This document shows positions 1 to 64,000 of a stretch of DNA of 64,000 nt, piece after piece. A model generated the notes under the pieces. The model ran no database searches, was not told where the DNA came from, and worked only from the letters and a program-made list of their open reading frames with translations. Position numbers and translations under genes: made by a program. This DNA comes from Candidatus Zixiibacteriota bacterium (lineage in GTDB: Bacteria > Zixibacteria > MSB-5A5 > GN15 > PGXB01), in contig LS998015.1 of NCBI GenBank assembly GCA_900498245.1, forward strand, positions 2,438,550-2,502,549. The letters run 5' to 3'. Each line of letters opens with the position of its first letter. The first letter of the stretch is position 1.

Positions 1-2535
1 CAAATTGTAGTTACCCACAACGTCACTGGCCGAAGCCGAGGTTGTATTGCGGTCAAACATAAAGGAGTATTGCGGCAACTGGTAAAAATGCCCATAGTTG
101 AAGTGAATCTTGGCTTTGTCCGAGATGGGATACGAAAATCCGATTCGGGGGGATATTTTATAGCGACCGCCCTTGATGATGCCGCTCCCGAGGTCATCAT
201 TTGCCGCCACAGAATCTAAACCGGTCGTCTGGATGAAGAAGTCATAGCGGAAGCCCAGACTGGCAATCATTGACCCGTATTCAAGGTTATCGCGGATATA
301 CAGCGCCCCGCTGAGAGGCTTATAGTCATAAAAGTCACGCAACTCCCCGATTCCGGCATAGGCGCCGTTGTCATTACGGCCAGTATACGGCTGCTCGAGG
401 GAACGGACATCTTCTTTCTTCAAATGATCCTTTTCCAATTCCGCCCCGGCCTTGATTTCATGGACGCCCAACTGACGGAAGATACGGGCCTCCAAGGAGT
501 AGGTCTGAATGCGGCGATGGTGCCAAACCGTTGTCGTCTGATAGTTACCGATATTGAGAAAGTTGTTCGTGCCACCGTAATCGTATTTGCCGTTTCCATT
601 AATATCGGTAAAAGGCTCACCCGGATCATACTTCTGATTGGGAGCATCATAAACACCATTGCCGTTCCGATCGATAAAGGGAATACCCGAGACCCATGGC
701 TCGCTGGGACTGGTATAACGAGAATTCCGATCCAGGTCCTGATTAAGGGTTGGATCCTGGGACATTACAAATTGGTCGATATTGACTTCATAGACGCCGT
801 CATTATTGACATCCGTAAAGGGTTCGCCAAGATTAACATCGCCGTCCAGGTACGGCTCGGGATCATGCGTCCCGATCACATCGCGCCGATTGGAATCGAA
901 CTTGCCATTGCCATTGGTATCGTAGAGATAATCCCCGGCATCCCAATGGCCGTTGCCGTTAACATCCACATACGGTTCGCCTTCCAGAGCGCCCCCGCTG
1001 GCTCCGTTATTGAATCTGAAATCGGTCATATACGTATATCCCGATTGAGCATTATTGACGAATGGACTATTCCCGTAAGTATATGCCGGCCCGCTAAAAT
1101 CGCGGCCGTAAAGTGTGGTATCGGGGAAAACATTTACAAGCGGCTCGGGAGGATCGTAAACGCCGTTGCCGTTTCTATCGTCGAACCGTTCAAATTGGTA
1201 ATAGCGAAGGAACTGATCGGGATTAAGACCGCGTCCCGGGTTGTTGGGATCGCCCGGTTTATACGAAACATCGCGGTTATAATAAGATGCCCTCAAATAG
1301 TAGTGCATGTTTTTCGACAACTGATGCGTAACCTCAAGGGCATACGATTGCCACTGAGTCTCTCCTACGGGGGCCGTATTGGGGGTATAGCGATATTGCC
1401 AGTCGAAAACCGTATAGTTATTGACACTGGATTTGTAAGAGAAAATCATCTTCAAGTTATTGAGCGGCTTAACCAGAATATTGCCGTTCAAACTGTAGTC
1501 ATTATTTTGCCGATCCGGAATTTTGAGACCAAGCAGGTTAAAAGTGCCGTAATTCATCGCCGTGCTTGGCGTCGTAAACTTGTCGTAGGAATAAGCGGTG
1601 CCCGATTTTGTCATTTCGGCATAGAAGAAGTAGGTGATGTCTTTATCCTCAAGGAATTTCAGGCCGAGAGACGGGAGTATCTTGTTGCGGAGAATCGGAT
1701 CCGGACCGCTTAGAGTAAAGGACACATAATCGTAATTATTCGAATATTTATTCAGTTTGGAATTTCCGAAGTCATCGGTGATATATTGAACCGCCATATT
1801 GGTCTTATCCACCGAACCGGTTTGAGTAGTAATCTGCACAATACCGGAAAGGGCGTTTCCATATTCAGGGTCGAAACCATCCTTAATAATATTGATTTCC
1901 TGAATAGAGCCCGAGGTTAAAGACAGACCAAGGGTGGTCGGCCCGTACCCCCCCAGCGGGTCCCCGATATTGACGCCGTCGACGATATACGCAACTTCAC
2001 CGACACGGCCGCCGCGAATAATAATTTCACCCTGATTGGTGGTTACGACACCCGCCGTCTGCTGCAGCAGTTTGTCGACATTCTGCACCGGCATGGTTTT
2101 GATGGCGTCGCGCGATATGGTCACCTGATTGGCCACTTCATACTTGTTGATAATGTCACGATCGGCAACGACCTTGATAACCTTGTTGAGGTCCGTCACG
2201 GCCTTTGACATTTTGACATTGATTTCAGTGGTCAAATCCGCTTTCACTTCCACGTCCGTGACCTGCATCTCGCTGTAAGAAACCGAAGTAACTTTGAGAA
2301 CATAGGTCGCAGGCGGAACCAGCGTAATCATGTACTTTCCATCAGGATCAGTCATGGCACCCTGCTTTGTGCCCATCAAAAGCACGGATGCACCGGGAAT
2401 CGGCTCACCCGTTTCCTTATCGGTAACAACTCCTTTTATTTTGCCGGTGGAGCCGGCAAGTGCGAAGGAAGCAGCCATGAGAAGCCCGGATAACACAGCC
2501 ATGATGAATAGCAATTTCCTGGGCAATCCAGTCAT
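1..2535 (-). CDS. TonB-dependent outer-membrane receptor, 3' end off the window
   Basis: This gene was read by translating the - strand; its stop codon lies beyond base 1, so 845 N-terminal codons are visible. A signal peptide ends near residue 28 (SFALA). A carboxypeptidase-regulatory-like domain follows (about 32-110: GVVTDKETGEPIPGASV, then YMITLVPPATYVL). The TonB plug is at about 125-250 (MPVQNVDKLLQQTAGV, IIIRGGRVGEVAYIVDGV, GNALSGIVQI), followed by beta-barrel sequence. The start is an ATG preceded by a strong GAGGAGG ribosome site. The family imports siderophores, glycans or other large substrates across the outer membrane using TonB energy; the substrate cannot be read here. An odd stretch at about residues 446-665 carries six DxNxNGxxD-type calcium-loop motifs. 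No SusD partner is visible. Confidence 0.9.
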   Translation of the reverse strand, partial: MTGLPRKLLFIMAVLSGLLMAASFALAGSTGKIKGVVTDKETGEPIPGASVLLMGTKQGAMTDPDGKYMITLVPPATYVLKVTSVSYSEMQVTDVEVKADLTTEINVKMSKAVTDLNKVIKVVADRDIINKYEVANQVTISRDAIKTMPVQNVDKLLQQTAGVVTTNQGEIIIRGGRVGEVAYIVDGVNIGDPLGGYGPTTLGLSLTSGSIQEINIIKDGFDPEYGNALSGIVQITTQTGSVDKTNMAVQYITDDFGNSKLNKYSNNYDYVSFTLSGPDPILRNKILPSLGLKFLEDKDITYFFYAEMTKSGTAYSYDKFTTPSTAMNYGTFNLLGLKIPDRQNNDYSLNGNILVKPLNNLKMIFSYKSSVNNYTVFDWQYRYTPNTAPVGETQWQSYALEVTHQLSKNMHYYLRASYYNRDVSYKPGDPNNPGRGLNPDQFLRYYQFERFDDRNGNGVYDPPEPLVNVFPDTTLYGRDFSGPAYTYGNSPFVNNAQSGYTYMTDFRFNNGASGGALEGEPYVDVNGNGHWDAGDYLYDTNGNGKFDSNRRDVIGTHDPEPYLDGDVNLGEPFTDVNNDGVYEVNIDQFVMSQDPTLNQDLDRNSRYTSPSEPWVSGIPFIDRNGNGVYDAPNQKYDPGEPFTDINGNGKYDYGGTNNFLNIGNYQTTTVWHHRRIQTYSLEARIFRQLGVHEIKAGAELEKDHLKKEDVRSLEQPYTGRNDNGAYAGIGELRDFYDYKPLSGALYIRDNLEYGSMIASLGFRYDFFIQTTGLDSVAANDDLGSGIIKGGRYKISPRIGFSYPISDKAKIHFNYGHFYQLPQYSFMFDRNTTSASASDVVGNYNL

Positions 2536-2742
2536 CTTCCTCTCCTCCTCATATCTATTATTTATTAACTCTCTTTTCATACACCTGCTCTTGACATAAC
2601 TTACGTATAATTATAATTCAATCATGTTTTGCGGGAAACAGCGGAGCGTGAGGCTCTACTCCGCCACCAACGGCATCACCAATTACCCTATTATCGCGAA
2701 GCCATTCCTCCCATCCAAACCTATTTCACCCATAGGATGTAA

Positions 2743-2771
2743 AAATATCTCCGAAACAGGCCCTAAGTCAA
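2743..2771 (-). promoter_or_regulatory. Candidate sigma-70 promoter for the TonB receptor, with a ~200-nt leader
   Basis: TTGACT and ATATTT hexamers are separated by 17 bases and point toward the TonB receptor gene. Transcription from here would give a leader of about 200 nt. That leader holds an inverted repeat around 2643-2668 (GCGGAG and CTCCGC arms). The 2536-2850 spacer has no recognisable gene. Confidence 0.4.
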
Positions 2772-2850
2772 GCGATTTTTTCCTTATTTATGACCTGTTT
2801 GTTTCGTTATAACTCTTCTAATTAAAAGACCATATCGGTCAAAAAAATGT

Positions 2851-3636
2851 TTAAAACTTTATTTGTGCCAGAGGCGCTCTTTTTAAGTCCTCGGCGGCTT
2901 TTTGCCATTGTTCCTTTTCATCCGCGTTCAGGGAATAGGGAACAAAGCCCAAGCCCAAGTTCTTCGAAAAATTCTCGGCAAATTCCTTCGCAAAATCTGC
3001 GATTGTATGAAAATTGGCCGCGGGGGCGGGGCTCTTCTTCTGTCCGATGGCCTCACATTCGGACACCCCATTTATCTTGATCGAACCCTGATGAATGAAT
3101 TTCTCCCCCTGCCTTCGCTGGGCCCCCCCGACAACCTTAAGTCCATCGGCCGCAATTTCATATCGGGACATCGAGGAGAAGCAGGATTTGAAGGATTGAA
3201 TCCCGTTGTTCCTGAATTCCGGTTCCGAATTATGTTGCCAAGCGGTTCTCAATCCTAACGCTTCCAACACGCCGACCACAGTCTTCGTGATTGACAAATT
3301 GACGGATTTGAGGCTTCTTCCATTTTCAGGAAACAGGTGCAGCGACCCGACCAGACTAAATGTAATTTCGGCATTGTCGTGATAAATCGCTCGCCCCCCT
3401 GTAACCCTTCTGATTACAGGAAGTTCCGCCGGCAGAAGTGACCAATCGACGACTTTCCGGGGATCTTGATTACAGCCGAGCGTTATGGCCGGCCTGGCCC
3501 AGGAATAAAGGCGGAGAACCTCCGCAAAATCGCGATCCTCGCGGTCGAGTTTATCAAAGCACCAGTTGTCAAGAGCCATATTGGCATATGGATCCTCGTC
3601 GGGCGTAAAGAGAAAAATCGCTGGCAGACCAATCAT
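2851..3636 (-). CDS. LplA/BPL-family lipoate-protein ligase or lipoyl/octanoyl transferase
   Basis: A protein of 261 residues with the biotin/lipoate protein ligase fold. Diagnostic sequence is RRVTGGRAIYHDN at about residues 78-90, matching the RRxTGGGAVxHD substrate-binding loop. A lysine in DGLKVVGGAQRR follows, as expected for the lipoyl-AMP contact, and an N-terminal YANMALD stretch is typical of the family. The expected role is attaching lipoate or octanoate to lipoyl domains of 2-oxoacid dehydrogenases or glycine cleavage H protein in the cytoplasm. The protein lacks the ~90-residue C-terminal accessory domain of full LplA, so LipM-type octanoyl transfer is equally possible. The ATG follows AAGGTTGATAA. 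It is divergent from the K+ channel gene and upstream of the TonB receptor. Confidence 0.8.
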   Translation of the reverse strand: MIGLPAIFLFTPDEDPYANMALDNWCFDKLDREDRDFAEVLRLYSWARPAITLGCNQDPRKVVDWSLLPAELPVIRRVTGGRAIYHDNAEITFSLVGSLHLFPENGRSLKSVNLSITKTVVGVLEALGLRTAWQHNSEPEFRNNGIQSFKSCFSSMSRYEIAADGLKVVGGAQRRQGEKFIHQGSIKINGVSECEAIGQKKSPAPAANFHTIADFAKEFAENFSKNLGLGFVPYSLNADEKEQWQKAAEDLKRAPLAQIKF

Positions 3637-3702
3637 TTATCAACCTTATTCAAAATATACCTCATTCCCGGCCAGTGTCAACCAGTCGGCAAATCTTTTA
3701 TG

Positions 3703-3731
3703 TTGCAGATCAATTGGCTGATAAATATTTT
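3703..3731 (+). promoter_or_regulatory. Candidate promoter for the K+ channel gene
   Basis: TTGCAG and TATTTT are 17 bases apart and lie 60 bases before the annotated ATG. The predicted transcription start is near 3738, which makes a long N-terminal extension of the channel protein unlikely. Confidence 0.35.
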
Positions 3732-3790
3732 TTCGTATAGCCATCAAATATAATCTAAGCCCGTTCAGAAAAATTCTAATCGCCCTCATA

Positions 3791-4747
3791 ATGCTTCTAT
3801 TCCTCGTAATCGTCGGGACAGCCGGATTCGTCATTTTGGAAAAAATGGATTTGCTCGATGGTCTCTACATGACCATAATTACATTATCCACCGGCGGATT
3901 CGGCGAGGTGATTCCGTTGCACACGGCGGGACGAATATTTGTCATTTTCCTGATATTTTCAGGGGTGGTCACCGTCACTTTTATCGGATCGGCCAACGGG
4001 CAATATATCATCGAGGGGGAGTTGCGAAATTTACTGGGGAGAAAGAAAATGGAATCGCAAATTAAAAAAATGAACGACCATTATATTATTGTCGGTTACG
4101 GGAGAGTCGGACGAAAGGTTGCCGAAGAATATCGCAGGAAAAAAGTTCCATTTGTCATTATTGAGAATGATGATGCGATTTTTGATGAACTCCAGGCCGA
4201 TGGCATATTCGGAGTAAAAGGCCCGGCAACTGAAGATGAAACTCTTTTATCCGCAGGGATCGATAAGGCCAAAGTCCTGGTTTCGACATTGCCGGATGAA
4301 GCCGATAATATGTACATTGCCCTGACCGCCCGACAGATGAATCCGACACTTTATATCATTGCAGGAGCCGACCAGCCGGAACGCGAAAGGAAGCTGCTCA
4401 GGGCCGGAGCCAACTCGGTGGTTTCGCCGCACATTCTCGGGAGCATCAGGATGGCCAGGGCATCCCTCCGACCCAATGTGGTCGATTTCATGCCGATGAC
4501 ATCCATGGAGGAATCAGGACTCGGAATCGAGGAAATCAAAATAACCTCCGGAAGCCGCTATGCCGGAAAAAGTCTGATGGAATCCGGTTTAAAAGCCGAA
4601 TACTGGATCACAGTGGTCAGAATAAGGAAGTCGGGCCGGAAAATCCTGATTAACCCCGAGCCGACCGCCATGATTGACAAAAATGACATTCTGGTGATGA
4701 TTGGGGCAAGAGACAAGCTGGAACGAGTTACTTCAGAAATGGGCTGA
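3791..4747 (+). CDS. Two-TM potassium channel fused to a TrkA-N/RCK regulatory domain
   Basis: A protein of 318 residues with a short pore module and a cytosolic NAD/nucleotide-sensing domain (MthK/Kch type). A first membrane helix spans about residues 1-17. The pore helix and filter follow (IITLSTGGFGEVIPL, about 29-43), and a second helix spans about 48-68. A Rossmann fold begins at YIIVGYGRVGRKVAEEY (about 97), and an RCK-C domain occupies about 237-310. The filter reads TGGFG instead of the usual TVGYG, but such variants exist in this family. No Shine-Dalgarno precedes the ATG. The frame stays open back to 3725 with hydrophobic and basic residues (FRKILIALI) but has no ATG, GTG or TTG, so the first helix may be slightly longer with a non-standard start. 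Confidence 0.82.
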   Translation: MLLFLVIVGTAGFVILEKMDLLDGLYMTIITLSTGGFGEVIPLHTAGRIFVIFLIFSGVVTVTFIGSANGQYIIEGELRNLLGRKKMESQIKKMNDHYIIVGYGRVGRKVAEEYRRKKVPFVIIENDDAIFDELQADGIFGVKGPATEDETLLSAGIDKAKVLVSTLPDEADNMYIALTARQMNPTLYIIAGADQPERERKLLRAGANSVVSPHILGSIRMARASLRPNVVDFMPMTSMEESGLGIEEIKITSGSRYAGKSLMESGLKAEYWITVVRIRKSGRKILINPEPTAMIDKNDILVMIGARDKLERVTSEMG

Positions 4748-4763
4748 ACTTCTAATTAAAAAA

Positions 4764-4837
4764 CACGCCCAGGAGGACTTGAACCCCCAACCTTCTGGTC
4801 CGTAGCCAGACGCTCTATCCAATTGAGCTATGGGCGC
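4764..4837 (-). tRNA. tRNA-Arg (anticodon ACG)
   Basis: The - strand folds into a complete cloverleaf of 74 nt with anticodon loop CTACGGA in a TCTGG/CCAGA stem. The acceptor stem is GCGCCCA/TGGGCGT with a G1-U72 wobble, and the discriminator is G. No CCA is encoded. Confidence 0.95.
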
Positions 4838-4856
4838 ATTCTTTTAGCTAACCTTT

Positions 4857-4886
4857 AATATATTTATTTTTCCTCGGAACTGTCAA
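4857..4886 (-). promoter_or_regulatory. Promoter for tRNA-Arg
   Basis: A perfect TTGACA and a TATATT are separated by 18 bases and end about 20 bases before the tRNA. The site lies in the short spacer after the PP2C gene. Confidence 0.55.
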
Positions 4887-4899
4887 CCCCAAAAAGAGC

Positions 4900-5898
4900 C
4901 TATTTTGAGGTCATCAGATAAATGATTACGACCGCAACTAGTATGAAAATTAGAAAAATTAGGGCCAGGTGGGAGGACTTCTTCTTCGCTTCCCCGGAAT
5001 CTCGCTCTTCGGACCTCTCGGCCATTGCGGATAGGGCCTCTAATATTTGATTTTCTTTCAGTAGCGTTTCATCGCTTTCGACCGCGACAGTGACCGGGCC
5101 CATTTTTTCCCCCGGGGCCCCTTCCGATATCTCATCGATGCGTACCGCCACGACAGAGACATTATCCTGCCCTCCCCGATCATTTGCCAACTGGATTAGA
5201 TTATTCACGATACTATCGATTTCATCGCGGCAATCTTTCACAGCGGCAAAGATTTCGTCATCTCCGGCATATCCGCACAACCCATCGGTACATAATATAT
5301 ATGTCTCTCCTGCCGCGAGGAGATCAGCCCGGTAATCGATTTCGACTCTTTCATTTACACCCAACGCGCGCGTGATGACATTCTTCCCTATTATTTTTTC
5401 CGCCTCGCTCTCCGAAAACTGACCCGATTGCTTCAATTCAGCTACCCAGGAGTGATCGGTGGTAAGCGGCACTAGGCCGGTCGGCAGGAGACGATAGGCC
5501 CGACTGTCCCCGACATGAGCTATATTGACAATCCTCTCATCCACCGCCAAGGCCACTACCGTCGTGCCCATCCCGGCCAAATCACTGCGAGATCGAGAAC
5601 GAAGATATATGCTGCGATTCGCCAGCCTGATAGCCTTGACGAGCAAGGCTCCTCTTTCGGATAGCGGCGCCTCCAGGTGCAGGGAGGGATTTTTGGAAAT
5701 ATCCGAGGCCAACTCCGTGAAGCAATAGCTGATAATTTCACAGGCGTCCCGAGAGGCCACTTCGCCGGCCTGATGCCCCCCCATGCCGTCACAAACCAGA
5801 AAAAGATTGGAGTCGGGATCGACCCGGAACGAATCTTCATTGCCGCTGCGGACCAACCCTATATCGCTTCTTCCGCTGTAAGAAATCCTTAATGCCAA
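4900..5898 (-). CDS. PP2C-family serine/threonine phosphatase with C-terminal membrane anchor
   Basis: A protein of 332 residues. The catalytic domain (about 1-250) shows all metal-binding motifs: RSGNEDSF, LVCDGMGGHQAGEVAS, IAHVGDSRAY, TDHSW, ILCTDGL and GGQDNVSVVAVRI. This is a Stp/PrpC-type enzyme that removes phosphate from Ser/Thr in proteins, using Mn/Mg. After an acidic linker, a single hydrophobic segment (ALIFLIFILVAVVIIYL) anchors it in the inner membrane, with the enzyme in the cytoplasm. The start is TTG, supported by GGAG five bases upstream. No partner kinase is in the window; such phosphatases often oppose PknB-like kinases. Confidence 0.9.
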   Translation of the reverse strand: MALRISYSGRSDIGLVRSGNEDSFRVDPDSNLFLVCDGMGGHQAGEVASRDACEIISYCFTELASDISKNPSLHLEAPLSERGALLVKAIRLANRSIYLRSRSRSDLAGMGTTVVALAVDERIVNIAHVGDSRAYRLLPTGLVPLTTDHSWVAELKQSGQFSESEAEKIIGKNVITRALGVNERVEIDYRADLLAAGETYILCTDGLCGYAGDDEIFAAVKDCRDEIDSIVNNLIQLANDRGGQDNVSVVAVRIDEISEGAPGEKMGPVTVAVESDETLLKENQILEALSAMAERSEERDSGEAKKKSSHLALIFLIFILVAVVIIYLMTSK

Positions 5899-5938
5899 TA
5901 CTTCTCCGTTGAGAATGGTTGAAAGATATATTGTTCCG

Positions 5939-5967
5939 ATAATAAATTAATTGATTTGGCCAAACAA
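5939..5967 (-). promoter_or_regulatory. Candidate promoter for the PP2C gene
   Basis: TTGTTT and TATTAT lie 17 bases apart, with the -10 element about 40 bases before the TTG start. It sits between the PP2C gene and the terminator hairpin of the upstream secreted-protein genes. Confidence 0.45.
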
Positions 5968-5997
5968 GAAAAAACTACAATTTTGGCCCAAAAATGG

Positions 5998-6022
5998 AAG
6001 GGCCCCGGAACGGGGCCCTTTC
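5998..6022 (-). terminator. GC-rich terminator hairpin after the secreted-protein pair
   Basis: GGGCCCCG and CGGGGCCC arms are perfectly complementary around a GAA/TTC loop and lie 24 bases after the stop of the upstream gene. On the - strand the hairpin is followed within a few bases by a short T run (CCATTTTTGG). Confidence 0.6.
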
Positions 6023-6045
6023 AATATATTGTCAATCAGGCGGGG

Positions 6046-7062
6046 CTACTTCATCAAAATCATCTTCCTCACGGCACTGCTTTCGCCAGCCGACAGCCGG
6101 TAAAAATAAACCCCACTGGAGAGTCTGTCGCCGGAAAACTGAAATACGTGATTCCCGGCCGATTGGCTACCCAAATTATATTCCACCAGTTTCTGACCTA
6201 GTAAGTTGAAAATTCCCAATCGTACCGATGCCCTGGCCGGCAGACTATAAGCAATTGTAGTTACGGGATTAAAAGGATTAGGATAGTTTTGATTAAGCCG
6301 GAATCCCGACGGCACCGCGTTCGGAGTCTCCGGTGCATCGGTAATCGCCACATATGTCGTCACGCTATCTTCAACATAAACGGAAGTATCAATCCCGGAA
6401 CTGACCCGGAAATGGATCACATCACTGGTATCTTCAAAAATAAGCGCCGGTATCAGCAGATCGAAATGCACCACGGCATTTCCATTGGGCAACGCATATG
6501 AAAAGCCGAACTGCGGCTGTACCAGCCAGCCATTTGATGAAGTAGCAGTAATACGATAAAAATCAATGCCCTGGCCGGTATTTTTGACAGTCACGGCGTA
6601 ATGGATGGTATCCTTTGGAGATGCATATTGACTTATCGGCGACGAAACCAATTCCATACTGATCGCGGCTGAGGCCGAAAGATTGACTTCCTTGGGAAGT
6701 CCCATTCCGGTCCATGCCGACGAATCCGGGCCATGTTTGACCGCCAGGCGACCATTTATGGTAAAAGTTATGATGTCATCGATTTCGGCTCCCTCGTCCT
6801 CAGGCGTCATAGCATCATCCCCATAAACCGGAAGAAAGCCATACTGCCCGGCGTTGCGAACGGTATCGCTGCCACACAAGATCGCCTGTGGGTCATAGGC
6901 ATTAATAACCGACCCGACTGGTAGGGCAACTCCATTATATGTGCCGGCCGAACCGTAGAAATCGGTCCAGACATTAGTCGGTATCACCTGCGCCGACAAG
7001 CCGGTTACAAGAAAAAGACTCATTCCTCCGACTGCCATTATTTTCAGAAACTTCGTTATCAC
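6046..7062 (-). CDS. Secreted protein with a novel ~95-residue module and type IX C-terminal sorting domain
   Basis: A protein of 338 residues. A signal peptide ends at LSAQ (about 25). Residues ~30-125 form a module (VWTDFYGSAGTYNG, LPVGSVINAYDP, YGFLPVYGDD, ITFTING) also found twice in the neighbouring giant protein. Residues ~130-240 look like an Ig-like domain of the conserved-repeat type (ISQYASPKDTIHYAVTVKN). The C-terminus carries the Por sorting signal (LNQNYPNPFNPVTTIAYSLP...GVYFYRLSAG...VRKMILMK), which predicts export by the Sec and type IX systems to the cell surface. The start is GTG after GGAAGGTG. It is second in a two-gene unit after the giant protein. The function is unknown. 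Confidence 0.85.
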   Translation of the reverse strand: MITKFLKIMAVGGMSLFLVTGLSAQVIPTNVWTDFYGSAGTYNGVALPVGSVINAYDPQAILCGSDTVRNAGQYGFLPVYGDDAMTPEDEGAEIDDIITFTINGRLAVKHGPDSSAWTGMGLPKEVNLSASAAISMELVSSPISQYASPKDTIHYAVTVKNTGQGIDFYRITATSSNGWLVQPQFGFSYALPNGNAVVHFDLLIPALIFEDTSDVIHFRVSSGIDTSVYVEDSVTTYVAITDAPETPNAVPSGFRLNQNYPNPFNPVTTIAYSLPARASVRLGIFNLLGQKLVEYNLGSQSAGNHVFQFSGDRLSSGVYFYRLSAGESSAVRKMILMK

Positions 7063-7078
7063 TTAATTCACCTTCCTT

Positions 7079-7105
7079 ATCCGGTCCGGGATACCCGGAC
7101 CGGAT
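7079..7105 (-). promoter_or_regulatory. Perfect 12-bp intercistronic hairpin
   Basis: ATCCGGTCCGGG and CCCGGACCGGAT surround a 3-base loop in the short spacer between the two secreted-protein genes. No T tract follows on either side. It is therefore more likely an RNA-stability or partial-termination element than a complete terminator, and a DNA operator is also possible. Confidence 0.5.
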
Positions 7106-7125
7106 CGAAGTTTATATTAATCCAA

Positions 7126-10100
7126 CTACTTCATCAAGACCATTTTTCTCGTCTGTTCAAAACCGGCGGTTTTGAGACGATAGAAATAGATTCCTGACGC
7201 CACCGGCTGGCCATCAAATCCGGTGCCGTTCCAGACTACTTGATTCTGGCCGGCCTGAGCCATGCCGTCAAATACCGTCGCCACTTTCTTGCCGAGGATG
7301 TTGAAGACCTCAAGCGTGGCCTGGGCGGCGGAAGGCAGGCTAAAGGAAATTGTCGTCGCCGGATTGAAGGGGTTGGGGTAGTTCTGTCCCAGGGCAAATC
7401 CAGTCGGCAGAAGCGGTTCGCCATTCTTGGCAGTCAGATTGACCAGTTCTTGTCTGGCTCCGTTTTCGGTCCAGGTGATACTTTCGCCAGTCGCCATGCC
7501 GTCGACCATAATGGCGAAAGTTTCGCCTTTGGCCGGCCCTTCTTTTTCTGCCGTGGAAGGATCATCACCATAGACCGGCATAAATCCGAACTTACCGGCC
7601 CGCCCGACGGTCGCGGCTCCGATAACTCGGCCATCGCGACTGACAGCCGTCACTGTGGCGCCCTGAGGAAGAGCCTTGTTGTCAAGTTTCAATTGATAAG
7701 AATAGAGATTCATCCAGACCTTGGAAAGCGAAATCCGGTTTTCGGAAATCGCCCGATCGGCTTTCGCTAACATCTGCGGGAAGATCACCTTCGGCCCGAC
7801 TCCCGGATAAATCAGCAAATCGCTGTTGCTCACTTTGAGCCAGTAGCCAAATCCCGGACGCATCATCGTCAAAGTCGAATAGGCCGGTAGTTGCGGATCA
7901 TAGGTCTGAGCGACGCCGTCAAAGCCAAGTGCCACAATCAAATTCTCCATCACGGAATTGAGAGCAAAAGGCGTGGAATCGGCGACATCGGGCAGATATG
8001 AAACCAGGTTCCAACCGGTTTCCAGATGAATCGGCGTCGTCGCGGCCACCGGCGTGCCGGTGACTTCAAGGACCGTATCGCAATCCATCTTTACCCAATA
8101 GCCGTGGAAATGATCGGCGTTCCAGAGAGTGGAGAAATCGGGCAACGACGGATCATAGGTGAACCCGCCCTGTTCGAATCCCATAATGACTTCGACACAA
8201 CCGGATATAGATTTGAATAATTCCTGTATGTCATCATTTGGAGTATCGACATTCCACGAAATCAGGTTCCAGCCCTGTTTCAGAGCGATAGTTTTGGTCT
8301 GAACCGGGAAGATATCAAGGCAGACCTGGAAACTGGCCCCTTTTTCGGTCCATATCCGCGGCCCATTTGCCGCCGCTGGATACCCATTAATAAAGAAGGA
8401 AATGGTATCCCCGGGTTCGGCCCCGTCCGCCTCAATGGTGTATGGGTCATCTCGGTAGACCGGCATGAAACCGTAGCTTCCGGGCATTGATACGAAATAT
8501 GTTCCGCAATGAGATCCATTAGGAGCATAAGCATCTACGACCGATCCGACAGGCAGAGGAACACCATTATAATAATTATTGTCGCAATAGAAATTGACCC
8601 ATTCCGGCGTCGGCGTAACCGGCGGAACGGGAGTTAAAACAATATCAAAACCAATCTGGCCATATTCGATATTACGCAATATCCCGGGATAATATCCTTC
8701 CTTATAGGCGTAGGCATCGAAAGGATAAATGCCGGACGAGTGGCAGGCAAACTGGCCGTTGATATCGGTTAGATGCGATGACATCAGTGAACCACCGGGG
8801 AACTGACTCCAGAGCTCGACGGTGGCACCCTCAATTTCATTACCGGCGGTGTCTATGACCCGTCCGCATACATATCCGGAATCAATACCTATTACCACCC
8901 CGCCGGGAATGAAGGTCGGATTTAGAATACTCGACGAATCGGTGAATTGGACCGTTTTTGATGAATCAATGGACACAAAAGTCGAGATTATGGAATCGGT
9001 AACGGTGAAATGCAGTTTCGCCAATAATCCTCGTCCGGCCGGAATTGCGGGAGTCAGGAAAGGCGACACCAGAATATTGCATTCCCGGAGGTTATTATCA
9101 AACGAGCCGACTTTGGTATCGACATAGTTGACCCGGGTTCCACCGAACGTTATCGAATCCATTGTTATGAGAGAAGAACTCCATTTGAGGGGCACCAGAA
9201 TAGAACTGAGCGGCTGCACATTTTTGAAATAGACCGGCACCACTACCGAGTTGCCGGGGATGGCGGGAACCGTAGCCACCCAGGCGGAATCGTCCGTATC
9301 CGGACCGGAGGTCACATGAAGAATAACCGGTACAGCCAGTCTTCTGATTCCAACTTCTCCCATATCTTCCATCACAAATATGGAATCGACATAAATGCCG
9401 GGATTGAGACCGCTCGCATCGATGGTTACCGGCATGGACACGGGAGTCAGCTGGACATTAGGGTATCCCCAAGGGCATTGCGTTATAAGCCAGGTGCAAT
9501 TAGACTCTAGATAAAACGGGGCGGCACACCCGTGGGCTTCCGATATGTTGATAGTATCATACCTGATTTCGCCCTGCATCAAAGTAACATTGAATGAGGC
9601 CGGATCGGCAACGTAAGTACGTTCGAAGCAAGATGTATCGACCATCAATGAAATGATCGTGGTTCGCGGTGAATTTGCCGCCGAATCGGAATAGACAAAA
9701 ATCGTATCGAGATGCAATCCCGGTGTTAAGCCCTCCGCCTTTATCTTCACCGGTATTGATTTGGGCGTAACCAGCGGAGTGACGGCGGCGGTATCGGGTT
9801 CGGCGATGATACCCGAAAAGCCGAGTCGGAACGGTATATTATGCCCCCGCTGCTCGAACACCATGATGCTGGTATCGGGAATCGTATCTCCAGGATGAAT
9901 ATGATATGGAATAAAGTAAGGTTCCACGGCAATCCGGTTGGGAACCGTATCCGGCAAAACTGTCAACTTGACCTGCGCTACCGCCGGAAATCTCATCAAG
10001 GAATCAGGATATCCATAGAATGAAATGGTGTCAAAATAGTCGCCCGGAGCCAGGCCCTTTACATCGAAGCGATATAGTAATGATTCCGGCGTGGTAAAGG

Positions 10101-11982
10101 GGCCAGCCGCGTTGGCCACCAGCCACGATTGAAAATTGCGCGCCATAAATTGAATTGTTTGACCGTGTGATTCACGGACCCACAAACTGCGATAGGCAAC
10201 CGTATCCGGCGGCGCAACCGACACATTCAGACTCGACGGCGATACGAGCAAAACCGGAGGCACCGGCACAATCGTGATCTGCACCGGAATTTTCAGCGGC
10301 GAGTTCGTCACGTTGGCCGCCATCACTTCGACCGTATCAATATAGACTCCCGGAGCCAATCCGCCCATGGGGTAAATCCAAATAGTGTCGGGGGTAATAA
10401 GCGGCGAAAACTGCATCGTGTCGATTATCAGCCAATCCGAGGAACTGTGTGTCCAAAATTCGATATTGGCCCCGCCCTGCTCGGTTATTAAAATAGTATC
10501 GATATGATTGTCACCCTCGGTCAGAGTGGTATCAATCATCGCTTTTGACGATACCAGGGTCCCGGCCGCCTCGACATTCAGCACCGTTATGGTTATGGTT
10601 TCGCTATCGATATAGAAGCCGTCATTGGCATAAAAAGTCACATTATAAAGCCCCGCCTGAGAGGTGTCGGGCATGAATTCAAAATGCCCGGTGCCGTCGC
10701 CAAAATCGACAAATGTGGCGTGGGGCGGAAGAAAGGTTGAACCCAGACCCGGCGGGTCCCCATCAGGGTCGGTCGCTGTAACATCAAAGGCGAGAGTAGC
10801 ACCTTCATTGACAGTTTTATTACCAATCGGATTTAAGACCGGCGGACGATCGACGTTGGTGACCGTTATGGTGACCATTTCCGAATCGGCCAGGGTGCCG
10901 TCGCTTACAATAAAGAGAACTGGATAACTCCCGGCTTGATCATAGTTGGGATTGAAGTCGAATGTCCCGGTATTATTATGATTATCCGCAAAAGTGGCAT
11001 TGGCCGGAAGAGGCGCGGCCGTGAAAGAAAGCGGATCGCCGTCGGGATCGGTGCCGGAGACCCCGAAATGAAGGTTGGCGGCTTCCGCGACGGTCTTGGG
11101 ACCGATTGCGGCCAGCACCGGCGAACGATCAGTATTGGTTACCGTTATCGTTACCAGTTCGGAATCAGCCAGAGTCCCGTCACTGGCGACAAAAAGGACC
11201 TGGTAGCTCCCCGCCTGAGTATAATCGGGAGAAAAACTGAAAGAGCCGGTTCCGTTATGATTATCCGTGAAGGTTGCATGATTCGGAAGCGGGGCGGCGC
11301 TCAGGGTGATGGCATCGCCATCAGTATCGCTCGCTGAAACGCCAAAATTCAGGGCAGATGCTTCGCCAACACTTTTGGGTCCGATACTGTTAAGAACCGG
11401 CGGCTGGTTAGGTGGCGAAGTGGAATCTTCCACTGTCCAGCAAGTCTTTGTGAAAGTCGGAACGGGATCATCAAATAGCCAGTCATACGTCGGGTCCGAA
11501 GGGGTCCCTTGCTCAATACAGAATTGACCTGAAGTGGCGGAAGTTCTGAAGGTCCAGGAGAAATCTCTAATTTCCCCGAGCGCCGGCGGATAACCCTGAT
11601 TCATAGCCGCTCCGGTCACATTAAATAGATCAGGAAGTACGCCGTCCCAACTTTCCACATATGTGATTCTGAATAAATCCCAGAATCCGGCAAACTGCGT
11701 CGTTGTGACATGCGCAAACATCGTGTCGCCCTGATATTGCACCGGCACATTGCCGGTAAAAGCAAAGGGCGTCGACCACGTCGAACGATTGATCGAAAAC
11801 GGTATTGTATCAGTATTGTTCGAATAAACGTTAACGGTGAAGTCGGCGTTGGGCTGTATTTTTGTCCCCCCCGCCCATACCCCCGGGCCGGTTATATCGG
11901 CGCGGATGGTCATGCCATAGCCCTCTATCCCAATAGACAAAATAAACAGGGACAGAAGTACCAAAAATACCTTTTGTTTCAT
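7126..11982 (-). CDS. Giant multidomain secreted adhesin-like protein with type IX sorting domain
   Basis: A protein of 1618 residues. A signal peptide covers ~1-23 and an unassigned domain ~25-185. Three cadherin/Ig-like repeats follow at about 190-470 (PPVLNSIGPKSVGEA, SPVLAAIGPKTVAEA, PPVLNPIGNKTVNEG). Four BACON-like repeats occupy about 472-893. A cohesin-like domain lies at ~898-1030 (VPAIPGNSVVVPVYFKN) and a carboxypeptidase-regulatory fold at ~1035-1110 (CGRVIDTAGNEIEGATVEL). A copy of the ~95-residue module is at ~1121-1228 and two GWNLISW/GWNLVSY repeats at ~1233-1398. A third module copy is at ~1423-1518, and the sorting signal (LGQNYPNPFNPATTI to VRKMVLMK) is at ~1525-1618. It is probably a surface-attached, protein- or glycan-binding molecule; no enzyme motif is seen. 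Confidence 0.88.
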   Translation of the reverse strand: MKQKVFLVLLSLFILSIGIEGYGMTIRADITGPGVWAGGTKIQPNADFTVNVYSNNTDTIPFSINRSTWSTPFAFTGNVPVQYQGDTMFAHVTTTQFAGFWDLFRITYVESWDGVLPDLFNVTGAAMNQGYPPALGEIRDFSWTFRTSATSGQFCIEQGTPSDPTYDWLFDDPVPTFTKTCWTVEDSTSPPNQPPVLNSIGPKSVGEASALNFGVSASDTDGDAITLSAAPLPNHATFTDNHNGTGSFSFSPDYTQAGSYQVLFVASDGTLADSELVTITVTNTDRSPVLAAIGPKTVAEAANLHFGVSGTDPDGDPLSFTAAPLPANATFADNHNNTGTFDFNPNYDQAGSYPVLFIVSDGTLADSEMVTITVTNVDRPPVLNPIGNKTVNEGATLAFDVTATDPDGDPPGLGSTFLPPHATFVDFGDGTGHFEFMPDTSQAGLYNVTFYANDGFYIDSETITITVLNVEAAGTLVSSKAMIDTTLTEGDNHIDTILITEQGGANIEFWTHSSSDWLIIDTMQFSPLITPDTIWIYPMGGLAPGVYIDTVEVMAANVTNSPLKIPVQITIVPVPPVLLVSPSSLNVSVAPPDTVAYRSLWVRESHGQTIQFMARNFQSWLVANAAGPFTTPESLLYRFDVKGLAPGDYFDTISFYGYPDSLMRFPAVAQVKLTVLPDTVPNRIAVEPYFIPYHIHPGDTIPDTSIMVFEQRGHNIPFRLGFSGIIAEPDTAAVTPLVTPKSIPVKIKAEGLTPGLHLDTIFVYSDSAANSPRTTIISLMVDTSCFERTYVADPASFNVTLMQGEIRYDTINISEAHGCAAPFYLESNCTWLITQCPWGYPNVQLTPVSMPVTIDASGLNPGIYVDSIFVMEDMGEVGIRRLAVPVILHVTSGPDTDDSAWVATVPAIPGNSVVVPVYFKNVQPLSSILVPLKWSSSLITMDSITFGGTRVNYVDTKVGSFDNNLRECNILVSPFLTPAIPAGRGLLAKLHFTVTDSIISTFVSIDSSKTVQFTDSSSILNPTFIPGGVVIGIDSGYVCGRVIDTAGNEIEGATVELWSQFPGGSLMSSHLTDINGQFACHSSGIYPFDAYAYKEGYYPGILRNIEYGQIGFDIVLTPVPPVTPTPEWVNFYCDNNYYNGVPLPVGSVVDAYAPNGSHCGTYFVSMPGSYGFMPVYRDDPYTIEADGAEPGDTISFFINGYPAAANGPRIWTEKGASFQVCLDIFPVQTKTIALKQGWNLISWNVDTPNDDIQELFKSISGCVEVIMGFEQGGFTYDPSLPDFSTLWNADHFHGYWVKMDCDTVLEVTGTPVAATTPIHLETGWNLVSYLPDVADSTPFALNSVMENLIVALGFDGVAQTYDPQLPAYSTLTMMRPGFGYWLKVSNSDLLIYPGVGPKVIFPQMLAKADRAISENRISLSKVWMNLYSYQLKLDNKALPQGATVTAVSRDGRVIGAATVGRAGKFGFMPVYGDDPSTAEKEGPAKGETFAIMVDGMATGESITWTENGARQELVNLTAKNGEPLLPTGFALGQNYPNPFNPATTISFSLPSAAQATLEVFNILGKKVATVFDGMAQAGQNQVVWNGTGFDGQPVASGIYFYRLKTAGFEQTRKMVLMK

Positions 11983-12232
11983 TTCTTACTCCTGTATTGT
12001 TTGGAACATTTAAAACTTGAACTCTTCATTTTAATACACGGCGGGAATTTTTCTGCAGACCAACAAATTACCATAAGCAGCGCCTTCTTTGCATGATAAC
12101 GGCCGAAATCAAATACCACCCTCAAAAATCCACATACCCCTAGCCGCTAAGAATGTCAGTTAAGCAAACTTAATACCAGGGCATCCTAATAAATAATTCA
12201 ATCGCAAGTAACTTAAAAGGCTCAGCAACATA

Positions 12233-12260
12233 AAAATACGCTATTGTGAAAGTTTGTCAA
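12233..12260 (-). promoter_or_regulatory. Candidate promoter for the giant secreted protein
   Basis: A perfect TTGACA and a TATTTT are 16 bases apart and face the giant gene. The resulting leader is about 240 nt. Nothing else was recognised in the 11983-12307 spacer, which is AT-rich and without a credible ORF. Confidence 0.45.
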
Positions 12261-12307
12261 GTTAAATAGCAGTAAAGGGATACGCAAAATATTGCATAAA
12301 ATCTGGC

Positions 12308-12694
12308 TTAGCCTGCATTGCGGAGGGTTTGAACGCGACGACGCCAGGCCAGAAGTGTCAGTACCAGAATTGCACCAACTAAGTCAGCCGCCAGATCGGA
12401 CCAATCGCGGTGACGGCCGGGAATAAAACCCTGGTATATTTCATCACCGCTGGCAAATGCCGCCATTACCAGGAAAGTGGATATCATCGCCCCCTTGATT
12501 GTCAATGGACGCGGGAAATGGGAGAAAGAGCGAAATACCAGAGCACTGAAAATTGCATATTCGGTAAAATGAAGAATCTTATCGACCTGAACCGACCGTA
12601 TCCGCGGAAGATTTAAATGCGAAATAGACGAAAGACTGAAAATCAGAATCCCGAAAATTATTGCCGGCAAGTGATATTTCAGAAAATTTTTCAT
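12308..12694 (-). CDS. VanZ-like membrane protein
   Basis: A protein of 128 residues with four hydrophobic helices. It matches the VanZ-like family: DKILHFTEYAIFSAL at about 39-53, then GDEIYQGFIPGRHRDWSDLAADLVGA at about 84-109. The conserved acidic and His/Arg residues face the membrane boundary. VanZ confers teicoplanin resistance in enterococci, but most chromosomal homologues have no known role in envelope physiology. It stands alone between the giant protein gene and a divergent acetyltransferase gene. Confidence 0.8.
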   Translation of the reverse strand: MKNFLKYHLPAIIFGILIFSLSSISHLNLPRIRSVQVDKILHFTEYAIFSALVFRSFSHFPRPLTIKGAMISTFLVMAAFASGDEIYQGFIPGRHRDWSDLAADLVGAILVLTLLAWRRRVQTLRNAG

Positions 12695-12813
12695 TATTCC
12701 TCAAGTTTGAATCTCAGCGTACCACTTTTGCTGAACAGGAGCAATAAAAAAACAATTCTATTATCTAAACTTACGCTTAGTCTCAACTTCAGGTGGCGTC
12801 TTCAACTTTTAAC

Positions 12814-12842
12814 TTGACTTCATTATGTCGGGCCGATTAATA
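12814..12842 (+). promoter_or_regulatory. Candidate promoter for the GNAT gene
   Basis: TTGACT and TTAATA are separated by 17 bases, about 63 bases before the GNAT start codon. It lies in the divergent spacer with the VanZ-like gene. Confidence 0.45.
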
Positions 12843-12904
12843 ATAACCATATTCCGGCTTAAATCAGATTCAGGATTGAAAGGAAAGAAAGGAATTTTTC
12901 GGAT

Positions 12905-13483
12905 ATGGCCAGGAAAGAGGATCTGTCAAATTACCCGACCCCTCCCACCCTGGTGGGAGAAAAGGTCTATTTGAGGACAATGGAAGCAGAAGACTATGCC
13001 GTAACCTATCTATGGCATCTTCAAACTGAGCCGCAATCGCAGACCAGTCATCAGGCGGTTATTGTAACCCCGAAAGAATATGTGGAAGCGGTCAAAAAAA
13101 GAGAGAAAAAGCCGACCGAAAGGGATTTCGCAATAGTATGCAAGGAAGACGACCGAATTGTCGGTAAGATCAGATTTTTTGGCCTCAACATGCTTAATCG
13201 GTCCGCCGAACTTGGTTATATCGTTGATCCAGCGGAACATAAGAAAGGCTACGGTAAAGAGGGATTGATCTTGTTGATCCGTTATCTTTTCAATAATCTT
13301 GATTTGAACAAGGTTTACGCCCAAACAGCGGTTTTCAACATTGCTTCGGTAAATCTTCTTAAAAGTCTGGACTTCAAACTGGAGGGCACCTTGCGGCAGC
13401 ATCATTATTATCGGGGAACCCTTCAAGACGATCTTCTCTTTTCACTGCTTCGTTTCGAGTGCGGCTTTTTGGGCGATATTTGA
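12905..13483 (+). CDS. GNAT-family N-acetyltransferase (RimJ/RimL type)
   Basis: A protein of 192 residues with the GNAT fold. It begins with VYLRTMEAEDYAVTYLW, typical of the RimL branch. The acetyl-CoA binding region is ELGYIVDPAEHKKGYGKEGLILLIRYLF (about 103-130), followed by VYAQTAVFNIASVNLLKSLDFKLEGTLRQHHYYRG. The expected reaction is acetyl transfer to an amine such as a protein N-terminus, a small molecule or an aminoglycoside; the substrate cannot be deduced. A weak purine-rich ribosome site precedes the ATG. It probably shares a transcript with the downstream CBS-domain gene on the same strand. Confidence 0.85.
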   Translation: MARKEDLSNYPTPPTLVGEKVYLRTMEAEDYAVTYLWHLQTEPQSQTSHQAVIVTPKEYVEAVKKREKKPTERDFAIVCKEDDRIVGKIRFFGLNMLNRSAELGYIVDPAEHKKGYGKEGLILLIRYLFNNLDLNKVYAQTAVFNIASVNLLKSLDFKLEGTLRQHHYYRGTLQDDLLFSLLRFECGFLGDI

Positions 13484-13566
13484 GATTCACGAAATCGCGA
13501 AATCCCATGCCGGAATCGGCACCCTGAAGCGTATATTTTTATGGATTATTTCAAAAAGGAGGCCGG

Positions 13567-14004
13567 ATGAAAGTAGCCGATATTCTCAATGTCAAAGGGC
13601 GGGAAGTTATCACTATTGAATCTCACAAAAGTGTGAAACAGGCGATGGAGCGTCTTACTCAGAGACATGTGGGAGCTCTGCCGGTCTTGAAAGACAATAG
13701 ACTGGTAGGAATAATTTCCGAGCGCGATATTCTCCGGCTGATACATCAAAAGGGCGATACTGCTTTTGATATGAATATCGGCGACATCATGACTACAAAT
13801 TTGATAGTGGGAGTCCTCAGTGACGATCTGGATCGGGTAGAAGCCCTGATGACCAACAATCGCTTTCGCCACCTTCCCATTATGGAGGGGCCCGACCTGG
13901 CCGGAATTATTTCAATCGGCGACGTTGTCAAGGCCCATGTCAAGAATCTGAAAATCGAAAATCTTTATCTCATCGATTATATAACCGGCAAATATCCCGG
14001 GTAA
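13567..14004 (+). CDS. Tandem CBS-domain protein
   Basis: A protein of 145 residues made almost entirely of two CBS domains, about 1-60 and 70-130. Motifs include HVGALPVLKDNRLVGIISERDILR and RFRHLPIMEGPDLAGIISIGDVVKAH. Such stand-alone CBS pairs bind adenine nucleotides (AMP, ATP, NADH or SAM) and act as energy sensors. No effector domain is attached and the target is unknown. An excellent AGGAGG ribosome site precedes the ATG. It converges with the RlmI-like gene. Confidence 0.9.
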   Translation: MKVADILNVKGREVITIESHKSVKQAMERLTQRHVGALPVLKDNRLVGIISERDILRLIHQKGDTAFDMNIGDIMTTNLIVGVLSDDLDRVEALMTNNRFRHLPIMEGPDLAGIISIGDVVKAHVKNLKIENLYLIDYITGKYPG

Positions 14005-14024
14005 ACCCGATATTGATGCGGAAT

Positions 14025-14056
14025 CATTTCAGTTTTTTCGGCTCTGACGCCGAATT
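14025..14056. terminator. Weak hairpin between convergent genes
   Basis: TTCGGC and GCCGAA arms enclose TCTGAC in the 57-bp spacer between the converging CBS and RlmI-like genes. The + strand copy is followed only by TTT, so terminator strength is doubtful. Confidence 0.3.
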
Positions 14057-14061
14057 TGGGA

Positions 14062-15249
14062 TTACTTTCGAACCTGGCAGATGAAGCTTTTCAAATAATA
14101 TGATTCCGGGAAATAAAACGAAATGGGGTGATCCGGGCTCTGTCGCACAGAATAACGGAATTCCAGGCGAAGATTATTTTGCACCGAAGCGCGCCTCAAG
14201 GTGACGCTCAGATCATCCTCGTTGAAGAAGGACGAACAGCTGGATGTCACGAAGTAGCCGCCATCCTTAACGAGACGCATAGCGGCCCGATTGAGAAAAT
14301 GGTGGGCTTTGCGCCCGGCATCAAAATTTCCCTTGGCTTTAATCAGGGCCGGCGGGTCAATGATGACCATATCATACTCCTCGACGGGGTCGCCGGAAAG
14401 AAATTGAAAAACATCGGCGCACAACATGGTCATATGATCCTGACAGATACCGTTCAAGTCGGCATTTCTTTGACAAAGAGCCAGAGCCGCTTCGGAGCTG
14501 TCGATATTTTTCACCGCCTTCGCCCCCGATGCCATGGCGGCAATGCCGAATCCGCCGGAATAGGAAAACAGGTTCAGGATATTGCGATTTTCCGAGAGTT
14601 TCCCCACCAATAGGCGCAGATCTTTTTGATCCAGATAGAAGCCGGTCTTCTGACCTTTAAGAATATCGGCAACATATTTCCGCCCGTATTCACTGAAAAT
14701 TGTTTCGTCTTCGATTTTTCCATAGCATATGGATATGATATCGTCCAGCCCTTCTTCCCGCCTGACCGTAAGATCACTTCGCTCTACTATCGCCGCCGGC
14801 CGCAATAGATCGGCTAGAATTGCCACTATATTATCCCGCATCAAATCCATCCCCTTGGTGGAGATCTGAATCACGAGGACATCATTGTACCGATCCACCA
14901 CCAGACCGGGGAGCATGTCCGATTCACCGTAAATGATGCGGTAGCCGGTGGTGGAATCGTCAATCCCAAAGCCCAGGGAATGCCGCAGGTCCGCAGCCTG
15001 TATCACTCTCTCACGTATCCAGGCGGAGTCGATTACGGCATCACCAAAATGAAAGACTCTAACTGCTATGGTGGTTCGGTTCGAGAGTGTTCCCGTTCCG
15101 ATAATATGGCCGTCATTATCCGCCACACGAACCAGCGAACCATGCGGAATCCCGTCGGGAATATCAACCAGCGCCCCCGAAAATATCCAGGGATGACGCT
15201 GCAAAACTGTGCTTTCTTTGCCGGACTTCAGCCGTAAAACTGGGTACAT
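14062..15249 (-). CDS. rlmI: RlmI-type class I SAM-dependent rRNA methyltransferase
   Basis: A protein of 395 residues, the usual RlmI/YccW length. An N-terminal PUA-like domain (RHPWIFSGALVDIPDG) precedes an EEHEE-like segment and a Rossmann methyltransferase domain. Motif I is NLFSYSGGFGIAAMASGAK, motif IV is MVIIDPPALIK, and the catalytic-Cys region is TSSCSSFF. RlmI methylates C5 of a 23S rRNA cytosine (C1962 in E. coli); the exact site here is inferred. The ATG chosen starts MYPVLRLKSGK. A longer frame exists upstream but would read through tRNA-Pro, so it was rejected. The gene lies 34 bp after that tRNA. Confidence 0.82.
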   Translation of the reverse strand: MYPVLRLKSGKESTVLQRHPWIFSGALVDIPDGIPHGSLVRVADNDGHIIGTGTLSNRTTIAVRVFHFGDAVIDSAWIRERVIQAADLRHSLGFGIDDSTTGYRIIYGESDMLPGLVVDRYNDVLVIQISTKGMDLMRDNIVAILADLLRPAAIVERSDLTVRREEGLDDIISICYGKIEDETIFSEYGRKYVADILKGQKTGFYLDQKDLRLLVGKLSENRNILNLFSYSGGFGIAAMASGAKAVKNIDSSEAALALCQRNADLNGICQDHMTMLCADVFQFLSGDPVEEYDMVIIDPPALIKAKGNFDAGRKAHHFLNRAAMRLVKDGGYFVTSSCSSFFNEDDLSVTLRRASVQNNLRLEFRYSVRQSPDHPISFYFPESYYLKSFICQVRK

Positions 15250-15283
15250 AATTGTTCCGAATAAGTCAGCCGCCGCTTTCAAG

Positions 15284-15358
15284 TCGGGGTGAGAGGATTT
15301 GAACCTCCGACACCTTGCTCCCAAAGCAAGTGCGCTAACCGGGCTGCGCTACACCCCG
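15284..15358 (-). tRNA. tRNA-Pro (anticodon TGG)
   Basis: A complete 75-nt cloverleaf on the - strand. The anticodon loop TTTGGGA sits in a CTTGC/GCAAG stem. The acceptor is CGGGGTG/CACCCCG, with discriminator A and a standard GGTTCAAATCC T-arm. CCA is not encoded. It lies between rdgB and the RlmI-like gene. Confidence 0.96.
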
Positions 15359-15371
15359 CCTATCCGTTATC

Positions 15372-15399
15372 AATATATCCTCTGATATATTCAAGTCAA
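15372..15399 (-). promoter_or_regulatory. Promoter for tRNA-Pro
   Basis: TTGACT and TATATT are separated by 16 bases, and the -10 element ends 13 bases before the tRNA 5' end. It probably also serves the downstream methyltransferase gene. Confidence 0.5.
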
Positions 15400-15436
15400 G
15401 GATTTTGCCCCTCAGGTTTAATTCAGGATTCGGCAA

Positions 15437-16057
15437 TTATCCGTCAAAGTCCAGATTTTTGGATGAATTCAGGCGCGCAATCAGCAATTTTCTCGCCTCC
15501 AGCAGGGCCTTTCCCCTATGAGACACCGCGTTCTTCTCCGGCAAGGTCATTTCGGCGAATGTCTTTCCGGACGGTGGGTAATAGAAGACCGGATCGTAGC
15601 CGAAACCGGATCGGCCGAATTTCTCTTTCGTGATAACGCCATCGACTCGGCCCTCGACGGTTTCCACATTTGACGCGTCCCAGGCGACAGCGATAACAGT
15701 CCGAAAGTGGGCGGTCCTTCCGCTTTCAGAAATTCCCTGCAGTGCCCGGAGCAGTTTCCTGTTATTATCATCGTAAGTACATCCCGGACCGGCGAAGCGC
15801 GACGAATATACCCCCGGCGCCCCGTCGAGGTGGTCGACTTCCAGGCCGGAATCATCGGCCAGCGCGGAAAATCCGGTGACCTCCGCAATTCCTCTGGCTT
15901 TCAATATGGCGTTTTCTTCAAGCGTTTCACCGGTCTCTTCAATATCCGGAAAATCGAGAAAATCGCTGAAAATGAGAATTGTAATCGGGAGATCCTCAAG
16001 GAGATGCTTTATCTCTTTAATTTTATCTTTATTTCTGGTTGCAAGCACTAATTGCAT
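15437..16057 (-). CDS. rdgB: RdgB/HAM1 non-canonical purine NTP pyrophosphatase
   Basis: A protein of 206 residues, the family norm. It hydrolyses dITP, XTP and similar damaged purine nucleotides to the monophosphate plus PPi. It carries the whole signature: LATRNKDKIKEIKHLL at the N-terminus, ALADDSGLEVDHLDGAPGVY, and FGYDPVFYYPPSGKTFAEM with EKNAVSHRGKAL at the C-terminal side. Metal and base-recognition residues are all present. It sits 50 bp downstream of the citrate-synthase homologue on the same strand. Confidence 0.93.
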   Translation of the reverse strand: MQLVLATRNKDKIKEIKHLLEDLPITILIFSDFLDFPDIEETGETLEENAILKARGIAEVTGFSALADDSGLEVDHLDGAPGVYSSRFAGPGCTYDDNNRKLLRALQGISESGRTAHFRTVIAVAWDASNVETVEGRVDGVITKEKFGRSGFGYDPVFYYPPSGKTFAEMTLPEKNAVSHRGKALLEARKLLIARLNSSKNLDFDG

Positions 16058-16107
16058 GATTAAACTTCCCTTATAAATTTCCGGCCGGCCGCGATAAATT
16101 TGAGGAT

Positions 16108-16872
16108 TTAGATTTTCTTATGCGACGGCCCATCGTATTGGCAGTCACTCCGGCCCAACTGATGAAGCGGCTTTTCGCGAGTCATCTCCTCATAGGCATG
16201 AGCAATCAACCCGGGAACGCGCGAAAGAATAAAAAATCCCTTCCCCAGACGCCAGTCGAACTCCATATCGGAAATCACCGCGGCGATGGCCCCGTCGATG
16301 TTGATGGGCAGTTTCTTGCCCGATGATTTCCTCAGAACCTTTTCGACAGCAAGGCACAGATTAACATGACGGCCCCAAAAACCGCACCGCTCTGCAATTT
16401 CAAACAATTTAATTGTTCGCGGATCGGTCTTATGCAGAAGGTGCCCGAAGCCGGGCATCCTCTTCTTTTCGCTTTTGAGATCCTCAACCAGTTGCCCGGC
16501 AAGGTAATCAGGATCACCCTTTTTCTTAGACCATAATTGAAAGATCCGAGCCGCTTCCTCAATCGCCCCGCCGTGGGCGTCACCGATGGCCAGAATACCG
16601 GCGGCAACAGCGGCATTGAGCGGATTCCCCGCCGCGATAATATTTCTGGCACTCAAAATCGATGGCGCTGTGACGCCGTGGTCGAGCGAAGATACCAGAA
16701 TGGCCCGGACCATTTCCGCTTCGGCCCGCGACGGCAGTCGCCCTTTCAGGACCAGAAATACCGCTTCGGCATAGGACAGTTTTTCCATGATTTCATCGAT
16801 ATCATAGCCCCGAATTCGGATCTTTCCCGGTGAGACATCGGTTATGGCCGATTTCCAGTCCTTGTCCCCCAT
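16108..16872 (-). CDS. Short citrate-synthase-family protein, probable citryl-CoA lyase type
   Basis: A protein of 254 residues, far shorter than true citrate synthase (~370-430). It keeps the core of the family: IRIRGYDIDEIMEKLSYAEAVFLVLKG at the N-terminus, then AIGDAHGGAIEEA with the catalytic-type His, MPGFGHLLHKTDPR with the second His, and a C-terminal PGLIAHAYEEM. These compact homologues include the citryl-CoA lyase of Hydrogenobacter (citryl-CoA to acetyl-CoA plus oxaloacetate) and the CCL-like domain of ATP citrate lyase. No citryl-CoA synthetase subunits are in the window, so the reaction is inferred. It lies between the lipoprotein gene and rdgB. Confidence 0.7.
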   Translation of the reverse strand: MGDKDWKSAITDVSPGKIRIRGYDIDEIMEKLSYAEAVFLVLKGRLPSRAEAEMVRAILVSSLDHGVTAPSILSARNIIAAGNPLNAAVAAGILAIGDAHGGAIEEAARIFQLWSKKKGDPDYLAGQLVEDLKSEKKRMPGFGHLLHKTDPRTIKLFEIAERCGFWGRHVNLCLAVEKVLRKSSGKKLPINIDGAIAAVISDMEFDWRLGKGFFILSRVPGLIAHAYEEMTREKPLHQLGRSDCQYDGPSHKKI

Positions 16873-16882
16873 AAATTAATGC

Positions 16883-17701
16883 CTATTCGGTCCCCATCGA
16901 CTGGGGAGGAATTTTGGTCGAATCCAGTTTTGTCTCTTTAATATCGATTCCCTTAAACGACTTTTCTGCGAAGCGCAGCCACCCTTCCTGAAATCTTTTA
17001 ATATCCACGCCGAACAGTTCTTTGATCGACTTGTCGAAAGTTGCCGTCGATTGCCAGAGCATTTTAAGCCGATTGATACCAAAATTATAGGTAATGAAAG
17101 CCACTATCGAGGCCGCCTCCCAATTGCGGTGGAGACTATCAGCCCGGGCGTAACTTTCATTATTGGCCAGAGAATCGAGAGGAATAAACTGCTTTATTTC
17201 TATTAAGGAGTAGGTTAGATGATGATAGTCGCTTCCGGAGTAGTCAAGGAGTGTCGCGAGCCCGTCATAAAGAACTCTGAAATCGGTCATCCGGATATCC
17301 ATTTTATCGATCAGATAGCGGGCCAATTCGAGTCCGAACGGTGTCCGCCGGTCCCAGTGAATCTGATTCCCTTCATGGTATGGAAGAGTCCGGCCGGTCA
17401 ATTTTTGTCCTTCCTCGGGATCATTATGAATATAGAAATGGATCGTATCCTTGGGGATCTCGATGGCCAAGAAATCGCAATCTTCAGTCAGAAAGCGCTC
17501 ATACGCATCGGAAAATTCATCGATCTTCTTACCCCAATAAGATCCGGCCGGATAATGAAAAATAAAATGCTTATAGGTATATTGCTCCCAACCCGGGTAT
17601 TGCGGGGGCGGAGCGGCCTTTTTTTGGGTGCATCCTCCCGATAAAATAATTATCAACAGGATCATCGCCAGGCCGAAAAGGGCTATTTTTGTTAATTTCA
17701 T
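16883..17701 (-). CDS. Lipoprotein of unknown function
   Basis: A protein of 272 residues from the ATG that gives a normal signal peptide (MKLTKIALFGLAMILLI); an in-frame ATG 36 bases upstream is less likely. The lipobox LSGGC predicts lipid attachment. The mature part starts with a proline-rich linker, then WEQYTYKHFIFHYPAGS and HFYIHNDPEEG. The shape recalls peptidase-MA-like (gluzincin) extracytoplasmic proteins of this group. However, the HExxH zinc motif is absent, so no enzymatic role is assigned. It is 10 bp upstream of the citryl-CoA-lyase-like gene on the same strand. Confidence 0.7.
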   Translation of the reverse strand: MKLTKIALFGLAMILLIIILSGGCTQKKAAPPPQYPGWEQYTYKHFIFHYPAGSYWGKKIDEFSDAYERFLTEDCDFLAIEIPKDTIHFYIHNDPEEGQKLTGRTLPYHEGNQIHWDRRTPFGLELARYLIDKMDIRMTDFRVLYDGLATLLDYSGSDYHHLTYSLIEIKQFIPLDSLANNESYARADSLHRNWEAASIVAFITYNFGINRLKMLWQSTATFDKSIKELFGVDIKRFQEGWLRFAEKSFKGIDIKETKLDSTKIPPQSMGTE

Positions 17702-17785
17702 AGGCACTTTCAAAACAGTTTTCCAAAGATAATACAACTTTTTGAATATATCACGGTATCAGCAAATTGTCAATTGCCCCGAAAA

Positions 17786-17819
17786 TGCAAAATGACGGCT
17801 GCTACTGCGGCCGTCATTT
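17786..17819 (-). terminator. Terminator of the 2-oxoacid oxidoreductase/HydBC operon
   Basis: AAATGACGGC and GCCGTCATTT form a perfect 10-bp stem around a 10-base loop. It lies 26 bases beyond the last ferredoxin gene and continues into TTTTGCATTTTC on the - strand. Confidence 0.65.
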
Positions 17820-17845
17820 CGCTTTATATAAAAAAGAAGGCTATC

Positions 17846-18259
17846 CTAGATCGGCAGACGAGTGTAACGGAGGGCCTTAGTCGGGCAGAAATGAGCGCAG
17901 GCCGGATCCCCTTTGCAGAGATCGCATTTGACAACTTCATCATGAATGTCATCGATCAATGCGCATCCGAAGGGACAGGCCGCTACACAGGCCCGGCACT
18001 TGACGCAGCGGTCCATGTTCAATTCAATCGCGCCGGTGTCTTCATTACGCTTAAGAGCATCGAAAAAACAGGACTTAACACAGGCGGCATCATTACATTG
18101 CAGGCAGGTCACCGGGACATATTTGTCTTTGGCATGGGCCAGAGGATATATCCGGCTTTTACCCGGTTTCAGATTTTTGGAGTGACTGAAGGCGCAGGCC
18201 AGTTCACAGGTGCGGCAACCGGTACAAAGCGACGGATCAACGACAAAGCGATAGTTCAT
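17846..18259 (-). CDS. Four-cluster-type ferredoxin (HydN/CooF-like electron-transfer protein)
   Basis: A protein of 137 residues rich in 4Fe-4S motifs: CTGCRTCELAC, CLQCNDAACVKSC, CVKCRACVAACPFGC, and CDLCKGDPACAHFC with CPTKAL. Four clusters are expected. Proteins of this type relay electrons between oxidoreductase modules, for example in formate dehydrogenase, CO dehydrogenase and hydrogenase complexes. It overlaps the upstream 2Fe-2S/4Fe-4S subunit gene by four bases. It is the last gene of the 2-oxoacid:ferredoxin oxidoreductase operon, so it is probably a subunit or dedicated partner of that complex. Confidence 0.85.
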   Translation of the reverse strand: MNYRFVVDPSLCTGCRTCELACAFSHSKNLKPGKSRIYPLAHAKDKYVPVTCLQCNDAACVKSCFFDALKRNEDTGAIELNMDRCVKCRACVAACPFGCALIDDIHDEVVKCDLCKGDPACAHFCPTKALRYTRLPI

Positions 18260-19047
18260 CGCGACACCTCCGCGGCCATAACCACCAGTTTGCCCATCGT
18301 TTTGGCCGTATCCAGCCGCTTGCAGTCATCGCACGTTTCAAAATAACTCATCGGCAGGTCACGATTCTTGCATAAATATTCCGCAAAATCCCTGGAAATA
18401 ATCTTCTTCCCGCAATTTTTGCAGGTCAATAATTCGAATTCTCGTCCCCAGATACTCCGCTTGCCGTTTTCATCCTTCCATTCGATAAAATCGGTCGGGC
18501 AGATATTGGCACAGCTCAGACAGCCGATGCAGTCTGCAGGCGGCTGACCGAGCGGCCCGGAAATCACTTTTTCATGACCCCGCTCTACGGCCGAAATGGC
18601 ATGGCAGCCGAGTGCGTCGCAGATGCGGGTGCAGGCGTAACACATGATGCAATTGTCGCCGTCGGGAATCACCTCGTAGGGCGTCGACGTCACCCCGTGC
18701 TCGGCGGCCAGTTTCTGAATCACCGCGGAATTGGGATTGCGGGCCAGGTATAATTCCAGGATAGTGCGTCGCAATTCCATAACCTGCGCCGTATGCGTCC
18801 CCACTATCAATTCCGGCTCAACCGGGTAAAGGCAGGAAGTAACATGTTTCTTCCAGCCGTTCCAGTCCTTCTTGGTGATTTCGACCATACAAAGGCGGCA
18901 GGCCCCGCACGGTTCAATGGCGTCATGATGACAGAGGGTCGGGATATTTATTCCTTCCCGGCGGATTGCGGTCAGCACCATTTCGCCTTCTTCGGCCTGA
19001 ACCGCTTTTCCGTTGATATATATGGTAATCATCCTATCCCCGCTCAC
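18256..19047 (-). CDS. NuoG/HydA-like iron-sulfur subunit without a hydrogenase domain
   Basis: A protein of 263 residues. The N-terminal 2Fe-2S domain (about 8-85) has LCHHDAIEPCGACRLCMVEI and a later Cys. Two 4Fe-4S sites follow: CIMCYACTRICDALGC and CIGCLSCANICPTDF. The tail carries two Cys pairs (LTCKNCGKK and ETCDDCKR) resembling a zinc ribbon. It resembles the electron-transfer front of HydA/HndD or NuoG. The HxxxCxxC site (His-ligated cluster) expected after the 2Fe-2S domain is missing, and there is no H-cluster or molybdopterin domain. It overlaps both neighbours by four bases, so it is translationally coupled within the operon. Confidence 0.85.
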   Translation of the reverse strand: MSGDRMITIYINGKAVQAEEGEMVLTAIRREGINIPTLCHHDAIEPCGACRLCMVEITKKDWNGWKKHVTSCLYPVEPELIVGTHTAQVMELRRTILELYLARNPNSAVIQKLAAEHGVTSTPYEVIPDGDNCIMCYACTRICDALGCHAISAVERGHEKVISGPLGQPPADCIGCLSCANICPTDFIEWKDENGKRSIWGREFELLTCKNCGKKIISRDFAEYLCKNRDLPMSYFETCDDCKRLDTAKTMGKLVVMAAEVSR

Positions 19048-20897
19048 TTAATTTCAATCGCGTCGAAGTTGCAGGTGGCATAGCAGGAACCGCAGCGATC
19101 GCAAACGAGTTGATTTATAAAATGCTTCTTTTTCCGTTCCCCGGTGATAGCCCCCACCGGGCAGGCCTTGATACAGGCCAGGCACCCCGTGCAATCATCG
19201 GTAATTTCATACTTTATCAGGGCCCGGCAGACACCGGCGGGGCATTTCTTATCGCGGATGTGGGCCTCATATTCGTCGCGGAAATACTGGATGGTGCTCA
19301 AAAACGGATTAGGCCCGGACTGCCCCAACCCGCATAAAGAACCGATCTGTATGTTGCGCGACAGCTTTTCCATCTGCTCCAGATCCCCGTCTTCACCTTT
19401 GCCCTCGGTTATTTTCTCGCAGAGCCGGTGCAATTGATATAAGCCCTCGCGGCAGGGGACACACTTGCCGCACGACTCATAGACCAGGAAAGCCAGAAAA
19501 TATCTGGCGACATCGACCATGCAGGTCCGATCATCCATGATAATCATTCCGCCCGAGCCCATCATCGAGCCGGCTTCGGTCAGGGAATCGAAATCAACCG
19601 GCAGATCGAGTTTCGCATCCGGCAGACAACCACCCGACGGGCCGCCGGTCTGGACCGCCTTGAATTTCCGTTCGTTGGGTATGCCGCCGCCAATATCAAA
19701 AATAATCTGACGAAGGGTCATGCCCATCGGGACCTCAACTAAACCGGTATTGTTCACCTTTCCCGCCAGGGAAAAGACTTTGGTTCCGGGACTCTTCTTG
19801 GTGCCAATGGAGGTAAACCAGTCGGCGCCCTTTTCAATTATCATGGACACAGTGACGAAAGTCTCCACATTATTCAGGACGGTTGGCTTGTCGTATAGAC
19901 CCTTTATTACTGAGTGTATATATTTAGCGCGCGGTTCACCAACCTCACCGGCCACCGATTTCATGAGCGCCGATGATTCGCCGCAGACAAAGGCCCCGCC
20001 CCCGCGGTTGACCTGAATATCGAAATTTAAACCGGTCCCCAGAATATTTTCCCCCAGAAGTCCCGCTTCGCGCGCTTGCTCGATGGCTTTTTTCAGATTA
20101 TAGACGGCCTGTGGATATTCCTCACGAACATAGATATAACCTTGGGTCGATCCGACCGCGTAAGCGCAAATAATCATTCCTTCGAGAACGGAATGGGGAT
20201 CGCTTCCCATAACCGTACGATCCATGAACGCCCCCGGGTCGCCCTCATCGCCGTTGCAGATAACATAGCGAATATCGGAGGGCACTCCGGCGCAGGTGGC
20301 CCATTTTTTGCCTGTCAGGAATCCGCCACCACCGCGTCCCCGCAAAGCAGATTTGGATATTTCAGCGATGACCTGCTGCGGTGTCATGGTTGTCAGGGCC
20401 TTGGCCAGACCGGCATACCCCCCCGTGGCAATGGCATCGGTAATCCGAAGCGGATCAATCAGGCCGCAGTTGCGAAGAGCAATCCTCTGCTGATGGGCAT
20501 AAAACGGTATTTCCCGGTAACGGGCGATATGCTCGTGAGTCTTGATATCACTATATAGGAGTCGGTCGATGACCTCATTTTTCTCCAGGGTTTTTTCCAC
20601 GATTTCCGCGACATCTTTTACCTTCACCTTGGTATAGAAAATGTCCTGCGGCTCGATTATAACCAGGGGCCCGATAGCGCAGTATCCGTGACATCCGGTC
20701 TGGCGGAATGTTTCGATCGAAACCTGCGGGATTTTTTTCTGCGCTACGATCTTTTTGAACTCATCATACACTTCCGGCGCGCCGTTGGCTTCACAGGCCG
20801 TGCCGAAACAGATAAGTACTTTGCGTTCCTGGGCGACAAAATCCCGGCGGCATTCCTCGCGCCATTGCGATAATTTATCTATATTTTCAACCCGCAT
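19044..20897 (-). CDS. HydB/HndC/NuoF-type NADH-binding flavoprotein subunit
   Basis: A protein of 617 residues. An N-terminal thioredoxin-like 2Fe-2S domain (about 25-110) has CFGTACEANG and CHGYCAIGP. The FMN/NADH Rossmann region has LRGRGGGGFLTGKKW, CNGDEGDPGAFMDR and GAFVCGESSALM. An SLBB domain follows, then the NuoF 4Fe-4S site (ESCGKCVPCREG plus a later Cys). The C-terminus carries two further 4Fe-4S motifs (CTGCLACIKACP and CDRCGSCYATC). The extra N- and C-terminal cluster domains match HydB of electron-bifurcating HydABC hydrogenases rather than complex I NuoF. The expected role is exchange of electrons between NAD(H) and ferredoxin. Confidence 0.9.
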   Translation of the reverse strand: MRVENIDKLSQWREECRRDFVAQERKVLICFGTACEANGAPEVYDEFKKIVAQKKIPQVSIETFRQTGCHGYCAIGPLVIIEPQDIFYTKVKVKDVAEIVEKTLEKNEVIDRLLYSDIKTHEHIARYREIPFYAHQQRIALRNCGLIDPLRITDAIATGGYAGLAKALTTMTPQQVIAEISKSALRGRGGGGFLTGKKWATCAGVPSDIRYVICNGDEGDPGAFMDRTVMGSDPHSVLEGMIICAYAVGSTQGYIYVREEYPQAVYNLKKAIEQAREAGLLGENILGTGLNFDIQVNRGGGAFVCGESSALMKSVAGEVGEPRAKYIHSVIKGLYDKPTVLNNVETFVTVSMIIEKGADWFTSIGTKKSPGTKVFSLAGKVNNTGLVEVPMGMTLRQIIFDIGGGIPNERKFKAVQTGGPSGGCLPDAKLDLPVDFDSLTEAGSMMGSGGMIIMDDRTCMVDVARYFLAFLVYESCGKCVPCREGLYQLHRLCEKITEGKGEDGDLEQMEKLSRNIQIGSLCGLGQSGPNPFLSTIQYFRDEYEAHIRDKKCPAGVCRALIKYEITDDCTGCLACIKACPVGAITGERKKKHFINQLVCDRCGSCYATCNFDAIEIK

Positions 20898-20898
20898 T

Positions 20899-21354
20899 TT
20901 AATCCTTCTTTACCAGTTTCAGAACCTTGTCCTGACGGACAAACCCATGAACCTTGTCATTGATAACCACCACCGGAGCCATGGCACAAACCCCGACGCA
21001 GTTGACAATTTCCAGAGTGAATTTCATGTCCGGCGAGGTTTCCCCGGCTTTCATTTTTAATCCTGTCTCGAGTTGACTGAGTATCAGATCGGCATTTTTG
21101 ATATGGCAGGCCGTCCCCTGGCAAACCCTTATAATCACTTCCCCCCGGGGCTCCAAACTGAAAGCGTTATAAAAGGTCGAAACGCTGAAAACTTTGCTGA
21201 GGGGGACACCGAGCTCTTTTGATGTTTCAATAAGGGCCTCGCAGGGAAGATAATGAAATTCCTTCTGGATATCCTGAAGCACCATAATTAAAGAACCGGG
21301 ACTTTTGGGATTGCGGCCTATTATTTCGGAGACCTTGCTCATGTCGTGTGTCAT
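20899..21354 (-). CDS. NuoE/HndA-type thioredoxin-like 2Fe-2S subunit
   Basis: A protein of 151 residues with a helical N-terminus (LIMVLQDIQKEFHYLPCEAL) and a thioredoxin-like 2Fe-2S domain. The ligands are CQGTAC around residue 85 and CVGVC near 125. This is the HydC/HndA/NuoE partner of the NADH-binding flavoprotein. It is one base upstream of that subunit and three bases downstream of the 2-oxoacid oxidoreductase gamma subunit. The two modules are therefore in one polycistron. Confidence 0.9.
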   Translation of the reverse strand: MTHDMSKVSEIIGRNPKSPGSLIMVLQDIQKEFHYLPCEALIETSKELGVPLSKVFSVSTFYNAFSLEPRGEVIIRVCQGTACHIKNADLILSQLETGLKMKAGETSPDMKFTLEIVNCVGVCAMAPVVVINDKVHGFVRQDKVLKLVKKD

Positions 21355-21357
21355 TTC

Positions 21358-21927
21358 CTAACCTTTCGCTCCGATTTTGGTCGCCAATTCCCGGGCCAAC
21401 TTTTGTCCTTCCAGAAACGCCTGCTGATTGAGTTCTAAAAACGATTTCTTCTCCCCCATTTTTTTGATCATCATATCGGTCAGGGTTTCGAATTTTACTA
21501 TCCCGGTAATTTCCACGTAGGTTGCGAGCATGACCATATTGGCCACTTTGGTGTTGCCAATCCGGACGGCAATGTCGCTTGCCGGGACAAGAAATTCGGT
21601 AATGTCGCTGCGGCCGGAGACACTTTCTATCAGGGAACTATTAATGAAAAGGAGACCCCCGGGCCGGATGAGGGCTCCGAATTTCTCAAGCGACGGACGA
21701 TTAAATACGCAGGCCGATTCAGGATTGGAGATAATCGGGGAACCGATCCGCATTTCGGACACGACCACCGTGCAATTGGCGGTCCCTCCGCGCATCTCAG
21801 GGCCGTACGACGGCAGCCAACAAACCTGTTTGCCTTCGGCCATCCCGGCGTAGGCGAGCAATTGCCCCGCCGTCATAATTCCCTGTCCCCCGAAACCGGC
21901 GAGAATGACTTCTTTCTGCGGCATCAC
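21358..21927 (-). CDS. 2-oxoacid:ferredoxin oxidoreductase, gamma subunit
   Basis: A protein of 189 residues matching the gamma (POR/KOR/VOR) domain: LAGFGGQGIMTAGQLLAYAG at the N-terminus and LPSYGPEMRGGTANCTVVVS next, both highly conserved. It joins the alpha and beta subunits to complete the CoA-dependent enzyme that turns a 2-oxoacid plus CoA into acyl-CoA, CO2 and reduced ferredoxin. It overlaps the beta gene by four bases. Confidence 0.92.
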   Translation of the reverse strand: MMPQKEVILAGFGGQGIMTAGQLLAYAGMAEGKQVCWLPSYGPEMRGGTANCTVVVSEMRIGSPIISNPESACVFNRPSLEKFGALIRPGGLLFINSSLIESVSGRSDITEFLVPASDIAVRIGNTKVANMVMLATYVEITGIVKFETLTDMMIKKMGEKKSFLELNQQAFLEGQKLARELATKIGAKG

Positions 21928-22688
21928 TCACCCTCCCCCGTCGCCGGATCCTTGAAAGTTTTGAGGGGATAATACGGAAGCATATTATCTTCAAGCCACT
22001 TCAGGGCGGCGTTGGGTGCGATTCCCCAATTGGTCGGGCAGGTCGAAAGAACCTCGACCAGCGAGAAACAGCGCCCCTCGACCTGATAGGCAAAGGCCTT
22101 TTTGATTTTCTGCTTGGCATTGACAATATGCATCGCGGAATGAACCGAAACCCGCGCGATATAGGCCGGGGTTCTCAAACTCGATAAAAGTTCCGAAACT
22201 CGTATCGGATAGCCCGCCAGATTGACATCCCGACCAAAGGGCGACGTGGTCGTTTTCTGATGCGGCAAGGTTGTCGGCGCCATTTGGCCCCCGGTCATGC
22301 CGTAAATGGCGTTATTGACAAATATCACCGTGAACTTTTCACCCCGATTCGCTGAATGGACGATTTCACTCATCCCGATCGATGCCAGATCGCCGTCGCC
22401 CTGATAGGTAAAGACGATCATATCGGGTCGGAGTCTTTTGAAACCGGTCGCCATAGCCGGAGCCCGGCCATGAGCGGCTTCCATGAAATCGACATTGAAA
22501 TAATTATAAGCCAGGACCGAGCATCCCACCGGGGCCACCCCAACCGTCCTCTCGCGAACGCCCAGTTCATCGATACTTTCGGCCACCAGGCGGTGAATTA
22601 CACCATGGGTACACCCGGGACAATAATGAGTGATATTGCTGCTTAACGCTTCCGGGCGAGTCAGTATAGTCGTTGCATCTTGCGCCAT
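21924..22688 (-). CDS. 2-oxoacid:ferredoxin oxidoreductase, TPP-binding beta subunit
   Basis: A protein of 254 residues. The N-terminal ITHYCPGCTHGVIHR carries cluster-ligand cysteines. The thiamine pyrophosphate motif is GDGDLASIGMSE followed by NNAIYGMTGGQMAPTT. These define the beta subunit of KOR/VOR-class enzymes. It acts in the cytoplasm with the alpha, gamma and delta subunits encoded beside it. The gene order is delta-alpha-beta-gamma. Confidence 0.93.
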   Translation of the reverse strand: MAQDATTILTRPEALSSNITHYCPGCTHGVIHRLVAESIDELGVRERTVGVAPVGCSVLAYNYFNVDFMEAAHGRAPAMATGFKRLRPDMIVFTYQGDGDLASIGMSEIVHSANRGEKFTVIFVNNAIYGMTGGQMAPTTLPHQKTTTSPFGRDVNLAGYPIRVSELLSSLRTPAYIARVSVHSAMHIVNAKQKIKKAFAYQVEGRCFSLVEVLSTCPTNWGIAPNAALKWLEDNMLPYYPLKTFKDPATGEGE

Positions 22689-22695
22689 TTGTCAC

Positions 22696-23793
22696 CTACC
22701 TCATATAACCCGAAAGCGGGGTTTTCGTATCGAGTCCAAGTTGTTTTTTGACCATGATTTTCACTTCGTCCGGCGACGGCACAATTCCGCCCGTACGACC
22801 GTAGAAATGAAGCGGCTTTTTACTCATGGTACAGCGCTCGATATCTTCGATCATCTGCCCGACACTCATCTCGACCGTCAGGAGCGATTCGATATTTGAC
22901 TTTATCGCCTGTTCATAGACTTCCTTTTCCGGGAAGGGGAACAGAGATATGGGACGGAATAGCCCAATGCTTATCCCTTCTTTCTCCAATTCGTCAATGG
23001 CCGTCTGGCAAATGCGGGCCATCGTGCCATAGGCAAAAATCAGCATCCGGTTTTTATCATTCACTTTGTATAATTCATAGCGGATTTCATTCTTCTTGAT
23101 TTCTTCATACTTGGAAGCCAGGAGAAAACTGTTTTTCTCAAGCGCTACAGGGTCGAGAAACAGCGACTTTATGATTTGCGACTTGCGGCCCCTGGCACCG
23201 GTCAGAGCCCAGTCTTTGGGCGGCAAAGCCGGTTCTTCGTATTTCTCCGGAATCTCGACCGATTCCATCATCTGGCCGATCATACCGTCACCGATTATCA
23301 TCACCGGCGTACGGTACTTATCGGCGAGATGAAACGACAGCATCATTAAATCGACCGCCTCCTGAACCGATGACGGGGCCAATACAATGAGGCGATAGTC
23401 GCCGTGTCCGCCGCCCTTGGTGGCCTGGAAATAATCCGACTGAGCCGGCAGAATGCCTCCCAGACCGGGACCACCGCGCATAATATTGACCAGCACAACG
23501 GGCAGATGGGCGCCGGCCATGTACGATATCGCTTCCTGCATGAGGCTGATACCGGGACTGGAAGAGGTGGTAAAGACTCTCTTACCGGTGGAGGCCGCGC
23601 CGAAAAGCATATTGCCCACTGCCACTTCGCTTTCCGCCTGAACAAAGACCCCGCCCACTTCCGGGATGCGCCGTGACAGATACTCGGCCACTTCACTTTG
23701 TGGGGTGATCGGATAAGCGAAATAATTGACGGCTCCGGCCCGCAGAGCGGCCTCGGCAATCGCTTCATTTCCTTTCATTAATTGCTTCGCCAT
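22696..23793 (-). CDS. vorB: 2-oxoacid:ferredoxin oxidoreductase, alpha subunit (VorB-like)
   Basis: A protein of 365 residues from the ATG preceded by GAGGGGTG; a TTG 18 bases upstream is less likely. Sequence such as MKGNEAIAEAALRAG, FAYPITPQSEVAEYLSRR, NIMRGGPGLGGI and TKGGGHGDYRLIVLAPSS is the pattern of the VorB branch. That branch is often annotated as 3-methyl-2-oxobutanoate (2-oxoisovalerate) oxidoreductase, a step in branched-chain amino-acid catabolism. 2-oxoglutarate specificity is a real alternative that sequence alone does not settle. Confidence 0.88.
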   Translation of the reverse strand: MAKQLMKGNEAIAEAALRAGAVNYFAYPITPQSEVAEYLSRRIPEVGGVFVQAESEVAVGNMLFGAASTGKRVFTTSSSPGISLMQEAISYMAGAHLPVVLVNIMRGGPGLGGILPAQSDYFQATKGGGHGDYRLIVLAPSSVQEAVDLMMLSFHLADKYRTPVMIIGDGMIGQMMESVEIPEKYEEPALPPKDWALTGARGRKSQIIKSLFLDPVALEKNSFLLASKYEEIKKNEIRYELYKVNDKNRMLIFAYGTMARICQTAIDELEKEGISIGLFRPISLFPFPEKEVYEQAIKSNIESLLTVEMSVGQMIEDIERCTMSKKPLHFYGRTGGIVPSPDEVKIMVKKQLGLDTKTPLSGYMR

Positions 23794-23807
23794 AAAATTA
23801 TCACCCC

Positions 23808-24041
23808 TCAATAATTAAATAATGCGAACTGGGTTCCGTGAGTGTGCACCTCGATGGCCGCGTCGGGACAGACTATGGCGCAAATACGACAACCGATACA
23901 GCGATGCGGCTCCTTCAGCGTGGCGCAGAAATATCCTTTTTGATTAAGTTCCTTGGACATCGCCAGGATCTGCATCGGGCAGGCCTGAACACACAATTCG
24001 CAACCCTTACAGTAGGTTTTATTTATAATCACACCAGGCAT
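23808..24041 (-). CDS. 2-oxoacid:ferredoxin oxidoreductase, delta (ferredoxin) subunit
   Basis: A protein of 77 residues with two 4Fe-4S motifs: CKGCELCVQACP and CIGCRICAIVCPDAAIEV. It is the small ferredoxin-like subunit that passes electrons from the TPP-bound intermediate to external ferredoxin. It is placed immediately before the alpha subunit, as usual for four-subunit enzymes. Confidence 0.92.
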   Translation of the reverse strand: MPGVIINKTYCKGCELCVQACPMQILAMSKELNQKGYFCATLKEPHRCIGCRICAIVCPDAAIEVHTHGTQFALFNY

Positions 24042-24077
24042 GGCATCTATCCTTTATTTAAAGCGGCCTTTTTCGGA

Positions 24078-24794
24078 CTATTTCTTCCTCTCCCACGGTT
24101 TCAGCATCAAGCGCGTCAGCGGCAGGACCGGACAGTCTATCCGGGCTGGATCCATATTTTCCAAAACCTCCTTCTTGGCGCTTACAAACTTCAGGGGTAA
24201 ATGAGTTGCTTCTTCCACTTCCCGAGCCAGGCGGAAACCCTCCATAATTATTTCCGGCGATGTTTCATCAATCATGTGAGAATTGGAGATCAAGCCGGTG
24301 AATTTTAATTTCGAAGTCATCTCAATCCGGGTCATGGTTTTGATTGATCCGGCAACATCCGAAGTAAAAGGACGGCGGGAATTCAAAACCATGAGCATCT
24401 CATACCGGCCGGAAACAAATGCGTCCGACAAGGCTCCCAAAGCCCGGGCCCCTTGCGCATCGCCGCCGACATCAAGGACCAGTTTTTCCTCCGCACTCTC
24501 GATGGCCCCGCGAATTTCAGGAAGCAAAATCGGAAGGTCGGCATAATAATCACCACCTCGAGGAGTGATAATTCTTATACCCAATTCCTCCATCAATTCC
24601 ATAACTTCGCGCGACCGGAAATAAGGGTTTACCAAGTCCAGATCGGCGATAGTAAGGAGAGTCTTTTCCGTTTCATGAAGATAGCGGGTCAGATTTACGG
24701 CGACTTCGGTCTTCCCGCTGCCGAATCCGCCGACCAGGATAATCTTCCGGGCAGGAATAAGGGGGTATCGAAAGCCTGTCCCCTGTTCATTCAT
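24078..24794 (-). CDS. P-loop ATPase (MinD/CbiA-like) leading the oxidoreductase operon
   Basis: A protein of 238 residues from the ATG preceded by AGAGATAAAT; a longer frame upstream lacks support. A Walker A motif (GGFGSGKTEVAVNL) is near residue 20, then DLDLVNPYFRSRE and a Walker-B-like LVLDVGGDAQGARAL. The fold is of the SIMIBI class (ParA/MinD/CobB-like). Its place at the head of the operon, 36 bp before the ferredoxin subunit, suggests a maturation or iron-sulfur delivery role for the enzyme complex. No direct evidence for that role is present. Confidence 0.75.
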   Translation of the reverse strand: MNEQGTGFRYPLIPARKIILVGGFGSGKTEVAVNLTRYLHETEKTLLTIADLDLVNPYFRSREVMELMEELGIRIITPRGGDYYADLPILLPEIRGAIESAEEKLVLDVGGDAQGARALGALSDAFVSGRYEMLMVLNSRRPFTSDVAGSIKTMTRIEMTSKLKFTGLISNSHMIDETSPEIIMEGFRLAREVEEATHLPLKFVSAKKEVLENMDPARIDCPVLPLTRLMLKPWERKK

Positions 24795-24895
24795 ATTTAT
24801 CTCTAATTTTGCTGTCACGACTGCCACAACCTCAATGCCCGGTTGTCTTAGATTGGCCGGCAAGCACAACCAATCTTATCCTGATTTACTATTAA

Positions 24896-24926
24896 ATAAT
24901 ATCGAAAAAAAATCGGAATAAGTCAA
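24896..24926 (-). promoter_or_regulatory. Candidate promoter for the 2-oxoacid oxidoreductase operon
   Basis: TTGACT and TATTAT lie 19 bases apart, with a shifted ATATTA giving 18. The site precedes the ATPase gene by about 100 bases. Apart from this, no feature was seen in 24870-25043. Confidence 0.4.
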
Positions 24927-25043
24927 GCCCTATTGTGAAAAAAGTCACGTAGATGATGACCTTGGCATCACCCAATGAAGAGGTTAGATTTGAACTTATA
25001 CGCAAAATATGCCATTTCGGCGGAACAATCGTCGAAACCGGAA

Positions 25044-25946
25044 TCACTTTTCAACCGCGGGAATCAGATCGGGATTGGAATATTTTATCCTCTCCAGAAA
25101 GGAGACATATTGTTCGTTGTAATATGTGTCTTTAGTCCCGTAAATATCATCCTTCAGTGCTTCCCCCAGCGAAATATATCGATAGCCCCTCTTCTCAATA
25201 GCGGTCAGGACTGCCTCCAGGAATATCCCGTTTATGCGGTTGGCGTGTAACTGCAATATCTGCAGGACAGGTCTTCCCGCCACTTCTTTCGCCAAGACCT
25301 CCGCCTTGCCAAGGCACGATATAATATGATTTACATATTCCCTCTGGAGCTCGGCCCGTTTCGATGAATCGAGGATATTGAGGTTTTTTTCAAGAGAGAG
25401 GTTATAAACAAAATCTTCCGTCAGGACTGTAGCATGGGCCACGCTGATATCTTCACCGGCAAGATAGTCTAGAACTTGATCGCGGATTTCTTTGGTACCT
25501 CCATACCTCAGAAATGGAAAACGAAAGAATCGTTCTTTCTGCCGATTCATCGCCATCAGATCTTTGACGGCATCTTTTCCTTTATCGATATCATCGATAT
25601 AAGCCTCTATGGGAACATCATTTATATCCTGATTGGAATATGGCAGGAATCCGAATGTAAATCCTTTTCCGGCCCACAGGGTCAACAAGTCAAGATTGTC
25701 CTCAAGATTTTCGCCGACAACAAATCCGGCCGCCGGGACATGATGGCGCTCGAGAGCTGCCGTGATGCCGGCGAAAATTTCCTTCCTGGTTTCCTTCTCG
25801 TAAGTATTTTCCGCGGGAATATCGTCAAATGTTATGCAAATCCTTTTCCCAACCGGTTTTATTGACGAAGATCCCGCATCCGACTGAGGACCGGCCATGG
25901 GAGACAAAGCGGCGACAAATAATAATAATAAAATTTTCACTTTCAT
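25044..25946 (-). CDS. Secreted polysaccharide-deacetylase-fold protein with degenerate metal site
   Basis: A protein of 300 residues with a signal peptide (MKVKILLLLFVAALSPMAG). The NodB homology domain is recognisable from ICITFDDIPAENTY (the Asp-Asp pair), ALERHHVPAAGFVVG and RFPFLRYGG, which matches the RPPYG loop. The two metal-binding histidines expected in the (S/T)HPxxH motif are not seen: the equivalent stretch reads GFLPYSNQDIN. The protein may therefore be inactive on N-acetyl sugars or bind differently. It lies between its own promoter and an unrelated lipid/redox operon. Confidence 0.75.
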   Translation of the reverse strand: MKVKILLLLFVAALSPMAGPQSDAGSSSIKPVGKRICITFDDIPAENTYEKETRKEIFAGITAALERHHVPAAGFVVGENLEDNLDLLTLWAGKGFTFGFLPYSNQDINDVPIEAYIDDIDKGKDAVKDLMAMNRQKERFFRFPFLRYGGTKEIRDQVLDYLAGEDISVAHATVLTEDFVYNLSLEKNLNILDSSKRAELQREYVNHIISCLGKAEVLAKEVAGRPVLQILQLHANRINGIFLEAVLTAIEKRGYRYISLGEALKDDIYGTKDTYYNEQYVSFLERIKYSNPDLIPAVEK

Positions 25947-25957
25947 ATTATCGGAAG

Positions 25958-25985
25958 AAATTATTTAAATTCCTCGCACGGTCAA
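25958..25985 (-). promoter_or_regulatory. Candidate promoter giving a near-leaderless deacetylase mRNA
   Basis: TTGACC and TAATTT are 16 bases apart, squeezed between the upstream terminator and the ATG. The predicted start of transcription is only about five bases before the start codon. Confidence 0.35.
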
Positions 25986-25986
25986 C

Positions 25987-26019
25987 TTAAAAAAAAGACA
26001 GGCCCTGGTGGCCTGTCTT
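25987..26019 (-). terminator. Strong intrinsic terminator of the M14 carboxypeptidase gene
   Basis: AAGACAGGCC and GGCCTGTCTT form a perfect 10-bp stem with a 5-base loop. On the - strand it is followed by an uninterrupted run of T residues, 20 bases after the stop codon of the carboxypeptidase gene. Confidence 0.9.
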
Positions 26020-26040
26020 CAAAAACCTTCGGATGGAAAA

Positions 26041-28215
26041 TTAGGGGCAATTGGGGGCCGGTCCGCCCTTATACAAGAAGTTTATAAGATACGAGACATC
26101 GAGAATATTTACCCCGCCGGAATTATTAACATCCGTCACCGATAAAGGACTCGGGGCCGGACCTCCGCGATACAAATAGTTTATCACAAAGGATACATCA
26201 AGAATATTGACCGATTCATTGCCATTGGCATCGCCGCAAACAACTGATGATTTCGCGTAGACCTTTTGAATCTCCGAATATCTTCCCCACTGATTTTCGG
26301 CGTCCTGGCCGCGAACTTTGTAGTAATAATTCCCCTCGGCCCGGCCGGTAATATGGTAGGTCGTATCAGTGATGTTCGACGAAAGAACATTTTCCGTCCC
26401 GAAAATTTCCACCGGATAAAAATCATCGACATAAATCCCGTCGTAAAAAACATAGCCGTCGGTAATATAAGAAATTCGGAAATAGAGGTTCTGACCGACA
26501 AACGGCGAAAGATCAAATAGTCCTGGCACCCACCCGCCGGAATTGCCGGTTATTCCGTTACCCTTATTGTTTCCATTGGGATTGGTGGTGGTGGTAATAT
26601 TTCCGGGAATGGCTGTGAAATTAATCCCATCCGTGGAAATTTCAACATAGGCATAATCATAATCGGCTTCCATGTTATAGTAGGTCCAGAATTTGAGGGA
26701 ATCGCCGGTCGTGACCGGATGAGGATTGGCGGTCGTTATCGCATGAAAAATATTGTTTTGCGATCCCGAGTAAAAGGAGGATGGCGCCGAGTGATACTGC
26801 GAAGTGGAAATGGAAAATTGATTATTGCCCAGGTTATCCAAACTGGCAGCCGGGTCCGTTATGGTCTGCCGGTTCTGCAATTCGACCAGCTCATAATTGA
26901 TGGCCGGATTGAGCGTGTCCGTGTCGAACCGCCAGGCAATATCGTATGAAGCGGCCTCCACGGTATCGGACGCCACTATAACCGGCTGGCCCGGGGCGCG
27001 AAGCTTATATTCCTGCCCCACAATACGCGTGAAGAAAAGGTTGGGCTGCAGATTCTCGGAAACCAGCGTGCTGATACGATTGGTCGCCGGCCAGAAACCG
27101 TCGCTTTCCGAACCGACTTCCAGAGTAAGAGCATAGGTTTTTCTTTTAAGATTCTGTTCACCATATCCCCAGTCATCGGTATCGCCGTTAGTCACATACA
27201 GCCCCCAAGCTACGGTCGGAGTGAATCCGTTAAAAGCGGCCGCCGAATCCCCCATTTCCTGGAAAATATCATCATCGGGGCTGTAAATGCGATCATAACC
27301 CCACGGCCAGAGTATCAAATTAGAATAGGAATGATATGATATTGTCATCGAGAAATCATGATCTAAAATGAAATCGCGAAGATGCTGGGTTTCCGGTTCC
27401 GAAAACGGACCGCTTCCGCGATAGGTCTCATTACTTCCGACCGGGGACGAGCCGGCATTATCATATCCCCACTCATATCCGAAATTTCGATTCAGATCGA
27501 CTCCATAACTGCCATCGCCGTTATTCCGCCGATTCTTGCGCCACATCCCTCCGCCATTCGGGGAATTGGTCTCATTATAAATATAGCCGTCAGGATTAGT
27601 GAGCGGAATAAACCAGATCTCGCGGTTGTTCACAAGATATGTAACCTCCGAATCAGCTCCATAATTTGAGGTCAGATAACTCATGTAACTGAGTAAAATC
27701 TCAGGCGTGATGACCTCGCGGGAATGGATGCAGGCAAAAAATAGAATTCGCGGCTGATTTTCGTCGACATTAGGATTGTCGGAGATTTTGACTGCCCACA
27801 TCGGCCGGCCTTGGAGCGTGTTTCCGATGTTCACTTTGGCCGAAACAATATTAGGGTATTCGGCGATCAAAGAATCGACCTTGGCGTAGATTTCGGCCGA
27901 AGTCTTGTAGGCCCCCATTGTCAGGGCCTTTCCGGCACGCAACAATCTGTCACGGTAGAAATTCTCCATATCGGGGATAATTACATCGGTCCGAAAACCC
28001 AGTGTGGTCAGGGAATCCAATTGACTTTGATTAGCCGCGATATCGACGTAATTGTCGGACATCCAGATTTCGTCAAAATTGAGCGACTGTAATTGATTCC
28101 ACTGTGCTCGGGAATCAGGATAAATTCGCACTTGAATATAAGGCGACGCCATTAAAAGCGGACCACCCAAAAGCAAAAAGATAATACTGTAAATGAATAA
28201 CTTAGCGAAACTCAT
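26041..28215 (-). CDS. Secreted M14 zinc carboxypeptidase with C-terminal dockerin
   Basis: A protein of 724 residues with an N-terminal signal peptide. The peptidase domain spans about 100-410. Zinc ligands are HSRE near residue 162 (FACIHSREVITPEI) and His in SYHSYSN near 294. Substrate residues lie in VDLNRNFGYEW, and the catalytic Glu is in LTLEVGSESDGFWP near 366. A beta-sandwich region follows (SFYSGSQNN, LYFRISYITDGYVFYDGI). The last ~65 residues are a two-repeat type I dockerin (CGDANGNESVNILDVS and DVNNSGGVNILDVS). It would trim C-terminal residues from peptides outside the cell while docked through a cohesin. Confidence 0.92.
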   Translation of the reverse strand: MSFAKLFIYSIIFLLLGGPLLMASPYIQVRIYPDSRAQWNQLQSLNFDEIWMSDNYVDIAANQSQLDSLTTLGFRTDVIIPDMENFYRDRLLRAGKALTMGAYKTSAEIYAKVDSLIAEYPNIVSAKVNIGNTLQGRPMWAVKISDNPNVDENQPRILFFACIHSREVITPEILLSYMSYLTSNYGADSEVTYLVNNREIWFIPLTNPDGYIYNETNSPNGGGMWRKNRRNNGDGSYGVDLNRNFGYEWGYDNAGSSPVGSNETYRGSGPFSEPETQHLRDFILDHDFSMTISYHSYSNLILWPWGYDRIYSPDDDIFQEMGDSAAAFNGFTPTVAWGLYVTNGDTDDWGYGEQNLKRKTYALTLEVGSESDGFWPATNRISTLVSENLQPNLFFTRIVGQEYKLRAPGQPVIVASDTVEAASYDIAWRFDTDTLNPAINYELVELQNRQTITDPAASLDNLGNNQFSISTSQYHSAPSSFYSGSQNNIFHAITTANPHPVTTGDSLKFWTYYNMEADYDYAYVEISTDGINFTAIPGNITTTTNPNGNNKGNGITGNSGGWVPGLFDLSPFVGQNLYFRISYITDGYVFYDGIYVDDFYPVEIFGTENVLSSNITDTTYHITGRAEGNYYYKVRGQDAENQWGRYSEIQKVYAKSSVVCGDANGNESVNILDVSFVINYLYRGGPAPSPLSVTDVNNSGGVNILDVSYLINFLYKGGPAPNCP

Positions 28216-28329
28216 GTTGCTCTCCTAAACGGGCAGGTAACTCTTATCTCAATATATATGGCCCGGCCCTATTTCCAAGGGAAATCTGGACGATTTTGTA
28301 TCAATGCGTATGCGCCAAAATTAAAAGAT

Positions 28330-28358
28330 TTGACAGAAATGATATCAAAACTTAATTT
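28330..28358 (+). promoter_or_regulatory. Promoter for the small beta-barrel gene
   Basis: A perfect TTGACA and a TAATTT are separated by 17 bases, followed about 35 bases later by an AGGAGG ribosome site and the GTG start. Confidence 0.6.
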
Positions 28359-28402
28359 GAGCCCGATTAATACCATACTCGATTTTGCTGTAGGAGGTAA
28401 TC

Positions 28403-28960
28403 GTGAAGCGTCTTTTATTCGTTCCTATTCTACTACTATTTATTTCTGCTCAGGGCCAGGATCTCCAGCAAAAGGCCGTTGGGATCTGGATGGGCGGCAT
28501 GACCGGGGGCATAAAGATTTCCGATACATCATTGAGCGTCGAAAACGCGGCCGGGTGGGAAGCGGGCGGCGGTGTCGGGATAAGAATACCGGTCAAATTT
28601 TATAATCTTTCGATTGACATTAAAGGGCTGTTTTCCGGGAAAAGCAGTTTTCGTTATTGTGGAGAGCTCAACTTTGTTCGCATGATCCGGCCAAAGATAT
28701 ATGCCTATGCCGGGCCGAATATCACATTCTGGAAACTCCAGTTCGGCCCTGATACTAAAGGCGGCCCCGGATTTCAACTCGGAGCAGGATACAAAGTCGG
28801 CGGCGATGAAAATTCTTCCCTGTTGGCTGAAGCCGGTTTTAAATATATGGCGGGAAAGATCAAATTAAATGACCCCGCCTTGGGAAGTACCAATGAAGTC
28901 GGGATGCATAGCAGCACCATATTTTTCAGAGTCGGTTTTCTCTTTCATTCCACCAAGTAA
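28403..28960 (+). CDS. Small outer-membrane beta-barrel protein
   Basis: A protein of 185 residues starting at GTG with a perfect AGGAGG site. A signal peptide covers ~1-19 (LLFISAQGQ). The mature part alternates short polar and aromatic/hydrophobic strands with glycine turns (GWEAGGGVGIRIPV, YAYAGPNITFWKLQF, STIFFRVGFLF), as in small OmpA/OmpW-like barrels. No specific family or ligand is recognised. It is one of only five + strand genes. Confidence 0.75.
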   Translation: MKRLLFVPILLLFISAQGQDLQQKAVGIWMGGMTGGIKISDTSLSVENAAGWEAGGGVGIRIPVKFYNLSIDIKGLFSGKSSFRYCGELNFVRMIRPKIYAYAGPNITFWKLQFGPDTKGGPGFQLGAGYKVGGDENSSLLAEAGFKYMAGKIKLNDPALGSTNEVGMHSSTIFFRVGFLFHSTK

Positions 28961-28984
28961 ATTGGCTGATGCCCGATAAAAATC

Positions 28985-29013
28985 GGCCCTTTGAATCAAC
29001 CATTCAAAGGGCC
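28985..29013. terminator. Bidirectional terminator hairpin
   Basis: GGCCCTTTGAAT and ATTCAAAGGGCC are perfect 12-base arms around CAACC, between the converging beta-barrel gene and tRNA-Leu. The - strand copy leads into GATTTTTATC; the + strand copy leads into ATTTCTT. Confidence 0.75.
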
Positions 29014-29021
29014 ATTTCTTA

Positions 29022-29103
29022 TGCGGAAGGCGGGATTTGAACCCGCACGCCGTGAAGCGCCACCCCCTCAAGATGGTGCGTCTGCCAATTCCGCCACTTC
29101 CGC
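29022..29103 (-). tRNA. tRNA-Leu (anticodon GAG)
   Basis: A complete 82-nt class II tRNA. Loop TTGAGGG sits in a CCATC/GGTGG stem. It has a long variable arm, acceptor GCGGAAG/CTTCCGC and discriminator A. CCA is not encoded. It starts 11 bp after the secG stop codon, which mirrors the secG-leuU pair of E. coli. Confidence 0.96.
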
Positions 29104-29114
29104 AAGAATTGTAT

Positions 29115-29522
29115 TTACTTGCCGTCGCCCGCCGGGGGTTGCGTTTGTGTTGGCGCCGCTTGATCGTTCGGCGATTGCTGCCCGCCGGTAGTCGGGGACG
29201 CCTGTTGCTGCTGAGCCTGACGTTCCATCTCCTTGGCCGCTTCGCGGGTCACAACTGATTCGGTCCCGCTGACCTGACGTCCCGCTCTGTGACCGGACAT
29301 ATATGCCAGGACACCGCAGTTTATCATAAATATCACGGCCAAAACGGTGGTTGCTTTGGACAGGAATGAAGCCGCACCGCGGCCGCCGAAAACGGCTCCG
29401 GTCAAACCGCCGCCGCCGCCAAAAGCGCCGGCCAGGCCTTCACCCTTGGCCGATTGCATCAGCACCACAATCACCAGGAGAATACATACCAGCGTATGAA
29501 ATACCACCACTAATGTGAACAA
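29115..29522 (-). CDS. secG: Preprotein translocase subunit SecG
   Basis: A protein of 135 residues. Two membrane helices (VVFHTLVCILLVIVVLMQ and TTVLAVIFMINCGVLAYM) flank the conserved GLAGAFGGGGG segment, as in SecG. It stimulates SecYE-mediated protein translocation across the inner membrane. The Gln- and Pro-rich tail (QQQQASPTTGGQQ) is a low-complexity extension common in this group. It follows tpiA by 23 bp, a widespread gene order. Confidence 0.92.
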   Translation of the reverse strand: MFTLVVVFHTLVCILLVIVVLMQSAKGEGLAGAFGGGGGLTGAVFGGRGAASFLSKATTVLAVIFMINCGVLAYMSGHRAGRQVSGTESVVTREAAKEMERQAQQQQASPTTGGQQSPNDQAAPTQTQPPAGDGK

Positions 29523-29545
29523 TTTCTATTCCTCCTAATATCTTC

Positions 29546-30301
29546 CTACTTCGCAGACGATTTGATAATCGCCATAAATTGATCAATCTTCAAACTCGCC
29601 CCGCCTACCAGGGCGCCGTCAATATCATCTTTATTTAAAAGCCCTGCGGCGTTCTCGGCATTCACGGATCCGCCATACAGTATTGAAATCGAATCTGCCG
29701 CCGTTCCGAACCTGCCGTGCAGCCTTCTTCTTATAAAAGAATGAACCTCCTGAGCCATTTCGGGTGTCGCCGTCTTCCCGGTCCCGATCGCCCAGACCGG
29801 CTCATAGGCAATGACGGTTTTCTTTATATCCTCTTCGCTCAAATCCGCCAGGGACTCGTCAATCTGTTTCTCAATGACTTTCTCGGTCAGATTCTTCTCT
29901 CTATCGGTCAATTTCTCGCCGACACAAACTATCGGTATTAAACCGGCTCTCACGGCCAGCTTGACCTTTTCATTCACAATTTTATCTGTCTCGGCAAAGT
30001 ATTCTCTTCGTTCCGAGTGGCCCAAAATAACATAGGCGACCCCGATTGTCAATAACATAGATGGCGCGATTTCCCCGGTATACGCCCCGGACTCTTTGAA
30101 ATACATATTCTGAGCCCCCAGAAAAATGGGGCTTCCCTTAAGAGTCTTGGCGACTTCACTCAGTGCTGTAAAAGGGGGGCATATGACAACCCGCGGCCGA
30201 TCCGTTTCCCCCACCCCGGCAATCAATCCGCGCGTCAATTCCGCGGCCTCGGGGGTCGTCTTGTTCATTTTCCAATTTCCCGCAATAATCTTAAGGCGCA
30301 T
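29546..30301 (-). CDS. tpiA: Triosephosphate isomerase
   Basis: A protein of 251 residues, the usual TIM length. It interconverts dihydroxyacetone phosphate and glyceraldehyde 3-phosphate. Active-site residues are visible: Lys in GNWKMNK, His in LGHSERREYF and Glu in AYEPVWAIGTGKTA. The phosphate loop is ILYGGSV. It is three bases downstream of pgk and upstream of secG in the glycolytic operon. Confidence 0.97.
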   Translation of the reverse strand: MRLKIIAGNWKMNKTTPEAAELTRGLIAGVGETDRPRVVICPPFTALSEVAKTLKGSPIFLGAQNMYFKESGAYTGEIAPSMLLTIGVAYVILGHSERREYFAETDKIVNEKVKLAVRAGLIPIVCVGEKLTDREKNLTEKVIEKQIDESLADLSEEDIKKTVIAYEPVWAIGTGKTATPEMAQEVHSFIRRRLHGRFGTAADSISILYGGSVNAENAAGLLNKDDIDGALVGGASLKIDQFMAIIKSSAK

Positions 30302-30304
30302 AAT

Positions 30305-31513
30305 CTAGACCTTCACTCCCGCATCGGAAAGCGCCGCCACACCGGGGAGAATCTTTCCCTCGAGAAATTCCAGCGAGGCCCCTCCTCCGGTTGAAATATG
30401 AGTCAATTTGTCATCCAAACCCCGTTCCGAAACTGCCGCCGCCGAATCTCCGCCGCCGACAATTGTCACCGCCCCCTTGGCGGTAATCTGCGCCAGCATA
30501 TCGGCAATATCATAGGTCCCGCGGGCGAATTTTTCGATTTCAAATACTCCCATCGGGCCGTTCCAGACGACCGTCTTGGCTCGCTCCAATTCCGCACCGA
30601 ACAATTTGACCGTCTCCGGTCCGATATCGAGTCCTTTCATATCGGATGGGATATTGTCGATCGAAACCACTTTAGAAGGCGCATTATCAAGGGCCTCAGC
30701 CGCTACCACGCAATCGACCGGAAGCATCATTTTCAGGCCCCTTACTTTTGCTTTGCTCAACAACTCGCGGGCCAAATCCACTTTATCTTCCTCGAGAAGC
30801 GATGTTCCGATATTCTTCCCCATCGCCTTATAGAAGGTGAAAATCATTCCGCCGCCGATCAGAATGGCATCGACTTTGTCAAAAAGATTCTGGATAACAT
30901 CTATCTTGCCGGATATCTTGGCCCCGCCAAGAATCGCGACAAACGGCTTTTTTGGTTCGGACAGCGCTCCCCCAAGATATTTCAGTTCCTTCTCCATAAG
31001 ATACCCGGCGGCACAAATCCTTATAAACTTGGCTACGCCCTCAGTGGAAGCATGGGCGCGGTGCGCCGAGCCAAATGCATCATTGACATAAATGTCCGCC
31101 AGTCCGGCTAGTTTTCTTGCGAATTCCGGATCATTCTTTTCTTCCTCACTATGGTAGCGAAGATTTTCCAGAAGAATGACCTCGCCATCTTTTAGGGAAT
31201 TGACCAACCTTTCTACTTCATCGCCGATACAATCAGGCGCCATTTTGACGTCTTTTTTCAGAAGTTCCGAAAGGCGGATGGCCGCCGGTCTCAAGGACAT
31301 TTCTGGAACAGGCTTCCCTTTGGGGCGGCCAAAATGGCTGCATAAAATGACCCGGCCGCCATCGCCCATTATCTTCTTTATGGTGGGAAGCGATTCCACG
31401 ATGCGCCGATCATCCGTAATATGCAATGACTTATCCAGGGGGACATTAAAATCTACCCGCACCAGGGTCCTTTTCCCTTTAAAATTTATCCGTGCAATTG
31501 ATAGTTTATTCAT
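30305..31513 (-). CDS. pgk: Phosphoglycerate kinase
   Basis: A protein of 402 residues starting at the ATG after TGAGGT, which gives the standard N-terminus [21 protein letters not shown] longer frame upstream would read through the terminator and into gap, so it was rejected. Motifs include [41 protein letters not shown] and GGGDSAAAV. It makes ATP and 3-phosphoglycerate from 1,3-bisphosphoglycerate and ADP. The gene lies between gap and tpiA. Confidence 0.96.
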
Positions 31514-31526
31514 ATGTACCTCATTT

Positions 31527-31550
31527 AAAAAAACCCGCCGGCGGGCGGGC
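31527..31550 (-). terminator. Intrinsic terminator or attenuator between gap and pgk
   Basis: CCCGCC and GGCGGG arms with a four-base loop are followed on the - strand by seven consecutive T residues, immediately before the pgk ribosome site. It should lower the downstream pgk-tpiA-secG transcript relative to gap. Confidence 0.85.
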
Positions 31551-31560
31551 TTTGATACCG

Positions 31561-32553
31561 TTAAATCATCTTCTCCAGCATCTCCACCATGCGGCAGGAG
31601 AAACCCCATTCGTTATCATACCACGAGAAGACCTTGGCCATGTTTCCTTTAACCATAGTGAGTTCGGCGTCAAATATTGAGCTGTGGGTATTGCCGATAA
31701 TGTCTACCGATACCACCGGCTCCGTGCAGTATTCAAGAATACCCTTTAAAGAGCCCTCCGCGGCCTTTTTCATAGCGGTATTGATCTCCTCTTTGGTCGT
31801 TTCTTTCCCCAGAACAACGGCCAGGTCGACCAGCGAGGCATCGGGCGTGGGGACGCGGATTGCGACGCCATCCATTTTCCCCTTCATGGCGGGAATGACT
31901 TCGGAAATTGCCTTGGCGGCGCCGGTCGAAGTGGGAATCATGGAAAGAGCCGCCGCCCGGGCCCGCCGCAGATCCTTATGCGGCAGGTCCAGAATTTTCT
32001 GGTCGTTGGTATAGGAATGGATGGTCGTCATGAAACCGCGTTCGATCCCGAAATTATCGAGAAGAACCTTGACCACCGGGGCGAGGCCGTTGGTGGTGCA
32101 ACTGCCGATAGAAATAACATCATGCTTGCTCTTGTCGTATTCTTTATCATTGACGCCGATAACGAATGTCCCGTCATGCCCTTTGGCCGGGGCCGAAATA
32201 AGGACCTTCTTGGCGCCGGCGGTAATATGCTTGGAGGCATCCGCCTTGTCCTTCATAATTCCGGTCGATTCCACCACCACCTGCACCCCCAATTCCTTCC
32301 AGGGGAGTTTGGAGGCGTCCCTTTCCGCCGTGACCTTGATCTTCTTGCCATCGACAATCAGGAATCCGTTGTCATAGCTGATCGCCCCCGGATATTTGCC
32401 GTGGATGGAGTCGTATTTAAGAAGATGCGCCAGGGTAGGGGCATCGGTGATATCATTAATGCCGACAATATCAAGATTTGATTTCCGGGCCGCCTTGAAT
32501 ACCAGCCGCCCGATCCGTCCGAATCCATTTATACCGACCTTAACAGCCATCAT
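31561..32553 (-). CDS. gap: Glyceraldehyde-3-phosphate dehydrogenase, type I
   Basis: A protein of 330 residues. The NAD-binding N-terminus is [16 protein letters not shown]. The catalytic Cys is in [14 protein letters not shown], followed by [19 protein letters not shown] and the C-terminal [15 protein letters not shown]. It oxidises glyceraldehyde 3-phosphate to 1,3-bisphosphoglycerate with NAD. GGAGG lies upstream; the second of two adjacent ATG codons has the better spacing, so the true start may be three bases inside the end given. Confidence 0.97.
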
Positions 32554-32575
32554 AAACCTCCGTGATAATTAAACG

Positions 32576-33235
32576 TCAATGTTTTTTTCCAAAAATATAT
32601 CCCACTCCGAATGAAACTTGCCAGCCCGAATAATCCTTAATACCGGCGAGAGGCGAGCCGAATTTCACCGGAATATATTTCACGTTGCTTGTCAGACCGA
32701 TCTGATCCGCGACCTGGAAATCGATACCTCCGCCGACGACATAAGTGATCTTAGTGTCGCTTTGATCGACAAAGTCATATCCGTAGTAATAATCGGTCGC
32801 GGTCCGTCGGCCGAAAAAGAGACACCCTCCGGCCTGGATATAAGGATAGATCTTGCTTCCGCTGAGTCCCGCCAGAGGATAAATCTTGGCCGACAGCATA
32901 ATAGGATAGAGATTGACGGTGCCGAGAAGAACATCCTGCTGAACCAGATAGTGGAAATCGCCGCGGCTGAATATGCCAATCGATAGTTCCCCGGCCAATG
33001 CCGGAACAAAACGATGCGCATAGAAAAATTCGGCGTATATGCTGCTTTTGGAGTATTGTAATGAATCATTCAATGCACTCGAACCGCCGGTCGAGGTCCA
33101 GGCGCCGATTCTGACTCCCGCGAAATGCTTATGCCCCAAATCGGTCGGCACTATTTCAACCGCGCTCGTCCTTGCCGGTTCGAGTATCCCGCCGATAAAA
33201 ACCAATGTCACCAGAATAATAATTTTCTTAACCAA
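32576..33235 (-). CDS. Outer-membrane beta-barrel protein in the glycolytic operon
   Basis: A protein of 219 residues with a signal peptide (MVKKIIILVTLVFIGGIL). Strand-turn pattern and a terminal aromatic strand (GWQVSFGVGYIFGKKH) indicate an OmpW/OmpA-like 8-stranded barrel. The start is TTG, overlapping the end of pfk by eight bases, with GAGGT upstream. The ligand is unknown. The position between pfk and gap is unexpected for a barrel and may only reflect shared transcription. Confidence 0.8.
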   Translation of the reverse strand: MVKKIIILVTLVFIGGILEPARTSAVEIVPTDLGHKHFAGVRIGAWTSTGGSSALNDSLQYSKSSIYAEFFYAHRFVPALAGELSIGIFSRGDFHYLVQQDVLLGTVNLYPIMLSAKIYPLAGLSGSKIYPYIQAGGCLFFGRRTATDYYYGYDFVDQSDTKITYVVGGGIDFQVADQIGLTSNVKYIPVKFGSPLAGIKDYSGWQVSFGVGYIFGKKH

Positions 33236-34277
33236 AAAATACCTCGGCGGTATCGATCAATTCCTGATCAATCGTCTTTATTTTATTTATAACATTCGAA
33301 AGCGGGACCGGTTCGATTTTGGAACCGTGCAACGCCACCATATTGCCATATTCGCCGCGGCTGACAAAATCGATGGCATGCACGCCAAAACGGGTTGCCA
33401 GAACACGGTCGAACGCCGTCGGGGATCCCCCGCGCTGAATATAGCCGAGAACCACCACCCGGGCCTCATAACCGGTTTCCTTTTCAATCAGGTCGGCCAG
33501 TTTGTAGCCGACACCGCCCAGCCGGACATGCCCGAAAGCATCCAGTTTCTTGTCCTGGATTACCATCTCTTCCCTCTTCGAATCGGGGGACATTTGAATT
33601 TTGGCCCCTTCCGCAACTACTACGATAGAGAAATCTTTGCCGCGGGCATGCCGTCTTTTGATCAATTCGCAGGCATTATTGACATAAGTCGTCTTTTCGG
33701 GAATGAGAATTATATCGGCGCCGCCGGCGATACCCGACTCGATTGCGATCCAGCCGGCGTGACGGCCCATAACTTCGACAATCATCACCCGGTTGTGGGC
33801 CTCGGCCGTCGTGTGAACCCGGTCAATCGCCTCGGTGGCAATATTAACAGCCGTGTCAAATCCAAATGTCCGGTCGGTACCAACGACATCGTTATCAATC
33901 GTTTTGGGGACGCCAATCACATTGAAACCATCGGCCGCCAGACGGGCGGCGACACCGAGAGTATCTTCACCCCCGACCGCAATCAGCGCTTCAATATTAT
34001 ACTTTTTCAAATTGGCTCTGATTGTCTCCACTCCGTTCTCTACCTTGAACGGATTGGTGCGGGAGGAACGAAGAATGGTTCCGCCTCGATGCAATATTCC
34101 CGATACATCGCTTAGCGCCAGGGGGCGAATCAAGCCTTCTTTAATAAGACCTTTCCAACCTTCATAAATTCCCAAAATTTCGTAGTGGTAGACATCAAGA
34201 CCTTTGCGCACAACTGCTCTTATGACCGCATTAAGTCCCGGGCAATCGCCGCCTCCGGTAAGTATTCCGACTCTCAT
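33228..34277 (-). CDS. pfkA: 6-phosphofructokinase with PPi-dependent signature residues
   Basis: A protein of 349 residues of the PfkA family. The N-terminal loop is GILTGGGDCPGLNAVIR and the catalytic TIDND motif is present. The substrate-determining positions read GGEDT (102-106) and PKTIDND (124-130). In ATP enzymes these are usually GGDGS and PGTIDND; Asp and Lys at these sites are the hallmark of pyrophosphate-dependent enzymes (group III, Amycolatopsis methanolica type). The enzyme should phosphorylate fructose 6-phosphate reversibly with PPi. It leads the glycolytic operon behind a strong promoter match. Confidence 0.9.
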   Translation of the reverse strand: MRVGILTGGGDCPGLNAVIRAVVRKGLDVYHYEILGIYEGWKGLIKEGLIRPLALSDVSGILHRGGTILRSSRTNPFKVENGVETIRANLKKYNIEALIAVGGEDTLGVAARLAADGFNVIGVPKTIDNDVVGTDRTFGFDTAVNIATEAIDRVHTTAEAHNRVMIVEVMGRHAGWIAIESGIAGGADIILIPEKTTYVNNACELIKRRHARGKDFSIVVVAEGAKIQMSPDSKREEMVIQDKKLDAFGHVRLGGVGYKLADLIEKETGYEARVVVLGYIQRGGSPTAFDRVLATRFGVHAIDFVSRGEYGNMVALHGSKIEPVPLSNVINKIKTIDQELIDTAEVFFG

Positions 34278-34319
34278 TTTATTGCACTTCCTTAATCTTT
34301 TAGTATTAACGAGTTGTAA

Positions 34320-34348
34320 ATTATATCAAGTAATACGGATAAAGTCAA
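34320..34348 (-). promoter_or_regulatory. Strong promoter of the glycolytic operon
   Basis: TTGACT and a perfect TATAAT are separated by 17 bases, about 40 bases before the pfk ATG. It probably drives pfk, the barrel protein and gap, then pgk, tpiA and secG through the attenuator. Confidence 0.75.
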
Positions 34349-34378
34349 TATTCAACAGATTCCCCGCCGTAATTCAAT

Positions 34379-35938
34379 TTACCTGCGCGCCGGCATAAAA
34401 TAGACTGTTTTCTCCGAATAATCGAACAAAACTGAGAATTGCTGCAACATCAGGTTGCCGATATTCCCGTCAATTTCCGTCGATCTCAATATCCCGGAGT
34501 CCCCTTCCGCAAGCAAGAGCGGGGGCTTTTCAATCTTTACCGGTCCCACGAGCAAACTCTCTCCGACGGCCGCTTTTGCCGATGAGACGCCACCAACACC
34601 TCCGATCGCCTTATTCATATCCCTAATGTCGGTAAACCCCTTTTCCAGATTATACTTATCCGCAAAAGATTTATGAATTATCAGCCCGAAGGCGTTGCCC
34701 AGGTCGATAAGAAATTTCCCCTTATATCCATCGATTTCGGCCGTCACGGCGGGAATTTTCATAATGAATTCAAAAGGTATCGCCAGTGAACTGTCCGGCC
34801 TGTGGAATCTCCTGGGATTGTAGAATATCACCTTCTCACCGGCGTAATCAACCAAAAAGGGAAAACGTGACGCCAAATCGTAACCCATTACACCGCCTAA
34901 TGTTCCGGGGGCCACAAGGCCGATGGAGGCGACATCTGTCACGGCCTCCTTCTGATTTAATAGGACAATTTCCCCTAATTTGATGGAGTCAACTTCCGTA
35001 ATGGCCGCCGACTGGTATCCGGCCACGCCTTTGGCCGCGATATCGCCCTCGAATTTAATACCATGGGTCTCGGCAAAAGTCTTATCAATGATGTTTATTC
35101 CGGCGCCGGAATCGAGAACAAAATAGACACTGTCCTCTCCGGCTACGCGGGCCGTTATAAAGATATGACCTTTATCGTATTTCATGGGAACGACCACAGA
35201 ATCGATATCAGGAGGGAAAAAATAATCAATAGTTGTATCTGCGACCGCGCCAAATATGGCCCGCTCGACCGGAACATTAAATTGAACGGAATCAAGCTTA
35301 ATTACAGAATTCAGCTGCGGCAGGGTTGATTCTGTTCGGCTGTCGAAGGCCACCGGATATCCGTCGATGATACGATAATCGGTCGAATAAGTGAAAATTG
35401 AAATCTCATCCATTTTCTCTTCGGCGATATCGACCCGGCCGCTGTTGCGATTCAAAAATATTCGAATGGAATCGCCGCCGTCCGGCAAAGCGGAAAATAT
35501 CGCATATTTCTGAGATGAAATCAGAGTGTCTTTCAGATATGCGACTGTCCCCGGCATGCGATCCTTTACCAGATATGACTCTCCCGCCAGATAAACGGAA
35601 TTGACCACTTTTTTTCGTTCATTTCCCGTTAGTTCCATAACCTGATTATTTTGATCTTTTATCCAGGCGCGACCACCGTCATAGCCCTGGATCATCTTCA
35701 ATATCCCCAGATCAAATGAAACCGTCATCCGATCCGGAGCCGCGAACCACATTTCGACCTTTCCGCTCATCCCCAGCATGGTCGCATGCCCGACCTGATG
35801 GATGGTCTTTATGGCCCGGAGTTTCGGCAGGTAATCTCTCGGAATGAGAGTATCTATTTGAATACCCTGGCCTCGGGACGCAGAAATCGACAGGGCAAAC
35901 AACGCCGTCAGCCCGATTATTTTTTTTATTTGTATCAC
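34379..35938 (-). CDS. Secreted retropepsin-like aspartyl protease family protein
   Basis: A protein of 519 residues with a signal peptide (MIQIKKIIGLTALFALSISAS). Residues 1-230 resemble an outer-membrane lipoprotein-sorting (LolA-like) beta domain (AIKTIHQVGHATMLG, MVKDRMPGT). The C-terminal half has two retropepsin-like lobes. The first is canonical (VYFVLDSGAGINII, near 280). The second reads KFLIDLGNAFGLII, where DTG or DSG would be expected. It sits 21 bp after rodA and may be translated from the same transcript. Proteolytic activity is therefore uncertain. Confidence 0.75.
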   Translation of the reverse strand: MIQIKKIIGLTALFALSISASRGQGIQIDTLIPRDYLPKLRAIKTIHQVGHATMLGMSGKVEMWFAAPDRMTVSFDLGILKMIQGYDGGRAWIKDQNNQVMELTGNERKKVVNSVYLAGESYLVKDRMPGTVAYLKDTLISSQKYAIFSALPDGGDSIRIFLNRNSGRVDIAEEKMDEISIFTYSTDYRIIDGYPVAFDSRTESTLPQLNSVIKLDSVQFNVPVERAIFGAVADTTIDYFFPPDIDSVVVPMKYDKGHIFITARVAGEDSVYFVLDSGAGINIIDKTFAETHGIKFEGDIAAKGVAGYQSAAITEVDSIKLGEIVLLNQKEAVTDVASIGLVAPGTLGGVMGYDLASRFPFLVDYAGEKVIFYNPRRFHRPDSSLAIPFEFIMKIPAVTAEIDGYKGKFLIDLGNAFGLIIHKSFADKYNLEKGFTDIRDMNKAIGGVGGVSSAKAAVGESLLVGPVKIEKPPLLLAEGDSGILRSTEIDGNIGNLMLQQFSVLFDYSEKTVYFMPARR

Positions 35939-35959
35939 TGAATATACCCCCGCTTGGAT

Positions 35960-37177
35960 TTAATAATCTGTTTGATATTCGGCCATGGCGATTAGTCCGA
36001 TGAGAACCCAGGACAAAAGTAACGAAGTCCCACCATAACTGACGAACGGCAATGGCAGGCCGGTGACCGGCATGAGGCCGAGGGTCATGCCGATATTTAC
36101 GAAAAATTGGAAAAACAAAATGGTCAGGGCTCCCCAGGCCAGGTTGGAGGCAAACTTGGAGCGGCACCGGGCCGCAATTTTCATCCCTCGATAAAATAGA
36201 TAGGCAAATATGCCCACTACCAGAAGCGTTCCCCATAAACCCAGTTCCTCCCCCACTACCGAAAAGACGAAATCGGTATGACGTTCCGGAAGAAATTTCA
36301 ATTGACTCTGAGACCCCCCGAGATACCCCTTCCCCAGAATTCCTCCTGAGCCTATGGCAATTTTGGATTGAATGATTTGATAACCCGCCCGTTGGGGATC
36401 GCGCCCCGGATCCAGAAATGTAATTACGCGGAGTTTTTGATAATCGGCAAGGTGATTCCAGATAAACGGCGTAAAGACGCCGAAAGCCAGATTGACCGCA
36501 ATAGTGAAAACGCCGAATACAAAGCCGGGCTTAAGGAACATGATATAGACTATCAGCAGAATCAGATAAATGACCCACGGTATCCAGTGGAAGGCGGCCA
36601 CCAGTGAAATCAGAGGAGAGACTATGAGCAGAATATACAAAGGCGACAATCCCGACCAGAACCAGAGCGAGAAGAGAAGTGCAATTAGAACCAGCGAAGT
36701 CCCCAAATCGGGCTGTTTCATGATCAGCACCGCGGGAACGATGGCCATGACAGCCGAAAATGATAGACGCCTTTTTGATTGCGGCGGCAGGCGGGTATAG
36801 GCAAAGAAACGGGACAGCGAAATAAGCAGAGCCAATTTGGCGATATCGGACGGCGAGAAACTTAATGGGCCCAGGTCAAACCAGCGCGATGCTCCCATCC
36901 GCGACGAGCCGATGACAAGTACCAGCAACAATAGCAGGAAGGCCCCCGCATAAAGAACATAGGAAGCGACATCGATCGTCCGCAGAGGAATCCGGATTAC
37001 CACCCCAAAAGCCAGCAGGGCGACAAGGAGCCAGAGAGACTGCCTGAGATAATAGTTCAAGGAAGCGCCCGTCGAGGCGTCATATTGGGCCGAGTATATC
37101 ATAGCGATGCCGATAACCGACAGGGCCAATGCCGAACCTATCAGGTGCCAGTCCAGATTTCTATAATCGACCTTCAT
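35960..37177 (-). CDS. rodA: RodA, SEDS peptidoglycan glycosyltransferase
   Basis: A protein of 405 residues with about ten membrane helices. The SEDS family motif lies in the C-terminal half: LPERHTDFVFSVVGEELGLW and TGLPLPFVSYGGTSLLLSWV. With its PBP2 partner it polymerises lipid II for lateral wall growth. It overlaps mrdA by four bases, a standard arrangement of rod-shape genes. Confidence 0.95.
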   Translation of the reverse strand: MKVDYRNLDWHLIGSALALSVIGIAMIYSAQYDASTGASLNYYLRQSLWLLVALLAFGVVIRIPLRTIDVASYVLYAGAFLLLLLVLVIGSSRMGASRWFDLGPLSFSPSDIAKLALLISLSRFFAYTRLPPQSKRRLSFSAVMAIVPAVLIMKQPDLGTSLVLIALLFSLWFWSGLSPLYILLIVSPLISLVAAFHWIPWVIYLILLIVYIMFLKPGFVFGVFTIAVNLAFGVFTPFIWNHLADYQKLRVITFLDPGRDPQRAGYQIIQSKIAIGSGGILGKGYLGGSQSQLKFLPERHTDFVFSVVGEELGLWGTLLVVGIFAYLFYRGMKIAARCRSKFASNLAWGALTILFFQFFVNIGMTLGLMPVTGLPLPFVSYGGTSLLLSWVLIGLIAMAEYQTDY

Positions 37178-39006
37178 AATTTGGGAGCCAGTCTGTCAAT
37201 TTGACTCTGCGCCACCGGAGGCGTGGTCGAATCCGGGTGCAGATATTGTCTGATTATTTTCCCCACCATGGGAGCGGCCACCTCGGAACCATGTCCGGCG
37301 TTTTCAACCAGACCGCAGACTACGATTCGAGGATCGTTTGATGGTGCAAAGCCGACAAACCAGGAATGATCTTTTCCATGAGGATTTTGAGCGGTACCGG
37401 TTTTCCCGGAAACGAGATAATATTTATTTCGTAATCTCTGGGCCGTCCCCCGGGAACCCTGGACCACGAGTTCCGCGGCCTGATCCAGAACAGACAGCGT
37501 CATGTCGGAAAAAGGCAATTTGAAAGATACGGTCGGGGCGATCCTCTCGACGGAACCGTCGGGATTCCGGATTTCTTTGACCAGATGCGGTTTGTAAACG
37601 ATGCCATTATTGGCCAGTCCACAGTAAAATTGCGCCAGCTGCAAGGGCGTAATGGTAAATTCTCCCTGACCGATGGCGAGATTCACGATGAGCAGTCGTG
37701 ACCACTGTTTCTTGCCGTAAATTTTGTCATAGTATTTGGTGCTGGGAATAATTCCGTTGAATTCCCCCGGTATATCTATTCCGGTCCTTTTCCCAAAACC
37801 GGATTCCATCGCATATTCGTGCCAGGAATCCAGCCCCAGCAACTGACCCACCTGGTAGAAATAGACATCACATGATTGTTCAACCGCATGATATACATCA
37901 AGACGCCCATGGCCTTTTGGATCCCAGCATTTGAAAAATCTGTTTCCGAACTGCATCCCGCCGCCGCAGCCTCTCAGAAGCGTCTCCGGCGTAATGACAC
38001 CCTTCTCCAGAGCGGCGCCGGCCGTCAGCAGTTTCGCGGTGGAACCGGGCGGATACAGACCGGTCAGCGGGCGATTAAGAAGCGGGTGACTGGAATCGGC
38101 CACGATGGACTGCCAGATATCGTTAGGAATAATTTCCGCAAATATATTCGGATCCAGAGCCGGGAACGAGGCCAGAGCCAAAATTTCCCCGTTCCGCGGA
38201 TCGATTGCCACTACCGCCCCGCTCGCATGAAGACTGTCGAATATTCTGACCGCGGCCCGCTGCAAATCGGCATCGATCCCCAAAACCAAATCAGAGCCCG
38301 GCACCGCCGGCACACTGCTTCGCCCCTCATAGGAACCGATTATCTTACCCCGCGCCGAGACTTCGATAAAATCGGTTCCTTCCAGACCCCGCAGATAATC
38401 ATCATACGATTTTTCAATCCCCTTTTTTCCCACCAGCCGGCCGGGACGATACCCTTTGGGCGACGCCATATCCACTTCTTCCGGAGAAACTTCTGCAATA
38501 TAACCGATAAACGTCTCCGCCGCGATACTGTCGGCGTAGCGGCGGACCGATTCCACCCCATAACTCACCCCGGGGTAATATTCGCTGTTTTCCTCGAGGG
38601 CCGAAATAACGTCGATCCCCTGCTCGCGCCGGACCAGGGCCGGAATATAAATCCCCGCGAAATTGGCCGACATCCGTTGCTTTATTTCGCTGGTGTCGAT
38701 TTTGAGAAGCTGGGCCAAACGCGGTAATGTGACCCCTTTCACCATTTCGCACGGGACGACCGAGACGGTAAAGGAGAGCCTGTTATCCGCAATCATCTCC
38801 ATATTGCGGTCGTAGATCACACCCCGCTTGGGAATAATCGGCCGGATGCGAACCCGGTTGTTTTCCGATTGTTCGAGAAAATATCCGTGAGAAAATATCT
38901 GGAGATAAAAGAGACCCCCGATAATGACCAGCAGGGCGAGTCCCATTATCCCTCCGGCCACCCTGATTCGCAGATCCTTGTCAATATAGTATCTGACCAT
39001 CGTCAC
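37174..39006 (-). CDS. mrdA: Penicillin-binding protein 2 (MrdA), elongation transpeptidase
   Basis: A protein of 610 residues with one N-terminal membrane anchor (GGIMGLALLVIIGGLFYLQIF). The dimerisation domain has RGVIYDRN and the later YDDYLRGLEGTDF. The transpeptidase domain has SxxK in PPGSTAKLLT near residue 321, followed by the SCDVY segment. KTG is in VSGKTGTAQNPHGKDHSWF near 534. The Ser-type active site is intact. It crosslinks peptidoglycan during elongation with RodA, MreC and MreD. Confidence 0.95.
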   Translation of the reverse strand: MTMVRYYIDKDLRIRVAGGIMGLALLVIIGGLFYLQIFSHGYFLEQSENNRVRIRPIIPKRGVIYDRNMEMIADNRLSFTVSVVPCEMVKGVTLPRLAQLLKIDTSEIKQRMSANFAGIYIPALVRREQGIDVISALEENSEYYPGVSYGVESVRRYADSIAAETFIGYIAEVSPEEVDMASPKGYRPGRLVGKKGIEKSYDDYLRGLEGTDFIEVSARGKIIGSYEGRSSVPAVPGSDLVLGIDADLQRAAVRIFDSLHASGAVVAIDPRNGEILALASFPALDPNIFAEIIPNDIWQSIVADSSHPLLNRPLTGLYPPGSTAKLLTAGAALEKGVITPETLLRGCGGGMQFGNRFFKCWDPKGHGRLDVYHAVEQSCDVYFYQVGQLLGLDSWHEYAMESGFGKRTGIDIPGEFNGIIPSTKYYDKIYGKKQWSRLLIVNLAIGQGEFTITPLQLAQFYCGLANNGIVYKPHLVKEIRNPDGSVERIAPTVSFKLPFSDMTLSVLDQAAELVVQGSRGTAQRLRNKYYLVSGKTGTAQNPHGKDHSWFVGFAPSNDPRIVVCGLVENAGHGSEVAAPMVGKIIRQYLHPDSTTPPVAQSQIDRLAPKL

Positions 39007-39488
39007 GAAACCGAGCCGGCGCGCCGGAAACCGAATAGACCGTCATGCACGACAAAATAGAGCCATCCGAAGATGATTGAATAAAGTATGCCCGGGAGAA
39101 TAAAACGATAAAGTGCAAAAAACATTCCATCCGATGATATAACCACGGTGATGACCATATTATGAACCAGAAGAAATATGATCAGCATGATCAGCCGCGA
39201 GGCCTGCGAATAGAAATTCATGCGATTGCAAATCATATTTATTATTATCGACATCCCGATTAAAGTCGCCATTTCATACGGCATCAGGTCCAGACGGGGG
39301 GTTGATGTCACTATAGCCGCCCCGATAGCGAACCATATGGCCGTCGATTCCCCGCGATAAAGCGCCACCAGGGCGACCAGCAATCCGGCCAGATCGATCG
39401 ATACCCCGGAAATAGAAATTATTTCCCCGAGAATGGTGTTATAAAAGGCCAGAAGAAACAGGAGAAAAATATAAAGAATAAATCTCAC
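39003..39488 (-). CDS. mreD: Rod shape-determining protein MreD
   Basis: A protein of 161 residues with five to six hydrophobic helices (FILYIFLLFLLAFYNTILG at the N-terminus). MreD homologues diverge strongly, so the call rests on topology, size and the fixed order mreC-mreD-mrdA-rodA. It overlaps both neighbours by four bases. It links MreC to the inner-membrane elongation complex. Confidence 0.85.
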   Translation of the reverse strand: MRFILYIFLLFLLAFYNTILGEIISISGVSIDLAGLLVALVALYRGESTAIWFAIGAAIVTSTPRLDLMPYEMATLIGMSIIINMICNRMNFYSQASRLIMLIIFLLVHNMVITVVISSDGMFFALYRFILPGILYSIIFGWLYFVVHDGLFGFRRAGSVS

Positions 39489-40276
39489 CGGTCGGCCTCG
39501 GATAATATATAGAGTTCATCGATTTCAAAAAAGTCCACGGTCGGCCGGAGCCGAACATTTTTCAATATCTCCCCGGTGTTGGGCAGGACCGAATCCACCA
39601 CCGCAATCGCCAGGCCCGGGGGATAAATTCCTCCCAAACCGGAAGATGTCACCAAATCCCCTTTCTTTATTTCGGCATCGGCCGGGAGATTGTCCAGGTA
39701 CATGCCGCGATCCGGCGAGAATTTCACAATACCGATCTGCCGGCTTCGCGCCACCCGTCCGGAAATCGGATTCGAAGGGTCGGTCAGCAATTGCACCGTG
39801 GCATAGCGCGGCATCACTTCCTTGATTTTCCCCACCAATCCGAAACGATTGACCACGGCCTGATTTTCCCTTATGCCATCGTCGCTCCCTTTGTTTATTA
39901 CGGCCGAAATGGGATAGAAGTGCTGAAGCAGAGAGACGACTTTGACGGGAACCAGATGAAAATCCTGGGGCGGGGCAAATCCTATCAATTCCCGCAGCCG
40001 CTGATTCTCCCGGCGGGTTTCATTCAAAAGACTTAGTTGCAGGGCCGATTCCGCCAATTGGTTCTTGAGTCGCCGATTCTCTTCGGCCGCATTTCTAAAA
40101 TTCTCTACATTGACCTTGAAACGGTAGAAAGGGCTATAAAAGATGGTTGAGGAAAGATACCCGAGGAAGGGTCGTACCTCTCCTCTGGAGAAAGAAACCA
40201 GCAATAAGAGAATAATAGCCGAAATTAAACTTAACACGCGACGATTTTTATGAAAAATCGTCGAAAACAAGGCCAT
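39485..40276 (-). CDS. mreC: Rod shape-determining protein MreC
   Basis: A protein of 263 residues. A membrane segment near residues 15-30 precedes a coiled coil (NFRNAAEENRRLKNQLAES, then RRENQRLRELIG) and two beta-barrel subdomains typical of MreC (PVKVVSLLQHFYPISAVINKG, ARSRQIGIVKF, DLVTSSGLGGIYPPGL). It binds PBP2 and organises wall elongation. mreB is not in this window, so the usual mreB-mreC pair is separated. Confidence 0.93.
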   Translation of the reverse strand: MALFSTIFHKNRRVLSLISAIILLLLVSFSRGEVRPFLGYLSSTIFYSPFYRFKVNVENFRNAAEENRRLKNQLAESALQLSLLNETRRENQRLRELIGFAPPQDFHLVPVKVVSLLQHFYPISAVINKGSDDGIRENQAVVNRFGLVGKIKEVMPRYATVQLLTDPSNPISGRVARSRQIGIVKFSPDRGMYLDNLPADAEIKKGDLVTSSGLGGIYPPGLAIAVVDSVLPNTGEILKNVRLRPTVDFFEIDELYILSEADR

Positions 40277-40306
40277 AGATCAGGCGCCTCCTTCAGCCCG
40301 CGTTTC

Positions 40307-40759
40307 TCATTCGACGGTATCGATCATCTGAAGCAGTTCACCCGGCGATGTCACTTTCATCATCTTGGCGCGGTTCTCCTCCGATTTCATTATATAGGAC
40401 AGGCGGGCCATTACGTTCAAATGGGCCCCGATCGCATCTTCCGGGGCGGCGATCAAGAAGAAAAGCTGCACCGGCTTATGATCCATGGCGTCGAATTCTA
40501 TCCCCTTCTCGGATCGTCCAAAAGCGATGACAATTCCCTTGGTGGCTTTGGTCTTGGCATGAGGGAAAGCCACGCCGTACCCAACGCCGGTGGTCACCAG
40601 ATTCTCCCTTTCCTTGACATCATTAAGCAATTCGGCGCCGTCTTTTACGAGGTTGGACTTGGCCGCCAGCTCCACCAGTTCCTTTAGAACCGCGTCTTTC
40701 TCGACCGCTTTGAGATTAAAAGTAATCAAATCTTCCGAACAGAATTTCGATAGTTTCAT
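40307..40759 (-). CDS. ptsN: PTS IIA-Ntr-like regulatory phosphocarrier
   Basis: A protein of 150 residues with the PTS EIIA type 2 fold of the fructose/nitrogen class. The phosphorylated His is in GYGVAFPHAKT near residue 66, and RENLVTTGVG precedes it. PtsN proteins regulate metabolism and envelope functions rather than sugar import. No PTS permease is nearby; its neighbours are trm112 and mreC, which suggests a regulatory part in envelope growth. Confidence 0.8.
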   Translation of the reverse strand: MKLSKFCSEDLITFNLKAVEKDAVLKELVELAAKSNLVKDGAELLNDVKERENLVTTGVGYGVAFPHAKTKATKGIVIAFGRSEKGIEFDAMDHKPVQLFFLIAAPEDAIGAHLNVMARLSYIMKSEENRAKMMKVTSPGELLQMIDTVE

Positions 40760-40774
40760 AAATTATCCTTAATT

Positions 40775-40942
40775 CTAATAATTTTCTGCTTCATCTATGA
40801 GAAGAATCGGGATACCGTCATCAATGGAAAATATCAGGCGGCAATTTTCACAATTGAGACTGTCCCGGTCCTCGGCATATTTCAGCGCCCCCTTGCATTT
40901 GGGGCAGACAATAATACTCATCAGTTCGTCCGAAATCGGCAT
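40775..40942 (-). CDS. Trm112/YcaR-like small zinc-ribbon protein
   Basis: A protein of 55 residues. The N-terminus MPISDELMSIIVCPKCKGAL carries a CxxC pair, and a second pair is LNCENCRLIF. The end DDGIPILLIDEA is the classic Trm112-family tail. Homologues bind and stabilise methyltransferases. The ATG is preceded by AGGAGG lying inside the end of accA, so the two are translationally coupled. Its catalytic partner is not evident in the window. Confidence 0.85.
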   Translation of the reverse strand: MPISDELMSIIVCPKCKGALKYAEDRDSLNCENCRLIFSIDDGIPILLIDEAENY

Positions 40943-40944
40943 AA

Positions 40945-41940
40945 TCAGCCCTCCTGTTCGCGGTACACGCCCATCTGGCGGAATTTCTTAAGCCGATTTT
41001 GAAGCAAAACGTCGGTTGAAAGCGGCTCCAGTTCTCCCAGGGCCGCTGCAATCTCTTCCTTCAAAATGTCGGCCATTACGCGATAATCGGTGTGAGCCCC
41101 GCCCGGCGGTTCGGGAATAATTTTGTCAATGATGCCGAGGTCTATCAAATCATCAGCCGTCAGACGCAGTGCCTCAGCCGCTTGAGGAGCCATAGTGTTG
41201 CTCCGCCACAGAATGGCCGCACATCCTTCCGGAGAAATTACCGAGTACCATGAGTACTCCAGCATAAATATCTTGTCCCCGATCCCGATCCCAAGAGCGC
41301 CTCCCGAGGCTCCCTCGCCGATTATGGCGATGACGATCGGCACCTTAATGACAGACATTTCACGCAGGTTTCGGGCAATCGCCTCGGCCTGGCCCCTTTC
41401 TTCGGCGCCGATCCCCGGATATGCTCCGGGCGTGTCGATCAGAATAACAATCGGCTTATTGAATTTTTCCGCCAGTTTGAAAAGACGAAGAGCCTTGCGA
41501 TACCCTTCGGGATGAGCCATTCCGAAATTCCGCATCAACTTCTGCTTGGTATCCCGTCCTTTTTGCTGTCCCAGTATAAATATCGGTTTACCGTTTATTT
41601 TGGCGAAACCGCCGACAATGGCTTTATCGTCGGCAAAATACCGATCCCCGTGCAACTCGATAAAATCCGTGGTCATCAATTCGATATAGTCGAGAGTGTG
41701 AGGGCGCCGGGGATGACGGGCCAGTTGGACCTTTTGCCAGCGGGTCAGACTGGAGAAAATCTCCTTGCGCATCTTGTCCATTTTGTTCTGAAGCGAGGCA
41801 ATCTCCCCGGATACTTCCAGTTTGGAATTGAAGGCAAAGTCCTTCATATCCGAGATTTTCTTTTCCAACTCGGCGATCGGTTTCTCGAAATCGAGTATCT
41901 GTCTTTCTTGCATATTCTTATCTAATTCCATTTCGGCCAC
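40945..41940 (-). CDS. accA: Acetyl-CoA carboxylase carboxyltransferase subunit alpha
   Basis: A protein of 331 residues. It begins with a coiled-coil-like stretch ([15 protein letters not shown]), then [51 protein letters not shown] and [20 protein letters not shown]. It is the alpha half of the carboxyltransferase making malonyl-CoA in the first step of fatty-acid synthesis; accD is not seen here. The GTG end used overlaps the WecA-like gene by 23 bases. ATG codons 9 and 27 bases inside are alternative starts. Confidence 0.95.
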
Positions 41941-42985
41941 GCTTACTATGCTTTAGCCTGGCAATAAAAATAAGATATAATATAAAAGTTGCAACCATAA
42001 AAAGGAGCAAAATGGTCAGAACCGCAATTCGCTCAAAAACAAACATTGAAATTGCCACGAGACTGAAAAATATCCCCGAAAGGTAAAAAAGGACAATAAT
42101 TTGACGTTGCTCCAGCCCGGCACGGGCCAAATAGTGGAAAATATGCCTCCGATCGGCTTTCATAACGTTCTTTCCGGCCGCTATCCTCCGCGTGAAGGAA
42201 GACACCGTCTCAATCAAAGGCACACCCAGCACCAGTAATGGCAGGAACAGCGCCGCCAGCGTATAGGACTTGATCGGGACCACCAGAGATATTACGGCAA
42301 AAATATAACCGGTAAACAGGGCGCCGCAGTCGCCCAGAAAAATCCTGGCCGGATAACGGTTAAAGAGCCAAAATGAAAACATCGTTCCCGCCAGAACCAG
42401 AGCAAACAGGGCTACCGCCGCGATATGAAACATGAATCCTATAATAGTCATGGTCAAGGCCGCGATGAAGGAGACGCCCGGCGCCAAACCGTCAAGTCCA
42501 TCGATAAGATTAATGGCATTTGATAACCCAACAACCCAAAGAACCGTTATTACTACGGCGAAACCACCCAGTTCCACCGAACCGAAAGGCGGAATGGAAA
42601 GAACTTGAATCGACAGCCCTCCAAAATAGAGAATCAATCCGGCGATTATTTCCACCAGGAGTTTCGGCCAGGCCGCCAGCGGCTTAAGGTCGTCGATGAT
42701 GCCTACCATCAGAATCAAAAAAGCTCCGGTAAGAATATACCCGAGCGAGTCGCCAAAGTCCTCCAGCGCCACATTGCCTGCGAGGCGTATTATGGCGATG
42801 ACCGCCCAGAACGAGACAAATATCGCTATGCCCCCAAGATTCGGAGTTGGTCTTTTATGACGCTTGTGTTGTCCCGGATAATCATACAGTGACAAACGGG
42901 AACTGAATGAAATGACGGTGAAAGTCATAACTGCGGCTAAAAACGCGGCCCCGAAAAACGAAATTGGATATACCACGGCACTCAC
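41918..42985 (-). CDS. WecA/MraY-like undecaprenyl-phosphate glycosyl-1-phosphate transferase
   Basis: A protein of 355 residues with about ten helices. Catalytic motifs: [13 protein letters not shown] near residue 45, [15 protein letters not shown] near 155 and [14 protein letters not shown] near 215. A basic loop with His ([16 protein letters not shown]) is near 270. It starts lipid-linked glycan synthesis by moving a sugar-1-phosphate from UDP-sugar to undecaprenyl phosphate in the inner membrane. It is at the 3' side of the glycan cluster; the sugar is probably GlcNAc or GalNAc, by analogy. Confidence 0.88.
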
Positions 42986-42989
42986 GGGC

Positions 42990-43874
42990 TTACCTTTTGC
43001 CCCTTCCCGATGACCGCCCGGCGCTTCTAAGCAGACTGACGATCATATTTATCATCAGGGCCGCGGGTAGAAGAAAAAGTGAAAAACCATTGGGATAATA
43101 TTTAAGGAAATATTTCCAGACCGACAAGTGTTGATACCAAGCGCGCCGAAATACGGAAATATCGGCCCCTTTGCCCCATAAATGGACACCGCCTGCTTCC
43201 GGGACAAAATATATTTTTCTTCCTCCTTGTCCGATCCGGACACAGAGGTCGGTATCTTCCATGAACATAAAAAATCTTTCATCAAATCCCCCCAGTTTGA
43301 TAAAAAACTCTCTCTCCACAAGGAGGCAGGTGGCGGCGGCCGCCGGCACCTCGGTTGTCGTTTCATAGTCCCCTAAGGTATAGATTTCCTTTTCCCCGAG
43401 ACCCGGTTTTCTGCGCCCCAACCACGAGCCGCGCGAAAAAAATATATTCCTCGGCGTCGGAATATTACGGCAGGTAGCCTGAAATTGCCCGTCAGGGTGT
43501 CGCAGCCGCGGACAAACCGCTCCCGCCAATTTATTATTCTTATATGCATCCACTAAAATTTTGGGACATCCCTCGTCAAGTATCAGATCCGGATTGACCA
43601 TCAGGAGATATCTCCCTTGCGCCTGGCGGGCCGCGGCATTATTGGCCGAGGCAAAGCCGATATTATCGGATGACGCGATTATTTTTATTTCCGGGAAACG
43701 GTGCCGAATGGAATTGACGGTAGCATCATGCGAAGCGTTATCATATATGATAATTTCGCCGCCGGTCGATAATATTTCCCTTTCCAGAGACGCCAGACAG
43801 GGCGCTATATTCTCCACCGAATTATGAGTTACCACAATGGCGGAGATCAATAAATTTGAGCCGAAATCGTCCAC
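42990..43874 (-). CDS. Family 2 glycosyltransferase, rhamnosyltransferase-like
   Basis: A protein of 294 residues with a GT-A fold. It begins ISAIVVTHNSVENIAPCLASLE; the nucleotide and metal site is MVNPDLILDEG, and the acceptor side carries FMFMEDTDLCVRIGQGG. This pattern is common in WbbL-like rhamnosyl or related transferases. One C-terminal hydrophobic segment (FSLFLLPAALMINMIVSLL) anchors it at the membrane. It is placed between the WecA-like and Dpm1-like genes, with one base between it and the latter. Confidence 0.85.
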   Translation of the reverse strand: MDDFGSNLLISAIVVTHNSVENIAPCLASLEREILSTGGEIIIYDNASHDATVNSIRHRFPEIKIIASSDNIGFASANNAAARQAQGRYLLMVNPDLILDEGCPKILVDAYKNNKLAGAVCPRLRHPDGQFQATCRNIPTPRNIFFSRGSWLGRRKPGLGEKEIYTLGDYETTTEVPAAAATCLLVEREFFIKLGGFDERFFMFMEDTDLCVRIGQGGRKIYFVPEAGGVHLWGKGADISVFRRAWYQHLSVWKYFLKYYPNGFSLFLLPAALMINMIVSLLRSAGRSSGRGKR

Positions 43875-44603
43875 CTATTTCAATCTGCCAAGAATCGACA
43901 TGAAGCGCAGGAACCAGACTTTCCATATTGCCTCCCGGACTATTTTTTTGGACATTTTTGATGCCCCGAACTGCCGATCGGCAAATATGATCGGAATTTC
44001 CTTTATGCGAAACCCCTTTTTCCAGACCCGCATCGATACCTCAATCTGAAATATATACCCGTTGGATCTTATGGCATTCAGATCGATCGCCTCAAGCACC
44101 TCCCGGCGGAAGCATTTGAAACCGCCGGTCGCATCGCGAACCGGTAGACCGGTCACGATTCGGGTATAGGCGTTGGCATAATATGAAAGCAGGAGCCGCC
44201 CCATCGGCCAGTTGACGACATTGACGCCGGATATGTACCGCGAGCCCAGAACCAAATCATTTTCCTCAATCGCCCGCAAGAAATCGGGAAGATATTTGGG
44301 ATCGTGCGAAAAATCGGCATCCATCTCAAATATGTAATCGTACTTCTTATCCATTCCCCATTTAAATCCGGCGATATAGGCGCGGCCAAGCCCTTCCTTT
44401 TTCTCCCGGTGTAATGTGTGAATGCGCGGATCGGCGGCCGCGAGTTTGTCTGCAATTTGGCCGGTGCCGTCGGGCGAATTGTCGTCCACCACCAGCACCT
44501 CCAAACGGCTGTCAAGCGGGAGTACCGCCTTTATAATATTCTCGATATTTTCCTTCTCGTTATAGGTCGGAAAAATTATGAGCCCGCGTTTTTTATCGGT
44601 CAT
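43875..44603 (-). CDS. Dolichol/polyprenol-phosphate mannosyltransferase-like GT2 enzyme
   Basis: A protein of 242 residues. Motifs are IFPTYNEKENIENII, VVDDNSPDGTGQIADKL, EMDADFSHDPKYLPDFL and SNGYIFQIEVSMRVWKKGFRI, the signature of Dpm1/Ppm-type enzymes. It transfers a hexose (often mannose) from a GDP/UDP-sugar to a polyprenyl phosphate on the cytoplasmic face. The lipid-linked sugar could feed the GT39-type and YfhO-type proteins encoded upstream. It overlaps the YfhO gene by four bases. Confidence 0.9.
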   Translation of the reverse strand: MTDKKRGLIIFPTYNEKENIENIIKAVLPLDSRLEVLVVDDNSPDGTGQIADKLAAADPRIHTLHREKKEGLGRAYIAGFKWGMDKKYDYIFEMDADFSHDPKYLPDFLRAIEENDLVLGSRYISGVNVVNWPMGRLLLSYYANAYTRIVTGLPVRDATGGFKCFRREVLEAIDLNAIRSNGYIFQIEVSMRVWKKGFRIKEIPIIFADRQFGASKMSKKIVREAIWKVWFLRFMSILGRLK

Positions 44604-47050
44604 AGTCGATGAGTGTCCTTTTTTCGACGCATCAGGGACTGAATTCCATATGTGCTCAGCACCGCCCCCACGATTATAAGTCCGAATAATGTGATCATCA
44701 GGCCCCGGTTATTCATTGCCTTATTATATTTAAAAATCACACGATTCGTTCCCGCCTTTAATGCGACTGCCCGGAAAGCGCCGTCGGCCCGAAGAATCGG
44801 CACTTTGGCGCCGCTGGCAAATGCCTCCCATGCAACATAGTAATTATCCGTGAGCACCAGGATGGTATTGCTCGTCAAGGTCGGAAATTCCACCACTACC
44901 GAATCGACCGCATGAGAAGTTATCTCCGCCGGGGGCAAAAGAGTATCCTGAGCGTTTATATCAAGGGGTGGGGTCTCCTCCAGAAAAACCTTTTTTCTCA
45001 GGTCGCTCTGGCCGGATAAAACCAGGGGATAAATATTCTTGCGTTCAGGAACGACCTCAAATCGATTCACCAGAAAGGCCCGGGGCAGGGCGTTGTCATT
45101 CCTGTAAAGCGAAATGGCGCCGAAATCTTTTTCCACGGTGAGCCGATTTGGTCCGAAATAGCCTACCGTATCCCTCATGCCCGAGCGGCCCAGAATGTAG
45201 CGGGCCCCTACCAAGTTGAGGAAATTGGGATTGCCCAGATTCGTCTTCGCCGGTCCCCCCAAAAGATCATCATACCATCGTAATTGATTTCCATGATATC
45301 CGACTACTACTTCGATATCAAAATAGGGCAGATAGTCATCCGGGACGGCCTGCATATTCATGACCCGGAAATGCCCCGGGAGAGTCTTGATATAATTTGA
45401 GATCACGCTCGGCGTAAACTGCTGCCGGTAATCATAAGTCTTGATAAATCGCGAATCGAACCGGAAACCGTCGATCATGATCAATAGCGGCAAAATCAGA
45501 AAAATATTTCGGCCGACTTTCCGTGAAAGATAAAGGGCAATGGCTGTCGCTGTCGCGGCGATGAGGAACGAGGCCACCCAGAACCCTGTTTTGATGTTGG
45601 GAAGATTCATCAATGCCACCTGCCACTTGGTGACATTGCCCTGGCCGATCGGCATGGATTTCAGGCCGCTGTAAAAAATCGAACTGTAAAATGAAAGCAT
45701 CCCCTCGCCCGCAATAGAAAATAAAAGGGCGAAAAATATTAAAAGACCGGTCCCCAGGAGCAGATATAGATTCATCCTCTTCTTAATGAGTGCCGACAAC
45801 TCCCTTCCCTTTTCCGTCAAAAATTGAATACCGATACCGGCCAGAAGTGCCATCGAGAAGAGAAATAGAAACATTATGGTGCTGGGAGCGCGCAGTGATT
45901 TTACATTGGGAATAACATAGTAAAAAATCTTAAACAGGGGCGTGGTGTCGCCCAGCGCATAGATAAGGGCAAATAGAGCCAGCCCCCCGAAGAAATAAGC
46001 CTCCTTCCTTCGCGAGAACAGAAGACCGAGTAAGCCGAGGAAAAGAGTGATGACCCCGGCATATTCCGAGTTGTCTTTGAAGAAGTTCTTTCCCCAGTAA
46101 TGATCATCCCGGCCACTGTCGACCCCGGCGAATTCCGGTACCACCAGCGAGAAGGCTTCCTCCGGATGCATCGACCACGATGTCGCCCAGTCATATCCGC
46201 GTTTGGTATCGGCCCGGGGGGAGTATTTTGTCGTATATATATATCCGGGATAAAATTGGATCGCGGATATAGCCAGACCGATAATAACCGCTGCAACCAG
46301 ATATCCCGCCGGTTTGGCCGTGGCCACCAGGGATCGGCTCTGTCGATAAAGAAATATCAATTTGAACAACCCATACAGCGCAATGGCCCAGAGCGCATAG
46401 TAAGATAATTGGGCATGCGGGCTCAGGATTATAACCCCTATCACCAAGCCTAAGAGCGCGAAATTCAAGATTGGCTTTTTTTCAAACGCCCTTTCCAGAA
46501 AGAGCATGGTCAGGGGGAACAGGGTGATAACAAAAATTTTGCCATCGTGTCCCGGCGCCACCAGTGAAACCAGCAAGCCGGAAAACATATAGGCGAAACC
46601 GGAAACGGTTGAGGCCACGCGCGACAGTTTAAATTGCCGCGCCGTCAGATACATGAAAATACCGGAAAGGAATATATGAATCACCAGATTCATTCCCAGC
46701 ATACGGAAGAAATTGCCGGTAAATTTCAAAATCGACAGCGGATAGAAAATGTCGCCGTGGAAGGCGTCGATAAACGGCATCCCCCCGAAAATGTAAGGAT
46801 TCCAAAGAGGAATGGAGCCGTGCAATTTGACATATTCGACATAAAAGTGCCTGAAAAATATGCCGGCGTTGATCATGTCCGAACCGGACAGCATCTGGTC
46901 GGAAAAGATAAAATCCCGAAACAGCAGTATCACCCCGACCAGCATGATCGTGATTACGGCCGGAAAATAATATTTAAAATTTTCCGGATCCCAGCCGGTC
47001 TTTCCCGGTCGATTTGAATGACCGGCACTTGAATCTTTTTTCTTGACCAA
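44600..47050 (-). CDS. YfhO-family integral membrane protein, putative sugar transferase
   Basis: A protein of 816 residues with about a dozen N-terminal helices and a large C-terminal exoplasmic domain (about 520-780), then a last helix (LMITLFGLIIVGAVLSTYG). It matches the YfhO family, for which roles in teichoic-acid or lipoteichoic-acid glycosylation have been shown in Bacillus and Listeria. An N-terminal loop with acidic and His residues (FIDAFHGDIFYPLSIL) agrees with GT-C enzymes. It is in the glycan cluster, next to GT2 genes. Confidence 0.87.
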   Translation of the reverse strand: MVKKKDSSAGHSNRPGKTGWDPENFKYYFPAVITIMLVGVILLFRDFIFSDQMLSGSDMINAGIFFRHFYVEYVKLHGSIPLWNPYIFGGMPFIDAFHGDIFYPLSILKFTGNFFRMLGMNLVIHIFLSGIFMYLTARQFKLSRVASTVSGFAYMFSGLLVSLVAPGHDGKIFVITLFPLTMLFLERAFEKKPILNFALLGLVIGVIILSPHAQLSYYALWAIALYGLFKLIFLYRQSRSLVATAKPAGYLVAAVIIGLAISAIQFYPGYIYTTKYSPRADTKRGYDWATSWSMHPEEAFSLVVPEFAGVDSGRDDHYWGKNFFKDNSEYAGVITLFLGLLGLLFSRRKEAYFFGGLALFALIYALGDTTPLFKIFYYVIPNVKSLRAPSTIMFLFLFSMALLAGIGIQFLTEKGRELSALIKKRMNLYLLLGTGLLIFFALLFSIAGEGMLSFYSSIFYSGLKSMPIGQGNVTKWQVALMNLPNIKTGFWVASFLIAATATAIALYLSRKVGRNIFLILPLLIMIDGFRFDSRFIKTYDYRQQFTPSVISNYIKTLPGHFRVMNMQAVPDDYLPYFDIEVVVGYHGNQLRWYDDLLGGPAKTNLGNPNFLNLVGARYILGRSGMRDTVGYFGPNRLTVEKDFGAISLYRNDNALPRAFLVNRFEVVPERKNIYPLVLSGQSDLRKKVFLEETPPLDINAQDTLLPPAEITSHAVDSVVVEFPTLTSNTILVLTDNYYVAWEAFASGAKVPILRADGAFRAVALKAGTNRVIFKYNKAMNNRGLMITLFGLIIVGAVLSTYGIQSLMRRKKDTHRL

Positions 47051-47099
47051 TTTATTGCTCCCGCATTACCGGTGACAGTTTAAAATGGGCCGACAACGG

Positions 47100-48044
47100 C
47101 TAATCTTTGACATGCTCGTCGATTTTATCCAGTTTCTTGCGCATCGCCGCCAGTTCTTCCCTGACCGCCGCCAGCCCCTCCGCCAGAAAACCAAGGATGA
47201 AGAGAGCCAGCCCGACACCTACTAACAGCATAACCAGATAAAGTAGGGGACGAAATCCTTCATACTGGACAAACCGCAAATATAGGGCTATCAGCCCAAC
47301 CAGGCCCCCCAGCAGGAGTGAGACGGAGCCGAAAAGCCCGAAAAATAGAAGCGGCTTTTTCAGCAGTGACAACTGGGCTTTCACCGCCAGCATATCAAGA
47401 ACCCCTATCGGAATCCTCCAGATTGAAAATTTCGATTTCCCCCATTTTCGCTCATAGAGCGGTATTTTCACTTCGGCAATGTGATGGCCCTTATCAGCCG
47501 CCAATACCACCAGATAGCGATGCCAGTCGCGGCGCAAAAAAATGTTCTTCAGCACATCGGCCTTGAAGGCTTTGACAGCGTTGAGGTCATGCACCTTTAG
47601 ATTGAAAATTTTCCGAGACAGATAATTATACACGGTTGACACAAATCTCTTCTTATATTTCCCCTGCTTCCAGCCGGTCACCAGGTCGGCGCCATGAAAA
47701 ATCGGCTCTACCAGTGTCGGGATATCCTCGGGCAAATATTGCAGATCGGCCGGATAAAAAACATAAATCTCCCCTTCCGCGGCCGCGAAGCCGGTCTGTA
47801 GCGCCTCGGTCAGCCCCAGATTGTAGGGATGCCTCCGGTACTTAATAAATGGATAGATCTTTGAGGCCTCTATAATTTTTTCATAGGTTCCGTCACTTGA
47901 CCCATCATCGATCAGCACCAATTCGAACCGCAAATTGCTGCGGCCGGTCATTTCCCCGAACAGCCGGCAGAATTCCCCGACATTACCCTCCTCATTGAAG
48001 GCCGGGACTATGACCGAAATAAGACTATTCTTCATCACTGACAT
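47100..48044 (-). CDS. Family 2 glycosyltransferase with C-terminal membrane helices
   Basis: A protein of 314 residues. GT-A motifs are ISVIVPAFNEEGNVGEF, VLIDDGSSDGTYEKII and FYPADLQYLPEDIPTLV. Two helices near 235-265 and 270-295 anchor it, like ArnC/GtrB-type undecaprenyl-phosphate sugar transferases. A Lys-rich coiled coil closes the protein. A later in-frame ATG (residue 4) may be the true start. It overlaps the GT39 gene by 20 bases. It could produce a second lipid-linked sugar donor. Confidence 0.88.
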   Translation of the reverse strand: MSVMKNSLISVIVPAFNEEGNVGEFCRLFGEMTGRSNLRFELVLIDDGSSDGTYEKIIEASKIYPFIKYRRHPYNLGLTEALQTGFAAAEGEIYVFYPADLQYLPEDIPTLVEPIFHGADLVTGWKQGKYKKRFVSTVYNYLSRKIFNLKVHDLNAVKAFKADVLKNIFLRRDWHRYLVVLAADKGHHIAEVKIPLYERKWGKSKFSIWRIPIGVLDMLAVKAQLSLLKKPLLFFGLFGSVSLLLGGLVGLIALYLRFVQYEGFRPLLYLVMLLVGVGLALFILGFLAEGLAAVREELAAMRKKLDKIDEHVKD

Positions 48045-50175
48045 CTTTTAAATTCAAAATATTAGCTATGTCCACATTAAGCCGTTCCGATTCCGGATCG
48101 AATCCGCGGGCTTTCTCCAGTTCCTCTAATCCTTTCACCCTGTATTCGGATTGCCCGGATTCTCGAAACATTCTAATATAGAACGCCCCCAATGCCAAAT
48201 GCAAGTGGAAATCGGTCGGCGAAAAGGCGATTGCTTTCTTATAAAAATATTCGGCTTCTTCATACATCTTGAACTCTCCCGCCATCCGGGCCGAAATATA
48301 ATTGGCGGAAAGATTGTCGGGATTTTTCAATTGAAATCTCTTCATATAATAGTGACCGGAATCGATTTTATTTTGCACGTAGTTTTGGAGGGCGATTTCA
48401 TAATAGGACCAGTGATACTGGTTGGCCTCGAGATTCCCGGTAAGACCGGCCACCCGAAATAACTTCACTTTTCTCCCTCCGACATAATAATGAGCCACGA
48501 AACGGGCGCTGTCCATTATCTGGGGGTAGTCCTTCCGGGCGGTCTCTTCATTTGACTTATCGACCAGTATATGGGTTATCGGATAGCGCCGGAAAAAAGC
48601 GGTATCGACATTGGCCACACCGAACATATGAATGAAGTTGAAAAACCTATTTTCCTGGGTGAAATCGGCGGCATACGGCCCGGAAATCACCGCCTCCGGC
48701 GAAAGAATCAGCGACAGGTCCCGGGAATTGGCGACCGTGCAGAAGGTGGCCCGGCCCGACCAATTCAGGTAATTAATGCTTCCCGGGATAAGTATTGCCA
48801 GAACTGTCAAGAGCACCACTCCGCGCCGAATATTCATCGCTTTAAGGAATCCTTTTATCGGAAGAAATTTCCATCCCACAAGGATTATGCCGGTGGCGAC
48901 GGCCGCGGCCCCGATAAATATATACGGTTCCGTGCTCAAATAAAAACTGGCTTCCGATGTCTCGGCATACGGCCGAAGCAGTTGATACATTGGTACCATC
49001 AGCGCCGCCATCAAGACAACCGGGAATAATCTATATGCTTTTGTCTCAATTCCCTTAACTGTCTGGCTGAGAAGACGAGTCATGAATATTCCTGCCAGAC
49101 TGTAAATAGGATATATCAAAAGCGTCTGGTACCGAAGCGGCCGGTAATTCCAGATCATAAGGGCCCCATAAGCCCCGCCTATCATCGCAATCAGGAAAAC
49201 CATCCCCGGATTGATACCATATAATTTTTTGCGCCAGTTTTCACGGCGGCCCGCCCGATAGAGAAACAGCACTATCATGCCCCAGGCCAGAAACGCCGCC
49301 ATCGGCATCCGCCCGAATAATTCGCTCTTGAAACCGAAAGTGACATATTTGTAAAGAAAATCGGCGAATGATTCGAACGCCTTGGGGGCGCCGTAGAGAC
49401 TTATGGCCTGCTCTTCGACATATCCCGTGACCGAGCGCGCCATCGGCAGATAACTGAAATAGAGCCAAAATACTCCCACCACGGCAAAACCCAATATAAA
49501 TGACAGGTATTTCTTAAGGAACCCCCTTAAATCCGGTTTGAAGTCATGGAAATATTGATATATAGCGAAGCAGGCGAATGGGAAGAGATAGATAACGCCG
49601 ATGATTTTGCTGAAGAATATCCCTGCCCCCAAAAAGAGCCCCGCTGTCAGGCCCGCGGCATAGTGACGGCTGTAAAGCATGATGACGAATGCCAGAGCGG
49701 CAAAAAAATTCATGCTGTTTTCAAGAAACGACAACCGGCCATAAAATATCTGATTGTAATCAAGGGAAATGAATATCAGGAAGAAAAGCGAAGCGACATT
49801 TCCGGCCATTTTACGCACCGCGAAATAAAATAGGACGATTGTGGAAAATGAGAAGATTAATCCGACCGCATTTCCCTGGGCAAAACCGACCCCGAATAGC
49901 TTAAAAACCAGCATCGCCAGGACGGTGGTAACCGATTTAAGGAAAAATATTAGGCGAAAATCATGCAGAGGGTTAAAGGCCCCGAAAAGAACAAAATTGC
50001 GGGCGTATGATGTATACTGGGCCGGGTCGGTATAGACATCCTGGCTGGTCGTTAATCCCGGCGGCGGGTCGGCCGAGAGATGATTGAGCCGAATCAGAAG
50101 GGCGGTCACGATTAATAGCAGAAAGGCGATTATCTCCAGCCGCCGCGGAATTTCAAACCTTAATTTATCTTCCAA
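48025..50175 (-). CDS. GT39-like polyprenyl-phosphate-dependent glycosyltransferase with TPR tail
   Basis: A protein of 716 residues. An N-terminal GT-C domain with about a dozen helices (LEIIAFLLLIVTALLIRL) contains DPAQYTSYARNFVLFG near residue 50, where the family places an essential Asp. From about 580 to 700 it has TPR-like repeats (MYEEAEYFYKKAIAFSPTD and LEELEKARGFDPESERLN). Such proteins transfer a sugar from a polyprenyl-linked donor to proteins or lipids on the outer face of the inner membrane. It overlaps the DegT gene by eleven bases. Confidence 0.85.
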   Translation of the reverse strand: MEDKLRFEIPRRLEIIAFLLLIVTALLIRLNHLSADPPPGLTTSQDVYTDPAQYTSYARNFVLFGAFNPLHDFRLIFFLKSVTTVLAMLVFKLFGVGFAQGNAVGLIFSFSTIVLFYFAVRKMAGNVASLFFLIFISLDYNQIFYGRLSFLENSMNFFAALAFVIMLYSRHYAAGLTAGLFLGAGIFFSKIIGVIYLFPFACFAIYQYFHDFKPDLRGFLKKYLSFILGFAVVGVFWLYFSYLPMARSVTGYVEEQAISLYGAPKAFESFADFLYKYVTFGFKSELFGRMPMAAFLAWGMIVLFLYRAGRRENWRKKLYGINPGMVFLIAMIGGAYGALMIWNYRPLRYQTLLIYPIYSLAGIFMTRLLSQTVKGIETKAYRLFPVVLMAALMVPMYQLLRPYAETSEASFYLSTEPYIFIGAAAVATGIILVGWKFLPIKGFLKAMNIRRGVVLLTVLAILIPGSINYLNWSGRATFCTVANSRDLSLILSPEAVISGPYAADFTQENRFFNFIHMFGVANVDTAFFRRYPITHILVDKSNEETARKDYPQIMDSARFVAHYYVGGRKVKLFRVAGLTGNLEANQYHWSYYEIALQNYVQNKIDSGHYYMKRFQLKNPDNLSANYISARMAGEFKMYEEAEYFYKKAIAFSPTDFHLHLALGAFYIRMFRESGQSEYRVKGLEELEKARGFDPESERLNVDIANILNLKDVSDEE

Positions 50176-51268
50176 AGAATTCCCTTATTTTCGATGCCAC
50201 ATATTCTATCTGATCGTCGGGCAATTCCGGATAGATCGGCAGAGACAAAATCTGATCGGCCAATCGCTCCGTGACAGGGAAATGACCCGGCTTAAAGCCG
50301 GCTTTCAAATAGGCTTGCTGTTTATGAATAGGTATCGGGTAATGTATGAGTGTCGGGACGCCGGATTCCGCCAAAAATTGCTGCAGGGCATCCCGGCGCT
50401 CGGTTTCTATGACAAAAAGGTGATAGACTTGATAATAATCCGCTGTTTCCGATGGGACCACGATCGGGATCCCTTTCAGAATCTCGCGATATTTGGTCGC
50501 CACCCGATTCCGTTCTCTGTTCCATTTTTCGAGATATTTTAGTTTAACCCCCAGAACCGCCCCTTGAATCCCCTCCATCCGGGCATTGTAGCCGATAATA
50601 TCATGAAAGTATTTCTTCTCCGACCCGTGATCCCTCAGCATCCGGATTTTGCGGGCCAATTCTTTTTCGGATGTTACCACCGCTCCCCCCTCGCCATAGG
50701 CCCCCAGATTTTTGCCCGGATAGAAAGAGAATGCGCCGGCTGTTCCATATGAGCCGGCCGGTTTCCCTTTAAATGTCGCCCCATGGGCCTGACAGGCATC
50801 TTCAAGAACAGCCAGGCTATGCTTTCGGGCAATTTCGTCTATCCTCTCCATATCAACCATCCGGCCGAATAAATGAACCGGAATAATGACTTTGGTTTTG
50901 GCGGTCACGGCTTTTTCAACAAGGTTTAAATCAATATTCCTGGTTTCGGGATCAACATCGACCAGAATCGGAGTGGCTCCGGTATATATAATCGCGGCCG
51001 CAGTCGCAATAAAAGTATTGGCCGCAGTTATAACTTCGTCGCCGGGTCCGATCTCAAGGGCTTTGAGGGTCAGGAATAAAGCCGACGTTCCCGAATTGAC
51101 CGCGATGGCCTCTCCGCAACCGCAGAATCGGGCAAAATCCTCTTCAAATTTGGCCACCGACGGCCCCAGGACAAAAGACGATGTCCCTATCACGCGGCCG
51201 ATGGCGTCATCGATCTCCGGTTTGATAGAGATATATTGGCTTCTTAAATCTAGAAAATTAATCTTCAT
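50165..51268 (-). CDS. DegT/DnrJ/EryC1/StrS-family PLP-dependent sugar aminotransferase
   Basis: A protein of 367 residues. The family pattern is DDAIGRVIGTSSFVLGPSVAKFEEDF, AVNSGTSALFLTLKAL and ANTFIATAAAIIYTGA, followed by EDACQAHGATFKGKPAG. The PLP Lys is in GAFSFYPGKNLGAYGEGGAV. It makes amino sugars from a nucleotide-linked keto-sugar using glutamate. As the first gene of the glycan operon, it probably supplies a 3- or 4-amino-deoxy sugar to the downstream transferases. Confidence 0.92.
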   Translation of the reverse strand: MKINFLDLRSQYISIKPEIDDAIGRVIGTSSFVLGPSVAKFEEDFARFCGCGEAIAVNSGTSALFLTLKALEIGPGDEVITAANTFIATAAAIIYTGATPILVDVDPETRNIDLNLVEKAVTAKTKVIIPVHLFGRMVDMERIDEIARKHSLAVLEDACQAHGATFKGKPAGSYGTAGAFSFYPGKNLGAYGEGGAVVTSEKELARKIRMLRDHGSEKKYFHDIIGYNARMEGIQGAVLGVKLKYLEKWNRERNRVATKYREILKGIPIVVPSETADYYQVYHLFVIETERRDALQQFLAESGVPTLIHYPIPIHKQQAYLKAGFKPGHFPVTERLADQILSLPIYPELPDDQIEYVASKIREFFGR

Positions 51269-51295
51269 AAATACCCATTCCAGTTAATCTTCTGC

Positions 51296-51324
51296 AAAAT
51301 AAGCAAACGAAATTCTTAAGTCAA
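51296..51324 (-). promoter_or_regulatory. Promoter of the glycan operon
   Basis: TTGACT and TATTTT are 17 bases apart and end 27 bases before the DegT ATG. It faces away from the DNRLRE lipoprotein gene. Confidence 0.6.
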
Positions 51325-51496
51325 GAATGAGCCCCGCGGATCTTCCCACCTCTAAGACGCTGTCCAGAATGCCTTCCGAAAAAAAATAATGGATTAATTT
51401 AGTATTTTTTTCAATTAAAATATTACTTTATCGTATATATTTTTGAAAGTTTCCTTAGGCGGGAATTTTTAAGACGATTCATTCTTTCATACCTCA

Positions 51497-51530
51497 GGGG
51501 AAGGCCTCTTGCACGAGCGGGGGGCCTTTG
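51497..51530 (+). other. Hairpin in the divergent spacer
   Basis: AAGGCC and GGCCTT arms enclose an inner CTC/GAG stem, with G runs on one side and TTTGTT after it. It resembles a weak terminator on the + strand but no ORF precedes it. The rest of 51325-51690 is AT-rich and shows no gene; a short untranslated RNA ending here is possible. Confidence 0.3.
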
Positions 51531-51690
51531 TTATGCCCGCCAGTGGTGTCACGACGAATTAAGGCGGTTAGATGCGGGGTTACTCGGGAATTTGAAAAGA
51601 TTTGAAATTTTTATGCAAATCTATGCACAGAAACAACATCGCCATATTTGTATGTTATTATCATTCAAATGGTTACGCTACAAAGAAGGT

Positions 51691-51707
51691 GTGGCACGGA
51701 CTTTGCT
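51691..51707 (+). promoter_or_regulatory. Sigma-54 (-24/-12) promoter for the DNRLRE lipoprotein
   Basis: The site TGGCACG-N4-TTGCT matches the sigma-54 consensus at every key base. GG and GC are separated by exactly ten bases. Transcription should start near 51718, giving a ~75-nt leader to the lipoprotein ATG, which has a strong AGGAGG site. Confidence 0.8.
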
Positions 51708-51793
51708 CGCTGAGGATTGTTTAATACCTATTTTTTGAAAGTGCAGAATTCTAAGGAGTTGAAATAATAACACTTAATCAATCAGGAGGTTTT

Positions 51794-52879
51794 ATGGCAC
51801 GTCTGACGAAAATTATGGCCATCTTTGCGGTTTTGGCTATAATCGTAGTAGGTTGCCAGAATCAGCCGAACAGCACGCTTTCTCCGACTTCTTCTGCAGT
51901 CCCCAATATGGCCCCTAAGTTCATTCTTCCGGCGGGCGCGACTCTCGATTCGGCCATATTTTACATCTTTGTCCAGACTCCCACCAATCAGCCGGTCTAT
52001 CTTTATCGCGTGACCCAGGATTGGGCCGAAATGACCGTCACGTGGAACAATTTCGGCAGCAGCATTGCCCCCGGCGCGTATGGATCATTCATGGCTGACG
52101 CTCAAACCTGGCGTTCCGTGGATATCACAGCTCTGGCCGCGGAATGGTTTAATGGCACCTATCCGAATTACGGTTTCCTGTTGAAACAGCTTGATGAGCA
52201 ATACCCGCGGACCGTCTATCGCAGCCGCGAAAATGTCGCCCTTCAGCCCTATCTGAAGGTCTGCTACACTCTCGATGGCGGCGAAGTTTGCACTCAGGAA
52301 CTTCCGATTGCCGATGCTGAAATCAATCAGCTCTATCCGAATGATAACTTCGGCTCGCTCATTCTCCTCTATACCGGATGGAATTCTCCGACTTCACTGG
52401 AGAAGCAGACTCTGGTGAAATTCGATTTTGAAGCCACCCCTCCTCCCCCTCCTCCGGATCTTGGCTGCACCTTAACCATCGGCTTCTGGAAAAACCATGC
52501 CGGCTTCGGCAAGCAGGCCAATATGGTTTCCCCGCTTCTTCCGATCTGGCTCGGTACTTCCGGCGGTCCCAAGAGCATCAATGTAACGACCAATCTGATC
52601 GCCTACAATATTCTTTCTCAGAATGTCTATGGAACTGCTTCCAACGGCATTACCAAATTGTATGCTCAGTTACTGGGCGCCAAGTTGAATCTGGCCAGCG
52701 GCGCTTCCGATGAACCTATCCATACTCTCATCATGGACGCCGATGCCTTCTTGGCGAATTATAATTATCTCGACTGGACCACCCTGACCCCGACACAGCA
52801 GCAGCAGGTGCTGGATTGGCAGGGAACCCTTGATAATTATAACAACGGTTTGGAGGGTGTTCCGCATTGCTCCGACTGA
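51794..52879 (+). CDS. DNRLRE-domain lipoprotein with C-terminal FWKNH domain
   Basis: A protein of 361 residues. The lipobox VVGCQNQ follows a signal helix, so it is lipid-anchored. Residues ~45-215 match a DNRLRE fold (ATLDSAIFYIFVQ, VYLYRVTQDWAEMTVTWNN, WRSVDITALAAEWFNG), common in extracellular adhesive or structural proteins of this size. A six-proline linker (TPPPPPPD) leads to a domain starting CTLTIGFWKNHAGFG, a recurring C-terminal module of unknown function in surface proteins. A strong AGGAGG site precedes the ATG. Sigma-54 control suggests on-demand expression. Confidence 0.85.
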   Translation: MARLTKIMAIFAVLAIIVVGCQNQPNSTLSPTSSAVPNMAPKFILPAGATLDSAIFYIFVQTPTNQPVYLYRVTQDWAEMTVTWNNFGSSIAPGAYGSFMADAQTWRSVDITALAAEWFNGTYPNYGFLLKQLDEQYPRTVYRSRENVALQPYLKVCYTLDGGEVCTQELPIADAEINQLYPNDNFGSLILLYTGWNSPTSLEKQTLVKFDFEATPPPPPPDLGCTLTIGFWKNHAGFGKQANMVSPLLPIWLGTSGGPKSINVTTNLIAYNILSQNVYGTASNGITKLYAQLLGAKLNLASGASDEPIHTLIMDADAFLANYNYLDWTTLTPTQQQQVLDWQGTLDNYNNGLEGVPHCSD

Positions 52880-52906
52880 TGTCCGACATCATAGGACATA
52901 ATATTT

Positions 52907-52939
52907 ATGCCCGCAGGTTTCAGCCTGCGGGCATTTTTA
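52907..52939 (+). terminator. Strong intrinsic terminator of the lipoprotein gene
   Basis: ATGCCCGCAGG and CCTGCGGGCAT are perfect 11-base arms around TTTCAG, followed by TTTTTAT. It lies 27 bases after the stop and separates this gene from the converging tag gene. Confidence 0.92.
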
Positions 52940-52975
52940 TTTGAAGAAATTTCAGGAACTCAAATTGTCGGACAA

Positions 52976-53566
52976 TTATCCGCGCCGCTTCCGCTTCTGT
53001 ACTTCCTTATGCCGGAAACAATCCACGACATGATCATTCACCATCCCCGCCGCCTGCATGAAAGCATAACATATGGTCGGACCGACAAAAGAAAAACCCC
53101 GTTTTTTGAGATCTTTGCTCATCGCGATAGATTCCTCCGTAATCGCCGGAATGCCCTTAATGGTTTCGAAGCGGTTGATTATCGGTTTGCCGCCCACAAA
53201 GGACCAGATATAACGGTCGAATGTGCCAAATTCCTTTTTTACTTTAAGAAAAGCCCGGGCATTTGTCACAATTGACTCAATCTTCTTTCTGTTCCGGATA
53301 ATTCCTTCATTTATCAGCAATTTTTCCATCCGGCGCTTATCATAGCGGGCAATTTTGACGGCATCGAAATTATCCAGCGCGGCCCTATAGTTCTCGCGTC
53401 TCTGCAATATCGACGCCCACGTCAGCCCGGCCTGCATTCCGTCAAGAATCAGAAATTCAAACAATTTGCGATCATCATGAAGCGGCGTGCCCCACTCGGT
53501 GTCATGATATTTTATCATGAGCGGACTTCCCGGCCAGGGACAGCGCGTCTTAACTTTGCCTGTCAT
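52976..53566 (-). CDS. tag: DNA-3-methyladenine glycosylase I
   Basis: A protein of 196 residues from the ATG giving MTGKVKTRCPWPGS, in line with the normal Tag N-terminus; an upstream in-frame start would add 20 unrelated residues. It removes 3-methyladenine from alkylated DNA. Zinc ligands are visible as RCPW, KYHDTEWG and NDHVVDCF. The recognition segment is EFLILDGMQAGLTWASILQ. It converges with the lipoprotein gene. Confidence 0.95.
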   Translation of the reverse strand: MTGKVKTRCPWPGSPLMIKYHDTEWGTPLHDDRKLFEFLILDGMQAGLTWASILQRRENYRAALDNFDAVKIARYDKRRMEKLLINEGIIRNRKKIESIVTNARAFLKVKKEFGTFDRYIWSFVGGKPIINRFETIKGIPAITEESIAMSKDLKKRGFSFVGPTICYAFMQAAGMVNDHVVDCFRHKEVQKRKRRG

Positions 53567-53666
53567 CGCTATCAAGTCTTCTATTATTTCGGTTATTTCA
53601 GGAAATGATAGGCATATCAAGGGCATTAATCAATATAATTACCTCTATTTCCGGCCCGAATATGAT

Positions 53667-54611
53667 TTAAATATAACGCGGCACCGGTCCGCTTCGGTAC
53701 AGGTATGATATCAAAAATGAGACATCGATTATATTGACAATTCCATCGCCATTAGCATCGGCCGTCTCTCTCAAAACCGGAGCCGCCCCGCCTCTATAAA
53801 GCGAATTGATCAGATGGGAAATATCCAATATATTAACAAATCCATTACCATTGGCATCACCGCATGGGTGGATTGTCATCGCGCCGGGAATAATAGTAAC
53901 CAACTCCGTATCAATTACCGTAACATAGCTGGTATCGATGATAATCGAATCGGCTGGCGGCCCCGATACCCGGCTCCACTGGAGGCAAATGCTATCGGGG
54001 GGGGGCGGCAACCAGGCGTCGCATCTGAACCATGATGTGTCGCAAACCGCGGCCAGTTTGACACCGATCAAAAGACCGTCTTCAGTGCTGAATTGTACAT
54101 TGTCGGTATTCAAATTAATAAAAATCATGGCGCTGCGATCTGTCGTCGTGTCCGGAATATCGTAATTGTTCGCCACCAGTTTTATGAGAGGAATGTCGGG
54201 AGGAGGGGGAAAACCGATGCACGGCACCCTCGTTCCCGGCGGAACCGAAGAAGCCATCGCCACGATACTCAAATCGTGGCCGGTGCCGCTTAAGGAATGG
54301 GCCTGAATCGTCGGCCAGCCGGATATAAGTGTTCCCGAAGTATCTATCATTTCCATTCCCGTCCCATTGAAAATCATAATATCCGGCTGCTCGATAAAAA
54401 TGTTCAACTTGAAAGCGGCCACGGAATCGCCCAAATCGGTCAGATAAACCGGAATCCGGAGTTGCTGTTCGCCCGGATATCCCGCCACCGAATCGATTCT
54501 TATTCCCAGTCGCGCCGAGACCTGCGCAACTGCCCCGGTCGCAGTCACGCACCAGCCGCCAATCAGCACCGATGCGGTCCAGAGAGCAATCCTGCCAAGT
54601 TTCAAACACAT
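53667..54611 (-). CDS. Secreted cohesin-like protein with C-terminal dockerin
   Basis: A protein of 314 residues from the ATG after AAGGAG; the longer frame upstream would cross tRNA-Sec and was rejected. A signal peptide ends near AVAQ (about 30). Residues ~35-175 look like a cohesin-type beta sandwich (IDSVAGYPGEQQLRIPVYLTD, AAFKLNIFIEQPDIMIF). The last ~65 residues are a two-repeat dockerin (CGDANGNGFVNILDIS and DANGDGIVNIIDVS). It could act as a bridging or scaffold element in a cohesin-dockerin assembly. No catalytic domain is recognised. Confidence 0.82.
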   Translation of the reverse strand: MCLKLGRIALWTASVLIGGWCVTATGAVAQVSARLGIRIDSVAGYPGEQQLRIPVYLTDLGDSVAAFKLNIFIEQPDIMIFNGTGMEMIDTSGTLISGWPTIQAHSLSGTGHDLSIVAMASSVPPGTRVPCIGFPPPPDIPLIKLVANNYDIPDTTTDRSAMIFINLNTDNVQFSTEDGLLIGVKLAAVCDTSWFRCDAWLPPPPDSICLQWSRVSGPPADSIIIDTSYVTVIDTELVTIIPGAMTIHPCGDANGNGFVNILDISHLINSLYRGGAAPVLRETADANGDGIVNIIDVSFLISYLYRSGPVPRYI

Positions 54612-54701
54612 AGTGGCTCCTTTCTTGAAACGGTTTGCGGCCGGATGAAACCGGCCCTTGAAATAGAATATAGGCATTTCCCCCGAATGCCCATAAAAAA
54701 A

Positions 54702-54794
54702 CGGAAGGGGTAGGAATCGAACCCACCGGAGACGGCATAACCGCCTCCCCACGGTTTTGAAGACCGCAAGGGCCACCAGACCCTATCCGCTTCC
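54702..54794 (-). tRNA. selC: tRNA-Sec (anticodon TCA), selenocysteine tRNA
   Basis: This 93-nt class II tRNA has anticodon TCA in loop CTTCAAA. It has the Sec-specific long D-stem (AGGGTC/GGCCCT with a 4-base loop) and an 8-bp variable arm. The discriminator is G, as in other tRNA-Sec. The acceptor 5' side is GGAAGCGG, but the 3' side offers only CCCTTCC: position 6 has no partner and appears bulged, so the acceptor/T composite is 7+5 instead of 8+5. Adding one G to the 3' strand would restore a perfect stem. CCA is not encoded. T7 follows. Confidence 0.9.
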
Positions 54795-54800
54795 AGAACA

Positions 54801-54829
54801 ATTATAATAAAATGCATATTTCAAATCAA
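54801..54829 (-). promoter_or_regulatory. Promoter of tRNA-Sec
   Basis: TTGATT and a perfect TATAAT are 17 bases apart. The -10 element ends six bases before G1 of the tRNA, so transcription is predicted to begin at the first nucleotide of the mature tRNA. Confidence 0.7.
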
Positions 54830-55451
54830 GGAGGGGACGGCCGCGACCGGCCCGCCGTATGACTAATCGACGACCGCTCCCCTGCCTTTTAATTTTCCAC
54901 CGGGTCCCCCGTCTCTCATCCTCGGCGAATTCCAGCTGAGCCCGACCTTTACGTTTCTAAAAAATCGCCTCGTGAGTCCCGTGAAACCCGGTTATTTTAG
55001 GGCGGGGATGGCGAATATCCTTTTTCGCCGCCCGCCCATCGCGCACAGAAGAACCTCTCTCCCGGAATTTTTAACCGACCGTCTGCAAAAAGCCGTGACG
55101 ATAAACCGCCACTTTTAATTTAGAATATTCCGACTGTGCAGAAATTATGGGGCGAGAGTGTCCTCGCCGGCAAATGACTCTGTGGATTCTGAATCTTATT
55201 GCGGTTAAGAGCGGCGGAAGACCAGCCGAGGCCGCCGTAGGCAAAAGAAAAAGGAACCATTTTCCTAAAAGAAAACAGGAACCGCGTTGCAGAGTCACAG
55301 TACACCTCCGGTAGAAGGAGTTACAAATGCACTTTACTCTTTAACGAAGGTTCCCTACAGTTCCTCTAAAAGACCTGTTTTGAAATTTCCAACCTATTAC
55401 CGCAGTTAAAATAATAGATCGAAAATGTTTGTCAAGAAAAAAATTGAGGTA
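54830..55451. other. Unexplained 620-bp intergenic region
   Basis: No known gene or RNA was recognised between bshB1 and the selC promoter. It contains an inverted repeat GGCGAGGACACTCTCGCC near 55151, and near-identical direct repeats (GGTTCCTGTTTTCTTTT and GGTTCCTTTTTCTTTT) near 55252-55286. A 75-codon frame on the - strand (55071-55298, GTG start after GGAGGT) begins with a signal-peptide-like segment ending ASA, but its remainder looks non-coding. The region may be a decayed element or carry a non-coding RNA. Confidence 0.4.
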
Positions 55452-56171
55452 TTAAATCGATCGGACCGGCATCGTGGAGGGATCTTCTATCAGGATATTT
55501 TCTTTGATGGCGAAGGCCTCGGCGTACTTCACCCCCACCAGATGGCCGTAATGACGCGCTGTTATTGTCATATATTCGAAGATATCAACCCCCGGCTTGT
55601 AAATCTGTTGCGCCGACGGCGTTCCGTCAAACTGCGATTTGTACGCGGCCACGGCTTTCAACTTGCGATCCATCTGATCCGTGATATCGACAAAGAAAGA
55701 ATGCTGTCCTTCCCGAAACGAAGATGTATATATTATCTTTTTCGGCCGATGCGGTTCCCCTGACAATTTGAGTTTCTTCAAACCGGCCAGAAAACAAGCA
55801 TCATACCCCAGAAGCGAGGCCGCCAGATGATCGGGATGACGCTGCACCCAGTATGGTAGAATGACCAGTTCCGGCAATGTGTCCCTAATCACTTGGGCAA
55901 CCTGCATCTTGTTTTCCCGATTGACATCCACTCCGGCATCCGGGAGATTCAAATTATGGCGGAAGGCCAGTCCCATTATTTCGGCCGCCGCTTCCGACTC
56001 TCTTCCCCGGTCTTCGGCCGTTCCTTTGGTGCCCATCTCCCCGGCGGTCAAATCGAGAATGCCGACCTTTTTTCCCCGGTCGACCATCTTAATGATAGTA
56101 CCGCCGCAGGTAATTTCGATATCATCGCGATGCGCCGCAATCGCCAGAACGTCCAACTTTATCTTATCCAT
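55452..56171 (-). CDS. bshB1: Bacillithiol biosynthesis deacetylase BshB1
   Basis: A protein of 239 residues of the PIG-L/LmbE family. The zinc site is AIAAHRDDIEITCGG with the later YWVQRHPDHLAAS. The BshB1 pattern also includes ILDLTAGEMGTKGT and GVKYAEAFAIKENI. It removes acetate from GlcNAc-malate to give GlcN-malate. The chosen ATG follows AAGGAAG and overlaps the end of bshA by eight bases; 27 bases upstream is a less likely start. Confidence 0.93.
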   Translation of the reverse strand: MDKIKLDVLAIAAHRDDIEITCGGTIIKMVDRGKKVGILDLTAGEMGTKGTAEDRGRESEAAAEIMGLAFRHNLNLPDAGVDVNRENKMQVAQVIRDTLPELVILPYWVQRHPDHLAASLLGYDACFLAGLKKLKLSGEPHRPKKIIYTSSFREGQHSFFVDITDQMDRKLKAVAAYKSQFDGTPSAQQIYKPGVDIFEYMTITARHYGHLVGVKYAEAFAIKENILIEDPSTMPVRSI

Positions 56172-57285
56172 TGAGGACTTCCTTGTAATAATCCTCATAT
56201 TGAGCGATTATTCTTGACGATTCAAACCGGTCCAGGGACAATTCTCTCGCTTTTTGTTTGAATAATTCAAGCCTCGGTTTGTCCTTTAAAAGATCGACCC
56301 CGGCGCGGGCCATCGCTACCGTATCTCCAACGGGAAATAGAAATCCGCTGACATCATTTTCAATAACTTCCACCATTCCATTACCCAGGGTCCCAATCAC
56401 CGGAACACCGCAGGCCAACGCTTCCAGTGCCGCCAATCCGAACGACTCTTCTTCTGACGGAAGCAGGAAAAGGTCGGCCAGAGGCAGAATCGCTTCCACG
56501 CGGTCCTGATTTCCGAGAAAGACAACTCGATCGGCCAGATTTCTTTTATTGGTCTGCCGCCGGGCCAGAATTGCATCCGGCCCTTCGCCGATAAGGAGTA
56601 ATTTGGACGGAATTTCGCGATTTATCCTGTCAAAAATATCGATCACATCGGTTATTCTTTTCACCGGCCGGAAATTCGAGATATGCGCGATTATCGGTTC
56701 CCGATCTTCAGCGAAGGAACGCCGCTTGCAGCTCTGGGCGTTCGGGTTAAAGCGGCTGTTGTCGAAAAAATTCGGGATGACCGCGATGTCCTTATTTATT
56801 TTGAACTCGCGCCGCGTCTCTTCGGCCAGATAGGCCGACACCGCCGTGATGCCGTCGGAGGCGTTGATCGAAAAGCGGGTGATGTCATAATAGGAGGGAT
56901 CGGCGCCGACCAGTGTAATATCGGTGCCGTGAAGGGTCGTGATAATTTTAGGAATTTTGCAGGTGATTAACTGCTTGGCCAAAAACGCCGAAGTGGCGTG
57001 AGGTACCGCATAATGAACATGCAGGATTTCCAAATTGTACTGGCAGACCACTTCCGCCATTTTCGCCGCCAGGGAAAGCGTGTAAGGCGGATGTTTGAAT
57101 AACGGATAGGCGGTCGTCTCCACCCCGTGGAAATAGAGATTCTGCTGGAAGCGGTCCAGACGAAACGGCAGGGCATAACTTATAAAATGAACCTGATGGC
57201 CCCTTGCCGCCAGTTGCTGACCAAGTTCGGTAGCGACAATTCCGGACCCTCCCGCCACCGGATAACAGGTTATGCCAATATTCAT
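56164..57285 (-). CDS. bshA: N-acetyl-alpha-D-glucosaminyl L-malate synthase BshA
   Basis: A protein of 373 residues, GT4 family. The BshA N-terminus is IGITCYPVAGGSGIVATELG, followed by the HVHYAVPHATSAFLAKQL stretch. The UDP-GlcNAc-binding C-domain has EESFGLAALEALACGVPVIG. It joins GlcNAc from UDP-GlcNAc to L-malate, the first step of bacillithiol synthesis. It is two bases downstream of bshC. Confidence 0.95.
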   Translation of the reverse strand: MNIGITCYPVAGGSGIVATELGQQLAARGHQVHFISYALPFRLDRFQQNLYFHGVETTAYPLFKHPPYTLSLAAKMAEVVCQYNLEILHVHYAVPHATSAFLAKQLITCKIPKIITTLHGTDITLVGADPSYYDITRFSINASDGITAVSAYLAEETRREFKINKDIAVIPNFFDNSRFNPNAQSCKRRSFAEDREPIIAHISNFRPVKRITDVIDIFDRINREIPSKLLLIGEGPDAILARRQTNKRNLADRVVFLGNQDRVEAILPLADLFLLPSEEESFGLAALEALACGVPVIGTLGNGMVEVIENDVSGFLFPVGDTVAMARAGVDLLKDKPRLELFKQKARELSLDRFESSRIIAQYEDYYKEVLNG

Positions 57286-57287
57286 AT

Positions 57288-58919
57288 TCAGTCGATCATG
57301 CCCGACAAATAAAGCAATTGATGATCCGTTGATGACACTTTCATTTCCTTGACTATGTAGTCAACAATTCCAAAACCATATTTGGCAATATAACAATTGA
57401 TATTGAGCGTTCGTTCCTGGAGATTGCGGTAGGGAAAAAGATTGTTGCCCAGCCGATATATCTGGTTGCGCGTTGACACCATCCGCCGCTTATGGTGGTC
57501 ATATATCTTTTTCTCGAACGCTCCGATTGCGAAATCAATTTTGCCGTAAGTCTGCTTTCCCATCGGTTCCAGAGATTCGTCAAATTTCCTGACCGCGGCG
57601 AAAAACTCGTTATATGCCTCTTCGAATTTCCCTTTAAAATCAGCGAGGGACGCCTCCATCTCTTTCGGAAAGGAGCGTTCCGTAACCCGATTCACCAATT
57701 GCTCGACATCACCGGTAAAATCGTTGAATCGCAGCTCCAATTTGGCCATCAAGTCTTCCGATCTTTTCTCCACAATGCTAAGCGAAGGCCGGGCGTAATG
57801 GTACGGCTGAACCAGTCCAAACAGGTCGAATAACCTGCCGATCTGCGCGAAATAGGCGATCTCCGAGGGTCCGCCGATCTGGGCCACCGCCGGAAAGAGA
57901 TACGACTGCCAGATCGGCCGGGCCAGAACATCGGGGGAAAAACGATCCGGATGACGGTCGATTAAGTCAATCATCCCGTTCAATCCCAATTTCTTGTCGC
58001 CGAATACGAAGGCATCATTTTCGTAATGAACAGGAACCCGGGCCGGGGTATGGAGAAAAAGATTGACCGCCGTCTCTTTCTTCTCGGCCTGAAGATGATA
58101 GCCGTCACTTTCCAGTTCCTGATTGGTTTCGTTCAGAATCTCCCGGAATCGGAAATGCCCTTCCGCCAGTTTCTTGAAAAACGGCTTCGACGCGGTCTTG
58201 ACCTCTTTGTCCGCCGGCGAAAACATCACCAGACCCAGATCCGGAAGTATGTCCAGCAAATACTGCCCAAAAGCACCGGCAAAGGAATTTCCGCCCCTAT
58301 AGGCGGTGAACAACCGATGATATAATTCTCCCGTAAAATCGGTTTCGCCCAGAATAGCCTCAACCCGCCCCTTCAGGAGATTGTACGGCTCGGCGTCTTC
58401 AAATATTATCTCGGCCGCCGAGATCGCCGACGATGGGGCGGCATCGTACGAGAGCCGTTCGATTTCCCCCTTCTGGTTCAGGACGAAAGCATGATTTATT
58501 TCGTTGAAATCATGATCATCGGAGGCGATCCAGAAAACCGGTATCACCTCGCGATGCAATTTCTTCTGAAGTAATTGGGCATGCTTGACAAGGCCGATAG
58601 CCTTATAAAGCGACAGAAGCGGGCCGCCGAAAAGTCCCGCCTGTTGCCCCCCGAAGATACAAAGCGTGTCTTCTTTGCGCAGTTTCTCGATCGCTTTGAA
58701 TGTCTCCGGCTTGGCTTCAAACGCCGTATTCTGCCGCACCAGAACATTGCAGATTAAATCGCGGTCGAGGTGCGCCCGCCCCAGTTTGGCCGCCACTTCG
58801 AACGGCTCCTCGGCGATGAAGAATTTCTTCATCGCCGGTTTCTTTGCCAGAAAATCGAGATAAAGTTCGCTGTAGCGAAAGTCTTTACTCGGGCTGGCCG
58901 ATTGCTCCTTCATCGGCAA
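57288..58919 (-). CDS. bshC: Bacillithiol biosynthesis cysteine-adding enzyme BshC
   Basis: A protein of 543 residues, matching BshC in length and motifs: FGGQQAGLFGGPLLSLYKAI near residue 90, FWIASDDHDFNEINHAFV near 130, and SYLFPAVAQIGGPSEIAYFAQIG near 345. It adds cysteine to GlcN-malate to complete bacillithiol. It overlaps the upstream RND gene by 35 bases, so the thiol genes and the efflux pump are in one transcription unit. Confidence 0.95.
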   Translation of the reverse strand: MPMKEQSASPSKDFRYSELYLDFLAKKPAMKKFFIAEEPFEVAAKLGRAHLDRDLICNVLVRQNTAFEAKPETFKAIEKLRKEDTLCIFGGQQAGLFGGPLLSLYKAIGLVKHAQLLQKKLHREVIPVFWIASDDHDFNEINHAFVLNQKGEIERLSYDAAPSSAISAAEIIFEDAEPYNLLKGRVEAILGETDFTGELYHRLFTAYRGGNSFAGAFGQYLLDILPDLGLVMFSPADKEVKTASKPFFKKLAEGHFRFREILNETNQELESDGYHLQAEKKETAVNLFLHTPARVPVHYENDAFVFGDKKLGLNGMIDLIDRHPDRFSPDVLARPIWQSYLFPAVAQIGGPSEIAYFAQIGRLFDLFGLVQPYHYARPSLSIVEKRSEDLMAKLELRFNDFTGDVEQLVNRVTERSFPKEMEASLADFKGKFEEAYNEFFAAVRKFDESLEPMGKQTYGKIDFAIGAFEKKIYDHHKRRMVSTRNQIYRLGNNLFPYRNLQERTLNINCYIAKYGFGIVDYIVKEMKVSSTDHQLLYLSGMID

Positions 58920-61900
58920 AATCTTCCTTTTCTACCTGCACCGTTTCATGACCTAGGAAATACGCCACGATATCATCGATGACAGTATATATGACCGGCA
59001 CCACGACCAGGGTCAAGAGGGTCGAGCTTATCAGTCCGCCAATCACCGCCCGGCCCATTGGGGCGCGGAATTCCGCCCCCGAGCCGATTCCCAGGGCCAA
59101 AGGCAACATACCGAAAATCATGGCAAATGTCGTCATTAAAATAGGCCTTAACCGGATCGGGCCGGCAATTAAAATCGCCTCCGTCCGCTCCACCCCGCGG
59201 CGTCGATTCTGTTTCACGAAATCTATCAGCAAAATTGCGTTTTTGGTAACCAGACCCATTAGCATTATTATACCGATAAGCGAGATAATCGATATGGAAT
59301 TGCGAAATACCAAAAGCGCCACAATGGCCCCGACCATCGAAAGCGGCAGCGAAAACATGATCGAGAATGGGTCAAAAAACGACTCGAACTGCGACGCCAA
59401 TAAAAGATAGACAAAGATTATCGCCAGCGCCAGGGCCGTGAAAATATTGGCGAAGGACTCGTCCTGCATCTCACCGAAACCGGTCTTGCCGATATAATAT
59501 CCGGGCGGAAGATTTATTTTGCTGGCCTCGGCAATCACTTGATTGGTCACACTTCCGGAGAAATAATTGCCGGTGACATTACTGCTTACCTTGACTTCCC
59601 TGAGGCGATCATAGCGGTTAAACTTCCCGACCGAAGCTGTTTTCTCTAACTGAGCGACATTGGACAGGGGCACCAGAAAAGTCCGCATTCCCGTCACGTC
59701 TTTCTTGCTGGCGATTATCAATCGGCCAATATCCTCGGCCGATTCGCGGTCCCCTTCCTTTAATCTGATCCTGACATCATATTCTTTGTCACCATCTTTG
59801 TATCGAGAGACCACTTCCCCGTCGACCAGGTTACGGGTACTGGCGGCAATATCATAGACATTGAGCCCCAAATCATTGGCCAGCCCGCGATCGACCGAAA
59901 TGCGCAATTCCGGCTTGGCCTTTTCCAGATTATTATCAACGTCGACCGTTCCCGGGGTCTTTCGGACGATTGCCTCCACCTTATCGGAAATTTGACTCAA
60001 TATGTCCAGATCCAGCCCGCGTATAGAGACTTCCACCTGCTTCGACTGACCGCCCTCCCCCCGACCGGCAGAGACGGCTATTTTGACGCCGGGGACTGCC
60101 AAAATTGCCTGCCGAATCTGGTCGACCATCTCCAGCGCGGAATATGGCCGATTCGACTTGTCAACAAGTTTGACATAGATATTTCCGACATTGACAGGAT
60201 TCTGACCCGATCCGATAGTGGTAAACATCAACTCCACACCGGGGAACTTCGATATAATTTTCTCCATCTGCGCCGCTCGGGCCGATGTCAACTGCAGATC
60301 GGTTCCGGGGGGAGTTTCAAAATCAACCGATACTCTTCCCTGATCCGTCTGCGGCATGAATTCCACCCCGACAAACTTGATAAGAAACATGGCAAAAATA
60401 AAACTCAAGACGGCAAAAGTGATGACTATCAGCCGATGTCTCAACGACCAGCCCAAAGTCGTGCGATACCAAACCGTTACCTTATCAAAGAACCTGTTCC
60501 ATGGGGCGATTCCTTTTAAAATCAACCGATACAATTTCCAGACCGCCCGCGCCGGTGCAAATTTCGGCGGTTCTACATCCCCCCCTTCTTTTTTCAGAAA
60601 TCGCGAGGACAGCATCGGCGTTAATGTGAAAGCCACGAAAAGCGAAACCACCACCGCAAAAGCGACCGTCATCCCGAACTGGTAGAAAAAGCGCCCCACA
60701 ATACCACTCATAAAGGCCACCGGTACAAATACGGCCACGATCGAGAATGTGGTCGCCATGACGGCCAGTCCGATTTCCTTGGTCGCGTTATAGGCTGCCC
60801 GGAACGGTTTTTCGCCGGAATCCATATGTCGAAAAATATTTTCAATCACCACAATGGCATCGTCAATCAAAAGCCCCACCGCCAGCGACAGGCCCATCAG
60901 GGAAAGCATGTTCAACGTGAAATTCAAAAGCCGCATGAGGGTGAAGGTGGCAATAATCGAAGTCGGAATCGCTACCGCGGATATTATGGTTGAGCGAATA
61001 TCGGCGAGGAATAAAAATATGACGAGAATCGCCAGAAGACCGCCATAGTAAATATTCACCAGAACATCATCAATCGAGTCCTCAATAAATGTGGAGTCGT
61101 CGGCCAGTAACTCAATTTTGACATCCGGCGGTATCTCCCTCCCGATACGACTTATCGCCGCTTTGACATTGCGTGCCACTTCCACCGTATTGGAGCCGGA
61201 CTGCTTGGATATGTTGATGGTAATGGCTTCTTTCCCGTCAACTCGCGCCAGGGAACGCTTTTCTTCGATACCGTCTTCAACCGTAGCGATATTTTTTAAA
61301 TAGACCGGCTGACCATGAGGATTGTCGATAGGAATATCGCCGAATTGGGAGACTTTGCTCAATCGTCCCATGGTACGGACCAAAAACTCGGTATTGCGCT
61401 CATCGATTCGTCCGCCGGGAATTTCCAGATTGGCCGCCGCCAGGGCCTGTTGCACCTTATCGACCGATATCTCGTACGATTCCATTTTCTGGACATCCAG
61501 CCAGATATTTATTTGACGGGTATAACCCCCCACGATTTCCGCCGAACCTACCCCGGGAATCGCCTCCAGTTGTTTCTGAATTTGATCTTCGGCAAGGGTC
61601 GTTAATTCGCGAAACGGGCGTTGCCCGGTAATGGCGATGGAAATGATCGGGGCGCTTTCCGGGTCATACTGGGCGACAACCGGCTCGTCGATATCTTTTG
61701 GCAAATCTCCCCTAATGGCCGCTACCTTCTCGCGTGCTTCCTGGGCCGCCACCTGCGGATCTTTTTCCAGAACGAATTCGATAAAAACGAACGAGTAACC
61801 TTCCTGCGAATAAGAGGTAATGTGCTTCACGCCGGATATCGGGTTGACCGCGTCCTCAATCTTGCGGGTCACCTCCGTTTCCATCGCTTCGGCGCTTGCC

Positions 61901-62058
61901 CCCTGGTAAACCGTAGAGACCGTAACGAAAGGAAAATTGATGTCCGGCGTCAGGTCAATACTCATCTGGCTGAAGGAGGCGTAACCGAGCACGACCAGCG
62001 CCATAATCATCATGACCGTAAAGACCGGCCGCTTTATGGCAACTTCTGCTAATTTCAA
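58885..62058 (-). CDS. RND-family efflux transporter (AcrB/HAE1-like inner-membrane pump)
   Basis: A protein of 1057 residues with the full RND architecture: helix 1 at residues 10-30 (RPVFTVMMIMALVVLGYASF), porter loops, helix 4 region with GLLIDDAIVVIENIFRHM near residue 400, and a duplicated second half with GLVTKNAILLIDFVKQNRRRG near 955. The two Asp in helix 4 (LIDDA) are the proton-relay residues. With the adaptor and TolC proteins encoded upstream it would export hydrophobic or toxic compounds. Confidence 0.96.
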   Translation of the reverse strand: MKLAEVAIKRPVFTVMMIMALVVLGYASFSQMSIDLTPDINFPFVTVSTVYQGASAEAMETEVTRKIEDAVNPISGVKHITSYSQEGYSFVFIEFVLEKDPQVAAQEAREKVAAIRGDLPKDIDEPVVAQYDPESAPIISIAITGQRPFRELTTLAEDQIQKQLEAIPGVGSAEIVGGYTRQINIWLDVQKMESYEISVDKVQQALAAANLEIPGGRIDERNTEFLVRTMGRLSKVSQFGDIPIDNPHGQPVYLKNIATVEDGIEEKRSLARVDGKEAITINISKQSGSNTVEVARNVKAAISRIGREIPPDVKIELLADDSTFIEDSIDDVLVNIYYGGLLAILVIFLFLADIRSTIISAVAIPTSIIATFTLMRLLNFTLNMLSLMGLSLAVGLLIDDAIVVIENIFRHMDSGEKPFRAAYNATKEIGLAVMATTFSIVAVFVPVAFMSGIVGRFFYQFGMTVAFAVVVSLFVAFTLTPMLSSRFLKKEGGDVEPPKFAPARAVWKLYRLILKGIAPWNRFFDKVTVWYRTTLGWSLRHRLIVITFAVLSFIFAMFLIKFVGVEFMPQTDQGRVSVDFETPPGTDLQLTSARAAQMEKIISKFPGVELMFTTIGSGQNPVNVGNIYVKLVDKSNRPYSALEMVDQIRQAILAVPGVKIAVSAGRGEGGQSKQVEVSIRGLDLDILSQISDKVEAIVRKTPGTVDVDNNLEKAKPELRISVDRGLANDLGLNVYDIAASTRNLVDGEVVSRYKDGDKEYDVRIRLKEGDRESAEDIGRLIIASKKDVTGMRTFLVPLSNVAQLEKTASVGKFNRYDRLREVKVSSNVTGNYFSGSVTNQVIAEASKINLPPGYYIGKTGFGEMQDESFANIFTALALAIIFVYLLLASQFESFFDPFSIMFSLPLSMVGAIVALLVFRNSISIISLIGIIMLMGLVTKNAILLIDFVKQNRRRGVERTEAILIAGPIRLRPILMTTFAMIFGMLPLALGIGSGAEFRAPMGRAVIGGLISSTLLTLVVVPVIYTVIDDIVAYFLGHETVQVEKEDFADEGAIGQPE

Positions 62059-63134
62059 AGCTCGATCTCCTTCCCGTCGGCTCCGACAAAGGCGGCCAAT
62101 TTTACGGCGCCTCCGTCAACGGCGTAATCCTGCCCCACGATTATTAACGTGTCGCCCGGCTCCAAACCGCTTTTAATTCCCATCACGCCGTTGAAATCGA
62201 CACCTCGGACGACTTCTTTCGCCACCGACTTTCCGCCGCTGTAAACAAAGACCAGGTCCTTTCCTCCCCGGCTGAGGACCGCCGTCCGCGGAGCGATAAC
62301 AACATTGTCGTAGCGGCCGATGATAATGTCGCACTTGGCGAACATCCCCGGTTTGAATTGATGGGCGCTGTTTTCTACTTCAACCTCTATTTCAAAGGTC
62401 CGGGTAACCGGATCGGCCGATTTCGCCACGGCAACCACTTTTCCCGTGCCGACCAGAAGCGACTCCGCTTCAACCTTGACTCTAACATCAGCCCCGATAT
62501 TGAAATATCCGATATCGACACTGGAAACGCCGAATTTCATCCTCAATCGATCGATCTGAGCGATTGTCGCGACCTTGATTCCCGGCGCTACATACTGACC
62601 CAGAGAGACATCAACGGCGGTCACCGTTCCGGAAATTGGGGAACTGAGATCAACCATTTGCTCGGCCGCCTCATAATTGGCCCTGGAAACCTCATAATCG
62701 GTTTTGGCTCCGTCGAACTGGTATTCCGATATGGCGCCTTGATCATACAGGGTTTTCATTTTATTGTAATTCTTTTCCGAATTTTTGAAAACCGACATCG
62801 CCTGCAAGTAATTGGAAGTCGGACCTGATTTATCCAGGCTGACAATGAGATCTCCGGCTCTGACATTGTTGCCTTCATGGACATATATCTTCTCGACTGC
62901 CTCCGAAATCTTGGCCAAAATCACAGCCTGTTTCTCCCCTTCGAGCGATCCCGTGAAAGTCCTGGTTAATTCCCGCGAAGCCGGGACAATCAATTCCCCC
63001 TTGACCGATATTGTCAGCTGACTTGCGGCGCCGTTCTGATTGCCGCCCGAACAGCCGGCAATTAAAGAAATTATCGATATTACCGTGGCACCCCAAATTT
63101 TCTTTCCCGATAAAGACATATAGTTCCTCATCAA
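62055..63134 (-). CDS. RND efflux periplasmic adaptor (MFP) lipoprotein
   Basis: A protein of 359 residues. The lipobox LIAGCSGG predicts an inner-membrane lipid anchor (AcrA type). The lipoyl/hairpin region has ISEAVEKIYVHEGNNVRAGDLIV, a coiled coil near 110-150, then DLSSPISGTVTAVDVSLGQYV and the beta-barrel domain. It connects the RND pump to TolC. It overlaps both the RND and TolC genes by four bases. Confidence 0.95.
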   Translation of the reverse strand: MMRNYMSLSGKKIWGATVISIISLIAGCSGGNQNGAASQLTISVKGELIVPASRELTRTFTGSLEGEKQAVILAKISEAVEKIYVHEGNNVRAGDLIVSLDKSGPTSNYLQAMSVFKNSEKNYNKMKTLYDQGAISEYQFDGAKTDYEVSRANYEAAEQMVDLSSPISGTVTAVDVSLGQYVAPGIKVATIAQIDRLRMKFGVSSVDIGYFNIGADVRVKVEAESLLVGTGKVVAVAKSADPVTRTFEIEVEVENSAHQFKPGMFAKCDIIIGRYDNVVIAPRTAVLSRGGKDLVFVYSGGKSVAKEVVRGVDFNGVMGIKSGLEPGDTLIIVGQDYAVDGGAVKLAAFVGADGKEIEL

Positions 63135-64000
63135 TCTATCTCTCCACCAATGGCTTTTTTCAGAGCCGATTTTGCCAATCTATAGTTATAAGTCGCCCGG
63201 GCCAGATTGGTCCGTGCATTAGTCAACGCTGTCTGAGCCGAAAGCACTTCCAGCTGGGTCCCGACACCGGATTGGTAACGAATATTTGCGATTCTCATTC
63301 CTTCTTCGGCCTGGGCAATCGTTTGATGCTGAGTTTCCAATGCTTTCTTAGACATATTGATATTGTCGTAAGCCTGTTCCACTTCCAGCCGAATATCATC
63401 TTTGGCCTGCTGTACCTTGAGAACCGATTCATAATAATCGACACGCGCCTTGCGAACCTCACCGATAGTCTTACCGCCGTCAAAGAGCGGGATACTCAAA
63501 ATAAGCGAAGCCGTCCAGCTCTTGGCCGTACTTTGAGCGTCCCAGTGAAGGCTGTTCGACGATCCCGACAAATCATATGTCGTGTTGAGACTCAGGACCG
63601 GATACAGCCAGCCGCCTTTGGCGATCCGAATCGCCTTGTCATAGACATTTTTCTCAAGTTCCGCTTCGGCCATCTCCGGACGGTTCTTTAAAGCCAGCGT
63701 CATAAGGGAGTCGAGCGGGGGTAGATTCATGGCCGCCGTATCGCTGAGATCGGCCGCCAGTGTGACCTCATCATCGAGAGGAAGCCCCAAAAACGATTTC
63801 AGTTTTTTCTGGGCCAGATTTTTATCCGACTGGGCCGCCACCAATTGCGGTTCCAGGTTGGCTTTTTCCACCCGGGCCCGAAGCAATTCATATTCGGACA
63901 CCATACCCTGTTTATAATTCTTTTCTACAACATCAAGATTATAGCTCAGCTGGTCGAAAGATTTCTGCACGACATCGAGATTCGATTCCGCCAGTACCGC
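63131..64000 (-). CDS. TolC-family outer-membrane efflux protein, 5' end off the window
   Basis: The last 289 residues are visible; the frame stays open to the window edge, and a GTG near 63970 is internal. The OEP repeat pattern is clear: KKLKSFLGLPLDDEVTLAADL, MAEAELEKNVYDKAIRIAKGGWLYPVLSLN and the helical tail MRIANIRYQSGVGTQLEVLSAQTALTNAR with LARATYNYRLAKSALKKAIG. It forms the outer-membrane channel of the efflux system. Confidence 0.93.
   Translation of the reverse strand, partial: AVLAESNLDVVQKSFDQLSYNLDVVEKNYKQGMVSEYELLRARVEKANLEPQLVAAQSDKNLAQKKLKSFLGLPLDDEVTLAADLSDTAAMNLPPLDSLMTLALKNRPEMAEAELEKNVYDKAIRIAKGGWLYPVLSLNTTYDLSGSSNSLHWDAQSTAKSWTASLILSIPLFDGGKTIGEVRKARVDYYESVLKVQQAKDDIRLEVEQAYDNINMSKKALETQHQTIAQAEEGMRIANIRYQSGVGTQLEVLSAQTALTNARTNLARATYNYRLAKSALKKAIGGEID

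What the first reader, a model, noticed from the sequence alone, without database searches (positions are those of the whole stretch)
17846..24794. 2-oxoacid:ferredoxin oxidoreductase fused by operon to a HydBC-like NADH module lacking hydrogenase
Seen: nine genes (ATPase; delta, alpha, beta and gamma subunits; NuoE-like; HydB-like; truncated HydA/NuoG-like; polyferredoxin) lie in one unit, most junctions overlapping or within a few bases, ending at a terminator. Known: HydB/HndC-type subunits with extra N- and C-terminal clusters are the core of electron-bifurcating hydrogenases. Inferred: here the catalytic partner would be a TPP-dependent 2-oxoacid oxidoreductase. The complex could move electrons from the 2-oxoacid directly to NAD, possibly with bifurcation to or from ferredoxin.
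Basis: partly seen in the sequence, partly recalled or inferred. Interest (0 to 1): 0.75.

Follow-up and report, generated by a model that had tools for sequence, protein, structure and literature searches.

The report
Predicted VOR–Bfu bifurcating keto-acid oxidoreductase
Nine co-transcribed genes in an uncultured Zixibacteria chromosome appear to build one enzyme that burns keto acids (probably from branched-chain amino acids) and splits the electrons between NAD and ferredoxin; it is a new variant of a class already predicted, but never purified, with a 2-oxoacid as fuel.

Summary
Observation confirmed: nine minus-strand genes (24794→17846), junctions −4 to +36 bp: P-loop NTPase, VOR delta-alpha-beta-gamma, BfuC, BfuB, BfuA, HycB-like polyferredoxin. 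This locus is a distinct variant: (1) the catalytic unit is VorB-type, not PorA; (2) it carries an extra subunit 44% identical to WorS, the electron wire of tungsten Wor-Bfu (solved in PDB 9mqx), and BfuA's best relative is also 9mqx; (3) its BfuB does not group with that of Firmicutes Por-Bfu (AU p=4e-5), so the pairing arose at least twice. All B1–B5 cluster ligands, including the bifurcation-specific His, are present; BfuA is Type 2 (no catalytic domain). The order is conserved in Zixibacteria (57 of 58 informative genomes) and at least nine Myxococcota; only one genome has the modules apart (operon split within gamma). Bfu-linked VORs form one clade with one apparent loss. Most likely function: 2 oxoacid + 2 CoA + NAD+ + Fdox → 2 acyl-CoA + 2 CO2 + NADH + Fdred. 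Complex formation, substrate and bifurcation remain experimentally unshown.

The parts
24078..24794 (-). P-loop NTPase (SIMIBI/SRP-like fold), accessory of this VOR subgroup; role unknown (assembly or maturation inferred)
   Evidence: Invariant G-x-x-GSGK P-loop in 14 orthologues; Foldseek to Ffh/FtsY; in Zixibacteria found essentially only in genomes with this VOR; also next to Bfu-less VORs in other phyla
23808..24041 (-). delta subunit, 2x[4Fe-4S] ferredoxin
   Evidence: Pfam/NCBIfam OorD/PorD
22696..23811 (-). alpha subunit (VorB type), YPITP motif; true start probably ATG 23793
   Evidence: NF005507 VorB 517.9 bits vs cut-off 399; orthologue starts
21924..22688 (-). beta subunit, TPP/Mg site (GDGD...NN) and proximal [4Fe-4S]; Leu at the StOFOR1 Lys49 position
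   Evidence: PF02775; alignment
21358..21927 (-). gamma subunit (POR domain III)
   Evidence: PF01558
20899..21354 (-). BfuC (NuoE/HydC-like, [2Fe-2S] C1)
   Evidence: PF01257; best PDB 8a6t_C, 9mqx_C, 7t2r_C
19044..20897 (-). BfuB (HydB-like, FMN/NAD domain, B1-B5 clusters)
   Evidence: PDB 8a6t_B 758 bits, 9mqx_B 729 bits; ligand check incl. His546
18256..19047 (-). BfuA, Type 2 (A1, A2, A4; no A3/A5, no catalytic domain); likely start ATG 19032
   Evidence: PDB 9mqx_A 170.8 bits, next 83.5; Foldseek rank 1 9mqx_A; Cys alignment
17846..18259 (-). HycB/WorS/PadI-N-type polyferredoxin (PFd), 4x[4Fe-4S]: proposed electron wire between VOR and BfuA
   Evidence: 44% identity to WorS of a Wor-Bfu operon with all 16 cluster Cys invariant; PDB 8c0z_C (AOR) and 9mqx_E; NF045766 PadI 91.5 bits
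17790..17819 (-). 13-bp hairpin after the operon, plausible terminator
24898..24926 (-). promoter-like TTGACT-17-GATATT upstream of the NTPase (weak match)
16108..16872 (-). conserved neighbour, not claimed as a subunit: citryl-CoA lyase-like
   Evidence: NF004869 299 bits vs 212; PDB 6hxp 232 bits; retained near the operon in many relatives

Best explanation
The operon encodes one soluble complex, a Type 2 Bfu enzyme ('VOR-Bfu'). The TPP unit alpha-beta-gamma oxidatively decarboxylates a non-acidic, probably branched-chain 2-oxoacid to acyl-CoA. Electrons leave through beta's proximal cluster and the two delta clusters, pass along the four-cluster WorS-like PFd to BfuA (A4, A2, A1), and enter the BfuBC FMN/Fe-S core. 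There they are split: one pair to NAD+, one pair to ferredoxin via B2/B3/B4. Net: 2 RCOCOO- + 2 CoA + NAD+ + Fdox -> 2 RCO-CoA + 2 CO2 + NADH + Fdred2-. The NTPase is an accessory factor. Shown by sequence: the gene set, intact active-site and cluster motifs, and conserved linkage. Inferred: complex formation, subunit order of the wire, substrate, coupling and direction.
For: Linkage: with BfuB and alpha on one contig, they are adjacent in 57 of 58 Zixibacteria genomes (gap 1.7-2.3 kb), the exception being one operon split within gamma. All nine genes in order in at least nine Myxococcota loci (L058; L161-163, L165, L167, L168, L170, L175). Bfu-less relatives have no close BfuB elsewhere (at most 49% identity in four genomes). 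Bfu-linked VORs form one clade (99/96) with a single Bfu-less member. BfuA has no catalytic domain, so it needs an external electron source, and VOR is the only one in the operon. B1-B5 ligands including the diagnostic His are conserved, while B3-B5 are absent from the same genome's short NuoF. PFd and BfuA resemble WorS/WorA of the solved bifurcating Wor-Bfu. PadI is a natural fusion of a PFd-like domain to a POR beta domain, a precedent for PFd-VOR contact. Firmicutes put bfuCBA inside a por cluster, an independent pairing (AU p=4e-5).
Against: No biochemistry, transcript or interface data. VOR can work with ferredoxin alone: Bfu-less VOR clusters exist in sister Zixibacteria and other phyla, so two enzymes sharing an operon remain possible. 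A 2-oxoacid can already reduce both Fd and NAD without bifurcation, so the benefit is tight coupling rather than necessity. Substrate assignment rests on family scores and one pocket residue.
Confidence: 0.65

Rival explanations
1. Two independent enzymes share an operon: a ferredoxin-dependent VOR and a separate BfuABC-PFd module serving another partner encoded elsewhere.
For: Bfu-less VOR clusters exist in relatives; POR family enzymes normally use free ferredoxin.
Against: This BfuB clade has not been seen without VOR except in the one split operon; order kept across two phyla; the locus has no WorL/AOR, hydrogenase or other catalytic subunit for a Type 2 BfuA; VORs with Bfu form one clade.
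Confidence: 0.15
2. One complex, but a simple 2-oxoacid:NAD+ oxidoreductase without bifurcation, functionally like phenylglyoxylate:NAD+ oxidoreductase (Pad).
For: PFd resembles PadI-N; electrons from 2-oxoacids (about -500 mV) can reach NAD+ directly.
Against: B2-B5 ligands, unnecessary for NAD reduction and absent in non-bifurcating homologues (PMC9304861), are kept; no GltD-like FAD subunit in the operon.
Confidence: 0.12
3. Runs in reverse: NADH + Fdred drive reductive carboxylation of acyl-CoA to 2-oxoacids for biosynthesis, as Schut et al. suggested for Por-Bfu.
For: POR enzymes are reversible; a citryl-CoA lyase gene, typical of some reductive TCA variants, is a conserved neighbour.
Against: A mix of NADH (-280 mV) and Fd (-500 mV) is a weaker reductant than Fd alone for a -500 mV reaction (E' from PMC9304861; arithmetic: oxidation about -42 kJ per 4 electrons).
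Confidence: 0.08
4. Same complex and coupling, but the substrate is 2-oxoglutarate or pyruvate rather than branched-chain 2-oxoacids (a variant of the best explanation, not exclusive of its mechanism).
For: VorB-family naming is not a test; the citryl-CoA lyase neighbour hints at TCA-type metabolism.
Against: Beta has Leu where StOFOR1 Lys49 is needed for 2-oxoglutarate (K49I loses that activity but keeps pyruvate, PMC5020499; alignment); the genome has separate NifJ-size PFOR, KorAB-type and IOR-size enzymes.
Confidence: 0.3

Closest known systems
Por-Bfu (predicted; Dehalococcoides, syntrophic Proteobacteria; Schut et al. 2022, PMC9304861)
   Same: Four 2-oxoacid oxidoreductase subunits plus BfuABC in one operon; Type 2 BfuA; proposed third substrate a 2-oxoacid.
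   Different: Here VorB-type alpha, extra WorS-like PFd and NTPase; Zixibacteria/Myxococcota, not named in the text read; BfuB separate from the Firmicutes Por-Bfu found here. The Dehalococcoides sequences could not be fetched for a direct comparison.
Wor-Bfu / Class IV WOR (A. mobile WorABCSL, PDB 9mqx; E. limosum)
   Same: BfuA, BfuB, BfuC and S subunits homologous; 9mqx_A is the best match of BfuA by sequence and fold.
   Different: The tungstopterin WorL is replaced by a TPP-dependent VOR.
Phenylglyoxylate:NAD+ oxidoreductase (PadEFGHI)
   Same: POR-family enzyme linked to NAD; PFd-like domain fused to the beta domain in PadI.
   Different: No Bfu/NuoEF module in Pad (its NAD unit is a separate FAD protein; my own knowledge); window subunits score far below Pad cut-offs.
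Bifurcating [FeFe]/[NiFe] hydrogenases HydABC, HydABCSL (8a6t, 7t2r)
   Same: BfuBC core with B1-B5, FMN and C1.
   Different: No H-cluster domain, A3 or A5; catalytic partner is VOR.
Ferredoxin-dependent VorDABC (NF005507)
   Same: Catalytic subunits.
   Different: Has an attached NAD/Fd bifurcating module instead of relying on free ferredoxin alone.

Membership tests
Bfu family | BfuB with FMN/NAD domain and B1-B5 cluster ligands, incl. B2 His/Cys | tested here: met
   B1 C476/479/482/522; B2 C459,T497,H546,C552,C557; B3/B4 8 Cys; B5 C30/35/69/73; conserved in 43 Zixi rows bar isolated residues
Bfu family | BfuC NuoE-like [2Fe-2S] subunit | tested here: met
   PF01257; HydC chains top the PDB list
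Bfu family | coupled reduction of NAD and Fd | not testable with these tools
   needs an enzyme assay
Type 2 Bfu | BfuA with A1, A2, A4, lacking A3 (His-Cys3) and A5, plus extra catalytic subunits | tested here: met
   12 cluster Cys invariant, no His-Cys3 or C-terminal 2Fe-2S domain; cluster naming mapped from PMC9304861 by inference
Por-Bfu (Schut 2022) | four POR subunits and BfuABC in one operon | tested here: met
Por-Bfu (Schut 2022) | pyruvate oxidoreductase (PorA) catalytic subunit | tested here: not met
   alpha is VorB NF005507 518 bits; PorA_Arch only 106 vs cut-off 550
Por-Bfu (Schut 2022) | BfuB in the Por-Bfu sub-clades (35, 44, 45) | tested here: inconclusive
Wor-Bfu (Class IV WOR) | tungstopterin WorL subunit | tested here: not met
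   no AFOR domain in the operon; the S-like and ABC subunits are present
VOR (NF005507 VorB) | alpha above the curated cut-off | tested here: met
   517.9 vs 399 bits
VOR (NF005507 VorB) | branched-chain 2-oxoacid specificity | not testable with these tools
   only indirect: Leu at the Lys49 position
Phenylglyoxylate dehydrogenase (Pad) | PadG/PadI equivalogs | tested here: not met
   alpha 72 bits (PadG) and beta 45 bits (PadI) vs cut-off 700

The most novel reading that the evidence does not exclude
A previously undescribed Bfu class in which a TPP-dependent branched-chain 2-oxoacid oxidoreductase took the place of WorL on the WorS-type nanowire: several VOR heads could feed one BfuABC bifurcating plug (as three WorSL feed one ABC in A. 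mobile WOR), making bifurcating branched-chain amino-acid oxidation a widespread trait of Zixibacteria and part of Myxococcota.
Probability: 0.3. Interest if true: 0.68.

Novelty: new variant of a known kind. Interest (0 to 1): 0.5.

Why it matters
It suggests that the bifurcating BfuABC plug and the WorS wire are interchangeable modules, and that Bfu modules were paired at least twice, independently, with 2-oxoacid oxidoreductases. If it works as inferred, amino-acid oxidation in uncultured Zixibacteria and some Myxococcota would yield NADH and reduced ferredoxin in fixed ratio, which changes how their energy budgets are modelled. No Bfu enzyme with a 2-oxoacid as third substrate is described as characterised in the sources read here, so this is a concrete, testable target.

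Tried and rejected
NTPase as a marker exclusive to VOR-Bfu: true in Zixibacteria but not elsewhere; NTPase-VOR clusters without Bfu exist (L156, L157, L160, L171-173). C-terminal CxxC...CxxC of BfuA as an extra electron-transfer cluster: rejected, not conserved in L027, L029, L036, L058. 2-oxoglutarate synthase reading: disfavoured by beta Leu at the Lys49 position. VOR-Bfu as the only possible route for branched-chain 2-oxoacids in this genome: cannot be claimed, an E1-type dehydrogenase is also present. Direct comparison with Dehalococcoides Por-Bfu: no handle to that genome, and the paper's supplement was not readable. No complex prediction was possible (single chains only).

Full report
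Observation. The nine genes are real, on the minus strand from 24794 to 17846, with gaps of 36, -4, 7, -4, 3, 1, -4 and -4 bp using the listed starts. Orthologue starts suggest that alpha really begins at 23793 and BfuA at 19032, which leaves small positive gaps there. Promoter-like matches over the region number 14 against 8.2+-3.6 in shuffles, none of them strong inside the unit. A 13-bp hairpin follows the last gene, and the next gene has its own strong promoter-like site. The genome is a single 3.5-Mb contig whose relatives are Candidatus Zixiibacteriota.

Identity of the parts. The catalytic part is a four-subunit 2-oxoacid oxidoreductase. Alpha is VorB-type (NF005507, 517.9 bits, cut-off 399), beta has an intact TPP motif and the proximal-cluster cysteines, and gamma and delta are standard. 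The same genome has three other enzymes of the superfamily: a NifJ-size protein, a KorAB-type set with its own delta and gamma, and an IOR-size alpha. The redox part is BfuC, BfuB and BfuA. BfuB keeps every ligand of clusters B1 to B5, including the His of the B2 cluster that Schut et al. report in nearly all Bfu enzymes and not in non-bifurcating homologues; the Cys/Thr position is Thr here (PMC9304861). BfuA has the N-terminal [2Fe-2S] and two [4Fe-4S] sites, lacks the His-Cys3 cluster and any catalytic domain, and so fits Type 2.

The bridge. The last gene encodes a 137-residue protein with 16 cluster cysteines. It is 43-44% identical to the WorS of Firmicutes Wor-Bfu operons (L065 is S-L-C-B-A with an AFOR-domain L), and all 16 cysteines are invariant between them. 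Its best PDB relatives are the AOR wire subunit 8c0z_C and 9mqx_E. 9mqx is titled 'Electron-bifurcating Tungstopyranopterin-containing aldehyde oxidoreductase with NADH'. It is also by far the best sequence match of BfuA (170.8 bits, next 83.5) and the first structural match of its moderate-confidence model. A 2026 classification paper describes WorSL nanowires feeding a single WorABC plug (PMC13328260). PadI of NAD-linked phenylglyoxylate dehydrogenase joins a PFd-like domain to a POR beta domain: window PFd matches profile positions 9-136 and a PorB matches 144-435. A PFd-VOR contact therefore has a covalent precedent.

Linkage across genomes. In 132 genomes of the phylum, 72 have this BfuB and 78 this alpha; 70 have both. 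Where both lie on one contig they are adjacent in 57 of 58, 1.7 to 2.3 kb apart; 12 further pairs lie on different contigs of fragmented assemblies. The exception, G025, is an operon broken inside gamma. The full order recurs in at least nine Myxococcota loci. Four Myxococcota with a Bfu-less VOR have no close BfuB elsewhere (best 49%), so these are absences, not separations. In an alpha+beta tree the Bfu-linked VORs form one clade (99/96) with one Bfu-less member, L160, whose gene order is also rearranged; the other Bfu-less relatives lie outside.

Independent pairings. Bacillota L062, L080 and L089 have gamma-delta-alpha, bfuC-B-A, then beta: the Bfu genes sit inside a pyruvate-type por cluster. 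Nitrospirota L106 has bfuC-B-x-A followed by gamma-delta-alpha-beta. Holding the window's BfuB clade together with the Bacillota Por-Bfu BfuB is rejected (AU p=4.1e-5). 2-oxoacid oxidoreductases were therefore joined to Bfu modules at least twice.

Mechanism. Electrons from the TPP intermediate go to the beta cluster, delta, PFd, BfuA and the FMN core of BfuBC, then to NAD+ and ferredoxin. With the potentials listed in PMC9304861, oxidation of two 2-oxoacids with NAD+ and Fd gives about -42 kJ per 4 electrons against about 0 for ferredoxin alone at -500 mV. This favours the oxidative direction and suggests a benefit at low substrate. Beta has Leu where Lys49 of StOFOR1 is needed for 2-oxoglutarate (PMC5020499), so a non-acidic 2-oxoacid is favoured, and VorB-type scores point to branched-chain acids. 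Complex formation, substrate and bifurcation are inferences.

Novelty. Schut et al. predicted Por-Bfu in 2022, naming Chloroflexi and syntrophic Proteobacteria, with four POR subunits and no biochemical test of that type. The present locus differs in catalytic family, in the WorS-type bridge, in the NTPase and in host phyla. It is a new variant of a known, still uncharacterised kind. A search for 'Por-Bfu' returned only that paper.

Limits. The Dehalococcoides reference could not be fetched, and no multi-chain prediction was available. The NTPase model is a confident SRP/FtsY-like P-loop fold but its role is unknown.

Noticed in passing
window 16108-16872 and 16883-17737 (minus): A citryl-CoA lyase-like gene (closest to H. 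thermophilus 6hxp) and a conserved unknown lipoprotein-like gene stay next to the VOR-Bfu operon in many Zixibacteria, even when moved to its other side (L045, L049). A metabolic link is possible.
   Followed up: partly
L058, junctions BfuC/BfuB, BfuB/BfuA and BfuA/PFd (about 8930-9000, 10900-10960, 11800-11870): In a Myxococcales MAG, hexanucleotide GAGCAC-type repeats (readable as EHEHEH or TSTSTS) sit at three junctions of the operon.
   Followed up: no
L159 8442-12654: Myxococcota genome with tandem BfuC-BfuB-BfuC-BfuB after VOR gamma; the contig ends there.
   Followed up: no
L055, L057, L059, L061: The BfuB clade nearest to VOR-Bfu belongs to Bacillota operons with a 1300-residue NuoG/FAD (HdrA-like) fusion including an FlpD/MvhD domain: an apparently different Bfu type.
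   Followed up: partly
L125 and L126 (genome G025): The operon is split inside gamma into two sites about 0.33 Mb apart on one contig, with a gamma 5' fragment left at one site; real rearrangement or assembly error.
   Followed up: partly
Zixibacteria BfuB alignment, column of window Cys479: Two rows carry Asp in place of a B1 cluster Cys, and the Thr/Cys ligand of B2 varies freely (C/T/S) within this one orthologue group.
   Followed up: no
L043 (record titled Ignavibacterium sp.): The locus sits deep among Zixibacteria and appears to match genome G077 of the window's own family; the record's organism name is probably wrong.
   Followed up: no
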